Positions 1 to 64,000 of a DNA stretch of 64,000 bases are shown in pieces. This DNA is from Trichosporon coremiiforme (lineage: Eukaryota > Basidiomycota > Tremellomycetes > Trichosporonales > Trichosporonaceae). The notes beneath the pieces are model-generated. The model was given only the letters and a program-made list of their open reading frames with translations, did not search any database and had not been told where the DNA came from. Position 1 is the first letter of the stretch; the number at the start of each line of letters is the position of its first letter. The position numbers were made by a program, and so were the translations under genes. The stretch is taken from positions 155,128 through 219,127 of the forward strand of contig BCJJ01000002.1 of the NCBI GenBank assembly GCA_039545355.1, given 5' to 3'.

Positions 1-35
1 CTAGCTATTTCTCGGCGACACTTAGCTGATAACAG

Positions 36-823
36 CCAACTCGTACTCGACCCGCCTCCTGAACCACCTCGCCGAGGTTCAGACCCCCGACTCGCCGGTC
101 GGTGTTTACCTGTCGACGCACAACGGTGGCTTCGTCACCCGCGGGGCCGTCGACCTGCTCGTTGCTGTTGAGAAGGCCGCTGGACGCGGCAAGGCGATCC
201 TCCTTATCCACGACGCTGGCAAGGCGGCCACGTCCGGTGACCTCTCGCTCAAGGCTTTCCGGCTGTCTGACGGTGCGCGCGAGGCCGCGAAGGCGGGCAA
301 GTGGGACTCGTCTGCCCTGATGGAGAACAAGCTCACTGCCGCCACTATGCTCACGAGCCTTCCCCTCGAGGTTGCCTCTACCCCGCTCGTCCAGGCCTTC
401 CTCGCCACCCTCACGACGCCGGCCGAGCAGCCGAAGCCCTCTCTCTCCGGCGCCCAGGTCCCGCTCCCGCCTGCGTTCCAGCCGCTCGTCAACCCCCTCC
501 CCCACAGCCTTCCCGAGTACCTCTCGAACACTCTCGACGCGATCACGCTGCACAACCACGAGGCGAACAACCTGTCGTTCATGCAGCGCCAAATTGCCCG
601 TGAGAAGGCCAACCACGAGCGCACCATCAAGGAGCGCGAGGACGAGAACGCCCGCAGGCGCAAGCTCGGCCAGCCCGAGCTCCCCATCATCTCGTCCGAG
701 CTCCGCGGAGGAACCAAGGAGCCCTCCAGGCTCGAGATGCTCTGCCTCCAGGGCCAGCTCGACGGACTCACCAAGAGCATGGGCGCGGAGGCCGGCAAGG
801 GCCTCGTCAGGTGTTACCTTTAG
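36..823 (+). CDS. eIF3 subunit H, 3' part (5' end outside window)
   Basis: Subunit h of translation initiation factor 3, an MPN-domain scaffold subunit of the cytoplasmic 43S pre-initiation complex. About 262 codons are visible. The family signatures GGFVTRGAVD and LSLKAFRLSD lie near the exon start and match the human pattern GSFVTRALLD / LSLKAYRLT; SRLEMLCLQGQLDGLTKS near the C-terminus matches the family's RMDSLLIAGQI segment. The bases before position 36 look like an intron end (GCTGAT then AACAG), so the exon is taken from 36 and the frame is open to the TAG at 821-823. The N-terminal MPN half is missing at the window edge. The protein ends GLVRCYL, slightly earlier than I would expect, so a further 3' exon cannot be excluded. 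It converges on UTP23 with 187 bp between the stop codons. Confidence 0.85.
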
Positions 824-1010
824 TTTAGCTATAGATGGATTGTGTATTAGCCGCGCCAAGCGCGCCGAACGGCCGGCGGTCGTGAGCAAGAGTGGTTGAA
901 TGTACACGGCAGCCAGTTAGATACTGACAGAAGAGAAGGGGAGAGATAGTCAGTGGCGGCAAGTGAGTGGAGAGCGCCGCGCGATCAAAACATAATACAT
1001 GAGTCTAAGT

Positions 1011-2052
1011 CTAGTCCGAGTCGTCGTCGCTGTCTCCACCGGCAGGCGCATCGCGCGCGGCCCGCTCCTCAAGCGCCTTGATACGCTTCTCTTCTCCCTC
1101 AGCCCGAATCTCGCTGATAGCCTCCGCAACGGCGCCCTTTCCGCGTCCGCGTTTCCTCTTCTTCTTCCGTCTTCCTCCGTCCTCTTCTCCTCCCTCCTCA
1201 CCCTCCTTCTCGCCCTCGGTCTGCTCCTCGACCTCGACCTCGACCTTTCTCTTCTTCTTCTTCATGCTCAACGGGTTGGGCGCCTTCGGGCCCTGCTTTC
1301 TTGATCGCGTCGCGGCAGCCTCAGCCGTGGTAGAGGCGGAGGGAGCGCCCTTGACGTTGTCGCCGTCCACGACGCCGTCGAGCAGCTCCGCACCCGCCTT
1401 GCGCTTCTCCTCCTCCTGCGCGAGCTTGGCGCGGACGGTGGCTTGACTCGGGGGAGAGAGCACGAGCACGCCGGTGCTGTTGTAGTGCACGATCGGAAGG
1501 CCGGGGACGCGCGACATCGAGCCCAGGAACTTCTGCGACGCCGTGCAGAGCACGTAGCGGTGCTTGTTCGTCTCGCCTGGAGGTCAGCTGGAGCTCCCGA
1601 CGGTCACCTTTGCAGCTATTGCGCCCTTTCCATGCCCGGGTGGAAACAAGGAAAGCGGCAACAGCATACGCAGCTCGCAGCTTCACTGCTCACTGCTCGA
1701 ATGACTTACCAACAACCTCCTTAATGCACTGTGTCGGGTCGATCGCCTCGCGGTGGTTGCACTTGCGACGCTCGGCCGTCTTGGCCAGGTTCACGACGTG
1801 CTGGTACTCCTTGCCGAGCTTGTACAGCGCCTCCATGCAGCACTGGGTGATCATGAACTTGGTGTCCTTCGTGTCGCCGCCGGAGAGACCGAGCACCTTG
1901 CGCACGACGGCGAGCGTGTCGATGTCCTTCTGCTTGGCCGACTCGAGCAGGAAGCCGTCCGACAGCAGAACCTGGTAGGGGAGTCGGAATCCGAAAGTCG
2001 ACACATACAGCGCCATCACGCGCTTGTACGCCTTGGCACGCTTCTGCCTCAT
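1011..2052 (-). CDS. UTP23: rRNA-processing protein UTP23 (PIN-domain, SSU processome)
   Basis: Nucleolar PIN-like protein needed for early 18S rRNA maturation and snR30 release. Two exons: 2052-1710 and 1576-1011, joined across a 133-nt intron (donor GTAAGT, end GCTGACCTCCAG), giving 302 residues. The start MRQKRAKAYKRVMALY is the family hallmark. It is followed by KFMITQCCMEALY and by RRKCNHREAIDPTQC, the Cys/His cluster of Utp23. The second exon opens with GETNKHRYVLCTASQKF and continues through VPGLPIVHYNSTGVL. The basic LGPKAPNPLS-type tail signature is present as GPKAPNPLSMKKKKRK, followed by a long acidic and lysine-rich low-complexity tail typical of nucleolar factors. The start is the first ATG and matches the conserved N-terminus. 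Tail-to-tail with eIF3h. Confidence 0.93.
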
Positions 2053-2964
2053 TGTTGCGGTGTGGTCGGGGAGAAGAGTGAGGGTTGCTGAAGGGAGGTG
2101 ATCGCCGAAATGAGGTCAGTCGTAGATGGAAGCGCAAGCAACTTTTGTTGGTGGTGTCACGTGACTCGAGGATCTCGCCACCCAAGCTAGGTAAGTATCC
2201 CAGACCGTCCAACATGAACAACGTCTCGATAGCTATGCATTCCAAACTAGATATGTAACTCATTGCATAAGATAGTAGCCTTACCTGTGCTCTCATCCGG
2301 GCTGCCGGGTTTAGAGATGGACAGGGTGAACACTGCTGCACCTCGTTCGGTACCACTAATGATGCCGCGAGGACGCAGTGTGCGCTCTTCTCCTTGCGCA
2401 TGGCATCACCGAATGACATGATCGCTGCATTCTACTTACTATACGTTTCGACCTAACCTATAACCTCTAATGCTACGTGGAGGGAAGCTGATGCCTGCTG
2501 CTACAGTATTATATGTAAGCCCAGAAGAGAGCAGCGCTTGCCCGCGGCTCCGACTGTAACCCGGTTTGTGATCTGAGACACAGAGTTTCCCTACTGTGAC
2601 TCCAAGACATCAGACAGATACCATTGGTAGTTGCACTCCAAATCATGCTCCTCTCTATCCTGCTCGTACTTGACTACAGAGGTTAGCTGGGCGTCTCCTG
2701 AACAATCCTGGTTGTTTCAGAACGTACGGATGCGTGATAGGAATCGCTTCGGAGCTGCCTGTCGCAGGGCTTGAAGGTGCTCTGTTTCCATGTGACCATG
2801 CCTCCCTCATTCTCGTCATCCTGTAATCACTGAATTCTGGCATTGTCTGACTCGTCCTGCGAGCGCCACAAATATCGACGTTGAGCCTGTAGTGCTCTCC
2901 AGCTCTGGTAGGATTCGTCAGATTGCCCAGGCCCGTTGGCAAATCGCTGAACATGGTCCAGAGC
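2053..2964. other. Spacer without a recognisable gene
   Basis: Upstream region of UTP23 followed by sequence with frequent stops in all frames. The first few hundred bases presumably hold the UTP23 promoter. The far end runs into the decayed 3' end of the first BTB-like copy. No RNA gene or repeat was seen. Confidence 0.5.
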
Positions 2965-3530
2965 CTAGAGCAGAACGATGCCGGGTTCCCCAACTCTCTG
3001 TCCCAGAAAAGCCGACAATGCCACTCGACCAAGAAATGGGCCCAGTGCAGGGCTGTAGTACGATAGGCTGGTGGCGCAGACTTCTCTGTTGTCTGCCAGG
3101 AAGCCGAGAGCGAAAGCTGCGTTGGGAGCGATGACGCCAAACGTCATGAGCTAGACGATATGGGCCCCTAAGGCGGCGATAGACTCGAAACACTTGTGCT
3201 TCCGCAAGAAGGTCGGGGTGCGCAGGTAGGGCTCCATCTCTGCTTCCGACAGGAGGGCGCAGTCGTACTAGTTCTGGCTAGTCAGTGGTAGGAGCTTGCC
3301 TTCCGAGACGATGCTAAGGAACTGGTCAAGCACGACCTTGGTCTCCGTTTCGAAGTCGTCGAACACAATGAGGTCTGGTACTTTCGGCCAGTCGAGGTCA
3401 TACTTCCACTTGGCGACGGTCCCGTACCCCGCGTTGTGCAGTGCGTATTTGGGTACTTTGGAAGCCCACTTGTCGCTCGAGATCAGGGTGGTGTCACCGC
3501 ACCTCCAGGTGGGATGCGGTCTGGGGTTGT
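2965..3530 (-). pseudogene. BTB-like tandem copy A (decayed)
   Basis: Relic of the family whose intact member lies at 6065-6973. Reading on the minus strand, the N-terminal signature HPTWRCGDTTLISSDKW is followed by FETETKVVLDQFLSI, equivalent to IETKVVLEQFLSL in the intact copy. A later segment, YDCALLSE then LMTFGVIAPNAAFALGFLAD, aligns with the C-terminal half (compare MAYGVIRIPVGFAF in copy C). Two in-frame stop codons interrupt the frame: one between LPLTSQN and YDCALL, one before LMTFGV. About 40 residues around the central FLHKYDC segment appear deleted. Function, if any, would have been protein-protein interaction. Identity as BTB-like rests on overall pattern only. Confidence 0.55.
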
Positions 3531-3704
3531 CATAAGTATTGAATGGCGTTCGTGAAGAAAGTCTCCACGGGCATACCCGTGATCTCGGACCAGCGCGCAA
3601 CAGCGCGCTCAAAACAGTGCAGGGCGTAGCGGTGCTGCGGTCCGACCTCGCGGCGTAAACTGTCCCACAGGATTACAGGAGCTTCCAAGACAAGTATCGC
3701 ACCT

Positions 3705-4201
3705 TTTACCGTATTGGTCGATGGCAGTGGGCACTTTCAGGCTGACGGCACACACCTCGCCATCGTCCAACGGCACGCCGATGCCAAAGATCTCCCAGCC
3801 TCAGAACTCTCCTCCGACCTTGGCCACCGGGAGAGCTTCGAGAGTCGGCTTTCAGCCGTATTTGCGCAGGATTTGACCCAGGTTTGCGAACGCAGCCAGT
3901 ACTTCTGTTTCCGGCGAGTTGCATCCAATGGTGATCTTGCTTCGGTTCACTGTGCCACGGATGGCGCGGAGGAGAAACTGCTCGATAACGAGCTTGCGCT
4001 CGATCTCCGCGTCGCAAAGCTGGAACACCAGCTCACCAGTGGCTGGAGCATCCGAGAGCATTTCGCTGATGATCAGCTTTCACAAGAGAAGGCGCGCAAT
4101 TCATCCGACGTTGAATTGCACCTCGGACTAGACGCGGAAACGCCACCTCTCGCTCGAGATGAGAGTGAAGTCGCCGGCTTGCCAGTCAGTATGGTCTCGG
4201 A
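3705..4201 (-). pseudogene. BTB-like tandem copy B (decayed)
   Basis: Second relic on the minus strand. Exon 1 reads DHTDWQAGDFTLISSERWRFRV and then hits TAG where the family has a proline before the Ser-Glu pair. After an intron-like stretch ending GCTGATCATCAG the frame resumes as SEMLSDAPATGELVF and IERKLVIEQFLLRAI, the family core. A C-terminal piece with VCAVSLKVPTAID aligns with WCAVSLSKIDI of the intact copy but lies beyond an in-frame TGA. The nonsense change in exon 1 plus the later stop make it non-functional. Confidence 0.55.
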
Positions 4202-4713
4202 TGACGTCCGGTCGAGTCTATGCAGAAGACAGGTCGGACATTGTGGAAATGCTAATGGTGGAACGACAAAGCTGGTAACGAGAAACAATGTGAGGATATC
4301 AGGTCCTCTGACTGACTTCTGACCCCGTGTGCGAGCGAGGGGCATAAGGGCATCGGTGTGCATCGCGAGAGAGGACGCAGCATTGCAACAGACGGATAGA
4401 CAACCCCACACGTCTCCACCGGCGCAGCCCTTTTCTACCGTCGTCATAGTCATGACTCTGTACTTGCATGACGAAGCGCACATTGGTCGAGCTACGACGC
4501 AGCATTGCAGGAACAGATGTGGCACGAAAGGCTATTAACGGAATTGGTTCCACATTTCAGGCATCGCAACATGGCAGCCGGCCAGGCATGGTTTCTAGGG
4601 ATTATTCGTAGCTGTCTAATAAGCAGGGGTGCTGAATAGCGCTATTCGGTTCCCCTCTTTCCCTTCAAGCTGCTCTGTTGACCACCCGTCCTCGTTACCC
4701 GGAAGGCGTCAGA
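4202..4713. other. Spacer between BTB-like relics
   Basis: No coding signal that I can defend. Short overlapping open frames on both strands have no family motifs. Confidence 0.45.
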
Positions 4714-5262
4714 TTAATGGTTAGGAACCACATCATTGCCTACAGTAAATATCAATAGCCCCTGTCCCCAATGTAGTCCAAGAAACACAAACGCGAAGCC
4801 GACGGGAATCCTAATGACGCCATACGCCATGAGGAGCACGGGGTGGGCGCAAAAGATCGCGGTAATCCTGTTGCAAAGATACTTCTGTAAGAACACGAGT
4901 GTGTCCTGTGACAGATTGAGGTCCGCATCCCGCAAGTTCAGATAATTGTCGCAGTCGTAGTTGTCGTGAGGTTTCAGGGGACTTGAGTGAACAGAGAGGC
5001 TTAGGAACTGCTCAATCACGGCATTACGCCCCGTTTCCAGGTTGGTGAAAGTGAGTCGTTCCGGCCAGCGGGAAGTTGTCTCCCTCACATACTCCCCGTT
5101 TACACGTTTGAGTGGAAAATCTGATGACCCAGTCGCCCAGAACCCGCCACAAAGAAAGTGTGAGACGAGACTTTGAGCCTCCACTTGTCGTAGCGACCAA
5201 CGTGCTCCATCTTCATGTGGCGGATCTTGTCTCCCCAGTCGGCGGAAGCGGCGTCGACGTCC
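4714..5262 (-). pseudogene. BTB-like tandem copy C (frameshifted, C-terminal half open)
   Basis: Minus strand. A degenerate N-terminal segment, ADWGDKIRHMKMEHVGRYDK then WRLKVSSHTFF, aligns with DWQSGNFTLISSDGWRFKAPSYSLF of the intact copy. The frame then shifts by one and continues open to the stop at 4714. It includes LTFTNLETGRNAVIEQFLSL, YDCDNYLNLRDADLNLSQDT, and a hydrophobic stretch around LLMAYGVIRIPVGFAFVFLG. No in-frame ATG is visible for the N-terminal part. The long intact 3' half suggests either recent decay or a truncated product. Neighbouring copy D abuts it directly. Confidence 0.5.
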
Positions 5263-5264
5263 AG

Positions 5265-5806
5265 ACTGCTGGCAGCACACAGGTCATCGTCCTCCCAGAG
5301 CCGCCCCGAGAACGAAGCCTGGCCAACCCCAAAGAATGTTGGACAAGAGGTCGAACATCTCCGTACTCAGCCTCTCGATGATAACCTCGCAGTCGTACTT
5401 GTGGAGGAACGTGTGGAGGTTGACGAGCACCTCCATCGTTCTCGAGCTGAACATGACCTCAGTCAACGGCAGCCTATCCGTGCCGAGTATGCTACGCCAA
5501 GCGAGACTCGGAAACTGCTCAACAACCGCCTTACACTCGAGTGCAGGATCCGGAAATTGGAACTCATTTCACTAGTCACGGGCTTGTGGGCGAGCACCTC
5601 ACTGTCTGTCAGCGTTCCATAAAGACCCATAAAGGTCTTCTCTCCAGGTTATCACACTGGGTTGTCAACACAGTCGGAAGGGCTTACCTGAATCTAAACA
5701 GCAGCTCCGATGGTACGCGAAAGATCCATCCGTCGCTAGAGATCAGGGTGAAGTCGCCATCAAGCCAATGTTGGTGGTTGCAGAGAACCAGCTGATTATC
5801 GTTCAT
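5265..5806 (-). pseudogene. BTB-like tandem copy D (two frameshifts)
   Basis: Minus strand, start ATG at 5806. Exon 1 reads NHQHWLDGDFTLISSDGWIF then RVPSELLF and ends at a good donor (GTAAGC near 5691). A plausible acceptor (GCTGACAGACAG) precedes the second exon. There the frame must shift once to reach FPDPALECKAVVEQFPSLAW and NLHTFLHKYDCEVIIERLST. It must shift again, near GAALGG, to reach DDDLCAASS, the counterpart of ADDDWCAVSLS in the intact copy. The exon layout matches the intact member, so the relic arose by tandem gene duplication and not by retroposition. Confidence 0.55.
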
Positions 5807-6064
5807 GGTGAACCTAAGGATGCTGAAAGAGAGATGATACGTTGTTACCACCTTGTGGGAAATCAAACGGAGGTCGTTAGATGTCATGCAAGGAGTTGGA
5901 TGGCCGAAACGATGGGCACCCAGTACTTGACACCCACGAGTGTGTATCGTTGCGCAAGGGGCTCAGAGGCAGATCCTCCACACTTCGCCCTTGTCAGCAG
6001 TCGTCATAACAATTTCTCTTTTCGTTCATCATCATATCACCGATACGCTCCTCTCTCCATCACG

Positions 6065-6973
6065 ATGACAACTCCCACCCCGCCCAAGGACGCCGTCGAT
6101 ATCCAGGACCATCCCGACTGGCAGAGTGGTAACTTCACTCTGATCTCAAGCGATGGGTGGCGTTTCAAGGCACCTTCGTACTCCCTGTTTCATGCCAGGT
6201 GCGTCATTATTATTCTCAAGATGGGCTACAACTGATAACGCAGTGCAGTCCTTCGAGACGCACCCGTGGGTGGTCCGCAAGAGATCACATTCACAGATGA
6301 GTCGATTGAGACGAAGGTAGTCCTAGAGCAGTTCCTCTCCCTGGCCGTGCACTCGCGGCTGGTCCCCCGCGATACCCAGGGCTGGGAGACAGCCTGCAAG
6401 CCTCTCCCATGCGAGACGCTGAATGTCTTTCTGGGCCTCCTCCCTTTCCTCCACAAGTACGACTGCACTCCGACGCTGCGCAGCTTCTGCGGTGACATCC
6501 TCAAGCTCGTAAACTTTGAGGCGATTGAGCCGCTGGATGGTTTCGCGCTTGGCGCGATCGCGGCAGACGACGACTGGTGCGCAGTAAGCTTGTCGAAGAT
6601 CGATATCTCCGGTGAAGGTGATATAATGAAGGTCAACGACATTGAGGCGTTTGTCTGGAAAAGGGCAGAGGCCCGGTACATGTTCGCCCTGACCAAGACG
6701 AAGTGGGCGGTGGAGATCGAAGGCGACGACGGTCCGATTGCGAAAACAAGGCGCCCAGCAAATCGTTCTCGTTCTAACTGGAGTTTCAACCAAGCTCCAC
6801 ACCGAAGCACATACACTCTGCTTCAGTCAAATGGGAATATCATGGGACCAATGCATAGGCTGCTGATCGGTGACATGTCTAAGAGTCTAGCTTTCCTCCC
6901 TTGGCTGCGTACATGTAAAGAGTCGCTGAACTCCGTCGCCACTTCGGCTAAAGTTCCGTTCGTAGACCACTGA
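6065..6973 (+). CDS. BTB/POZ-like domain protein, intact member of a tandem family
   Basis: The only undisrupted copy in the array and the only one confidently on the plus strand. Exons 6065-6198 and 6244-6973 are joined across a 45-nt intron (GTGCGT...GATAACGCAG), giving 287 residues. The N-terminal part HPDWQSGNFTLISSDGWRF then KAPSYSLFHAS resembles fungal BTB entries (D-x-x-hydrophobic strand followed by a 'hard copy of the buried helix'). It is followed by VLRDAP, ESIETKVVLEQFLSLA and FLHKYDCTPTLRSF. BTB domains mediate homodimerisation and cullin-3 or transcription-factor contacts; no kelch, zinc finger or other partner domain is visible. The last 50 residues look poorly conserved, and a 3' intron may have been missed. 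The family seems to be amplified and rapidly decaying. Confidence 0.6.
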
Positions 6974-7023
6974 TCGGCCCTGGACAGCTCGTCTCAATAT
7001 CCCCCTGTGGGAATGTTATGAAC

Positions 7024-7187
7024 TTGAGGCCGTAGTTGTCGCTGGGGCATCACGGAAGATGGCGCTGTTGCACCAGCGGTGCTCTCCCACCTGGCTCTGA
7101 TGAGCACATCGGAAGGTACCTTGAACCGCCACCCGTCGGACGAGACCAGAGTGAAGTCGCCAGTCGTCCAAGAAGCGTGGTCTCGAC
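7024..7187 (-). pseudogene. BTB-like tandem copy F (exon 1 fragment)
   Basis: Minus strand fragment reading RDHASWTTGDFTLVSSDGW then RFKVPSDVLIRA, almost identical in pattern to exon 1 of the intact copy. It is followed within 30 nt by AIFRDAP, which matches the start of its exon 2 (AVLRDAP). The intervening sequence is only 26 nt, too short for a normal intron, and the frame stops soon after. Only the 5' part of the gene is left. Confidence 0.55.
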
Positions 7188-7911
7188 AATTCCTTGAAGC
7201 ACTTCAGACATGTCGTGTTTATTGATGCATTGTTGATGAGAAGAAGACAGCGCTGATATCGAGACGGCAGAAAACCGTAGTGCTCAAGGCAGCGGGCTGA
7301 GGCGGCCAGCGACAATGTGTGTGTGGCTGTTTGCGCCAGCAAAGCACGGTCCTCGCCAGCGTGCAGGTGGGTGGAAGCGGAGCGGGAGAGACGCAGTACT
7401 CTACTCCCTCTACCAAGCTTGGGGAAGGGGGAGGAGTCGGCAGATCAGGTTGGTTGCTTGTAGCCCTCGAGGTTTGGTGTCCGAAGAAGGGGTGGGATCA
7501 CTGGGTGGCCAGAGAGGTCCATGAGGTTCTGGAGATCAGGCTCGATTGGGACTACATGACCCACCCTGCTCGTTGATCTGCTTCATCAGCTCCATAAACT
7601 TGTGGGCGAAAACCCGAGGGGTCGTCTCTCGATCTGCAGACTCGGCTTCACGAACAATAGCCCACTGAAATGGGAATGGAATCGCACTGGCTGTCGTAAG
7701 ACTGCAGTCCTAGAGAGGGCTGCCAGCTGCCCTCCTTGCCGTCGAGGGGTCTTCGCTGCTGGTCCGCCCCGCTGCATCTGTTACTCGATAAAAGGATGCG
7801 GAAGCAGAGCAAAAGGTCGTTGATATGCGTAGCAAAGACGATATCGCCCGGTTTCGAGAAGTGTTGTAACGCGACGGCTTCGGTCTCAAATGATCGGAAT
7901 AGCTTCAGTCC

Positions 7912-8222
7912 TCATTCGGACTGATCTTTGTCCAAGAAGAACGTCAGGTTGGTGAGCAGAGCCTTCCATCGAGTGTACGACCTGTAGAAGATGCCGAGAC
8001 GATCAAAGTTGAGGAACACAAGATCGAGATACACGAAAATTCCTCACTCTCTACGTTGCCGTCTGACTGACATATGATCTTGTCTGCCTGGTCGTCAGGT
8101 AGGGCAAGCTTGTCAGCGAACACCGGGCTGGACCAAGACAGCGTCAAGCTGGCAACTCTGAACAGCGTTTTGTCGGCAGATACCAATAACATATCACCTG
8201 AGGTCCAAAGCTCGTGTTCGGT
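7912..8222 (-). pseudogene. BTB-like copy G (divergent, frameshifted)
   Basis: Minus strand. HELWTSGDMLLVSADKTLFR then VASLTLSWSSPVFADKL and LPDDQADKI resemble the opening of a fungal BTB domain, including the usual SPVF motif. After one frameshift the sequence continues as YLDLVFLNFDRLGIFY then RSYTRWKALLTNLTFFLDKD before a TGA. It is more distant from copies A-F than they are from each other. Weaker coding-like sequence continues on the same strand to about 7590. Confidence 0.4.
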
Positions 8223-8831
8223 GGTATAATAGTCTTCATCTAGACTGGGATATCACCGGGGCTAGACATGACGGACGATGGGCGGGTGACGAGGGTGAGT
8301 TAGGTGATCAGTGGTAAAGTAAGGCGGTGTGATGGGTCGCGGGTGGTGAGGCAGGCAGATAACAGCGGGTAGGAAAGCTTGATAAGGAAGTTGAAGACGA
8401 CCCTCAGGTAGGGAGCTAACCTAGTGAACCCTTCCATCATGTGAACCAGAGCAGGTGGAGGCACGAAGTGGAGGTGGAGGGGCTACTTCACGTGACCGGA
8501 TCATTAACTGTGCTTGAGACGGCGATAAAGGTGATGGACCGGGTCGTGGAATCTTTCTTTCGTGCTGAGCACCAAGCTCTGCATAGCCCAACAGCAACTG
8601 AGGTGCTCTATCCACCCGAGTTGCTTTCAAAGCAGCACTTGCCGTTGGTAGAATTGAGACACGATCGGAGGTGGCGTACATCACACTGTTCGCATGTGAT
8701 TCACACAGCCGCTCAAGAGCCTCGCTCGCATCTTGAACCAGTGCGCCCAGTCCTAAACCGATCTCGCCTTAACACTCAGCTTTCTGGACTTATCCACCTC
8801 CCACTTCACAACAGCATGACCTCCTAGCAAC
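8223..8831. other. Spacer without a recognisable gene
   Basis: Boundary between the BTB-like array and the PPxY membrane-protein cluster. Nothing with family motifs was found. The last part should hold the promoter of the small gene at 8832. Confidence 0.4.
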
Positions 8832-9190
8832 ATGTCCGACACGACTGAACTCGAGATCGGTCTCTGCATGGCCATCCTCCGTGGGTCCACCCTACCGCAG
8901 CTGACCTGACACCAGTGTCCATTGCCCTGACCCTCGCTCTGATCGGATGCTGCGTCAGCTGCGCCCGCGACTGCAAGGGCACGGAGCGCCGCCGCCGCGA
9001 CACAGAATGGGTCACCCGCCTTCCTCGATCGCCGCAGGCGTCACCGCCCGTGCGCGCCGCCCACTTGCCCCCACCTTACCTGGCCTCCTGGGTCGTGTTC
9101 CGCCCTGAAGAGCAAGAGGAGACGCTTCCATTGTACGATCCCTGTACCCCGCCGCGATACGAAGCTGTGTCCACCTCGCAGAGGACCTAG
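8832..9190 (+). CDS. Small single-pass membrane protein with PPxY motifs
   Basis: Unrecognised family. Exons 8832-8880 and 8916-9190 flank a 35-nt intron (GTGGGT...CTGACCTGACACCAG), giving 107 residues. A hydrophobic segment (about residues 11-30, SIALTLALIGCCVSC) ends in a Cys cluster, a likely palmitoylation site, and is followed by the basic stretch ERRRR, so the C-terminal two thirds should face the cytosol. That tail has LPPPY and CTPPRYEAV. PPxY is the binding motif of WW domains in Rsp5/NEDD4 ubiquitin ligases, and the PPxYxxV form recurs in the neighbours at 9677 and 15835. It looks like the membrane-plus-tail half of those proteins without the ectodomain. The intron is at the short end for this genome, so the model is moderate. 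Confidence 0.5.
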
Positions 9191-9676
9191 CATGGGAATT
9201 TCCGCTGCTGTGAAGAAGACCGTTGTATAATGCATGTAGGTTAGAAGTGCCCCGATGGTGGCTGTGTGGGCGGCGCTGGATGTTTGCTGGACTGCTGGAT
9301 CGAGGCCGATCGCTCGATCCTTCGAGGAAGTGGAGGTATGGGTCTGACCAAAGACGAAACATGATGGCAAGAACATGGGATCTTCAGGGCACTGGCTGAT
9401 CACTCACCTTCAACACATGCTTCCTCCCCGCCTTACCCATAAACGCGGAAGGCGTCTGAGGAAGGTCAGTGCTGTACAGTACGATGAGTCTACGCATGGT
9501 GCTGCCTTGGTGTGCTTGGCATGTTGATCGGGCGACTTGCACTTGCAACCTTTTGGCCGCTCGAGCCACCGTCGTTTTCACTTGTTGTGACTGATGAGTG
9601 ACTCATTCCATTGCGCTAACAACCGGACCCCTTCTTCGCAGTGTTCAACTCTTCACAGCACCATCAAGCCTCTACC
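9191..9676. other. Spacer, possible upstream exon of the next gene
   Basis: No secure gene. A short open stretch from the ATG at 9521 (MLIGRLALATFWPL) is hydrophobic enough to be part of a signal sequence. An acceptor-like site (GCTAAC ... CTTCTTCGCAG) ends at 9641, in phase with an open frame that runs into the gene at 9677. A missing first exon here is possible but unproven. Confidence 0.3.
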
Positions 9677-11083
9677 ATGTTCGAGAGTCTGGAGTCTCCG
9701 AGCATCCAGTACAGCGTCGGTGTGGCGGTCCCTTGCAGTATGGTCGTCTTGACTTTGTGAGCTGGCAAAGACGTTCTTATGAGCTTACGACAGGCCCGGC
9801 GCTCAACCACCCGTCTCGATCGACTTACTTCCTGTGAGCTGATGGTGTTCCCGCACGCTGACGACAGTGGAGCTACTCTCGGGGCGACGCGAGCTCGGCC
9901 AAAGTCCGGCCGCAGCCTATCCTCAATCTGACCATCCGCCCAGCCGGCCCTGACAAGTACGTCTTCCCTGTCCCCGGAAACGCACCAGATGCAGTCTCCT
10001 TCATTTTGTCCGACAGCAGCGGCTGGGGCCGAGCTGTGGGAGCAAAAGGTCAGTCCATTCCTTAAGTGTCGCTGACAGGCAGAGATCCAGCCCGCCCCTC
10101 CCTCGGCAGCCACGAACAGTGCGTGCCCCAAGCCAACCGCCGACCTTGAGGGCACGATCGACGTGCAGGGCGAGAGTTTGGAGTGCAACACGCTGAACAT
10201 CTTTTGGCGCGACATCAGCATTCCGTCTTCGCTCTACATCGTCTCCGCGGGAAGCGAGTACCAGAAGGCGTGGCGCTGGGTACTCGACACCAAGTCGGGG
10301 AAATTGGAGTGGGACCTCGCGCTGCCTGTTGGAGACCGGTTCCTGGTCACTGTAGCGGGCCGGCAGTATGATGGCTTCGAGGGTCCACGTACCGTCGCCG
10401 CTTCCAACAACCAGAGCTGTCTCTCAACCCCTGCTAAGGAGATCAGCCACCAGCGCACCGAGCGGAGCGAGCCGAAGAGTGGGCTGTCTCAAAGCGCAAT
10501 TATGGGCACTGCTATTGGCGCAGCCGCCTTTGTTCTCATTGCAGCGGTCGTCGTCTGGCTCATCCGCCAGAGGCGCGCTTCGGCAGTTCGGCCCGGCGAG
10601 ATCAACCTCCAAGACGAGTGGCAATCCGCATCCCACGAGCATCATCACGCTCTACACTTCCTGCACAAGTTCAAGACAGTCGGCGACACAGCACCCTCCA
10701 CAGGAGCTCCGCATCACTTGACAGCCGCTCGAGCGCCGGAGCCGCAGCAAGAGATCGACGCCGATGCCCCGATGCGCATCAACGGACCCGCTCCCCCGAG
10801 CTACAACCACGTCCTCTGGGTTACGCAGCCGCCCGAAGACGAGACGACCCGGAACTCAGCACTGATGGAGGCAAAGTCGGCCATCCTTAACGCCACTGCA
10901 ATGAGCTTCAGCGGATCGAGCACCGCCAGCCCGCGCCGCGAGGGAAGCTGCACTGCGCTCATCAATCAAGGCGATTCCCGCCCTCCCGCTGATGTCCCAG
11001 GCTCGACTTCACCTTCCTTAGAGACTCTCCCGGACGCCCATGCCCAGCCCCCGCCACGTCCTCTTCTCTCCCGCCCCAATTAA
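9677..11083 (+). CDS. Type I membrane protein with tandem beta-type ectodomains and PPSY tail
   Basis: Not a family I can name. Four exons (9677-9756, 9794-9833, 9868-10048, 10083-11083) give 433 residues, with introns of 37, 34 and 34 nt. The ectodomain holds two similar units, each opening with a cysteine and alternating hydrophobics: VAVPCSMVVLTLPGAQPPVS and GESLECNTLNIFWRDISIPS. The second unit continues with WRWVLDTKSGKLEWDLALPV. One transmembrane helix (about residues 240-262, GAAAFVLIAAVVVWLI) is followed by RQRR. The cytosolic tail carries APPSYNHVLW, the PPxYxxV motif also present at 8832 and 15835. No signal peptide is seen with this start, so an upstream exon may exist. The architecture parallels the protein at 15835. 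Confidence 0.6.
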
Positions 11084-11796
11084 GATCATCACTTTTGGTC
11101 TTCACGTCGAGCGGCCGCCTCCTTATACGCATCTATACTTCAGTTGATGTTGTGCATTTGTTTATTTAGCAGTGATACTCTAGGAGAATAATAAGTGTCT
11201 GGCTAATGTATCGGCATTACATCCGTGTGCTGTATGCTGACGACACGCACTGGCGTGCTGTGATTGCAAACGGAGATGCCGGAAGGGCATGCGCAAGTCT
11301 CAGTTGAGTTCTGAACGCTGAAAGATGAGAATTTCAGGGTTGCACTTCGCTGTGCGTTGCCGTCATGCTTAATACTCTCATTTAATCCTCGGCATTACTA
11401 GAGCATGGAGCGAAGGAGAAGAGCCCGGGCAGGTAGACCTGTTCTACAGGTATTGTTGCCCGGACACAGGGGAAGCATGGCCCGGCGATGGATGGCACAG
11501 AGCCTCATCAGAAGACTGGGCCAGCTGGGCGCACTCTTGTAGTAGGTTAATCCAGCTTCCTACCGGAAGGGCCAGGAATCTAGCTCACATTCTAGCACGA
11601 CATGTCCTTATCATAGTCCGAGTGTAGTGACAGTGCGTGCTTGAACGTCACCGGTGATATTACTGTCAAGTGGCGGGCCAGTGCACCGATTATGCTGTAG
11701 CCTACCCAAATTCATATTCCTCGGCTGTGCGACACCGTCGTCATACTCTTTCTCGCCAGCACAAGAGCAGAATACCCGTTCTTCCCGATCCCCCTC

Positions 11797-11885
11797 TCCT
11801 CACGACTAGCACCTCGTCGACTACTCCTCACGACTAGCACCTCGTCGACTACTCCTCATGACTAGCACCTCGTCGGCTACTCCTC
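11797..11885 (+). repeat. 28-bp tandem repeat, about three units
   Basis: The block CACGACTAGCACCTCGTCGA starts at 11801 and recurs at 11829 and, with one base change, at 11857, a period of 28 bp. A partial fourth unit follows. Non-coding as far as can be seen. Confidence 0.85.
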
Positions 11886-12112
11886 GTCGACTACTCAGAC
11901 GCTACCACTACCGCAGTCTCGCCGTTCCCTCCCCCCGAGACCTGTTCCCAGGCTTCTGGAGTCAGGAGCGTGAGCGTAGGACAGGGGGCGCCTCCAGTGA
12001 TCCACCCTTGGGGTCTTACTCTTCCTCAGTGTCCTTTCGCCGTCACCTGCGCCTGCGCCCGCGACTGCTGCTGCAACTGCCTGCCTGGTCCTGACTGTCT
12101 CGCTGCCTCGCA

Positions 12113-12119
<7 letters not shown>

Positions 12120-12180
<61 letters not shown>
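12120..12180 (+). repeat. (CCTGAG)n hexanucleotide microsatellite
   Basis: About ten perfect or near-perfect CCTGAG units. In one frame they encode a Glu-Pro run within an open stretch of 135 codons, but that stretch has no other protein-like features, so I treat it as a DNA repeat. Confidence 0.85.
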
Positions 12181-12832
12181 TTGCGTCTTTGAGACACACC
12201 CTGTATACCCAAAGTGGCTTAGTTCTGGCACATGAGCTACGTCCTATTTGTCACAGTTCTCACCTGTCACTCTTCCTTCTCTGTGTTTGCATTTTCCTCA
12301 TTCTCGAACCTCAACTCTCATTCTCGAACCTCAACTCTCCTCAACTACATCCAGATCAAGTCACTCGTTCGCAATGAAAAACTCGGCGGCGGGGTCAAAG
12401 AAGGTCCCGATCCCGCACCCGCGCAAGGCGCGAGTCACTACTTCACCAACTGCTTTTCCTGCCGGCTCAGACATGACTTGGGTTAGCCCTGCAGTATTAG
12501 CTCATCTCCATACCGCTCCACGAAAATTACCATCTACCCCAGAACTAAGGCTAACCACTTCTGCAGTTGCACCATTTGCCGCGGCCTCAAGGCGCGTAGG
12601 TAGCCGTTGGGTCCTTTTGGCCCATCCACGTTGCGGCCCGATGCCTACCTGTGTCGTTGGCAGTGAGCTCGTGGGGTGGTAGCTGCCATGCCTCGAACAC
12701 TTTGTGGTCGCTGTTGTTTCGGTCAAGGCACCGCCTCCCCTGTCGTTTCTCATTCTCGACGAGCTGCGACACACAGCTGCGATCTCCACGTGGCTCCTTT
12801 CCCCACCTCATTCCACCAACAACTCGCTCAGC

Positions 12833-13613
12833 ATGGAGGAAAGCTCGGACTCCAGCAATATCCTGCGGGAAGTGCATAACGAAATATGTGGAAACCTCAC
12901 TCTGGCTTTGTTCGACTACTGCGAGGCTGATGACAGTCCTCGTCCGGTTGCCTTCCCGGTCCTCAAGAGATGCAGTTGGACTTGATTCCTGGGGGTGTGG
13001 AAATATTTTCGCTGGGGCTCACTCAGGTTCTCGACTCCCAGTTCTCGGTCCTCGCCTAGGGTGTTCAGCTGCAGCCGATTCTGAACCGAGTGGTTACCAG
13101 AGCAGATGATGAGTTATGCTCTCCCTGTCGACACTAGAACCGCGGACCAGTTTATGCTGATTACATCAAACGCGTAAAGTGGGGCCAACTGATGACACTA
13201 ATCAGTGAGTATTCTCGTTTCGAGCTCCCATTATTCCGCTGAACGCGGAGATTTTGCTCCATCTGCCACTCCAACTGATCCGTCACAGATGGTTGCAAGT
13301 TACATAAGAGCGAGGTCAAAGTTCCGCCGTAGAGCCTAAGAGTAATGCAGGACAGACGCGGACAGTACTCCCGGTGCGAGACGCTCAGCTTTCAATGGCA
13401 AAGATCTGCCCGTCCCTTCAACCCTCTACATCACCTCCCTGGAGTATCGGGCAACGAATGGTGTTCTGGGCAATGGCAGGGATTCATCATATCGACACGC
13501 CTGGCGGACCGTCCTGACTGATGCCGCGGGAACCTTGGTCTGGACCTTGACACTGCCTACTGGCAATTATTTCCAGATCACATCGCAGCTGTCATCCCAT
13601 AGAAGTTTCTCGT
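12833..13613 (+). pseudogene. Decayed duplicate of the ectodomain gene at 9677
   Basis: The start MEESSDSSNILREVHNEICG then NLTLAL follows the same spacing as MFESLESPSIQ...VPCSMVVLTL in the gene at 9677. The next segments (QLDLIPGGVEIF, ADQFMLITSNA) also fall in order but in different frames with stops between. The clearest match is at 13372-13613: CETLSFQW then, after a frameshift, LPVPSTLYITSLEY, HAWRTVLTDAAGTLVWTLTL and PTGNYFQIT. These align with LECNTLNIFW, ISIPSSLYIVSAGSEY, KAWRWVLDTKSGKLEWDLAL and PVGDRFLVT. The transmembrane and tail parts are gone. Same strand and same cluster, so a tandem duplication followed by loss is the simplest reading. Confidence 0.55.
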
Positions 13614-15834
13614 AAGGTTTGCCGGAGATGTGAATGTCGGGTTTTCAACTGACCGCTCATGTGGCTGCCTTAGCGTTTCGACAAGTTAACTGGAGTAGCA
13701 TAGTTCCACCCTCGTAAAGAGAAATCACCCCAGCCAAGATTGGTGGTCGAAACTGTCAGAGCGGCCAGACCCGTGACGATCACGTCCGAACCGATCATCG
13801 CTTGCACAGTGCAGAGCAAACCTGGTGCACATGCACAGGTGGCCAGAGTCGGCCCGGCTCTGCTCCGCTTCCAGCAGATCGGTCAGGATTCCGAAAATCC
13901 GAGGTTAATGGGATTGTCAGCTTGGTGCGCCTGTGCGCCTGTGCAATGGGGTCATTAGATGAGGGACGGCTTAGAGGCAAGTGTTGGCGTGGGGGCTGGG
14001 CACAGGCGCCAGTCCGGCGGTTGGGCAGTCAGGCGGCAGCGGATCCAGCGGACGCCGCGCGCGCCGCTTGCGCCGTCTTTCGGCTCCGATGGCAGGCTGT
14101 GCCGTGCTGGTGTCTGTGACTCCTTTAGTACACCTCGCACCTCATCCAGTGCCGCTTGACTTCAGAGCGTGTGCCGTGCATGTCTGTCCTGTGCGTTGAC
14201 TGCTACAGTGCGAGGTGTGTCTCCCAGTCTTCTGTCGCAGCTGCCGCGGCGGAAACGCGCCCGATGGTCGAGACCAGCGAGGCTTGCGAGACCAAGGGGT
14301 GGTGGCCGTGACGCTAGTACTGGTGGCGTACGTGCTGTGGAGTACTCTGGGCATGTGCGTGGGAATCTGATGGCGCTCGCGCTAGCGTTAGGTGACGGCG
14401 TTATCAGCTTTGGGGGGATGTTTGACTACAATTTTTCCTTTCGCCCCTTCTCGTTGTCATGTTGTGTCTGCACCCTGCAGCAGTTGTTGTCGTTGCTGTT
14501 GCATCGTGCTGGTTGACTGGAAGAAGGATGCATCCGTGTAGAACAGGTGCACGATGGGAGGCTGGGCAGACGCACAAGCATGCAACCGTCAGATGAAACG
14601 CGATTGCGTCGATGATGTCAGGGGGGGTCGTCTGATGATCCTGTGACGACAGCCCCTCACCCTGAAACAACTTTGCCCCTGGCTCGAACTGAAAGTCATT
14701 GCTGCGCGTCGTTCCGATTGGGTGGGTCCGCAACTGTTCTGTAGCTGGCTGTCAATCATGTAATGTTTTTCGCTTATGATAAGTTCGTGTAGAACATGCA
14801 GAACATATCTGCGGCTGGGCAGAGTGATCAGACACAGCCCCGCCCGCCAGTGGCCAGTGGGTATGGGCCCCAGGGGGCGCTCTAGTGCGCGGCGCGGCGG
14901 TGCTGGATATGTGCAAGTACGCCTTGATAAGGGCTGCAGGAAGGGAGCAAGGGCCGGGTGGAAGTGTTGAGCGGATGGACGCCGCACGTCAAGTGCCGGT
15001 GTGCAAGTCAGGGCCCGTGGCGGTGCACATTCGGCAGGGATGAGCTTAACCTGCATAGACGCTCCTGCGAGCATACAATCACGACGCGACCAGCATGCCC
15101 GCCCGCCGCCAAGCCACAGCAGAGATTCGCAATGCATGCAAATCTTTTCGGTCTGGGCATGCGCGAGTGAGTGAGTGCTTGTGCTACTCGACGGAGTGGT
15201 GTGGAGCGCAGCGTTGACGGAGGCATGCATTTTGGAGCGCTATCACGCCATTGTTGTCGGCGGACCAACTTGCCTGCTAACTCGCGTTGGGAGCTTAGTG
15301 TCCCGTTGCACCGCGAGGATCGAGGAGAGGGCGGAGGGGCGCCACCCAGAGGTACCCAGAGCAGCGCCGCTGACTACGCCGCCTCGACCCTGCCTTGCAG
15401 TTGCATGCACGCGCACCAGGCCAGAGCAGACCGTTTCGGCAGTCCATCTCTCGTCGCACTACCGCATCCTAGCTATCCTAGCCTACCGACCCTCCCCAGC
15501 CTACCAACCTCGATCCACGGCTTCGTTCGTTTGCTTTTGCTCTTTCGCATTTCGTCCTCGGCCCACCACACCCTCGTTTTCTGATTTCTTACTCATCTTA
15601 CACTCTATTCCATCTCGAACACCGCACCAGCCAGCCCGGCCAGCTTCGACCAGACCAGCTCGGGCCACCCACCCTTCGCCTCTCTTCTTCGCCAGCGACG
15701 CCAGTGACGCCAGCAACGCCGCCTGCCATTCGCACCTCCCTTGTCTCGATTCTTCTCGCGTCACCCTCCTTCTCCCCATCACCCACGGTATACATCGGCT
15801 GTATAGACATTTCCGCAAGACAAGTCGGCCGGCC
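13614..15834. other. Long spacer and leader of the gene at 15835
   Basis: About 2.2 kb with no defensible gene; many short overlapping frames on both strands. The last 400 bases are pyrimidine- and ACC-rich, typical of a strong fungal promoter and 5' leader, and contain a repetitive GCCAGCGACGCCAGTGACGC stretch near 15692. Confidence 0.45.
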
Positions 15835-17651
15835 ATGCTGACGCTCCTCGTCAATCTGCTGGCGATCTCGGGCGCGTCAGCCCAGTCAGCATTCAACTTC
15901 ACCACCTCTGACGCGAAACAATGCCAAGACTTCACACTCACATGGTGCGTTGCTCGTCACTGACCTACGAGCGCATCGGACTGACGGGGCAGGGACGGCG
16001 GCAAGGCGCCCTTCCGTCTCGTGGGCATCCCCGTTGTGAGTCACGTCTTCGTGTAATATGCCGTGCTGATCAGAAGAACAAGGGCGACTACATCGATGGG
16101 CAACACATGTTCAACATCGCTATTCCCGATCCCCAAGGAGAACCGCCGTACAAGCATACGATGAAGATGAATGAGCCGGGCGGTACTGAGTTCATCTTCG
16201 CCCTGTACGACTCAACGGGTTTCAACGGCGCCAACGTTCGGCCAGTGCAGAGTACGTCATGAAGTGTGTCCTTGCTGACGAAACAGAGGTTGGAAACAGC
16301 GATGACAAGAGCTGTCTTGGAAAGTATGTTCATACACTAATCTGAAGCAGGATAGCTGACAACTGTCAGACTCGACGTCGACTTCGCACTGGACTTCACG
16401 TTCTATCTGGCCGAGCCCGGGACGACTGGGAAGTCGATGGACGCACCCGCTCAGTGCGACACGGTATCCTTGAAGTGGAACATGGAAGACAAGAATAAGC
16501 TTCCCGTAGCTCCAATCAAGGCTTTCGGCATGGTTCCGGGAGGTGTGGGCTGGGAGATCCCCGTCCCCTCTGGCACGACTGGTAATGACGGCGACAAGGG
16601 TATCGATTGGCAGGTCAAGGTGCCCGGAGGAACGCCGATGGTGCTCTTCATGACCGACGGCGGCAAGTATGGCATCGGCGGCAGCACGTCGCTCTACACT
16701 GTTTCCGATAGTCTGCAGCAGGATTGCATGAAGTCGGGCAGTCTCACGACAACATCGATGCTCCCGAGCTCGACCTCTAGTTCGTCGTCAAGTTCGCCTA
16801 CTTCCAGCTCCTCTTCGTCTCCTTCAAGTGGTGGAGGCGGTACCAGCACCGGTGCCATCGTAGGTGCTGTCGTGGGCTCGGTCGCTGCCCTCGCCCTGGG
16901 CTTCCTTGCGGCCTTCCTCTACTTCCGCCGCAAGCGCAAGAACCAACGTACTGGCGGCGCCGTTGATCTGCACGACATCGACGACGAGCCAGACCCAATG
17001 ACTGAGCAGGGTCGCCAGAGTGCGCAGATGGAGAGTCTGCTCGCTGGCGGCAGCCCGGGTTCCAGGAACAGACACAGTCGAATCTCCAGCGGTTTCGACT
17101 CATACGACGGGACGCATCGGCAGTCGATGTTCTCCGAGTCTACCGACTACCCCTACCCCCAGGTTGACCCGTTCCCCGCCTCATCAACGAACCCGCGCGA
17201 CAGCATGGTCACGTCCAGCAGCTCGAACAACCGCTTCATGACCGAGAAGCAGCAGCTGGCGTATAGCGAGCGTCGCAATCGCAGGAACGACAGTAACGCT
17301 GGTAGAGCCGGCGCCAGGTCGCCCGGGAGCTCGTACGCGCTGTCCGAGTACATCGATGCTGGACCTGTGCCCGACCAGCTGCAGGTCCTGCCGCCTCCTA
17401 GCTACGACGCAGTGCTGCGCGCGCGCAACCCGGACCCAGAGACGAGTTCGACGACCGCACCGTCCACAAGCGAGGCTGAGACTCCGCGTAGCCCTCCGCA
17501 GCGCTACTCGGCCATTTCCGGAACCGGAACCGACTTCTCGCCCCTCCGCCAGTCCACCTACTCGACCTCGACCGCGACCGAGACCGAGCTGCCTCCTGGA
17601 GCTGCTGGTTCCACGCAACAGTCTGCTCGCTCTGAAGAGCCCACCAAGTGA
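15835..17651 (+). CDS. Secreted-type single-pass membrane protein, Ser-rich stalk, PPSYDAV tail
   Basis: Five exons (15835-15944, 15993-16035, 16074-16251, 16287-16323, 16370-17651) give 549 residues. Residues 1-17 (MLTLLVNLLAISGASAQ) are a clear signal peptide. Two ectodomain units follow, each opening with a cysteine: KQCQDFTLTWDGGKAPFRLV and AQCDTVSLKWNMEDKN. Each unit ends near another cysteine (DDKSCLG, QQDCM), so two disulphide-closed beta domains are likely. Next come a Ser/Thr-rich stalk suited to O-mannosylation, a transmembrane helix (about 283-305, IVGAVVGSVAALALGFLAAF) and the stop-transfer sequence RRKRK. The long cytosolic tail includes PPPSYDAVLRARN near residue 465. The architecture equals that of 9677. 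A surface sensor or adhesin-like role is conceivable but not shown. A 35-nt C run lies 14 nt after the stop. Confidence 0.75.
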
Positions 17652-17664
17652 GCGACCCGATTAT

Positions 17665-17703
<39 letters not shown>

Positions 17704-18170
17704 TCCTCACGACACATGAAAAGGAAAACGAACACTGCCGCCATAATTTCATCCTTGTATTACTGGTTTTATAAATGGACTATTATGTGACCCACGCCCA
17801 TCTGCTCTGCCTAAGGTGCAATGCACGCCATGGAACTGACCGATCGACGCGGGTCAGACGAATACGTCAAGTGTCGCAGAGACGGAATCGATCCGTGGCT
17901 CGGTCGCGAGTCAGCTTTGAATGCGGACTGGCCCGAGTGCCACATGAGTCGGCGTTAGCTCGAAAACGCGCGTGGTGAGCCACCGGCCACCCAGGCAGCC
18001 AGGCTCAGCGCTCACTGAGTGGTAGGGCAGGGCTGTCTCGACGACACTCGCATCGATCAACTAGACCATACTGTTCGGCGAGTCGACTGCACCAGCTAGC
18101 GACCCAGAGAACGACGCGCCGACACTACCCAGCAACCGTCATTCCGTCCATCGACGAGCAACTGTTAGCC
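17652..18170. other. Intergenic region between the membrane-protein gene and CK2
   Basis: Holds the poly-C tract and the CK2 alpha promoter. No other feature was seen. Confidence 0.5.
17666..17700 (+). repeat. Homopolymer run of 35 C
   Basis: Uninterrupted C tract in the 3' untranslated region of the gene at 15835. Exact length is unreliable because such tracts are prone to sequencing and assembly error. Confidence 0.9.
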
Positions 18171-19462
18171 ATGTCGGGGTCCAGGAGTATCGTGAGTGTC
18201 ATCCCGCTCCGCCGAGGGTTGAGATATGAGGGGGTCTTTATCATTTAGCGAGGACGACGCATTCTGGAACACCAACGCTTGATGACGCTACTCGGCATGA
18301 TCATCACCTTTTCCTCGACCATGCCCATTCCCAAGCTTATGCTGTCGACACCCAACGGCCATCACCTTGCATGCACACAATGGCAGCTGCTGACTTCCCC
18401 AGGCTCGCGTGTACCCTGACGTCAACGAGAAGCTGGGAAGGTCATGGTGGGACTATGGTACGTTGTGCTCGCACCGTCGCACTACACAGGGCAACATCTG
18501 ACAGAGCAGACAACCTCATCGTCACCTGGGGCAACCAGGATAACTACGAGATTGTGCGCAAGGTCGGCCGAGGAAAGTACTCTGAGGTGTTCGAGTCTGT
18601 CCACCTCCCCACGAACCAGAAGTGCATCGTCAAGGTGCTGAAGCCGGTGAAGAAGAAGAAGATCAAGCGTGAGATCAAGATCCTGCAGAACCTGGCCGGC
18701 GGACCGAACGTCATTGGCCTCCTCGACGTTGTGCGCGACTCGCAGTCCAAGACGCCGTCAATCGTCTCCGAGTACGTCAACAACACCGAGTTCAAGACGC
18801 TGTACCCCAAGTTCACCGACTACGACGTGAGGTATTACATCTTCGAGCTGCTCAAGGCGCTCGACTTCTGCCACTCCAAGGGCATCATGCACCGCGACGT
18901 CAAGCCGCACAACGTCATGATCGACCACGAGCGGCGGCAGCTGCGCCTGATCGACTGGGGACTCGCCGAGTTCTACCACCCTGGAACGGAGTACAACGTC
19001 CGTGTCGCCTCAAGATATTTCAAGGGACCGGAGCTTCTCGTCGACTTCCAGGAGTACGACTACTCGCTCGACATGTGGAGCTTAGGGTGCATGTTCGCGT
19101 CGATGATCTTCCGCAAGGAGCCATTCTTCCACGGACACGACAACATTGACCAGCTGGTCAAGATCACCAAGGTCCTCGGAACAGACGAGCTCTTCAACTA
19201 CCTCGAGCGGTACGACATCGACTTAGATTCCCAGTTCGACGAGGTCCTAGGCCGCTACCAGCGTAAACCCTGGAGCAAGTTCATCACGTCGGAGAACCAG
19301 CGCTACATCTCGAATGAGGCCATCGACTTCCTCGACAAGCTCCTCCGCTATGACCACCAGGAGCGACTCACCGCCCAGGAGGCTCAGCAGCACCCCTACT
19401 TTGCCCCCGTCCGCGAGGAGCACGCCCGCAACGCCAAGGCGGCCGCCGCCTCCAAGGCATAA
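18171..19462 (+). CDS. CKA1: Casein kinase 2 catalytic subunit alpha
   Basis: Constitutive acidophilic Ser/Thr kinase of nucleus and cytoplasm. Exons 18171-18191, 18403-18457 and 18510-19462 give 342 residues, the usual length. [19 protein letters not shown] then RSWWDY is the conserved N-terminus that packs on the activation loop and fixes this start. The more obvious downstream ATG at 18371 would read intron. Visible motifs are the glycine loop [10 protein letters not shown] (about 45-54), the basic cluster KKKKIKRE that recognises acidic substrates and sets CK2 apart, the catalytic loop [12 protein letters not shown], the CK2-specific [10 protein letters not shown] in place of DFG, and [15 protein letters not shown]. 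Intron 1 is 211 nt, long for this genome, and follows only seven codons. Confidence 0.96.
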
Positions 19463-21027
19463 GGCTCCTAGTCCCAACGTTCTTACACACGCCTAGAGGG
19501 AGAAGACGAGGGGGAAGAAGGAAAACGATGCCCAGTCTGCTTGTTCTCAACGATCCGATCGACATCCCTGTGTTTGCATATTACACCGTTTCTACGATAC
19601 CCAACCGTCCCCTTCCCTCCTCCCGCATACGCCTGAAAGCTCGCCTGCTTCTGTCTCAACCCACACTCCGTCAATTGGTGCCTTGGTCTCTCCCCACCCT
19701 CCGTACCTCTCCTCCTCCCCACCTCACCTCACCTCCTTACTCTACCACCTCACCTCGCCTCGCTCGCTACTTTAGTTTTGGTCTGCGCAATCGAACCGTC
19801 CGTTGCAGTAGTAGACTCTGAAATAGTTAGTCAGTCACCCAGTACTAGTACCTGTTCATATAGAAAGTCGCAGCTGAGAGTCAAGTCGGTCCATGCATGT
19901 CGTTTTCGTTCTGTAAATGCAAGGTTAAGTTGGGTAACGGGAGTGGGGAACCAGCGATGGAGTCGCGCGAGGTCAGTGCGGTGCGATGATTCATTGATTC
20001 GGTGAGAGCCGCCCGCAAGTAAGGAGATTGGGGCGGGGGTGGGACAGCGATGCAGGATGTGCAGGAGCGGAAGCAGGCGTCCGGGAGATGATATGATGCA
20101 ACATGAGACGAGAGACGCATTCACGGAGGCAAGGCGCGTTGCACTATTGCGTGCCTGAGATGAATGCCAAGGTTGATGATTGTGAGCAAGATGCGGTGGG
20201 AGAGCCCCGCTTCGCCCTGTCAGTGTTGTGGTTTTTTTCTCCTGCGCGATTCCTTTCTTGTCCGCTCGTGCCAGCATGCCAGGCAAAGTCAGCCGGACGG
20301 AGCCGTATGCCGTACAGCGGCATCAGCGTGAGGCTTAATCAGAGTGCACCCAGAGGTACAGTGATGCAACCGCGGCCGTGCGCGCGACCGACCACCAGAG
20401 TTGCGCGCTGCTAAGCAGGCTGGGAATCTGACCACACGTACGTACGCGTTACCGCTATCGAACAGCCGGGTGCATGTATCCTCTTCACTATCGTTCACAC
20501 TACCGCCAACTCCGCTCCGCAACTGCACAGCACACCTGACAACCTGACGGACACGGCGTCACCGATTCCAGTTAGTGTGCTCCGCGTCCTGACCGCTAAA
20601 CGGCCGAAGAGTGAGGGTACGCGAGGGACTCTCGATCTCGCGTCCTCGCGTCCTGATCCTGCATTCAACCGTCCATCCATCCAATACGTCCACCACCCAC
20701 ACACACTGGCATACACCCGCAAACATCAACATTCAATTCAGCACCGGCCTCGACTTCGTACCTCCGTACCCGCTCGATTGACCAGATCCCCATCTTGCCT
20801 TTTGTCCTCTTCTCTTCGACACGCACGCACTCTCGTCGCCAGATACCACAGACGCAGCCGACGGCATACCCGAAATCAACCCTGCCCAACTGTCCGGTGG
20901 CGTGCACTGCTTCCCCGCACTTTCTCACAGCTCGAATCCAGCCCTATCTCTCTTCCATCCAAACCACACGTCAACGAGGAGATCGCCAGACACGCACGCA
21001 CGCCGCTCCGCCTCCCCGACATAAGCT
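19463..21027. other. Intergenic region, CK2 3' end and RhoGAP fusion promoter
   Basis: No gene that I can support. The last 450 bases are rich in CA and CT runs, as in many fungal promoters and 5' leaders, and lead to the ATG at 21028. Confidence 0.5.
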
Positions 21028-24000
21028 ATGGCGTATGCTTATGAACCGGGACTGGCGCAGCCGCGCAAAGGCGCAGACCAGGATGCCGACATCCTGAAGG
21101 AGTTCAAGGTAAGTCGCCTGTCCCATATCCTCTCGCTCTCCCCCCTCGCGCCGCTCGCTCGTCACCCGACCGCTGGACCACAACATGACTAAGCAAGCTC
21201 GACCCATCGACACCTCGCTCGACGCTGCCCGCTATCGTCTGCGGGTTGCTAGTAGTTTGACAGCCTGGCCCATAACTTATCCCGGCAACCTTCTTGCTGT
21301 CCAGCAACCTCAAACAACCCCTCGCCCGCCTGCATGAGCTCAACCTTACCGCTCTCACGATTGCGGCAAGTCGGCTCGCCTCCACGCCAAAGCACCAGCT
21401 TACCTCCTTGCTTTCAGCTCGTTCGACACTCCGCACCCGCTGTACCCGATTCCAGAGACAGTGCGCCGACTGCGCATCTTGTCGTTTTCGACTGAAGCCT
21501 AAGTTGCTTAGACAGCTGCGTGCGGTTGGACTGTCTAAGTTTAGAAATGCGATAGCAGCGCGCAGGGCATAGCGGTCGCCAGTTCGCCTGTCTCGACTTC
21601 ACCGCAGTCAAGGTTCAGCGGGCCTGATTCCCTTATGCCGCTCGGCGACCCACCGAGCTGCCATTCAGCAACCCACGACTCGGCGGCATGCAGCATCGCC
21701 TCCACCCCACCCTCACCCTTGCAGAAGCACATGACTAACTGGCGCAGCGCAAACTCGCAGAGGACGAGGCGTACATCAGCTACTTCAACGAGCGCATCAA
21801 GATCGAACAGAGCTACGTCGAGGCACTGAACAAGCTGCACGCGAAGCAGATTGGAGCAGACTCGCAGGTCGACGAGTGAGTAACAGAGCTGCTGCGCGCG
21901 CTATCTCGCAGCCGAGCTTGCACGGCTGTCCTGGAGGTGACGGATCGAAGGGCCGTCGCTTCAGGCACGCCGCACGCGTCACCCACCTTTGGTTCATGCA
22001 CTGATACCAGCATTGGAAACAGGCGGTTCGCGTCTTCGACACGGAAAGCATGGTTCGAAGTGCGCGACTACACGGAGCGCGAGATCGCCTCGCGGGAGGC
22101 GTTCGTCCACGCGCTGCAGACTACGGTGGTCGCCCCGCTGACAGGGATCCGTGACACGCAGACGCGGATCCGAAACCGCATTCGTGAAGGGCTCAAGGAG
22201 GCGACAGAGCAGTACGAGTCGTACGTCTTCTCCAAGGTCCCGAAGCTTGAGAAGACGTACCGGAGCAAGGAACAGGCGCTGGAGGAGATCCGGAAGCAGG
22301 AAGCCGCAGTTACGAAGCAGCAGCAGCTCCTCAGCGAAACGAACCCCGCACTTCCCGAGAAGCAGCCGCACCCGTACATGTCGGCTGCCGCTTCGATTCG
22401 GGACGGGCATTCGATTCGCGCGCCGAGCATCAGCCGCAGCCGGCGATCGAGCGGGTCGTTTGACTCGGACGATCCCAACTTCCCGAGCCCGAACTCGCCG
22501 ACGTCACAATCCGGCCATCCCCCTCCATCTTATCACTCAACAGCTCCTTCGATCCACCTCGCGCCCCAGCAGCAGCAGGGCTACCACCCCTCAGCGCTTT
22601 CGCCGGCGACGACGATCCCCGACCGCAAGACACCGATCCACTTCTCGGGTGTCCAGAGCGGGCGCTCGCGTTCGGGCTCAGCGTCTGGTCTGACGCTGCG
22701 CGACGTCGATGCGCGCTCGAAGGAGATCATGAACGACATTGCGGCGCATGGGAAGAAGGGCTTCAGATCGCTTATGGACCGAATGGCGGGCGACCGCGAC
22801 GGCGCGCCTGAGAAGGCTGGTCCCGAGGTCGCCGTCTCGCCGCCCGAGTCCAATCTCCCGCGGAGAGGAAGCGTACGCGCGCACCCTGTCAGCGCGATGA
22901 AGAGCGTTAAGGCGCGTCGCGAGGCAGAGGAGGCCGACAAGGCGTACCGCAAGGGCGTGTTCCACACGGAGACGCTGCGATTGCGACGAGAGAAGCTGCA
23001 GACATCTGCAATTCGGAGCTTGACGGACCTGAACGAGGAGCTCAACATGAACCTGCGCGCGGCGCTAGCTCACTACGTGACGCACGCGCACGCGACGGCT
23101 GTTACGCTCGCGCAGGCGACTGAGGTCGTCGGCACGGCGATCAAGCACATCAACCTCGAGCACGACGGCATGCAGTTCCGGTCCAGGCTCCCGCCGATCG
23201 TCAAGAACAAGCCGGTCGTGTACGAGAACTACCACGTCGGACCGTGCCAGAGCCTGATCTTCGGTGTGTCGCTGACGGACTACGACTTTGCGCGCGGCGA
23301 AGGCGGCGATCATGGCCGTCCGCCTCTCATCGTCGAGAAGTGCATCGCTAGGATCGACGCCTTCGGCCTCGAGACGGAGGGCATTTACCGCATCTCCGGC
23401 CGCGTCGCCACAGTCCGCGACATGGTGCAGGAGATCGAGCGTACCGAGGCGCACTTCCAGTTCAAGCCAACGTACGACGTGCACTCGATCGCAGGCGTGG
23501 TGAAGCAGTACCTGCGCGAGTTACCCGATCCGTTATTCCCGCTGCCGCTCGCCGAGCGCGTCAAGATGACGGCCGACCGCGATTCATACCTTGAGAACAA
23601 GTTTAGCGTTATCCGCTCGCGCCTCCGAAGACTGCCGCCGATCCACCAGACGACGCTGCGCGCCATCATCGAGCACCTCGCTCGCGTCGCCGACCACGCA
23701 GAGGAGAACAAGATGGACGCGCGCAACCTCGCCGTCGTATTCAACAGTGTTCTCTTCGGTCCCGAGAAGACACCAGAGAACGGCGAGGCGCTCATGCAGA
23801 TGCAGACGTATCGCGACAGTGTCCTCGAAGACATGATCACGCACTGCGACCTGATCTTCGGCCCCGCCACGACGCCCCTCTCATACCACAGCGGCGAGTA
23901 CGACTATGGCGCGTACGAGGAGCAGGACGAGGAGAGCGAAGAGGAGGTCCCGAAGGAACGCAACACCGGCCCCGGGACTTCGCGCACCAAGCTTGTCCTT

Positions 24001-24720
24001 GTCACACCTCGTGACGATCTCAGCGACGACAGCGAGCCCCCCGTCGACAAGCTGACCCCGGACCAGTCCCTTAGCCTGCTCTTCGACCCCGCCCTCATCC
24101 CGCAAAGTATGCAGTCCGCCATTCCGAAGGAGTACCATCTGCGCCCCTTAGCCAGCGACGACTTCCTCCGCGCGCACTTTAGCCTCCTCTCCACTCTTTC
24201 CCAGTCCCCGGCACTCGCGCCATCAACGTACGCCAACCTCTTCAACAGCCTGAAGGCGAGTGGGATCTACTACATTCTCGTGCTCGTCGAGCGGGCGACC
24301 GACGAGCTCGTCCTCTCCGGAACACTTCTCCTCGAGCGCAAGTTCAGCCACGGCGGCGGCCTGTCCGGCCACATCGAGGACATCATCGTCAGCGAGCGGC
24401 TGCAGGGCCGCGGGCTGGGGCAGATCCTAGTCCGCGGACTGAGGGAGATGGCCGCCAACCTGGGCGCGTACAAGGTCATCCTCGACTGCCAGGAACGCAT
24501 GGTGCCGTTCTATGAGAAGTGCGGGTTCGCGATCCGAGGTAGGCAGATGGCGCACTATGTCGAGAGCCAGCCGCCGCCGCGGAAGGAGAGCCTCGCGGCG
24601 ACCAAGGCGCTCGGGTCTCCTAAGAAGCCGGCCTTTGAGCAGAATGATAGAAGGCTGGACGACATTGACGCCGAGACCGAGGCGAGCGACGTCACGTACC
24701 ACTTTCCCGTCACCGCCTAG
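21028..24720 (+). CDS. F-BAR / RhoGAP / glucosamine-6-phosphate N-acetyltransferase fusion
   Basis: Exons 21028-21108, 21748-21875 and 22011-24720 give 972 residues in one open frame. (1) F-BAR: about 20-175 and 355-450, helical and charged, split by a Ser/Pro-rich insert of roughly 180 residues that includes HPPPSYHS. (2) RhoGAP: about 485-690, with PLIVEKCIARIDAFGLETEG then IYRISGR carrying the arginine finger, YLRELPDPLFP, and NLAVVFNSVLFGP. This class binds curved membrane and turns off Rho GTPases. (3) After an acidic linker, residues 756-920 match fungal GNA1 end to end: SLLFDPALIP, YHLRPL, LLERKFSHGGGLSGHIEDI, the acetyl-CoA loop LQGRGLGQ, YKVILDCQERMVPFYEKCGF and MAHYV. GNA1 makes GlcNAc-6-P for UDP-GlcNAc, hence chitin and N-glycans. 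All key GNA1 motifs are present, so activity is expected. Intron 1 is 639 nt. Confidence 0.88.
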
Positions 24721-26326
24721 ATGGGCGGAGGGAGAGTAGAACGAGAGGAGGATGACGACATGGACGCAGATACTCAATACAGGACTCAGTCACACGGCAC
24801 TGTCGACAATGTAGAACAACTGGACATAATGCATGGATAATTACGAATAAGCTCCTGAGCGGAGCGAAGCGAGCCAGTGGGCTAGTAAATCTCACAGCAG
24901 GGGCACCTCAGTTCAGTACAGCAGGGACCCACAAAGTCAAGACAAAGGAGAAAACTTTCTAATCTGATTTCGGCAAAGACGGCTGACCCGCAGGTGCTCG
25001 AGCACCCCTACCTTTGCTCATCCTGGCTCAGTGCACATCTTGAGCACTAAAACTCTCGCACCCGCTGTATCGGAGGAATGGTGAGGGGAGATCGGAGGGC
25101 GACGGCAGTACGAGCGCCAAGTCCTTCGAGGGTACAGATCACTGTTTACGGGGATCGCGGTCACCATAGACGGTTCCGTGGACGAGGCGGACGAGTGCGA
25201 GCGGATGTTCCATTCCCTCTCACCCCCTCTTGGTCCCTCTTGCTTCCTCTCCCTCCCTCTTTCGAAGGCCCTGACGCCCTTGAGGGATGCACGGCGGTGC
25301 CGCCGGCGTAATGTGGTCCTGAAGCTTGCCTGACGCTTGCCTAGAGCTTGGGCTGACGACCCCGAGAGCAAAGTGAGGCATCGAGCAAGGGTGGATGAGG
25401 GGAATCGGAGTTCGGGACAGGTAGCAAGGAATGCACCTCTCCCGTGGGCCATACCAAGTGCGCCGGGCGCCATGCGCCGTGCGCCGTGAGCCATAGGGCC
25501 CATGCATGGGCGGCTTTATTAGCGAGAGTGCGGCGCAGGGAATGCACCTGTGCCCAGAGGGAGCCACAGAGGACCAGAGAGGAGGGGACCACAAGGTGAC
25601 ATGCTCGTGGTATACGGAAAACCTTCATGTAGCGAGCAGGCAATGCCTTCGCACAGTCGCTGCAGTCATGATCGTTGAGTGTCCATCTCACAACGAGCCA
25701 CCTTCGACATTCACAGACCAGATTCGCGATTCGCGGATGCGTATCGGACTCTCTGAGTTCTGTTGTTGGCCGCGATCGAGGCCGGGATCGGAAAGTTGAT
25801 GGGAGGATGCCAGTTGCGGCAAGTCGCGGCAAAGTAAGTGCACGCAGGCGTGCATTCACCATTCTTTCTGTGTGCTTTTTGACTTGTATGCTTCCGGCAT
25901 TCCGCGCATGCTATGCATCCATTGACTCAAGCTTCTATTCTTTCATTTGAACATTGGGTATTTTGACCATTTTACCATTTTCTGCCCGTCCATTCTGACT
26001 TATTCTGTCATTGTGTCATTCTGTCAGCCTTTGTTTCTCACGAGCGTCAGGCTTGGAGACTAGAGAGCCCAGCCTTCTGGCCATGCCCAGCCAACGCCAG
26101 CCCAAGACAGGCCAGCCCACACATTCACACGTTTCACTCTGAACGTCTCTACCGACGTGCACTAATGGGCAACTGAGTTCGGTCTATCGACGTGATTAGT
26201 AAGGCTGAAAGACCAGATGGGCAAGCGGTGTGAATGAGGCTGAGGCACTCGAGACAGAGGTGTTGGGCCCGTGCGTTTCCAGTTTCTGTCCAACCCACCG
26301 ATCTCTGAGTGAACGTGGCTTGAACT

Positions 26327-27030
26327 GTGTCGGTCAGAGTTGGTCAGAGTTGGTCAGGGATGGTCAGCGTAGCCCGCGTCGCGGTGCGCGCAGTGGGCTT
26401 GGTCAGCCGTCGACGTCAGCAGTTTTACCCGTCATGCGCCATGTCGAAATCGTGCGGGTCCAGCTGTCCGTAATCCATCGCCCATCTCTTGCCCAAGCTG
26501 GCCAGCCTGATCAGCGCCTCGACGCGCCTCAACGCCTCCGCGACGTACATCCGAGAGTCGGCGTTGCGCCGCTGAGGCAAATAGGTTTCGTCAGCACGAA
26601 GCACGCCAAGCGCGCATGGGAGTCTTGGCGCGGCAAAACCTAACTTTCGGAGAAGGAATGCGGCGCACAGAGGCTCGATGCTCGCCGCTGACGTTGATGG
26701 CAGTGGCGGCGAGTATGGCGGCGAGCGGCGGAGCACGGGGTCCACTTCACGCGGCTTCACGCCGTTGTGGGCGGGAGCTCGTGCTGAATACTGAACTACC
26801 GCCGGTAACTTGCTCGTGCTCGTGCTGAATGGGATATACTGACCGTGCTGACCGTGCTGAACGTCGGTGCTCATGCTGAATCTGCCGCTGTGCGTGCAGC
26901 GGCTGCCAGTGAAACCAAGCTCGTGCTCGTGCTGTTGTTTTGCCGCCTGACGGGATTGGTCGGCCTGAGTGGCGACGAGCCATATTGCTCGTGCTGAATG
27001 CGGATGCTAGGCTGAATGCCGGCGTTTTGG
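26327..27030. repeat. Degenerate short repeats (TTGGTCAGAG, GCTCGTGCTGAAT)
   Basis: GGTCAGAGTT recurs three times at 26333-26360. Variants of GCTCGTGCTGAAT or GTGCTGACC recur at least eight times between 26775 and 27012. The units are imperfect and irregularly spaced. Confidence 0.6.
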
Positions 27031-30000
27031 CTTTGCTTTTGCTTCGTTTTGGCTGGCAGGGCGCGACGCCGCGCTCATCATGGCCGCTTACAATGAAGCG
27101 AGTGGCGAAGGGATGACGAAATGGGCGACAACGCACGGTCCGAGCTCCGACTGTCCCGCATTCGGAGCTAGGAGCAAACACGGAGGGGTTGGGGGAGGCG
27201 AGGGAGGAAGGACGGAGGCGAAGGAAGTATCAGGACAAGTGGCGGCAGGTGGCGCCTCACAGCTGAGGCTGGCGCCAGTCAAGCCAGATGAAGCTGATGC
27301 GATGCGTCAGCCAATCGCTTGCCTCTTAGGATCCGGAGCCAAACAACCCAAGAGCACGCCAGTGAAAGGGTGCATTAAGGGGGATCATCGACGACCCATC
27401 CGAGAGTCCAACCCAGCGCCGTCCAAAAGTCTGGGACCCCGGCGCCAAGGCCCTACCAAGGGAATGACCTTTGGCTGAAAGATGTGATCACTTGACCCGA
27501 GGGTATCACGAGACTACCCTCAGTGTCGACCCTAATGACATTGCAACTTCGAAGGAATGACGGCTGGCAGGAGATGGCCAAGCTGTGAAGCTATGAAGGC
27601 CGCGGCATCTCAAGTCCAGGCCACAGGTGAAGAAGGCACTGCGTGCCAGGTCTCAATTAACCCAGGCAGCGTGATACCTGGTGGCAGAGCGCCAGTCAAT
27701 TGTCATCCACAACATTGATTACGACCGCTACCACCGCACAGCTCAGCGCACGCAACGCACACACCAGTGTAAAAGCCAGTGTACAACATATCAAGCGCCA
27801 GCCCACCGCAGCCAGAGCGCCGTCAATTCAACCAAGCTTTGGGCCAAGATTCCAGATTTCATCACGATACCCCCCAGATTGCCCAGATTGCCCAGATTCC
27901 AGCACACGTCCTTCAGACGGTCGAGACATGAGGTACGCATGGCGTGGTCGTTAATTGGCCTTTGAGACATGGCAGTGGCATGAGCCACTAGGCGCTGTTG
28001 TGCGCTTGAGCTTTTGATCCGCTGCAACGGCCACACCCGCGGACCTACTTTGCCCTCTAAGCCCGCTGTGCAATGCGATGCAAAGCAATCTGCGCCCTGC
28101 GGGGGACCAGAATAGACTGATGCGATCTCGTTGCCCACAGATAGGAGATACAAGCGACGCAGCCGACTGCACGGACACTCAGTACGATGCACAGTCGCAC
28201 GGCACCCACTCCAGCAGACTCCTGCACCAGCCGTCCCGGCCCTCTCCGTTATGTCTACTCACCTGTCAGCGTCATGCCTGGCTCCACCTCAGTCCCACCA
28301 CAGTATCGTGGGTTGAGGGTCTTCGAAAGCGCGAGGCATGTATACTTCCCTTCGCTGTCACCTCCCGTTTCCCGGCAGCGAATCCATGAGCAAGAATGGG
28401 GCACGATACGGCTCGAGCTCTCGTTCAGTAGTTCCACATTCTGTGCTTTGCAGCCTTGGTCTGGCGTCTCGTGACCTGATGCATTTCTGCGGGCAGTCCT
28501 GCTGCCTCGGGCAGGGTGTGATGGAGTACTGGAACGCACACTTCCCCGTGTAATAACGGCGGCGGCCCTCCAGAGGCCAGAGGGACCCGGATTCCAGCGG
28601 AGCGTGCCTGCCCCACACAACCTTGGATTAGGAACGGGGGAGTGCGTACTCCTATCTTGTACCACACGTGCATCCCCCATGTCTAAGGAGCTGCAGGAGC
28701 AGCTTGCAGCCATGTCTGAGCCGCCTAAAGTTTGTAGTGTTGGAGACCTGTGTGGCGAGCACAGAGCTTGGAGCATGGAGACACTAATGCCCGCAACGAA
28801 TCTGGCTGGCTGCGCGCCGTAGTCGGGCGTGTGCGAATGGGCAGTCACCAGCGATGCACATACCTTCTGCTGCGGCTGGGTCTGGGTCTCGTGATGGGTA
28901 ATGGGCCCCAGCCTAGCACCGGTCCGAGACCTGCTAGCAGCCTTCTGAAAGTTCGTTGACGTTCCAAGAGCGACGACGCAGCCACGATTCCCACGGAGCG
29001 CAAGCCATGGCTAACGCTCGCTACGTTCCGTGGCTCTCGCTACGACTGTGCATATTGGAGCCAAGTACGCAAGTGATGGAGTATTGAAGCTGAAACGCGC
29101 CTCCCGCAGCTTTCCCATCTGACAGGTGCCACACACCCAAGGCGGTGGCCCCAGATCCCCAGATTCGCCAGATCCAACATTAGGAGCCTGGATGGTCAGA
29201 TGGGCAATGTTCCGAGACTGCATTGGCTGAGCAGCACATTGGCCGTTCCAGAGTTCTGGTCCACGCATTCCTCAGCCGTGATCCGGATACGAAGCATTGT
29301 CGGCCACGCGAGCTTCCGTCCTGTTTCGTACTGACACAGAACGCCGAACGCCGGACTCCAGTACTCGCGGCACACGAGTGCATGAGTGCGTCGCACTGAC
29401 GCACTGGCCGGTAGAGTGGGAAAGCTTCGTCGCCTTCGACACATTCTACCGTTCCTCAGCGTTCACCGGCACACACACCGGGCACGGCGTGTGACGGCTG
29501 AATCAGACTCTCACGTCAGCACAACAGCTCGCACGAGCCTGACGCCCCATGAACGCCCTCAACGTCAGCGGTGACCGACTGAGCACGGATCGCTGATCAC
29601 GGAGCGCGAAGATCAAGAAACTCTAACCTTCATTGCACTGGGCGCACTGCGTGTGCTCGGCGGGGTGGTCCGAGCGCGAGTGTCCCCGAGCAAGGCGCAG
29701 GTGGGCAGGCTGCAGCCAGAGAAGATGGCCGATCACCGGCTGCCCCTTGCTGTGTGCCTGCGCGAGCCTCGTCCGAGACCTCCACCTGCTTGCCACCAGC
29801 CGCGGCGTAGGCTCTTTGTCCCTGCGTCTCTCTTTGCGTTCCTATTCCTGCAAAGGTGGAATGAGGCTAATGAGGGATGTCACTGGTCAAGAAAGCTGCG
29901 GGGCAGGGTGTACAAGAGAGCTGGAACATTCTGACCTCAGCATATCTGGCGATCGGTTCGAAAGTAGAGCCACGCAAGGTGCGTATATGCGCTCAAAGAA

Positions 30001-32665
30001 GGGCTGGTACGGCATATACGGCTGAATACAAGGCGACAAGGCGCTGGTGTTCATTAATCATTCACTGCTAGTTCCGCACTTGTACGCACTACCACGCACT
30101 ACTCGATGAGAGATCATCCGATCAGCACTAGTTTAGTGGAAGATTTCGGCCCTTCGCTGCCCTGTTGGTCGATTCGGGCCTTCGTGACCTCCCGGTTCCT
30201 CTTCCTGTTCTCTTGTCGTCTGCGGCATTTCTCGCAGCCATCAGATTCGCAGACGCGCAGACGCGGGGCTACGTACATGCGCCCATCTCGTTCATTTACA
30301 AAGGCACACAAGGTCACATGCGCCTCAGCCTTCTGAATCGTGTTCCAGGGAATGCGTGCGTCCCGGGTCCGGAACGTCGGAAGCGTTTCCTTCCCCATTC
30401 TGCCCCTCTGTGGAATCCTTCTTGTCCTTCAATAACAACCAGAAAAGCAGTAGTCGCCCAGTGGCCAGTGGGGGACAATGGGACAGCGGCGTTGTTTAGC
30501 GTCGTTTTGTTGCAAAGAGCTCGGTCGCGCCAGTGATGAAGCAAATTGGCAGTGATGAATAATGTCTCAGATCTACACAGGGTGGTGCAGGGTCTGGCCG
30601 TTCAGTTTCTTGAGTTCCTGTTCAGGCTGCGTCAGGGAAAGGCAGGCATAATTGAGCCCCGTCTCGAGCTGAGGGAATGAACTGCTGTGCTCTGATGGCC
30701 AAGGACGCACGTCAGCCGAGCGAGTGCACAGAGTGCTTGGTTTTGGGACAGGGAATGCAGGGTGGCCGTGACCCCTGGTTACCAGATTACACCAGCGCGC
30801 CAGGCCAAGCTTGGTCAAGCTGGTGTGTAAGCCACCTTGCCACCGGTGGCCAAGGCAGAAGGCGACGCGACACGACTTCGTGCAAAGGTGGTAGATTGCT
30901 GATGCACACGCCGGCGGGTCCTCCAGACGCCGCGCCTCGCCCAGTCTAACCGCGAGCCTGGGCGTGTTGGGCTGGGCTGGGCGCTGGCTGCAGCCGCAGC
31001 CGCAGCCGCAGCACAGACCAACGCTGGGCGTGCTGGAGCAGAATCAATGATTGACGCCCGAGGGAGCCCCAGGGAACAGCAGCGCTAACAGTAGCGCCTG
31101 GATGCAGGCTCAGGGCCCGAAAGGAAGGCAAGGAAGGCTAGGAAGGCCGCGAAGCTCGAAGACTGCGCTGCTGGGCACGCTGGGCACCGGCGGGTCCGAA
31201 CCTGGGGGGAGTCTGTAGGCGGTAGGGCTGGAGCGAGCGAAGAGGCGACGTAGAGGGCGCACGTCTGACACCCGTGGCCCACGGCACGTCTGGGACTGGT
31301 GCTGCAATGCTTCAGGGCGCCTTGGCGTGGCGCGCGCCTTGGCCGCCCGGCGCATGCGGCCTGCGCTGGATCAGATGGACTCGACAGACACGCACCCCGT
31401 CCTCTGCCCCAACACGCCGCACGCCGCACACCGCACGTCTCAAGACTTCGCCCGATCGAGGAAGCGACGTCCAAGCCGACTGAAGCGATTCAGGAGCTAC
31501 ACAACAGGTATCAGGTATCAGGCGGCGGGCCGCCAGGGCGCATCATTCACTCATTCGTCCACACAGAAGCCTCGATCCTCGATCCGCACCTTGCTGCTGC
31601 GTGCGGATCGGGCTCCAGACACGACACGCTCCTAAGGGGATCGTAGGATTCGATGGGATCGTGGTGGCCCCTGTCGGTCCTACTTTGAGACTCACCTGCT
31701 CCATCTGTGGCCGTGGCCCTTTGATCCCTTGGACCTTCACGATCTCCTGATTTCCTGAGCATCTGAACACCTGGCTGGTCTACCAGCACGCCAGCACCCC
31801 GACACCTGAGCCGCCCATCACCTACGATCACGGCTGCACCTCTCCCCCGCCCCTGATAACCCCCCATTCGGTTCATTCCATCCCACATTACTTATAACAC
31901 CACCATCTCCGATCCTCCTCGCTCCCCACTCACTCAAAGCGAGCTAGATATCACCACCTCTCTCCTCCGTATCACCACCATCTGCTACGAATCAACCATA
32001 CACAAACCCCATTCCCTGCGACGACGCCTATCACGACTACGACGCCTGCTTACTCAACCCCTCCCCCCCCTCTTCCCCCCAACCCGCAGCCCGACACACA
32101 GACCACTCCCCACCATTCACCAGCGGCCCGTGATCAAGCCGCAAACCGACGAACACACGCAAGGCTACAGTGCACAACAGTGCACACACCTCACACCGCG
32201 CGCACATTGCACACCGCCCGCCGGTGCACGAGTACTCGCGCGTCACTGGACAATACAACAGCCCAGCGCTTCGTCCTCCGTTCCTCACGGCTGTCCCCAC
32301 CGACTTGTTCTCGATTCGTTCGATTCGTCGACCACAGCGGCTCGAGCGCGAACAAACAAACTGGCGACAACCTCCGCGCACTTGACGACCTGCACCTGCA
32401 CCTGCACCTGACCGCGCCTGACCGCACCGACCTGGGTTACGAACTGGTTCAAAACCCCACTACCCCCTTCGCCTTCTTCTCCATCCCTCCCTATCTCTCA
32501 TCTCCCTGCACGCACCTGCAGCTGCAGCTTGCGTACCCAGCTCACAAGGCTTGCTGCCTTCCTTCTCTCGCTTCCATTGTCGGCCAGGTCTCGACTGAAA
32601 CTGGACGAACGATCATTTCCCCGACATCTAACACTCCCTTGATACCGACTTCCAAGCCGACACAG

Positions 32666-32685
32666 TAACAACAACAACAACAACA
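32666..32685 (+). promoter_or_regulatory. (CAA)n leader directly before the kinase ATG
   Basis: Six to seven CAA units end at the start codon. CAA-rich leaders are unstructured and in other systems support efficient scanning; that effect here is inference. The leader also supports choosing the ATG at 32686. Confidence 0.6.
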
Positions 32686-34326
32686 ATGATTGACGAGACA
32701 TGTCGCCACCTTGCCGGCCAATTCGTGGACAATGGGAGGTACGAGCTCGTCTCGATCCTTGGCGTCGGCGGCTATGGCGTCGTCTACCTGGCCATTGACC
32801 ACTGCTCGAAGTCGTCCACCACTCCCTCCCCATGCAACACTGCCCCCTACGTCGCTATCAAGGTTCTCGGCCGAAGAGGACTCGACGACCGGCAACGGCA
32901 TTTCCAGCGCCGGGAAGTCGCCCTCCACCAGCTTGCTTCGCCGCACCCGAATGTTGCCTCCGTGCACAAGGTCATTGAAAACGACAGGTACACGTTTGTC
33001 GTCATGGACTATTGTCCCGGCGGCGACCTGTTTGCGATGATTACCGACAAGCAGCGCTATGTCGGCGACAACAAGCTTGTGCAGTCGGTCTTCCTCCAGA
33101 TCATCGATGCCGTCGCATACTGTCACAGTCTCGGGATTTACCACCGGGATCTCAAGCCCGAGAACATCCTCTGCTCCGCCGATGGTACGCGAGTCTGGAT
33201 CGCCGACTTTGGTCTCGCCACGACTGAGAAGCAGTCGCGTGATTACGGATGGTGAGTGACTTAACTTTGGGTGACTTCATTGAACCCAAATCCCCCGTTC
33301 CGTTCGGCATCTGCCGTAACCGTCATCACTTCGGGCAGGGTGCCTTCGGCCTATCCCTTAGGCTCGCTCCCCGATGGTTCCGTCTCTCGGTATTCTCCGG
33401 TTCCCAGAACCCAGAGACCAGAACTAAAGACATGTTCCAAGCTGCGACCTTCCCACTGCACGCCACCTCGCGAGCAATTAGATGCTGACTGTTCTCACAG
33501 TGGATCCACCTTTTACATTTCCCCCGAGTGCCAGGGCGGCCTCTTCACTCCTGTCGACTCCTACTCGACGATCCAGGCGGACCTCTGGTCGCTCGGCGTC
33601 GTCCTCGTCAACCTCGCATGCGGCCGAAACCCATGGCGTCAGGCATGTGCCGACGACGACACGTTCCGCGCTTATCTCGAAGACCCGTCAATCCTCGAGG
33701 CCATCCTTCCTCTGTCTTCGTCGGCCAGCTCGATCCTCGCCCTGCTCTTCGCTCAGGACCCGACCACACGCCTCACACTGGAGGAGCTTCGTGCCATGGT
33801 CATCAGGACCCGCACCTACACTACACTGCGCCCGGCACGCTCGATTGCGCTCGTCTCACCTTATCCTTCCCCGACGTCTTCTTTCGCTCCGTCCACGTAC
33901 TCCTCCCCGAGCCAGTCGCCCTTGCCCTCGCCCGTGTCGTCCCCTCCGCCTTACCCCGGGGAGGCGTCCGCTGCCAGCGCCAAGTTCCAGTCGTGGTCGT
34001 ACGTCCAGTGCCCCTACGGCTCCGATTCGATGCCCGTCACGCCCACCACTCCGAACTCACCCCAGCCGGTCGGCACTCCCGGCCTCATCCCGTCGGGAAT
34101 CGGCCGCAGCTGTTCGGCGTCTTCGGGCTCGCTGCCGCCGACGCCGCCGCTGGACGCTCAGTTCGGCCCGCAGATCGTGCCCCAGATCGCGTTCCGCACC
34201 GCGAACGCAAAGTCGATCAAGCTGTCGCAGCCCCCCAAGAAGTTCAAGACCCGCTACGAGGAGCGCGAGTACAACGTCCCCACCGCGGTCGTCGGCTACA
34301 GCTACGAATCCGACTTCGCCCTGTAA
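32686..34326 (+). CDS. Ran1/Pat1-type serine/threonine protein kinase
   Basis: Exons 32686-33251 and 33501-34326 are joined across a 249-nt intron, giving 463 residues. Kinase domain about 15-300: glycine loop LGVGGYGVVY, VAIKVL lysine, HRDLKPENIL catalytic loop, and ADFGLATTE in the DFG position. The exon junction restores DYGCGSTFYISPEC, the activation-loop end typical of fission yeast Ran1/Pat1 and budding yeast Sks1/Vhs1. In S. pombe, Ran1 blocks meiosis under good nutrition; the Saccharomyces relatives act in glucose and cell-cycle signalling. The role in this organism is not known. The C-terminal 170 residues are Ser/Pro-rich, with SPPPYPGE and several S/T-P sites that could be phosphorylated. 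Subfamily call is good, orthology to a particular member less so. Confidence 0.85.
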
Positions 34327-34811
34327 GGTGCTCCTCGGGTCTTGAGCTGGCTTCCCTCCCAGAACGTTGAGCCGACTCTGGGAGCACTACAAGCCACCTT
34401 GCAACCATCCATCAGCCAACGCATTCCCATTGATTTCTTAAGCACACGGAAAGACAGCGATCCCCTACATCATGTCTATTTTCTCACACTTCCACTCTCG
34501 CTTTGGGCATTTTATTCACCAACCGCACGACTCGCATAGACGACCGCAGACATTCCCGGTCAGCTCCGCTACTGTAAATACAACAACCAACTCAGCAAAC
34601 AACAACACACCCATTTTGTACATCGCACACAACAGAACACTTGTATCCACCAGCCAACAAGCACTACACTCGTATAGTTACTCTATTTTGTTGCATGCAT
34701 AGCACTCACATATGCCTTTGACTGCTGCGTTGGCTGTCGATTTAACTCTGAGCGAAGGAACAGTGAAGCTAGAAATCACAATCCATACTGGTATCAGAGA
34801 AGTTCTACAGT
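34327..34811. other. Convergent 3' region between kinase and deacetylase
   Basis: Tail-to-tail spacer of 485 bp. It is AT-richer than the flanks, as expected for two 3' untranslated regions. No gene was seen. Confidence 0.5.
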
Positions 34812-36858
34812 CTATTTATCCGTCTCCATCGGCTCGGTCTCGTCCCTTCTCCCCTCAGCGGACTTGTCAGCTTCCGCTGCCGGAGGCTGCGCGGGCTCGT
34901 CCTTCTCCTCAGCAGCAGGCGCGGATTGTGACGGCTCATCAGCGTCGGCCGCAGGCTCAGCCGGTTTCGGCTCGGCAGGGGAGGCCGGCTGGGCGGGCCC
35001 GACAGGCTGCTCGGTCTCGGCCCTGTCGACCTTGTCGGCCGTGTCGCCGGCATCCTTCATCTCGACATCCCCGTCGCGGGCCTGCTCGACGGTCGCGGCC
35101 CACTTTTTGATATCCGCCGACGTCGTCTCGGTCTGGACCCCGAGCTGCTCCGTCTCCTTGTTCTTCTCGGCGAGGGGCTCGTCCTTCTTCTCTGCTCGTT
35201 CGACTCGCTCGGCCGGCGTGCGCGGGGAGCGCGAGCGTCTCCGTCCCTTTGATCCCTCCCGCGACGTGCGCTCGGCGCGCTCGCCCCGGTCAGACCGCTC
35301 GCGGTGGCTCTGCCTGTGCCGCCTGCCGCCGAGCCCTTCGTCCTCCGAGTCGCTGAGCGAGTTCTCATTCTGCTTCTCGCGGTCCCACAGGCGCATCGGG
35401 CGGCGCTCGTCGGGGTCCTCGTCGTCCTCGCCTTCGTTGCCGTCCTCGTCGTCGTGGGCCAGCTTCGGGATTGATTGCAGCGGAACAGAAGGAGCAGCCT
35501 CCTTGTCGCGCAGCATCTCGAAGACACTCTCGCGCACCTTGTCCAGGTACTCGCGCGTGTTGTGGTCCGCCATGTTGTTCGGCTTCACGTCCAGCTCGTA
35601 GTCGGGCCCGTAGTATTCATAGTACTCGTTGTTCGGGATTGAGCTGCCGAGCTCGACACCGGCGGCGAGACCCGTCTCGTACGCCCATGTCCTCGAGACG
35701 GACTTGACAGTGTACCCTCCTCCGCCGAGCATGAGGAGCGGCAGGCCGAAGCCCTTGATGAACTGCACGCACGCAGCGTGTCCGCGCATAGAGAGGTTGA
35801 AGGATCCGAGTCGGTCGCCTGACAGCGAGTCCGAGCCGCACTGTAGCACAATCGCGCCGGGCTTGTACCACTCGATAATCCGCGTGATGACCGGCTGGAA
35901 GATCGAGGCGTAGTTCGCGTCGCTCATTCCGTCCCGCAGCGGCACGTTCACGGCGTATCCCTTGCCCTTGCCGATACCCGTGTCCCGCACGTCGCCGGTG
36001 CCGGGGAAGAACTCGCCGTACTTGTGGAACGAGCACGTCATCACTCGGTCCGTCGTGTAGAACGCCTCCTCGACTCCGTCGCCGTGGTGCACGTCAATGT
36101 CGACGTAGAGCACGCGCTGATGATACCGCAGCAGCTCCAGGATGCCGAGTACAATGTCTGCCGTCAGTTCTGAACTTGCGGTAGATAAATCTCCTAATCG
36201 CTCGCCCCACGATCAAAGAGCATCAGATAGCGTTTGATAGCACGTCGCATACAGGCGTCGTGGCCATGCATTCAACGACAGCACTTCCGATTCCCCATTC
36301 GCCGATCTCGTTCCCGCCACTCACCATTCACGTAACAGAATCCGCTCGCCTCCGCCTTCTTCGCGTGGTGCAATCCTCCGGCCCAGTTGACCGCAATGTC
36401 GCACTTGTCCCTGCTCAGACGAGCCGCGCCCTCCATACTTCCGCCCGCCGAGATCGAGCAGTATTCGAACAGGCCGTCGAAGATAGGGCAATCGTCGCCG
36501 ACGTTGTACTTGACCTGCTCCTTGGCAAACTGCGCCTCGTTGTCGGGTGTGATGCGGTGCAGGAAGTCGACGTACTCGTCCGTGTGGAATTGGGACATCT
36601 CGCGCTTCGTCGCCGGCTTGGCGCGGAAGATCTCCATCTGCTTGTACAGCCCGTAGTTCATGACGAGCGAGTGGCACATGCGGATACGCGTCGGCTTCAT
36701 CGGGTGTCCGGGACCGTAGTGGTAGTTCCCGATGTCCGAGTCGAAGAAGTAGCACTGGCCGTTAGCACCGGGGAAGGCAGGTGACGGGCTGGGTGACGGA
36801 GATGACTCACGACGCGCTTCTTCGACTCGCCCATGATCGGCTCCACGAGTCCGGCCAT
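34812..36858 (-). CDS. RPD3: Class I histone deacetylase, RPD3 type
   Basis: Zinc-dependent lysine deacetylase, the catalytic subunit of Sin3-type corepressor complexes. Exons 36858-36811, 36754-36325 and 36157-34812 give 607 residues. [16 protein letters not shown] joins [20 protein letters not shown], the conserved N-terminus. The charge-relay histidines are in [20 protein letters not shown]. The zinc ligands are in [17 protein letters not shown]. The transition-state tyrosine is in LMLGGGGYT. All catalytic residues seen are normal. The C-terminal tail, from about residue 400, is a long acidic and RS-like region ending EPMETDK; it is longer than in yeast Rpd3. The gene is divergent from SPF27 with 325 bp between start codons, so the promoters may be shared. 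Confidence 0.95.
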
Positions 36859-37183
36859 TCTGCGTTTATCAGATCGGAATCGAGCTCAGCGTCTGCAGTT
36901 TCGGGTCCGGAGGTCGGGGCAATGTGAGTAGCTCAAGGGGTGGATGGTGGATGGGTATGGCGCAGAAGGTGTCGAAGGATGACGAACTGCTAGTAGTACT
37001 GCCAGGCCAGGTCAATACACGGTCATAACCGCAAGTGAGCGATACGACGCCAGGCACGCCAAGGGCCATATCGCCGTAAGGCCGATCGATCATTGTTGTT
37101 TCTGGCCCGCTCGATGCTGTCATATCTCGCCGCCGCGACTCGGACTTCAGCCGTGCATAGCCAGCTGAATCTCCACCATCACC
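36859..37183. promoter_or_regulatory. Divergent promoter region RPD3 / SPF27
   Basis: Head-to-head spacer of 325 bp between two start codons. It must contain both promoters. I see no clear TATA box or named operator. Confidence 0.6.
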
Positions 37184-37948
37184 ATGTCAGGATCAGCCAT
37201 CGATGCGCTGCCCTACATCGACAAGCAGGTCGAGGATTCTGGTAAGCTTAGGATTGCCGATCAAGCTAACATGTAGCGATCAAGCAAATGGCCCAGGCCC
37301 TGATCGAGGCTGAGCTCGTTGCGACGCCCAAGATCGCTGACGACGATGCGCGGCTGCCGAAGGACGTCGATGTGTTTCCTGTGAGCTACCAATTCGGTTG
37401 CAGGTTGCTGACAGGCAGAAAAGCGAGGAGCTCTCGAAGCTGCTGGCGAACTACGCCGCCAACGAGCCGATCCGCCGCATCGACCCAAGTCGTTATGCGC
37501 CGCCAGCAGTCAGCGACGACGCAACGGAGGAGGAGCTTGTAGCGGCGGAGCAGCGTGGACGGATATCTGAAGGGCACATGGACCTCCGGTGAGTAAACGC
37601 TGAAACCGCGTTCACGTTGCTGACGTCAGTAATGAGAGCATCGGCGTGATGCAGTCGTACGGGCCGAACGCGTGGCTCGTGCGCAACTACCAGCTCAAAT
37701 CGCAGCTGGAGGAACTGCAGGGAACGCTCGCGCGTGTGAAGGAGGATGTCACGGAGGTTAACCGCGCGCGCCGAGTTGCGCAGGAGGAGGCTGGCGAGCA
37801 CCTTGCGCGCCTGGAGGGACGATGGCAGGACATGGTTTCCAGCACCGTTCAGCTCGAGATGGCGTGTATGGCCATGGAGGGTGAGGTTGCGCAGTTGCGC
37901 CGCAAGGAGGAGCAACTCAAGAGCGAGGTCGCCGCCCTCGAGGGCTGA
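37184..37948 (+). CDS. Pre-mRNA-splicing factor SPF27 (BCAS2 / Cwf7 family)
   Basis: Core component of the Prp19 complex (NTC) of the spliceosome. Four exons (37184-37241, 37277-37380, 37419-37588, 37630-37948) give 216 residues, near the family's 220. The N-terminus IDALPYIDKQVED matches the conserved VDALPYFDQGYED-type motif. PIRRIDPSRYAPPAV corresponds to PIELLSMKRYELPAP in human BCAS2, and GVMQSYGPNAWLVRNYQLKS to the LMSQHGCNAWKVYN region. The second half is a long coiled coil, as in the family. The three introns are 34-41 nt, so unspliced frames cover only pieces. It converges on VMA7 with 63 bp between stops. Confidence 0.9.
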
Positions 37949-38011
37949 GCATGTTGTAGCTAATAGAGCATTTATGTACATCTTTACAATACTTAAGTCC
38001 CCGAAGACGCT

Positions 38012-38600
38012 CTAGTCGCCACGCAGCTTCTGCACACGCTTCAGGACAGAGTCCTTCGACGGATCTGGTGTTAGTTCATAGAACGCAAGGTCGACACCCA
38101 CCATACGGGTGCTCCTTCGAGGGAATCTCGAGCAGAGCGGGGAAGGCAGCCTGGTAGCGGTCCACCGTAGGGCGTATCCGGTCAGCGATCTGAGGGTCAG
38201 CTCCTGACTGTGAACGCACACCCACATGCTGGTTGATTAGGAGAATAGCAATGTCCTTCCTGTCCTCGGTGTATTCCTGGAACGCCGCCTCAATGGCGCC
38301 CGTCTGTGTCTCTGTTCTGTTAGCTGTTGCGGGGTAACGACTGTACAGCTTGCAGGATGACGGCACCGGCCCAGGGTAGGCCCCCTAGATCGATGGCCAT
38401 CTCCCTGTGAGATACATATACGCACTGTTGTCGACAATGAAGAAGTTCTTCTCCTGCTTGTCATCGACGTTGCCGATGCCCGCGAGAAGGAGACCAGTAA
38501 CGGAGTCCTGAGGTCAGCTCGGAACGCCTCCTGAAGGGCTCACCTCGTCGCCGATGACGGCAATCAAGTTCCTTCCCTTAGGATTCGAGGTCGTGCTCAT
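38012..38600 (-). CDS. VMA7: V-type H+-ATPase subunit F
   Basis: Small subunit F of the V1 sector of the vacuolar proton pump, part of the central rotor. Five exons (38600-38544, 38507-38426, 38311-38226, 38189-38102, 38064-38012) give 121 residues, the usual length. Visible signatures are [20 protein letters not shown] at the start, [20 protein letters not shown] in the middle, and [20 protein letters not shown] then VLKRVQKL at the end. These are almost identical to the yeast and human patterns. The gene is split by four introns within under 600 bp. The third exon starts after GCTAACAGAACAG, a short branch-to-acceptor distance. Head-to-head with MED5, 317 bp apart. Confidence 0.95.
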
Positions 38601-38917
38601 TGTGCTAATTCGATCGGAGCGATGGACGGGATGCAACAACGATGTTGGGACCGCTGCAGGTAAGGTGCAACGGCGGTGACGCTCGCCGAGACGTGACCCT
38701 GGAGTGTGGAGTGGAGGTCGCGGAATCTCCGCTCTGCTCGCGTTCATGGCAGCCTAGGGCCGTATTGTTGCTCTTCCTCGCGTCATCAACACCATCCTTT
38801 CTGTCTCCGGTAACCAGCAGCGATCGGTGCATACGCTGCTGAGGAGCAAACCATTCCCATTCACCGACAATCTGTAGAGGAAAGCTAGACAGACTATCGC
38901 CAAAGACTGCTTCGAAT
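38601..38917. promoter_or_regulatory. Divergent promoter region VMA7 / MED5
   Basis: Spacer of 317 bp between two start codons in opposite directions. No recognised motif. A bidirectional promoter is inferred from geometry only. Confidence 0.55.
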
Positions 38918-41900
38918 ATGTCCGAACACGGCCCACGCGAGATCACAGGTCGGGCTGCATCCCGCGCCTTACTGTCCAAGAAGGTGAGCGAGCTCAAAGC
39001 ATGCCGAGTAGCTGACTTCAGTGGGCCAAGTTCGTGTCGGACTGGGCTTCCAAGCAGGACAACACTGAGACAGCGACGCGAACGATCACTGGTAGGCTGT
39101 TCAGCCGCTGTTGAGCTAATCTCAGCCGCGCTTCTGCATCACTTAGTGAAGCCCCACTCGCCCTCGATACTGGTCACGTATTTGCAGCAAGCCCTCGCAG
39201 ACGGAATATTCACTGCAAGGGAGTTTGCGGTTGCGCTTCTCGTCCACTTGCACCGCTCCGAGGTCCAGCCGTCGACGCCGGTGCTTGCATCCATGGCGAC
39301 GGCGCTCATTTCCAACCCGACCGGTTTGAACGAGACGCTCCCGTCCCCTGTGGTGCTCTCTGATGTTCCTGACGTCGGAACGAGTGCTTCAGCTGAACCG
39401 GAAGAAGTCCCCGCCTTAGTGTTGCTGCTGCCGCTGTTGCGACAGTGTGCATCTGCTCCGGCACCCGCCCCACTACATGCGCTCGCCGCCAGGCTGACAA
39501 CGCTGATCCCACCCATCCCCGCCCCACCATTTGAGGCAGGACTCGAAGCCGCGCAAATCAGCTCCCTCCTCCCTGAGGATGTCGCGAAACCGCTCAGAGA
39601 ATGCTTGGCCGGTCTCATGGCAGACCTTCCGCTTCCGCAGGCTCCCGCTCCGGGTGTGATGTTCGGCAATGGCATGGGCGATGTCGGCGTCGGCATGTCC
39701 ATGGGCCAGATGGGGGTAGGAGTGCAGATGCCCGTTTCAGCGATGCCACTCCGACAAGCGGCGGCCTTCCTCATCGAGTACGGCGCCAGAGCACACACCT
39801 GGGAGCGGAATCCCGAATACGCTTCGGTCCCGCGGTTACCTCACCCTCACCATCGGCATATCATTCAGCTTGGCCGCGCGCTCATGACCGACTCTCAAGC
39901 GTTCATTGTGGCGTTGTTCGACGCTGCTGCCGACCGAGTGCTAACCTCATGGTCGCACTCTCCGAGTGCCGCGGTGCGACCATACGTCTTCTTCACTGAG
40001 GCTCTCCCAGTGATGTTGCGATGGTGGCGCGACAACGCGGACCCGAAGTGGCATTATCCCGCGGACCTACAGGGCGCACTGCAAGGAGTGATCACGACGC
40101 ACTCGCAGCAGCTCTCTAATTGGTTCCAAGCTGTGAACTCGATTTACACAGCGAAGTTCTCGCAGTCAGAACCGGACGAGGAAAGCTACGTGCAGCCTGA
40201 CGGCTGGTCGCTGCTGTCGCTGGAGGCGACCGCTGTGCGCCGTTACGTGTCTCTGGGACTACTGGAAGAGGAGGCGGCCACGGAACTCATTGGAAGCCCC
40301 GTCAAGCCCACTTCTTCCTGCGAATCTCTGATGGAACGGCTAGCTACAACGTCGCCCTCTCACCTCCCGGCGCTTGAGACCTTTATCACGTATGCGTCAG
40401 GAGCAACATCTTCTACAGCATCACTTGGCGCTGAAGTGGCCAGTGTAAGTTGACTTAAACTCTGCAGCAGCTGACGCCAGTGCATCACCGACATAGCGCA
40501 AAAACCTGCTCCGGAGAACCTCTTCGTTCGCCTGGCCGGCTCTCCCTCTCTGATGGTTCTGATCGCCGCCTACATCTCGCCCTCGTCTCTACTCGACATT
40601 ATCACGGAAAACCTCCTGGATCGAGTTGAAGACCCCGCCATGAGACAGGAGGACCCTCAGAGCAGCCTCATTAGATTCGGAGCGGGTGTAGTGCTGGCCG
40701 AAACATTGTGTGCCCAGTTCAAGGTGCGTCGCTCAAATCGTATCTACTAACGCCCAGCTCCCACTGCCTCACTTGCTTTGGAACGCTCGTCGCGTATCGA
40801 ACTTGGAGGATCTGTCTGAGGATGAGCGGGGTCATCTCAACGGCTGGGTAAAAGCGCTGTTTGGCTCTGACGGCATCGATGACGAGATTCTCCTGAAGAC
40901 CTCGCCACAAGGTCTGTGCCGACTCGCCTCGACGCTTGTGCAGCAGTCTATTGTGGCCGCGTCCTCAGGTCAGATCGACCTGGACACTCTGCACTCCGGT
41001 CTATCCTACTTTGCTCAGCCCCTGCTGTCTTGGTGCTTGGGCAGTGTGGTCGGCTGGCTGTGCGCCGAAATTGAGCGCCTGGGACAGCTCTCAGGAGTGC
41101 ACCTCAATGTCTTGCAGACTTTGGTGCTCGACTCTGCGTTCCCCGAGCCCTTACTGCGCGCCAACGCCCACGCCATGAACCGCTTGCTCGAGCCCACGAG
41201 CGGCCTTGAACCAGTCATCCAGAGTTCAGGCTTCGACGCAATCGCCGTTCGCGCCCGTCTGCAGGCCGTTGGAGGGCCCGACGGCTCTGCACTTCTTCCA
41301 GATGCTCCATTCCTCTCCCCTATACCTACCCTGCGATCTGAGATTCAGGCTGTGCGCCACATCGATATTGCAACACAAGGCTGGGAGTCGAGATTGCTCG
41401 ATGCCGTGCAGGCAGCACTGCGCGCTGAGGGCTCACTAAGAGTCCTCGATGCTCTGCTGCCCGATATTGTTTACCCCTCGGTCGTAGATGTCGAGGACCC
41501 GATAACGCAAGTAGTTGCGCTTATTTGCGCGCTTCACCTGCGGGGAATCCCTCTTTCTGTGGCCCTCGTCAACGGCCTTGTGCCGTCCTTGTTTGCCCCT
41601 CGATCGCCATTCGTGCCTGCCTCTATGCAATCGCAGCTTATCGGCACTTCAGCAAACGGAGTCAATAATGCTACCCCACCCCTTCCGTACGCCGCTCGCA
41701 CCCTCCACCGTCTTCTGCGCTCCACCATTCTGGCCGTGGCCACTAGCGACGACACACTTGCCGACCAGCTTGCGCAGTACCTTGCGGAGGAGCTCGCCTT
41801 CCAGGGGACTCGTCCGGTCAACCAGCCCAAGACAAAGCGCATGCCGAAGGGCTTGGGCCCGGGGGTCGCACCGGACCCTGGTCTTGTCGATGAACAGAAG

Positions 41901-42041
41901 ACGCTGCTTGACGAGCTCATCTCGAAATTCGAGTCGGACGACGAGTTCAAGGGGCGTTTCCCGACGTTTGTGAAGACCATGACGCCAAAGGCGACCAATG
42001 TGGAAGTCGCCAACGGAGACGGGGACGTGCAGATGTCATGA
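38918..42041 (+). CDS. MED5: Mediator complex subunit 5 (Nut1 family)
   Basis: Large tail-module subunit of Mediator, bridging activators to RNA polymerase II. Exons 38918-38983, 39022-39091, 39126-40444, 40481-40723 and 40758-42041 give 993 residues. The strongest family signal is in the last exon: GQIDLDTLHSGLSYFAQPLL then SWCLGSVVGWLCAEI, the conserved Med5 block. It is preceded by LPHLLWNARRVSNLEDLSED. The rest is alpha-helical with Ala/Leu-rich and Gly/Met-rich stretches (MGDVGVGMSMGQMGVGVQMP), common in Mediator tails. The protein ends GDGDVQMS. The start is the first ATG after the divergent promoter; the first two exons are short (22 and 23 codons). Confidence 0.85.
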
Positions 42042-42304
42042 AGGGCGATGTGCAGATGAGAGGAAGCGTGTGTGGGCGCAAGAAAAACAGAGGTGAGGTC
42101 CATTGTAGCAAGGCAAGATGCATCTCCCACCCAGTGAACCAACTTAAGGGGCAGTGCGGGGCCGTCGCCACCAGAGCGCCGAGCCACTCGCTCCAACACG
42201 GACTGTGCACTGAACTCCACCAGCCATCTGCCCTGGCGTCATCGATGCCTTTCATCATCGTTCTGGCCGTCGCACTACTCCACTAGTCCTATTGATCCCT
42301 CACC

Positions 42305-44335
42305 ATGTTGTGAGTCCGGAGGTGCGAATCCCGAGCTGACTTCTAGTAACACGCCGCGGGGCGGCAGCGTGTATGGTGCTTCCTCCATGTCGCAATCTCA
42401 GTTCGCCGATCCTCTGGCGACGCCGGGGTACGACGTCGACCCTTGGAGCGGTACGCAGTCGCCGTCACGCGTCTCTACTCCGTCCCTCCCCGTCGCCCCA
42501 ATCGCGAGCACGAGCACCAGGGTCGCGTCTTCCCACTCAGCATTGGATGCCTTTCTTGGTGAGTGCAGCTTAACCTTGATAGTAGTGGTAGCTAACATGA
42601 TCAGACGACCCGCCCACCGCGTACCTCGCTCTCTGGCGGCAGCTCGACCCCGGCCTGAGCGGCGAAATCTCGCTGTCAACCCTTCAGCGATTGCTCGCAA
42701 CAGCGCGACTGAGCGGTCACGTTGTTGAAAAAGTGAGTACCTTTGGCAGTTCAGAGCACTAACCCGTCAGATCGTCGCGCTGGGTGCTCCCGGTTCGGCT
42801 CTGAACCGCACCGACTTCTTCCGCGTGCTTGCTTTAGTTGCTCTCGCCCAGTCGCAGCCGGAAACGGAGGTATCACTCTCAGAACTGGAGAAGGCCGTTC
42901 CCAATCTCCCACTCCCCCGTCTTGAAAGCCCCCGTCCGACACTCCCAAAGCCCGACTCTAACTGGAGCGGAACCGGCGCCGATGGCCAGAACGGCAACAG
43001 CAATGGCAGTAGCTGGAATCCCGAAGCTGAGGCTGAGCAAGGCTTTTACAACCGCATGGAAACAGTTGACGTCTCGCTCATCCCCGAGAGGGAAGGCTGG
43101 TTCCTGCAGAAGTACCGTGTGGAATCGAACAAGCGAGGCGACGTCTTGACCCGTCGCTACTCGGACTTTGTCTGGCTCTACACCACCTTGTTAAAGCGTT
43201 ACGTGAGCTTGCGTCCACAGAAGACTAGCTGACATTAGCCCTTCCGCCTTCTTCCCGCACTTCCCCCGAAACGCATAAACCGTGAGTGCCCGCGGAGACT
43301 CTGAGAGCACAGACCAACTGATAGCAGCCGATGCGATCTTCCTCGAGCAGCGAAGAAAGGGTCTGCAGCGCTTCCTGAACGCTGTGGTTAACCACCCTGT
43401 GATTCGTGACGACGGCGCGCTGAACGTGTTCATGTCGGAACCCAACTTTGAGACGTGGCGGAAACGCATGAAGGTGTCCACCGAGGAAGAGTCGGCTAGC
43501 AAGCGGCTCAACCCCGCACAGGAGATGGCGATCCCGAGCGATTTGGAGGAGAAGTTGGAGTGAGCCTCGCCCATCAGAACGGAAGCTGACATCAGTGCGC
43601 TCAGGACTCATCTGCCTTCCCTGATATCGTCGTACCAGAAGATGGTGACTCTGGCGGAACGCGAGCTGATCCGCGAGAGCCAGGCTGCTTCTGACGCAAC
43701 GCGCATGTCACTTTCGGTGCAGGCCGTGTCAGAAGAGGTGCCCGTGACCTGTCACCGCTGTGTGCCTGGGGGCAAATGCTGCGACCTGTGCCAGGGCATC
43801 AGCCGGGGGCTGGCGTCAGTGTCGACGAGCTGGTCGCGCCTGGCCGCGCAGCGTGAAAGCCACCTTCCGCCGCTAGCCAAGTCAGTCGAGGACCTCAAGC
43901 GGCAACGCGACCTGTACCTCAGCTTCCGCGACCTGTTCTACCGCCACGAGCGATTATCGGGCGACAACGTCGACGGCCTCCGGAAGCGTGTCGAGGGACG
44001 GCAGGCCAAGATCTCTCAGCTCCGCAGCGCACAGAAGCCGGGCTACGAGCAGGAGGTCGACAAGCTCATCACTGGTAAGCTAACCAAGTGCCTTCCACAG
44101 CTGACAGACAGCTATCGATGAGGACAACGGAGCGATCGCGGCGGCACTTGCGCGGCGCGTCTTCATCCGCGCATGTATGTGGCATGAGCTCAGCGTCGTG
44201 CTGCACTCGCGGCAGGCGGCGTTCGCAACCCTGGGCTGGAAGGCAGTCACAAGCGCGGCGAAGGGCGCGGCGAGCGACGAGGAAGGTGTGTGGGCCCGCC
44301 TCGGCGAGGATCTGGAGCGCATGCCGATGGAGTAG
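42305..44335 (+). CDS. MVP1: Sorting nexin MVP1 (PX-BAR)
   Basis: Endosomal PX-BAR sorting nexin for vacuolar protein sorting and endosome recycling. Eight exons (42305-42309, 42347-42558, 42605-42732, 42771-43202, 43239-43281, 43328-43559, 43596-44074, 44112-44335) give 584 residues. An EH-like N-terminal helix region (YLALWRQLDPGLSGEISLST) is followed by the PX domain, about 210-340, with KYRVESNKRGDVLTRRYSDF then VWLY and, split by two introns, PALPPKRINPDAIFLEQRRK, the phosphoinositide-binding part. A BAR domain runs to the end (SSYQKMVTLAERELIRESQA; WHELSVVLHSRQAAF). The first coding exon is only ATGTT; without it no suitable start is in frame before residue 16. Separated from MED5 by 263 bp. 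Confidence 0.9.
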
Positions 44336-44669
44336 ACGGTTGTATTCACGTCAGCTACGTGCTGTCTAGCAGAGATATTATCGATGTTGAATCGAGATGT
44401 TACGCTTTTTTGATGCTTGCATGGTGTGGTGTGAGCAGTGTGATTACATCATGCACGGCGCGTCAATGCCCGTGGACCGTCGGTGATCGTTTGAGCATTG
44501 CGTGGCAAGACTATGACCACCGGTGAACCCTGCCGCCCGCCGCCCGCCGCCGGGCCGGGCATGTCCCCTGGACGCGGTGGAGGCTGCGACCAGAAAGTCA
44601 TGTCATCAAAAGTCGGGCGCAGTAGTGCTGGAACAACAACATTCACACCGCACTCACGAGCGAGACAAA
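44336..44669. other. Promoter spacer
   Basis: 334 bp between MVP1 and the thioredoxin-fold gene. No feature recognised. Confidence 0.5.
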
Positions 44670-46054
44670 ATGAGCGTCCACGTCCCAGACGACCTGAAGG
44701 GGAATGCGGGGCTGTACAATTCGCCCGACCCGTTGCTGCGCCGGTACGTCCTGCCTTCCTTTCCCCTGACAACTCCAGCCGAGCGATGCCTTGGATGGCC
44801 TGCAGTTGGAAGGCTAGCTGGTAGGTCTGTAGCTGACATCAGTATTCGTCTCGAGGACGAGCTCGGCAATCCCGTCACGGACATCTACAGGACGCTGCGC
44901 GATGTCGAGATCGTCGTATTCTACGCCGGTAGCGCGCAGGGTGCTCGTAAGCTGACTTATCGTGGTCCGGGGCTAACGAGTACAGAGAACCTGAAGAAGC
45001 TGCACCAGAATCTGACGAGCCTTGCGCTGCGTGAGAAGGTGAGTCCCCTTGCGTCTGTTATCCCTCCGCCTTCCTTCGTCTGCGCTCTCATGTCCGCGCA
45101 CTTGCGCCGTCGAGAGGTTCTCCACCCGCTGGGGGGTTTTGGCCGTCAATCACGCCAGCGGGCCATGGGGCAATGGATGTTTCACGGGAAAGGCAAGGAA
45201 GCTGCTCAGACGATCCCGGAACAAGCTGACACCAGTCCGTCGCTATCGTCTATGTCTCAACAGACACTAGCCTTCCGCTTTACTCGGCCGCGACCGCGAA
45301 CCAGCCCTGGCTCAAGATGGTCTACAAGGACGGATCCGACTTTGCCGCCGTCGGCGAGGAGATGACCGAGGATACGTCGCGCGACGAGGATTTCGTCCAG
45401 GCTGCTGTGAGTAGACAATGGTGCTGTACAGCAGCCGGTCAAAGAAGAGAATCAGCTGAAAGTTCCGGACCCGCATATTGAACACAGCTGACGTCGTCAC
45501 AGGAGATCGAGACCGGCGCCGAGGAGATCCCGTACGGCGAGAAGGAAGACATTGCGAACTATGAGCGCCCGCTGTCGCGCGCCGCGATGGCCATGAGCAT
45601 GCGGGCGTACCGAACGCCAAGTCTTGCGATCTAGTGAGTTTCATCTCCATTCCCACCGGCTTCCTTCCCCGCGCAGGCTTCTCTGCTCCCCACAGCTGCA
45701 TTCCTTCTGCTCCCGAGCTGACACACAGCCACGTCCCGTCTCACGCCTGGATCGACCGCAACGTCCGCCCCTCTCTGTTCGAGGAGCAGCGCGCCACCGA
45801 GTCGCCGGCCAAGTGGCGCGCCGGCGAGACGGTGACGCCGGGCGTGGGCGACATTGTGACCGCGCTCAAGTTCCCGCTCATCTTCCTCGTGCTTGCGATC
45901 ATGTACCATTTCGTCGTGTGGTGGGCCGGAGGTAAGCTACGCATCAGTTGATTCCAAGCTGACAATCACAGAAGAGTACAACCTGATCCCGTACTGGCTC
46001 GATCAGATGAGCTGGGTCGCGCGCCAGGCTGTCGGTGTCGTCCGCGCCGATTAG
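44670..46054 (+). CDS. Thioredoxin-fold protein with C-terminal membrane anchor
   Basis: Seven exons in my model (44670-44743, 44843-44946, 44986-45038, 45236-45406, 45503-45633, 45729-45931, 45972-46054) give 272 residues. Residues 25-115 look like a nucleoredoxin/tryparedoxin-type fold: VEIVVFYAGSAQGAQNLKKL then HQNLTSLALREKSVAIVYVS and ANQPWLKMVYKDGSDF. The position where active members have CxxC reads GSAQGAQ, so it should not act as a disulphide reductase. After an acidic linker, LKFPLIFLVLAIMYHFVVWW (about 225-245) is a membrane helix close to the C-terminus, followed by a 30-residue tail. The first intron is taken as 99 nt ending GCTGACATCAG; a small extra exon inside it is possible. 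Organelle and partner are unknown. Confidence 0.65.
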
Positions 46055-46179
46055 CCACTAGCCGACTAGAGTGCATACAGCTGTACTGTAATGCAGCAGA
46101 TTGTAGAAGGGATAGAGACTATTAACTATCGAGTCATAATATTCATGCGACCTGTACCAGATACAGTGCCTTACGTGAT

Positions 46180-47421
46180 TTACTGTGGTGTGTTAGCAAA
46201 AACAGTCGACAGTTAACACGGGCAGCGTATGCGCCGCCAGCTGTGTGACTTACCAAGCTCTCCATCTGAGCGACGACCTCGTCGAGCTCGCGCTTCGACT
46301 GCTCGAACTTCTCGACGGCCTCCTGTGCATTGTCAGCTGTTTGTTCAGGTTGTGGAATGTGTGTGAAATGCCGAAAGGTAATTGAGGAGGCACTGGAGCT
46401 TAATTCGCGCTGGTGATAAACAAGTCACGCGCATAGCTCGTTCTGGCCGCTCGCCGCCGCTGTGCGGTGAAGCTATGCGAATGCAGTCCGTGATAAACAC
46501 AGCATGCGTATTGCATTGCAGTGCCTTCCCCCCGTCTCTCGCCACCGACGTGTTTGCTCAGAACACGAGCTCCAGTGCATTGGTTCCGGCCCGTGTGTAC
46601 TCACACCGTGCTTGCGCTCCCACTCATCCCTCTCCTGCTCGGCGCGCTGGAAGGCGCGCTCAAAGTGCTCGGCCTTGACGTCGACCTGGCGCAGCTTCTC
46701 GGTGGTCTCCTTGAGGTCCTTCTCGGCCTTGTCGAGCTCCTCCTCGAGCAGCTGGACCTTGCGCTGGTAGTTTTCGCTCGCGGTCCTGTGCGTGTCTCCC
46801 TCCTCGGCCGAGCCCTTGAGCTCCTTGAGCTTCTCCTCAGCCTTGTCAGCCTCCTCCTCGGCGAGCGCGAGCTTGTGCTGAAGCGAAGAGATCTCCTGGT
46901 CGCGCTCAAGGAGGGTCTGCTGGTACTGCGCTGTCAGTTCGAGGCGAAGCTCAATGGAACTCACCTTCTTGTTCTCAGCCTCGGCAGCCTCGGCACGCTC
47001 CTCAGCGGCCTCAATCTTCTGCTGGAGAAGGGTGAAACGCTACACGTTAGTAAGAGGGTTCTCCTGTCGACGTTGTCTGGGAACGCCCGAACACATCTTG
47101 CGCACGGAGCGACGGCGGCGCCAGCATCATCGTTGACGTGCCAGCACACGCAAGCCGCGTCATCATCGGCGTCGACCGTTCTATTCGTCTCTTTGAGTAG
47201 AGCTCACCTCCTTAATCTTGTCCTGTGAAACGTTAGCGACTGTCACGCATGTTGAGCTGGCGGCAAAGTGTGAATTGGGTTGCACCGAAATCGCCCATCA
47301 GACGACTATGCGATGAACCGGATCATATGCGCAAGTGATGCGCTGCGAGCAGCGCGCTCTGTGACGCCTGGTGCGTGCGGACGGCATCTGCCAGGTCGAA
47401 AGAGTAGAGTGGACTCACCAT
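46180..47421 (-). CDS. Tropomyosin
   Basis: Coiled-coil dimer that stabilises formin-made actin cables and contractile rings. Six exons (47421-47419, 47222-47208, 47039-46965, 46925-46605, 46322-46254, 46182-46180) give 161 residues, the same length as fission yeast Cdc8. The start MDKIKERFTLLQQKIEAAEE, the heptad pattern, QLLEEELDKAEKDLKETTEK, and LRQVDVKAEHFERAFQRAEQ match fungal tropomyosins. The last is nearly the Cdc8 sequence MRQTDVKAEHFERR. The first coding exon is the bare ATG before GTGAGT. The last coding exon is just TAA, so the protein ends MESL exactly at a splice junction. Intron 1 is 196 nt. The N-terminal Met-Asp is the usual acetylated end. Confidence 0.93.
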
Positions 47422-48939
47422 GTCTAGAGATTTGGGTAAGAGTAGAAAGTTATTGAGGTGGAAGGGGTAACGAGTAATGTTATCGTTGTGAGAGCTCAGA
47501 GTGCCGGGTTGGTGCTGGCGCGCTGGCAGCGCTGGCAGTGAACCGAGCACTGGCGCACCTGCGGGGAGGGCAGACCCGTCCGTCGCGTCACAATCTAGGA
47601 TCCAAGACGCGTGGCGGCGAGCGCACAGACGCGCGGGGGAGCTTTTTCACGTGGGACCACTGTCCAGACGCGACGAAATGACGCTGCGACGCTGAGATTA
47701 TTCCGCAGTTGATTCACGTCATTTAATCCCAAAGTCGCCATCTGCTTCCGCGCCTTCCTCGCTCTCTCGCACCGGGTCCTGGCACCACGCCAAGCCCTCG
47801 CTCATTTAACGCGCAAGATTTCTCTTTCCTTTCTTCTTCAAACATCTTACTCCTCACTTTTTGACCGGTATACCTTGTCCAGCGTGGTTGTTCAGGCTGA
47901 AGCGTGAGGTCAGAATGAACCGCGCTCCGCAGAACACGCCGTGAATTCCTCCACAGGACGGCGAGTTGTAGTGAGAGGCGGACATCTCCCGACACATCGA
48001 CCCCCATCGCGCCTCGACAGTTACCTTCCTCGCGACGCCTGGCACCAGCAGGGTCGACATATCGCGCTGAACGTTGAGGGAAGCATTAGTCGGGAGACTG
48101 CGCGCGCTGTGACCTTGTTTGCTGACCCAAATCCTGCTGGTAGTTCCTGCCATGCATGAACATGCGTTCCCTAACCCGATGCTCACTGACGAGCGAAATA
48201 CTGACAGCAGGTTCTATATCCCGCCTTCAATCCGGCATTCCCCAGTCCGAGACCACGGAACCCCTCCATCGCATACCGCACTCGATCGCCTCGATCGTTG
48301 CGAGAAACGATCAGACTTCAGAGGTTGATTGCGCACCCGACCATGCCGAGTTGTCTCACCATACCTTACTGGTCCTAGATCAGTAAAGTCTGACCCTAGT
48401 CAGATGCCATGGGGTCATACGTACTCCGATGAGATGTCTCATCTAGGGCCTCGTCCCCGCCACTTTTATCTTCCTTCCGACTAGCTACCTACGTCGGAGG
48501 GATAAACTAGGTGGCTACACCATAAGCCGACTGCAGATCGCTTGACTCTTCCCTTCGGGGATCTGTGGGTCACGCGTTTTGAACGTCAGCGACATTCCTT
48601 CACGTCGTCAAATGATTTCTGTGTAGTCAGTGAATAGCTGTGTTATCGTAATGAATGAATGCTTGTCTCCAGCTCTGTCCGACATATACCCGTTGCTGTT
48701 AGCCGTACTGATCATCCACAAAGTCAGTCGCGTGTCTGCATAAGCTCAGGTTAAGCAACCGGCTATCGATATGCTCGCCGCCATCGCACGGAAAAACGTT
48801 GACCGCGACCCTGTCCAACGTGCTCGGCCGGTCCGCGACGCCGACGCATTCCACACTCGTCGGACCGCAACCGGACCGAGGCGAGCTAAGAGTGCTCTGG
48901 GTTATAGCTGCGCATGAAGAGCGGATATTCGTAGCGAGG
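47422..48939. other. Tropomyosin promoter and spacer
   Basis: About 1.5 kb with no secure gene. It includes a CT-rich stretch near 47735-47860. Open frames are short and without motifs. Confidence 0.45.
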
Positions 48940-49223
48940 TCACCACTTGCTTGAGAGGTACTCGGGCTTCGGGACGTCCGTAATTGTGGCCCCGTAAACT
49001 TTGCCGTCTCCTTCGATACCTCCGTTCGCTCGGAAGCTCGCACCGGCCGAACCGGCGACGATCTTGACTTGCGTGCCGTCCTCCATCGCTCGGAGTAAAG
49101 ACGTCGGTCAGGAGCAGACCCACTCACAAGCACAAGGTTCTCAAGCCACACATCATCGCCCTGTCCAAAGAACTGGTGACTGCAAATAGGGGGCTTACAC
49201 GCGGCGGGTTGCAAAGTAAGCAT
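48940..49223 (-). CDS. Possible small protein of unknown function
   Basis: Tentative two-exon model, 49223-49128 and 49080-48940, 78 residues, intron of 47 nt (GTGAGT...GATGGAG). It reads PPICSHQFFGQGDDVWLENL joined to DGTQVKIVAGSAGASFRANG then GIEGDGKVYGATITDVPKPE, which is regular and protein-like across the junction. I do not recognise the family. An alternative start is the ATG at 49234 in another frame. The acceptor lacks the usual CAG, so the model is weak. Confidence 0.3.
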
Positions 49224-52200
49224 AACTCGGCCATGTGAACGTGTTCTCGGCGAGGACAGGAACAAAAGAACGATGAGAGAGAGCAAGAGGGTCAAAAGGG
49301 TCGAGGAGGGTCGCAGAAGTGTGGGTTCAGCCTAATGACCGCCGTTGTTGCTTTTTGTGCTCCAACGCCTGCTCGGCGACACATGTAGACCCAGTAGACC
49401 CAGGCTGTCTCAGTGGGATCCAGTGATTTAGTGGCGTGAACCTTAAAGGACCCGGGGAGCTAATGACCGCCTTGTCGGTATGACTCATGGTTCCGAGCTG
49501 CCGGGGGCCGTTGGGCCGCATGAGACCCGCAAGACGCAAAGAGCGCTAGAGCGAGCGAACACGACGCAGACTACTCCGATATCGCACAAAGGCTGGGCTC
49601 TGAAGAGCACAAACGGAGATACCCAGCTTCATGGAAGCAAGAAATCTTTACTTTGTGGTCCAGGGATACGCATAGGACCCAGAATGAAGGCGTCTTACCG
49701 GCCCCGGAAGCATGAGCACCTGCGCTAGGAGGTTTCCCAGCTCCTGGTATCATTGTGATGTGATCTCGCTTTGAATAGAGGTCAATTGATGAAAGTCGGT
49801 CAATGGCGTTCATTAACTTTGCAGTTCAAAGTCAGCCGGTCAGTTACAACCTCCGCTTTTCACCCTTGGCCCCCTCTTCTGCTGCCCCCCGTGCCCTCGC
49901 TTCCATTCTGCATCCTGCCACCCCACCTTCGGCCCGCATGCTCGGTACCCCGACACAGCCCGCCCCCGTGGACTGCGCCCGAACGCATAATTTGCGCCCT
50001 GGACGCCGTTGTCCTGAACCCACCCGATGCCAAACGCAGAACAAGAGGGTGAATAAGGACATTATTCATGCGAGGTATGGTGATCGACACCTGACTCGGA
50101 CCGGCGGAACGCCGCACCCAACTGAAAACTCTGTCGCTACTTGGAACCAGAGCATGCCCCGACTGTGCAGGAGGGCAGAGGAAGGCAATACGGGACGCTA
50201 CTGTCCCTTCTGTCAGGTTGTAATGTCAGTGAGAAGCGAGCGCAGACGGCTATGTCCGGTGGACAAGCACATTGTCGGCCTGAGGTCAGTCGCGCGCTGC
50301 AGCTGCTGAGGAAAGGTTGCAAGGCGTCCCGTCTGCATCCCTTCCCTCCCAGTCCCAATTTCAACCCACTTTCGCCCGGACTCAGGTCCGGCGCACGTAG
50401 AGTCCTGGAGAACGTGCCGTCGCTGTCTCCACATCAGCATTCGTGCTCGCTCCCTGGCTTCGCGTGATGCCATGCTATGCGCCATGTGCGAGGCGCTGTC
50501 CGATCGCTCGCAGCGACGACATGGCATGGTTTATGTGGGTGTGAAAGTGAGACATATGATACTCGAAGCAGCCTCAGAGCAGCCCCCCTTTTCTGCGGGG
50601 TGGGATGAACGCGTCGCAGCGCGCAGTCACCTGTGTAAATGAGGTCTTCAGGTTGATTCCCGCAGCGCTGTTTGATACCTGCGGCATGGCTCGGCGCAAG
50701 CGCGCCCCCGGCCCACCATGATAAAGTTGCACATTCACTCTCCGGCGTCAGCGAGGCGTGTTGTTTGGAATCACGTCCTGGAGGTTAAGCTCTCGCATCA
50801 CGAAGGCCAGGACTAGCACCGCGAGGTCTGCCGACCCTTCTCCTGTCGCTTGGAGTCTACGTGGGCTGAAAAGTTCGCAACTGGGTTCCGCCCAGCCCAA
50901 GGAGGCTCGGATACCACTCCACTATTCGGAAGCCTGTGACGGAATAATGCGTCCTGGCGTAAGGGGGCCAGGAAGGCAGACTGGCGGGTGGCAAACGCTT
51001 CTTCGCTGCCGCTACCCACGAGCTTAACCATACAGTTGCCTGTCGTCTGACGAGATGCGGTGACGGTTCATCTGGTGGATAGTGAGAAGTAGTGGAAACA
51101 GAGATGAATGAGCGGAAGGGGTTGGTTGATACGAAGACGTTCGGGTAAAGAGCCCTGCCCAAACTCGTACAATTGGGTCCAAATAATGATCGGGCCACCG
51201 TATCCTTCCAGCTCCCCTCGTCCTCTGCTGTTATGCCTAATGCCCCGTGAATTAACGATAAGGCAAAAACTGGCAGGTCCCTGCATGACCCGAAATGACA
51301 TCTTTCGACGTCCTCAAGCTAGGGGAGCAGACCGAAGGAACTTCTGCACGCAGTCAACTTACTTTATATTAGCGACTGCCGCCATATTGTACAGTGTTCA
51401 GGAATCAGCCTTCCTTCGGGTCTGCTGGAGCTGGAGCCTTTTGTCAGAGCCCTTGAGCCTCGGCACCCTCACCACCTTGGCGACCCCCCTTCACCCCCAT
51501 CCTCTGCGGTTTCCCCGATCAACCTCGCCTCTTGACTTCATGCCTTCGTCATTCAGTCTCGACCGCTGTCAGCGGCCTCTGCTCTCTCGCCAGGCATGCA
51601 CAGGAGGGCCCTCTCACCTTTGAAATCCGTGTTCTACGTCTCCTCAGGAGCCTTGACGCCACTTTGGATGAATGCATACCTGACCACATCTGCATGCCGA
51701 GGGTCAAACTGCTGAAGCATCTGAAGCCTGACGCGCCTGGTCCATGCACAGCTCTGGAATCATCAGGATCAGGGGCTGTCCTTACGCCCATTATTGTTGG
51801 TTAACTTGGGGAACCCACAATATCTGCGCCCGCGCCACATCATGTCCCACATCAGCCCAGTGCCCGCCCGCATCAGCCATGGGCGATGGAAAACGGTTCC
51901 AAGGAGGGTTCCCGGCGCCACCACCAAGCCTACATGGCAAATGTCTTAGGCAATGCTTGAATCGAGGGCAAGCCCCATTTAGGATGTTGTCAACCTCCTC
52001 AGCCGATGGTCAGCGTGTCCACGGCGTGCCATGGGCGTGTCCAGTTGTGACGCCGGATCGAGCTGGTGGGTCGGTGGGTCGGTGCGCAGAGAAGGCGTGG
52101 TGGTATTCGATCGACACGGTATGAGCGGAGACATGATGGGCTAGCCGCATTATGTATGTTTGCGGACAGACCGAGGAGGAAGGAACGGCAGGAACACAGC

Positions 52201-54996
52201 AGAGTGCATAGCAGTGAGATAGTCCGCGCAGCGCAGTCGGCTCACGCCAGAGCTTGCAAATGCACGGAGCACAAAGAATAAGGAGTTCAGGAATCTTGGC
52301 TGGGCACGCATGTCCAGGCATAAGGGTCAGGTCACAGGGAGGGCAAGCTACCCAGGGCGGGCTCAACGCCAACGCGCGGCACGGCGGGTTCTGTCCAGGG
52401 ACTTGGCAGACCTGGAGACAGGGTCGTGTCGTAATAGGGTCCCGGACTCGAGGACCTGAAGGGTACCGAGTGCAGGAACAGAGCCTCTGGGACCTCTTGG
52501 GCGTACAGCAACATCCAGATCATCGTCGAGTGATCGTCCAGCGTACAAGCAACTGGAACAAGCTTTTGTGCGCTCTCGCCCTGCCTCTAATTTCGACAAA
52601 ACAACATTGTACAAAAGAGCGCTCACCATATTCAGTCTCGAGTGGGACCCCTCTTTACTCTCGAACTCGAGCATCCGACCGACTAGAGACTTTTCGCGAG
52701 TCTCTCCAACTTGACATCTTCCACTCCGCTCCAATATTCTCGGTATAATTACTCAAACTACCCGATCCGTCCGTCATCAGCCATCCTACCGTGGTACTCG
52801 AGGTCGCTGCTGGTCTGCGACTTCCACCTACTGCATCTAGAATCTTGGACTTACCGCGGATCACCGACATCGCGTCATATTACAGCAAGAGCGCAGGCAA
52901 AAGAGGGGAACGGGCATATTAACGGTGTCTCGTGTTCAGTGCATTAATTGCCTCTCGAAGGTACCCTCCTACCGCTTTCGTCATCTCATACACCAAAACC
53001 GCACTACAACAACACCAAGCATCTCTCACACTCCCCTGTCACCCCTATCTGCCCCTGTTGTCGCTCGTCCAGCATTCGCATTTGCCCAACCAGGGAAGAA
53101 AGATAGTTGCCATTTTGAGTTTAGGGCATACCTAAAGCATCTAGGCACAGTGATACGGTTGCCACGGCAAGTTATTCTCCTTCACCCATTGCCACCCTAG
53201 AGGATACTCCGTTACACACGAACGGCAGCGAACACGAGCAAATAGACAGCCTACGCACTGCCGTCCAACCCATTGGCATCGTCCCGTGAAAGGTATGTGT
53301 CCAGTCTGTTTACTCCCTTCCTCCATCCCTCCCCAGCACCATCTGTCCTCTCGGCCCTTTGGTCAGTCAGCGCCTCTGTTCCTTTCCTCTCCATGCTTCC
53401 GTCTGCTCTGCTCCCACGTGTCCCATGTCCTTGCCTGTTTCCATCAGGATCTGTCGGTGTACAGGAATCACGAAACCTACGAATACCTCTGAACAGGTTT
53501 CGGTTCACTGCTTGTGCGCTTCAGTGCATATGCAACACATGCATACAGCCCAGCCCCTACCCCTTTCTCTTCACTCCTCCATCCCCTCTTCTGGCCTAGT
53601 CGGGACAAAGTGGTCACGCACTCCGCCATCTCGCATGCACCGTGCGCAAACCATTCGTTCATGACACCCACACGAGCACATCTCACGGGCTATCTTCGGG
53701 GTCGCGCTTGCCTGGTAAGCGCATACGCGATCGGCGAAATAACCGCAAGAAGGCATCGCAGGCGGGTGTGCGCAATGAATGGGGACGCCTCGGTGCCACC
53801 TCTGGCGATTTGGCAACGATGTGGGCGTCGGCGTGAATGAGCTACGGAAGTGGAGTCGCACTAGTCGACTGTGACTAGACGCAGACCGAATGGCAGGATG
53901 CCAGCCGCCGCGGAGAGGGAGCTGATTGATTGATTCTGGGTGAGAGGAGCAAGGAGAGCAGGGTCGATTCTGCGCCGAACGTCCAAGCGCAAGCGCGATT
54001 TCGCGTCTTGGGCAAATGGGAGAGACCTTACCCGTATTTTCGGGTCTGAGTGTATGCATCACGGCTCAGGGTACAAGGTCGCCTGCGGCTCCCTGTGTCA
54101 CGTACGCAGGACCGCAGACAGGACCGCAGGACCGCAGACAGGACCGCAGGACCGCAGACAGGACCGCAGGACCTGCCGGCCGCAGAATTCATAGCATAGC
54201 ATGCAAGTGCCCCGCTATGTCCTGCAGGACCTCCGACCTGCCAGCCTGGGCTTCCCCACCTCCCATCGCTATGCTTGGTCAGCTCCTGCAATGCAGTGGC
54301 TGGCTAGACTCTGGTGTCGTGAGCACACTATCTGTGCTGTGTTGCTCTTGAGCCCCTGTTCTCCGTCCCTCGCCTCACCCTGCAATACATCCCCTTCCCA
54401 GCGTTTGTGAGGGTTTCAGCTGTTAAACTGCCTAACATTGCTTGCCCCTATCATTTGGCAAGACTGTTTCTGTCTGATTCATGATGCTGAAGGGGGTGAT
54501 GAGTCGTCACTCTGCACTCTCCGTGTAAACTTGACGCGGTGCCTGAGGAGTTGTTTTGCCACCCCCTTAATGATGGCCTCGGTCTCATGGTCAGTCCGGT
54601 TGTTTTGTTTAGGCTCTACCATACCATTGCTGCTCCTCGCACACCAGCATCTTCATCTTGTCTCCATTCATTGCCCCATCGGCAATGACCTTCCTCACGA
54701 TCACTCTGGCTCCTCCTATCATTCGCAGACTCTGCACCAATTACCTCATGTCGGCCCTGGCGGTTTCAACTCTTACTGCTTCTGGTGTTCAGACATTTTA
54801 TACCACAGCCACATTCCTCTCTTGGCCATCTTGATACCCCACTGCCCGCACCAACCCTTATCCTTGAACCCTCCACCACAACTACACTCTTGCCATTGCT
54901 CTCTGCACGTATTGACACGGTTAACAGGAACATCAGTCTCAATCAACCCCTTCGCTGGGGGGAGCCAGGCCAGCTACCTTACGATCTCAAGTGGCT
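49224..54996. other. About 5.8 kb without a defensible gene
   Basis: Open frames up to about 170 codons (for example 51108-51623 on plus) have no conserved motif. A 20-bp tandem repeat at 54106-54172 is listed separately. The stretch before 54997 presumably contains the velvet-gene promoter. Confidence 0.4.
54106..54172 (+). repeat. 20-bp tandem repeat (AGGACCGCAGAC type)
   Basis: CAGGACCGCAGACAGGACCG repeats with a 20-bp period slightly more than three times. Each unit contains a 10-bp sub-repeat. Confidence 0.85.
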
Positions 54997-55954
54997 ATGG
55001 ACGCGGACGACAGCCAAAGCGCACAACCGACTCAGTATGGAGAGGAGCGGACAACACCTCAAGCGCAGTCATCCCCGCCCGCTCCCGTGCCGCCCCCGAC
55101 GATACAACCGACGGAGCGATAGTGAGTCTATCGACTGGGCGATCACGAGAGCGATCCGGATCCACCAATTGTCATCCCGGTGTGCTGACGTTATCAGTGG
55201 CTGGCGGGTTACACCGATACAGGAGCCGAATACCGGAGCAGCGTTCATGTTTCAAGAGCTCGCTCGAATACAACTTATGCCGATATTGGTTGTGCAGATC
55301 GACTGTTGGGACCCGGAGACACATCAGTTCATCGTGCCGTGAGTGAATTCTGGTCGACAACCGGCACCGATGAGCGGAGGAACTAACGAGCTCAGACCAC
55401 CGGAGGAGTTGGCAACGCTGGTCGTAATGGTCTCGGTACAGACTATTGATGGGGAGGACGCATCTCTGGTCAGGCTACGAGAGGACGATACCGTCGCGTA
55501 CAGCACTCTGTACGGTGGACGAGTGCAGATGACTCATCTGCAGCCGTCTGTGAACGACCCTAACCTGACGGGCTGTTACGCGTTCTTTCCCGATCTTTCG
55601 ATTCGCGTTCCCGGAGAGTTCAGGCTACGGTTCTGGCTTCAGAGGGTATCAATGGATCCGGATCACCAGCAGCCGTAAGTGGTCGACCATTGAATAGTAC
55701 TGATCATATAGCAGGTCGGTGGGCTCATACTTGGACGTCTATCACACCGGAGGGTTCCGCGTCGTTCCGCTTCACCAATTTGTCGCGCCTCGTGAGTATC
55801 TGCTTGAACGGCTGCTTTGGCGCCGTGGCCCTACGGTCGGTGGTTAAAGACCGAACTAACTTCAGCAGCCACGACGGAAATGACTATGCACTTTGCGAGC
55901 TTAGGAATCGATCTTCACCTGCAAGACGCAAACTGGGACCTGGACCACGCCTAA
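54997..55954 (+). CDS. Velvet-domain transcriptional regulator
   Basis: Five exons (54997-55121, 55198-55338, 55396-55674, 55715-55791, 55866-55954) give 236 residues. Velvet proteins (VeA, VelB, VosA) are fungal NF-kB-like nuclear regulators of development, light response and secondary metabolism. A Pro/Gln-rich N-terminus of about 41 residues precedes the domain: WRVTPIQEPNTGAAFMFQ then LARIQLMPILVVQID, equivalent to QQP...ACGFGEKDRRPIDPPPIVQL; YSTLYGGRVQMTHLQPSVND; and the best signature, YAFFPDLSIRVPGEFRLRFW (family: FVFPDLSVR..G.YRLKF). The C-terminal strand-helix HFASLGIDLHLQDANWD fits the family's LAEQG-type end. All four introns keep frame. The last acceptor is CAGCAG, so two isoforms differing by one residue are possible. 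Which velvet subclass is not clear. Confidence 0.75.
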
Positions 55955-56979
55955 CGAAAGGCTGTGAATGGAAATTACTCAGCCACGCGCTTCACTATAC
56001 CTTCGACGACATTCTGAAGAGTGCTAGGGACGGATGGACCTCCAAGCACGCTGGGGGTCCTGGCCGACCTCCCGCCAGGACAATACATGACACTGGACTT
56101 TCTCGACTTTCAAGCGACTACGTTATACGCTGACTAGCATAATAGAGACTCTTGGGCCCCGGCTAGGCCGCTCCTTGTACTATCTGAGCTCGATCTTCGC
56201 TGTACCACCACGCTTCGACAACCAACTGTATCTGTTAGCTAGATCCCATCAATTTTAACCCTTTTTACCATGCATTTCGATATCATTCAATTCGATGCAT
56301 TTTCTTCGCCTAACGCACGAGCACAAGCACGCCCACTCGACAATGTGTCTAGATGGCCGCCTAGAGTTTCGAGTGCTTGCGCGCTCAGACACAAACGAGT
56401 GCGTACTCTCCTCCTCTCAAACCGGTGCGGCCAGCCGCATACTGCCTCCCCTACTTCGGTTCAACCAAAATTATCAGGGCTTAGATCCGCTCAGGTCCGC
56501 CAGGTCCCCCTCAGGTTTGATCAGGTGCTCCCAGGTGAATATAGGTCCGCTAGGTCTAAAACCCGGAAGCGCCGGCTGTCAGCAAAGGTTTTTTTGAATT
56601 TAGAGCGCAGAATTAGCGGCACATCACGTAAAAAAGACCGGACTGCCCTCGCGCTTGGGGTCTGATGGTTTACACCTAAGAGAAACCAGAACGCTCCTAC
56701 CTAACATGTGGGGCCCTCCCGACCCAAAGTCGGGCTGGTGGGAGGTTAAGGGGTCCTCGGGTTTTGGCTTGCCTCGCCCGCTGCGCCTTGCCACTAGACA
56801 GTAGTCAAGCCAGGCATGCATTGGTGGCGGAATGGTGGGCTGCTTAGAGAGGTGGAATGGGTTTGGGCCCCGTCTGACCGCTCGTCGTGAAGCATTTCGT
56901 GGGAAAGGCCAGTTGGAATGTGGCTGTCGACTGGATTACACGCTCTCAGAAGGTGTGTCCGCAGTGGATACGTGTTGGA
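55955..56979. other. Spacer without a recognisable gene
   Basis: About 1 kb after the velvet gene. It contains a short array of related CAGGTCCGCTAGGTC-type words near 56488-56555. No gene. Confidence 0.4.
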
Positions 56980-57740
56980 GCACGAGTATGAGCTCCAAGA
57001 ATCCTAGCAAGGTCGGAGGTAGGTTCAATCTGTCCCTTTCAACATTGTAGGTCGTTGGATTAGGTCCAAGACAGCCAAACTCTCATGCTATTAAGCTCGT
57101 GCAACTCGTTCCAGCACTGTCACATTGCACAGGACGAGAGGACCAGTGCAGGATACGACGCGAGCTGGCACCACAAGGTACACTCGAGCCATTACTCAAG
57201 AACAGCTGAAGTAGGTTTTTACTGGATCGCCTCCCCTAATGGTTACATGTGAGACCGTGACCTGTCCCGGGAATCACCCACGTAAACGCAACCCAGGCAC
57301 TGCGGCGGGCATCAAGTAGCGCGTGAACTGCATCGCCGGTTGAGGTCGTTCGGCCGCTTTAGCTCGCCTCGCTGAGCCTGATTTCCTGTTCTCGCATGAT
57401 CCTGCGCTGTTTCTCCTTGCGGGTCCTGAACAGCAAATCCTGTATGGGATCAGACCCTTCGCGCTCAACGGAGGGATTACGTAAGTCCTAGGTCCACACC
57501 ACACGGATACGGCTCTCAGTCCGGGGTGGCATCAGCTCAGAGTGACAGATGATCGTCAATCGTGTGTCGTGTCCTTATGGAGTCGTTGCTAGGCACAACC
57601 GAGTTTTGGGAGATGGTTAAGCATGGGCCTAACAAACAACCCTTTAGCCCTTTGGATCCCACAGCACCTGCAACCGTTCGCTTGCTCTCCTGTCCTATCC
57701 TGGACGCGCTTGCGCATCATGCCGAGTTGTGCCACATCAA
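56980..57740 (+). other. Coding-like exons, unknown protein (gene or relic)
   Basis: Three stretches read like protein on the plus strand. (1) MSSKNPSK at 56989, possibly spliced to VVGLGPRQPNSHAIKLVQLV then PALSHCTGREDQC (57050-57208). (2) LARLAEPDFLFSHDPALFLL then AGPEQQILYGIRPFALNGGI (57359-57480), ending at a good GTAAGT donor. (3) MESLLGTTEFWEMVKHGPNK then QPFSPLDPTAPATVRLL (57574-57729), ending at a GTATGC donor. Joining (2) to (3) by the obvious acceptor (GCTCAG at 57540) puts (3) out of frame by one base, so either a junction is misjudged or the gene is broken. I do not recognise the family. Confidence 0.35.
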
Positions 57741-57918
57741 GGTATGCAACCAAGTAGTGCGTACTCCTGTATCGGTCATGCATCCTACCCCCAGTGTGAC
57801 CAACGACGCTCAACTCTGATCTGCAACATCTACCTACTCGCGGATTCACTTTCGACCATTGCCTATCAGCGGCGAACGTGCTCTCTGATCAACTCCCTTT
57901 TTCGAAGGAATCGAGCTT

Positions 57919-59049
57919 TTGACGAATGCGCGAACAGAGGAGAAACGGAGCTCGTCAGAGCCTCACGGCGGCCAAAGCGCGGGTCACATCCCATCAGCAA
58001 CACAGCACCGTAGGGACGTCAAAGGAATGTGGACTTCTGACCCACCGACACGGCCGCTGAGTACTAAGGCAGGACAGCTCGGAGCTCCAGACGGCGGCTA
58101 AAATGACACTACGACCCCTTCAGCAATGTCTTCACCTGCGCCTGACCTCGAGCAATAACAGGTTCTGTTTCAGGCTAGGACCGACCGAAGACAGCTTCCA
58201 AGAACGGGCGCGTTGGACTACAGAAAGGTCGATCAATACCTTCGAGCTAATCCACTATTGCAATTGCGCGCCTCACAGATCTGGACAAATGTTTGGCGCA
58301 CGTTTTGGCCTATGAAGGCGTTTATGATAAAGCTGGAAAGGGGCCAGAACTCGTCACCGTCGCCATTATCACCCCCGTTTCGACAAGGCCAGCTCGCCGT
58401 TACGATCCCACAGCCCCGTTATCGGCGCGGCGAATCTCGCGAAGGACGGCCGAAGCACGCGCCGAACGTGCAAAGGCAGGCGGGCTCCTCAACACATTCG
58501 GTTTCCGGTGGCGACGCCACCATCAATAAACGACCAGCACGGTGGCTTAAGATTCCTGAAATGCTACAGGAGGGTCGATTCAGGTGGCTTGGTGCTTGGA
58601 TCGTTGCAGACCATCGGTGGCGTCCAGGTAAATTGACGGCGTCGGCTACTGCGCATTCCAAGTGGCACAGACGACCCAGACGACGCGGTCATCCAGCTCA
58701 GCTCTGGCACCAGGGACATCGACCAAAAACTCGCACGGATCGAAATGTCAAGACATCGTGGGGGAAGGAAATGAGAGGTCTACGATGGAGCAGGGGAAGG
58801 GGTAAGCGCAAGAGGGGGTGGGGTGGGGGTAGGGCTCTTGCGCATTGCGCATTGCGGTGAACAAGCCGAGAGCTGAAGGAACGCCCCGGGAACCCACTCT
58901 TTGGCGCTGGGCGTGTGCACGGCGCTGTGGTGGTGATGAACAACGGCGAGGAAGGGGCTTTGAGTCGGTACCACTTCCTGCCGCCTACGGCAGTCATCAG
59001 CCCTTTCGCCGAGTCCATGATGTCGTTCCAAGCTAACGGGGAACACTGA
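57919..59049 (+). other. Further coding-like exons, unknown protein
   Basis: Continuing on the plus strand: MTNARTEEKRSSSEPHGGQS (from 57919); LPRTGALDYRKVDQYLRANP then LLQLRASQ (58198-58276); a Ser/Pro-rich stretch to 58540; IPSGTDDPDDAVIQLSSGTR then DIDQKLARIEMSRHRG (58656-58763); and RVHGAVVVMNNGEEGALSRY then HFLPPTAVISPFAESMMSFQ, ending at TGA 59047-59049. The last two segments are the most convincing. These may belong to one gene with the exons at 56980-57740, or to two. Introns between them cannot be fixed by eye. No known domain. Confidence 0.35.
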
Positions 59050-59243
59050 ATTGGACCCCTTTCTGAGAGCTGACATGATAACTCTGGATGAACTAAATCG
59101 ACCGCAGACCCTCTGACGACTGAAGCGCACCGGATCCCTGCTGGGCCTGCTCCGGCCTCGGAGTTGCGCCTGGCGCCTAGCGCGGCGATGTCTCACTTGT
59201 GGTATAGCAGGTCATTCTAGGACTCGGCGCACTTAACGGAACG

Positions 59244-59265
59244 CCCCCCCCCCCCCCCCCCCCCC
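59244..59265 (+). repeat. Homopolymer run of 22 C
   Basis: Second long C tract in the window; its length is uncertain for the usual technical reasons. Confidence 0.9.
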
Positions 59266-62157
59266 TGAGAGAGCCCTGTCCAAAACGCCGCTGGAATCTG
59301 GAATCACGTCCGCTAGACGTCTCGGTCCGACAGGCCACCCGGAGGCAGCGTACGAACAGCAATGCAGGACCTCGTTTACTCCGGAGACGGACTCAGAACG
59401 CGTCGCCCCCCTGGAGGAGGTCCCATATTGTCACTCGTGGTTGTGGTCAGGTGGGTCCATGTGGAACGACTCTCCCGTTAATGAGCAGGTTTCCGCGTTT
59501 TGAGAGGTCGTGGACGGACAATCCTTCGATGAGCCGTTGTAGACTCGCGGATATCGAGTGATTCCTCGCCTTCACACTCTACTATACCACTCACCTATTG
59601 CTAAATTACAACCCAATTTGTTGCCAGCAGATAGCTTCCCATTGGCGGAATGGGTTCACGGCCTCGTTCTGAGGACCCACTGATGACTTCAGGTAATTCG
59701 GGACAGACTGGGTAGTGCCAGCACACATGCTCAAGCAAGACACGGGCTTGCCGTCTCCGCACCTGACAACAGACGCTTCACTTGGGAGATGAGCGAATCA
59801 CTTCCGCTACCGCGATTGCGACCGACTTCGCAGTCTGGATGAGGAAAGGGCCAAGCGATCTCCCCGTCTCCCGTATCAACTGTCAAAACTCGTACCGTCT
59901 CACGGCGACCAGCCCAAGAAAACGGAGATGATTCAGATGAGCGTCTGCTCACTCAGGGCGTTGAGCTATGCTGGACCGTTGCTCGGGCTGATATGCAGGC
60001 TGCAGGGTACTTGTGATCAGTTTCCTCGTGGCCACGAGCCTACCGCCCGCAACCTTTCGCGGCTGACACATCCGCGGCCGGCACATCCACTGGGAGACCA
60101 CCGATGCCTGCTAGTCTGACGCAAGGTGCAATTGAGCACATCTAGCAGTTTAGCAGGATACAACAGCCACGCACGGCTGCTGCGCAGACCCCTCTGGTCA
60201 CACCAGAGGGCCAGAGAGGCCATCGCCGAAGAGGAACAAGTGGGATTTCGATCGCAAGGGAAGTGACAGGAGCGCAATCAGCGCTTGGCACGAGATACAG
60301 GAATGCATGGTGGTGCTAGCTGCACGACGAGGAATGTCGGAGGAAAAGCAGCGAGGGCAGAGAGGGCAAGTGGAACAAGGAAGACACAGCCGGCTGGTGC
60401 CTGAGATGTGAGACAGTGGGAGGATCAACCGGCGCCATCACACGTTACCTGGAGGCAATCACTGCAACTCCACTTCTGCATTGTACACTTCGTCTTCCCC
60501 CGTCAACGTCCTCCCTCGATTGCTTTGAGAGGCTCTACGCAGCAGATGTTCTATCGTGCGATCCGTTGGGGGCGCAGATCTGGGCTAAACAATGAACATC
60601 CGCAATCGGTACGGTGGCGATGGCGAGGCGTAAGTAATCAGATCTGGCTCACAGCTTACACTTCAAGCCTTCCCTATTCTTCGGTGCTACTGTCACATTC
60701 ACTTACACTCACCCACACTTTCTCGACTTCATCGACGCTTTTCGGGGTCAGTGCTAATTCACGATTGGTGCTAGACTGCATCTGTTCAGGATCTGCAGCC
60801 TAGCCGACCTTACTCTGGTCTTCCTTGCAAAGAGGATGCTCCATCGAACCCAGCTCAACAGTCCCCCAGTTTTCTCTACTCACTATTAGGCGACACGTGC
60901 AGACTCGAGCGCCCCTATTCGCGTTCCCTGCGCTCGACGTTGTCTCCGGCTGTCCATCATCCATACTGTTGCGCCGACACTTTGCCAATCAGCACTGATG
61001 TTCTCCGTCATCTGCCCAACCTTCCTCGGCTTACCAGGAAGATTGTCCAAAAGTTAGCAGGAGCACACATTTCTTGTTTGTGGTGCATTCGACCACTGCT
61101 CCTTTTATTTGTCCAATCCTCCTCCTTTGAAGTCGCAACTGGTCTCGGATCATAATTCTGACTACAGAATTTGGCCACAACAGTGTTCCTCACATGCTCA
61201 AATTGATCTCGACACGACAAATTGAACGAGTACCGGGGCGCATTCTGTGTGATAAGACCTCTAAAGGAATAGGAAAGGGCTGAAGTCAATTGGGCCGCCT
61301 CCAAGCTTGACCCGCGTTTAACGTTTTATGGAGCTACCCCCAGCAATATCGACGTTGTCCCAGACTCTCCAGCTCTCCGATTAGCACCCATTTTCATAGC
61401 GAAAGCCAGCGAGCCCTGCTGTTAAGCACTGACCCATCACAAATCACACCACAAATCAGTTGACCTCGCAGCGATGATCATATGTTGGGGTCTCGGTGGC
61501 GTGTCGGACTGCGAATGAATTGACACCCACTGTATGAGCATTCATTACAGACACTCCCCCTTCCCACAAGATCCTCGAATACGCTGTTGAACCAGATCTC
61601 TTTCAGGCGAGATCTTTTGAAGCCTTTCGATCTGCCGTCGACATGAGATGCACCTTTAGGGGCCACCAGCCGAAGATCTGACTTTAGTATCACATTAACC
61701 CTTCAGAGAACGTCGTTCGGAGAAAGGTTGTAAAGACATGGGGAGAACGGTCCCACTGCACCCCAACCCAACTGCTGTTGACTAGGAAGCAATGCGGCTA
61801 TTTACAGATCTTCAAGAGAAGGCTCAGTCAGAGTGCGTTCAGCGTTTTGAACATCATCCTCGCGCTCGGCTGATCAGTAGCACCAGTGAAGGGCCTCGCC
61901 ACCATCGCGGGCTTGCCACTTCATCAGAGCCAACAAAACGCACCACATCTGAATGGAGGAGTTCGGGCTAACTGACACGCCAGCAGTGCGCCTCAAAGAT
62001 TGCGTTTCCGTGCTGTCTGATCAGTGGCATCACCCCTCGTTAGCCGGGACAAGCTCTGTGGAGGCGAACCGAGTCCAACTTACAAGAGCTATTTTCCCTT
62101 CGAAAGACTGATCCTCGTGATATCACAGCGTGAAACAATTCCTGCAACATATCCAGC

Positions 62158-62185
62158 CCTCCCTCTCTCTCTCTCTCTCTTTCTC
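62158..62185 (+). repeat. CT microsatellite
   Basis: A run of about nine CT units interrupted once, in otherwise non-coding sequence. Confidence 0.8.
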
Positions 62186-63818
62186 TGGCTCGCTGTCACC
62201 CTATCGAAACAACATCGGCTCCCCGGGCTTGTGAAGGGGCCGCTGCACTTCAGCACCGACGTTGAAGCAGATGCGTCGTGCATCCGACTGGGAAGCATCG
62301 GACTCTCCCTCCCCAAGTCTTTCGGGATTCCGATGCATCATTGGGCTCGTGACGAAGTCGACTAAATTCGAATTGACATCGTTCCTCTTCCCAATTCTTC
62401 CATTTCAGGCATCTGTCGGATTTGCTAATTAGCACAGTAATGCCTGGGAATGTCTCATGATGCATCTCCTGCGGAACGGGATCTCCGGTCAATCATCGCT
62501 TTCGCAGTCAGAGCAGTCAGTGCCACACAGGCAAGGCAAAGGACTCAGTATCCATGACCGTCTCGATCCCATGCAGATGCATGCAGATGAGCACGAGCGT
62601 GCATGCAAGACCCCGACGAGCATGCACTGCATGGGCTCCCGAGACACGCGCCACAGTGCCACAACTAGTGGTGCCTAAACCCCTTCTCGCCCCTTGGGAG
62701 TAACGCTGTTTGGGGCTGTGTCCTGAAGGATCGCCAGCGGACGACGACGCTGCGACCCTACTGGCCGAAGACGTGTCTGTCGGTTCGCCCATTTTGATGA
62801 GTCTTGGTGTCCCTCATGGTATCACTGACACCTTACATAATATGTCAGGAGCCGTATGGAGTCCTCTGAGAATTAATGTCTCACGCAGTCTCGGCGGCGT
62901 GGGCGGCTCCGGCGCAGCAAACGTAAGTTAGCTCCACAGATGTATTAAATACAGCGTATCCAATGTCTCACAGAGTGAGACACGGGACGTTCCACAACTC
63001 GAAAACACCCGGTGTTCTAGCGAGAGAGCGGCAGCAGATCGTTAGCGTTACCGACACGCCCGGATTGTGCCTGGAGCAAGTTGACACTCATCAGTGCCTC
63101 AAGAGGATATGTACTCGATCTCGAAGAGGTCCCATGTTCGTTAAGAGTCTTCTCGGCGGCCAGGTCTGGAGCCTAAGAAGCCAGACGTCAGAGCCACGGG
63201 GTGAGCTCGGCCCACTTCAGGTTCGTCGTCATCCTTCAGTGTGATCGCCAGATGTCTTTGCGCTTGAGCTTAGTTGATGCTCCAAAAGGGACCCAGGCTG
63301 CGGCGTCGGGAGCAGGGCAGTCGAACAATAGAGCTGTCACATTGGATCAGGTGATAAACCTGCATGTAAGAACCCCAAAGTCAATGGGTAAGGGGTGAGA
63401 GGCCGCTGCTCCAGCTTGAAACAGCTTTTCATTAGCCTGGTTTCTTCTTGTTGTCACTATCGTTACTGCTGAAACTGCCTTGGTTAGATATGACAGTGTG
63501 TCGCCATATGGGTTAAACGTGAGACGGAAAACCGCATGGGAGACGCATTTGTGCCTGCGCCAGCCGCTTTATACTAGCAATGAACAGCTACTTATCTGAG
63601 GGCTGCGGCGGGAGTACAGGAGCTCCAGCTCTCCTCCGGAGTGATGGTCAGCGTCAGCGGATATGAGCGTGAGTGAATATGTGTGTCAAAATGACTGTTA
63701 ATAAGTGTGAAGATGTGAAGGATTGAAGAGAAAGCTGTTTCCACGAAGAAACGTCTTGACATCAAATGCGGTGTCGTGAGATCACCCGTTCAGCCAAGGC
63801 ACACACCCACTGAACAAC

Positions 63819-64000
63819 ATGCAAGTCGGCCGCCAGTATAAAATACGAAGCGTATTGGACACGGCAGCAGAGCTTGTGCAAGTCCATTCAGCCCGTCTGA
63901 GTGAGGCGTCGGCTGGAATTCTTGGTCGATTCGCTGAGAGCACCATTAATGCATCTCGACTGCCAATTCAAGAAAGGCGGCGTTCGTTATCAATGGAAGA
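63819..64000 (+). CDS. Possible 5' end of a gene running off the window
   Basis: An open frame begins at ATG 63819 and stays open for 60 codons to the last base: MQVGRQYKIRSVLDTAAELV then QVHSARLSEASAGIL. Composition is protein-like and amphipathic, but there is no recognisable motif, and the length is short enough to be chance. The sequence before it shows no clear promoter. Confidence 0.3.
   Translation, partial: MQVGRQYKIRSVLDTAAELVQVHSARLSEASAGILGRFAESTINASRLPIQERRRSLSME

Follow-up and report, generated by a model that had tools for sequence, protein, structure and literature searches.

In Trichosporon coremiiforme, a gene of three exons encodes a protein of 972 residues that joins an F-BAR/RhoGAP regulator to an acetyltransferase domain of the GNA1 type. 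It lies in the 64,000-nucleotide stretch of DNA analysed here (the window), whose numbering is used throughout. I propose, at a probability of about 55%, that this single protein combines a predicted membrane-binding F-BAR/RhoGAP with a glucosamine-6-phosphate N-acetyltransferase that is likely active and tethered to the cell cortex. An earlier note on this sequence had reached a similar view. Its single frame, complete GNA1-type domain and F-BAR/RhoGAP partner all stand; its suggestion that this might be the only GNA1 of the genome does not.

A regulator and an acetyltransferase domain in one frame

The exons splice in frame, without a stop, across introns with GT/AG borders, and the N-terminus agrees by eye with that of a Vanrija relative (P0006). 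The 2.7-kb exon without a stop that had first drawn attention is exon 3, open over all its 2,710 nt, and it carries the remaining F-BAR part, the RhoGAP domain, the linker and the GNAT domain. F-BAR, RhoGAP and a full GNA1-type domain share one frame, with no stop between them. The parts of the gene are as follows.

21028..24720, + strand: whole fusion gene, exons 21028-21108, 21748-21875 and 22011-24720 (stop included)
21097..22095, + strand: FCH/F-BAR Pfam match, residues 24-98, across both introns
23323..23766, + strand: RhoGAP domain, residues 508-655, with the predicted arginine finger R530 at 23389-23391
23842..24051, + strand: linker, residues 681-750, with the GTSRTK form of a tail motif found also in unfused relatives
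24052..24561, + strand: GNA1-type GNAT domain, residues 751-920
24562..24717, + strand: C-terminal tail, residues 921-972, with VTYHFP at 24691-24708

Both regulator domains exceed their Pfam cut-offs in the spliced protein (PF00611, 29.5 bits against 27.8; PF00620, 138.3 bits against 24.5) and stand in the order FCH then RhoGAP, which places the protein among the F-BAR RhoGAPs. The same order is found in fungal F-BAR RhoGAPs such as yeast Rgd1 and the Agaricomycete proteins P0041 and P0188, and Agaricomycete F-BAR RhoGAPs among the matches listed are 35-45% identical to the fusion over the matched parts. The regulator had been called Rgd1-type. The architecture fits that name, but the best match of the RhoGAP domain in a PDB sequence search is human ARHGAP15 (2.7e-24), ahead of yeast Rgd1 (5.7e-18). 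The sequence EGIYRISG occupies residues 526-533 and contains R530, which I take to be the arginine finger of the EGIYRxSG motif; the E-G-x-Y-R columns and the subsequent G column are invariant in an alignment of 41 rows. To judge by long helices in the model of the Vanrija relative, an F-BAR-like coil, interrupted by a Ser-rich insertion, probably extends as far as residue 460 or so. With the full-length, single-chain model of that relative, Foldseek matched GNA1 and RhoGAP entries, yeast Rgd1 (5my3) among them, and no F-BAR structure was among the 50 matches listed, for a model whose mean pLDDT is only 68.

The linker, described before as acidic, does contain D and E, but at 18 of its 70 residues it is only mildly so. 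It holds, ahead of the GNAT domain, the motif G-S/T-S/A-R/H-T, which 43 of the 96 unfused relatives checked have as a tail motif. None of those 96 has the GNAT motif H[IL]ED[IV]. The tail of the fusion has two further motifs. VTYxFP lies 50-135 residues past FYExC in 18 of 33 fused protein clusters and in 0 of the 96 unfused relatives, and PPGAxP, mostly then followed by EPER, is found in 19 of the 33.

The fusion is confirmed as real. A homeologous copy on another contig encodes 978 residues with the same fusion, 97% identical over residues 85-972, and differs from the first by coding indels of 3, 18 and 3 nt, at a coding dS of 0.51 between the two. An assembly error is excluded because this copy and other genomes, represented by 33 fused protein clusters, carry the fusion; the frameshift between the domains that the earlier note had advised looking for is absent, with the frame kept in the homeolog and all 33 clusters. 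Chance read-through is ruled out by the homeolog, with the coding indels just given, and by the clusters. There is a slim chance that the frame does not yield one protein at all and that GNA1 is produced separately, by way of an internal start or its own transcript. This gene has a methionine, Met770, at the start of the GNAT domain, but only 19 of 35 fused rows have it, which makes an internal start a weak candidate, and the frame through the linker is kept in both subgenomes as well as the 33 clusters.

Fused GNA1 (contigs C2 and C4) and stand-alone GNA1 (C1 and C3) each form a homeologous pair in this 42-Mb assembly, and many GNAT-type matches across the genome fall in near pairs. Hybrid Trichosporon species are known (PMC6642101), and such pairs are what their genomes would be expected to show; I infer that this organism is a hybrid of that kind. 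The C4 homeolog reads AHIEDI for GHIEDI, like the Cutaneotrichosporon relatives P0005, P0008 and P0010, and like P0011.

Distribution and origin of the fused copy

A protein search of the kind that had been recommended, for RhoGAP and GNAT in one protein, found both in 33 of 66 clusters. Of these 33, 27 bear species names, all of Tremellales or Trichosporonales (Vanrija, Cutaneotrichosporon, Cryptotrichosporon, Kwoniella, Cryptococcus, Tremella, Naematelia, Kockovaella and other Tremellales). In a profile search, the best 120 of 484 matches comprised the same 33 with GNAT and 87 without. No name from Filobasidiales or Cystofilobasidiales is among the matches listed (66 of 66 clusters, 120 of 739 and 120 of 484). 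In P0007, P0011, P0026 and P0032 the gene model appears to be flawed, close to the GNAT domain or beyond it.

Cryptococcus neoformans has the fusion: P0025, 1,093 residues, named "glucosamine 6-phosphate N-acetyltransferase", carries the same RhoGAP and GNAT, with FCH. The C. gattii complex is different. Four clusters (P0037-P0040, 22 member sequences) stop at the same residue, right before GNAT, and that end point is the residue where GNAT starts in C. neoformans. Therefore either the fused domain would be dispensable in the complex or it sits in another gene model. The two offer a natural comparison of species without and with the fused domain.

An essential enzyme would depend on a cytoskeletal regulator's transcript, it had been suggested, if the fused GNA1 were the only one. 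That idea fails because an ordinary GNA1 is present in both subgenomes. The genome, searched with the fused domain, gave eight matches. Two are the fused copies, and the C1 and C3 loci account for two apiece, 51-53% identical over the core; the remaining two are weak (E 0.01-0.03). The C1 locus is a canonical stand-alone GNA1 of six exons, 183 residues after splicing; the exons of the C3 locus match it, with the first two joined. At least 20 of the 27 named fused species have a stand-alone GNA1 by name among the 120 of 739 matches listed, and for C. neoformans the counterpart is the stand-alone CNF03220 of C. deneoformans (P0091). The other six have none by name among those 120 of 739 matches; theirs may be hidden in 90% clusters. 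The fused GNA1 is an extra copy, since ordinary stand-alone GNA1 exists elsewhere in the same genome and in fused relatives.

How did the extra copy arise? In a tree of 90 GNA1 rows, the 35 fused domains (33 clusters, this gene and its homeolog) form one clade with support of 100/100, sister at 97/91 to 28 stand-alone rows taken as Tremellomycete, P0087 included; that stand-alone clade itself has 90/75. The tree left out P0034, P0035 and P0037-P0040, in which no GNAT stretch exceeds 140 residues; of the 120 stand-alone proteins listed, 66 were omitted as well. It points to a single origin of the fused domain, as the sister of Tremellomycete stand-alone GNA1. Several independent fusions are not needed, the fused domains being one clade.

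The two genes also often appear to share a contig. Sizes of both contigs are known for 18 of the 20 same-name species, and in 14 of these 18 the fused and stand-alone genes are on contigs of equal size, read as the same contig; they are on different contigs in Kwoniella heveanensis, two Cutaneotrichosporon and Tremellales sp. Uapishka_1. Locus tags of the two genes are 37-59 apart in 8 of 11 pairs (seven Kwoniella, one Cryptococcus), while two Cutaneotrichosporon pairs among the 11 have them on different contigs; the model numbers in Tremella are 111 apart. Such an arrangement is compatible with, though no proof of, an intrachromosomal duplication that put a GNA1 copy in frame behind the RhoGAP gene. 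In this genome the fused GNAT has no introns and the stand-alone gene has five, but this says little about retroposition because the whole of exon 3 is intron-free too.

State of the fused domain

The Pfam match (Acetyltransf_1, residues 841-909, 42.5 bits against a cut-off of 20.7) covers part of a longer domain that includes an N-terminal LLFDPALIP segment, as in stand-alone fungal GNA1. The domain had been called complete on the strength of four motifs, and all four are in place. Positions within it, with the numbering of A. fumigatus Gna1 (AfGna1), are these.

24367..24384, + strand: GHIEDI, AfGna1 126-131
24403..24420, + strand: QGRGLG, predicted acetyl-CoA loop, AfGna1 138-143
24475-24489, + strand: VILDC
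24499..24501, + strand: Met900, at the AfGna1 N170 column
24508-24528, + strand: FYEKCGF
24511..24513, + strand: Tyr904, AfGna1 Tyr174

Stand-alone GNA1/GNPNAT1 (EC 2.3.1.4; A. fumigatus Gna1, PDB 2vxk, 2vez) has in common with the fused domain GHIEDI, the loop, LDC, FYxKCGF, the N-terminal LF-P-LI segment and, as modelled, the fold. The fused domain differs in being the C-terminal part of a 972-residue RhoGAP and in lacking Asn at AfGna1 170. It is 36.9% identical to AfGna1 over 168 residues and 46.7% to its own genome's stand-alone GNA1 over 169; a phmmer search of PDB sequences matched it to A. fumigatus GNA1 at 1.3e-30. AlphaFold modelled it as a single chain with pLDDT 93.1. Foldseek superposed the model on A. 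fumigatus GNA1 with GlcNAc-6-P (2vxk) at TM 0.95 and rmsd 1.1, and the first 26 of the 50 matches listed are all either GNA1 structures or the acetyltransferase of T. brucei.

The active-site columns are kept nearly throughout the clade. AfGna1 H127, E129, D130 and the loop glycines 139 and 143 are present in 35 of 35 fused rows. Tyr174, presumably a catalytic residue, is Tyr in all 34 rows having a residue there. The D165 column is Asp in 34 of 35; Kockovaella imperatae (P0031) alone has Gly for the LDC aspartate, where the GNAT may be drifting or the gene model off. There are 37 near-invariant columns, in which 95% or more of the 121 stand-alone proteins (the 120 listed and the own genome's) agree; the fused majority keeps 35 of them, the exceptions being I147 (V) and N170 (K/M/R). 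At the latter column all 121 stand-alone rows have Asn, and none of the 35 fused rows does (28 have K, 4 M and 3 R). Loss of this Asn need not abolish activity, since in alignments read by eye the structurally solved proteins of C. elegans and T. brucei likewise differ there.

Other uses of such a domain can be imagined. AfGna1 is an obligate homodimer whose active sites are formed from both chains (PMC7324522), and a GNAT domain might serve only as a second dimer clamp, holding the F-BAR/RhoGAP dimer with no catalysis, a role that would sit well with the annotated C. gattii-complex proteins lacking it. I regard this as improbable: a clamp would have no use for a ligand loop and active-site columns, yet at most one of the 35 rows departs from any of these. 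The changes specific to the clade (A132V, K141G, I147V, N170K/R/M and K182R, in AfGna1 numbering) bear on two further ideas. One is that the fused GNAT acetylates a new acceptor, a cortical protein for example, in place of GlcN-6-P. A duplicated domain is free for its specificity to drift, and there are fixed differences from stand-alone GNA1 at these five columns; but the closest solved structures are GNA1 enzymes and the GNA1-specific columns are largely kept, so that a new acceptor seems quite improbable. The other, doubtful but worth entertaining, is that the domain is a metabolic sensor and not a supply enzyme, binding of acetyl-CoA or GlcN-6-P tuning the RhoGAP and coupling nutrient state to Rho signalling. 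The genome already has a bulk GNA1, a sensor would need the conserved ligand-site motifs as an enzyme does, and the five changes fit an altered role. Against it, 35 of the 37 near-invariant columns are kept, as in true enzymes.

Between subgenomes the GNAT domain has dN 0.017 and dS 0.69, and its dN/dS of 0.025 is the lowest of six segments (F-BAR 0.033, coil with RhoGAP 0.033, Ser-rich 0.049, linker 0.078, tail 0.125). Such values point to strong purifying selection on the fused GNAT, and the ratio rules out a decaying domain in this species. Identity to C. neoformans is 52.7% for the fused domain against 54.1% for the stand-alone enzyme, and to Vanrija 61.2% against 59.6%, so that the two have changed at a similarly slow pace from species to species. 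From sequence and model together, it looks intact.

A proposed second, cortical source of GlcNAc-6-P

BAR-domain homodimers are the membrane-binding unit, and the F-BAR of yeast Rgd1 binds PIP2 with preference (PMC5487894). For the cortical enzyme proposed here, the F-BAR part would form its dimer at the inner face of the plasma membrane, in keeping with the obligate dimer that GNA1 makes, and the fusion would set GlcN-6-P acetylation beside Rho-controlled wall synthesis. The fused copy would then provide GlcNAc-6-P locally, as a second supply on the way to UDP-GlcNAc and chitin. Bulk need would likely be met by the stand-alone enzyme, which would explain how the C. gattii complex does without the fused domain. 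Counting against the proposal are the absence of Asn at AfGna1 170 from every fused row, the ends of the C. gattii-complex proteins, the Gly of Kockovaella and the lack of an F-BAR structure among the 50 matches listed for the full-length Vanrija model. More tentatively, one may picture an ancient chimera that ties the switching-off of Rho to local sugar-nucleotide metabolism, in which a GNA1 dimer on an F-BAR dimer makes GlcNAc-6-P where Rho shapes the wall, occupancy by acetyl-CoA or GlcN-6-P feeding back on the RhoGAP: a second, cortical hexosamine enzyme for Tremellales and Trichosporonales, Cryptococcus neoformans included.

The literature searched contained no description of a RhoGAP-GNA1 fusion, as the earlier note had supposed. 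The architecture is annotated piecemeal rather than unknown, because databases name several fused proteins GNA1: P0025 and fused UniRef entries called "glucosamine-phosphate N-acetyltransferase" are labelled as plain enzymes. Four RhoGAPs without GNAT also bear the name glucosamine 6-phosphate N-acetyltransferase (P0037, P0038 and P0040 of the C. gattii complex, P0265 of Mycena sanguinolenta); they seem to have received it as orthologues of the fused gene.

The fusion also matters for genetics. On glucose, A. fumigatus cannot do without GNA1 (PMC7324522). In C. neoformans, deletion of gnat1 (CNAG_05695), published as a glucosamine 6-phosphate N-acetyltransferase mutant, is viable and on glucosamine filaments as well as wild type or better (PMC5595294). 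CNAG_05695 must be one of the two C. neoformans GNA1 genes, and the existence of two would explain the viability, whichever was deleted. It is likely the fused one, as the wording of PMC5595294 is the NCBI product name of the fused P0025 (also of P0037, P0038 and P0040); stand-alone genes are named "glucosamine-phosphate N-acetyltransferase" (P0073, P0081) or "hypothetical protein CNF03220" (P0091). If CNAG_05695 is the fused gene, the gnat1 mutant is also without its RhoGAP; should it be the stand-alone one, the pathway must run through the fused enzyme.

An antifungal drug aimed at GNA1 would face two gene products in these fungi. A copy of an enzyme has become attached to a Rho regulator, and in two fungal orders strong selection maintains the combination. 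A coupling of wall-precursor supply to polarity signalling is now directly testable.
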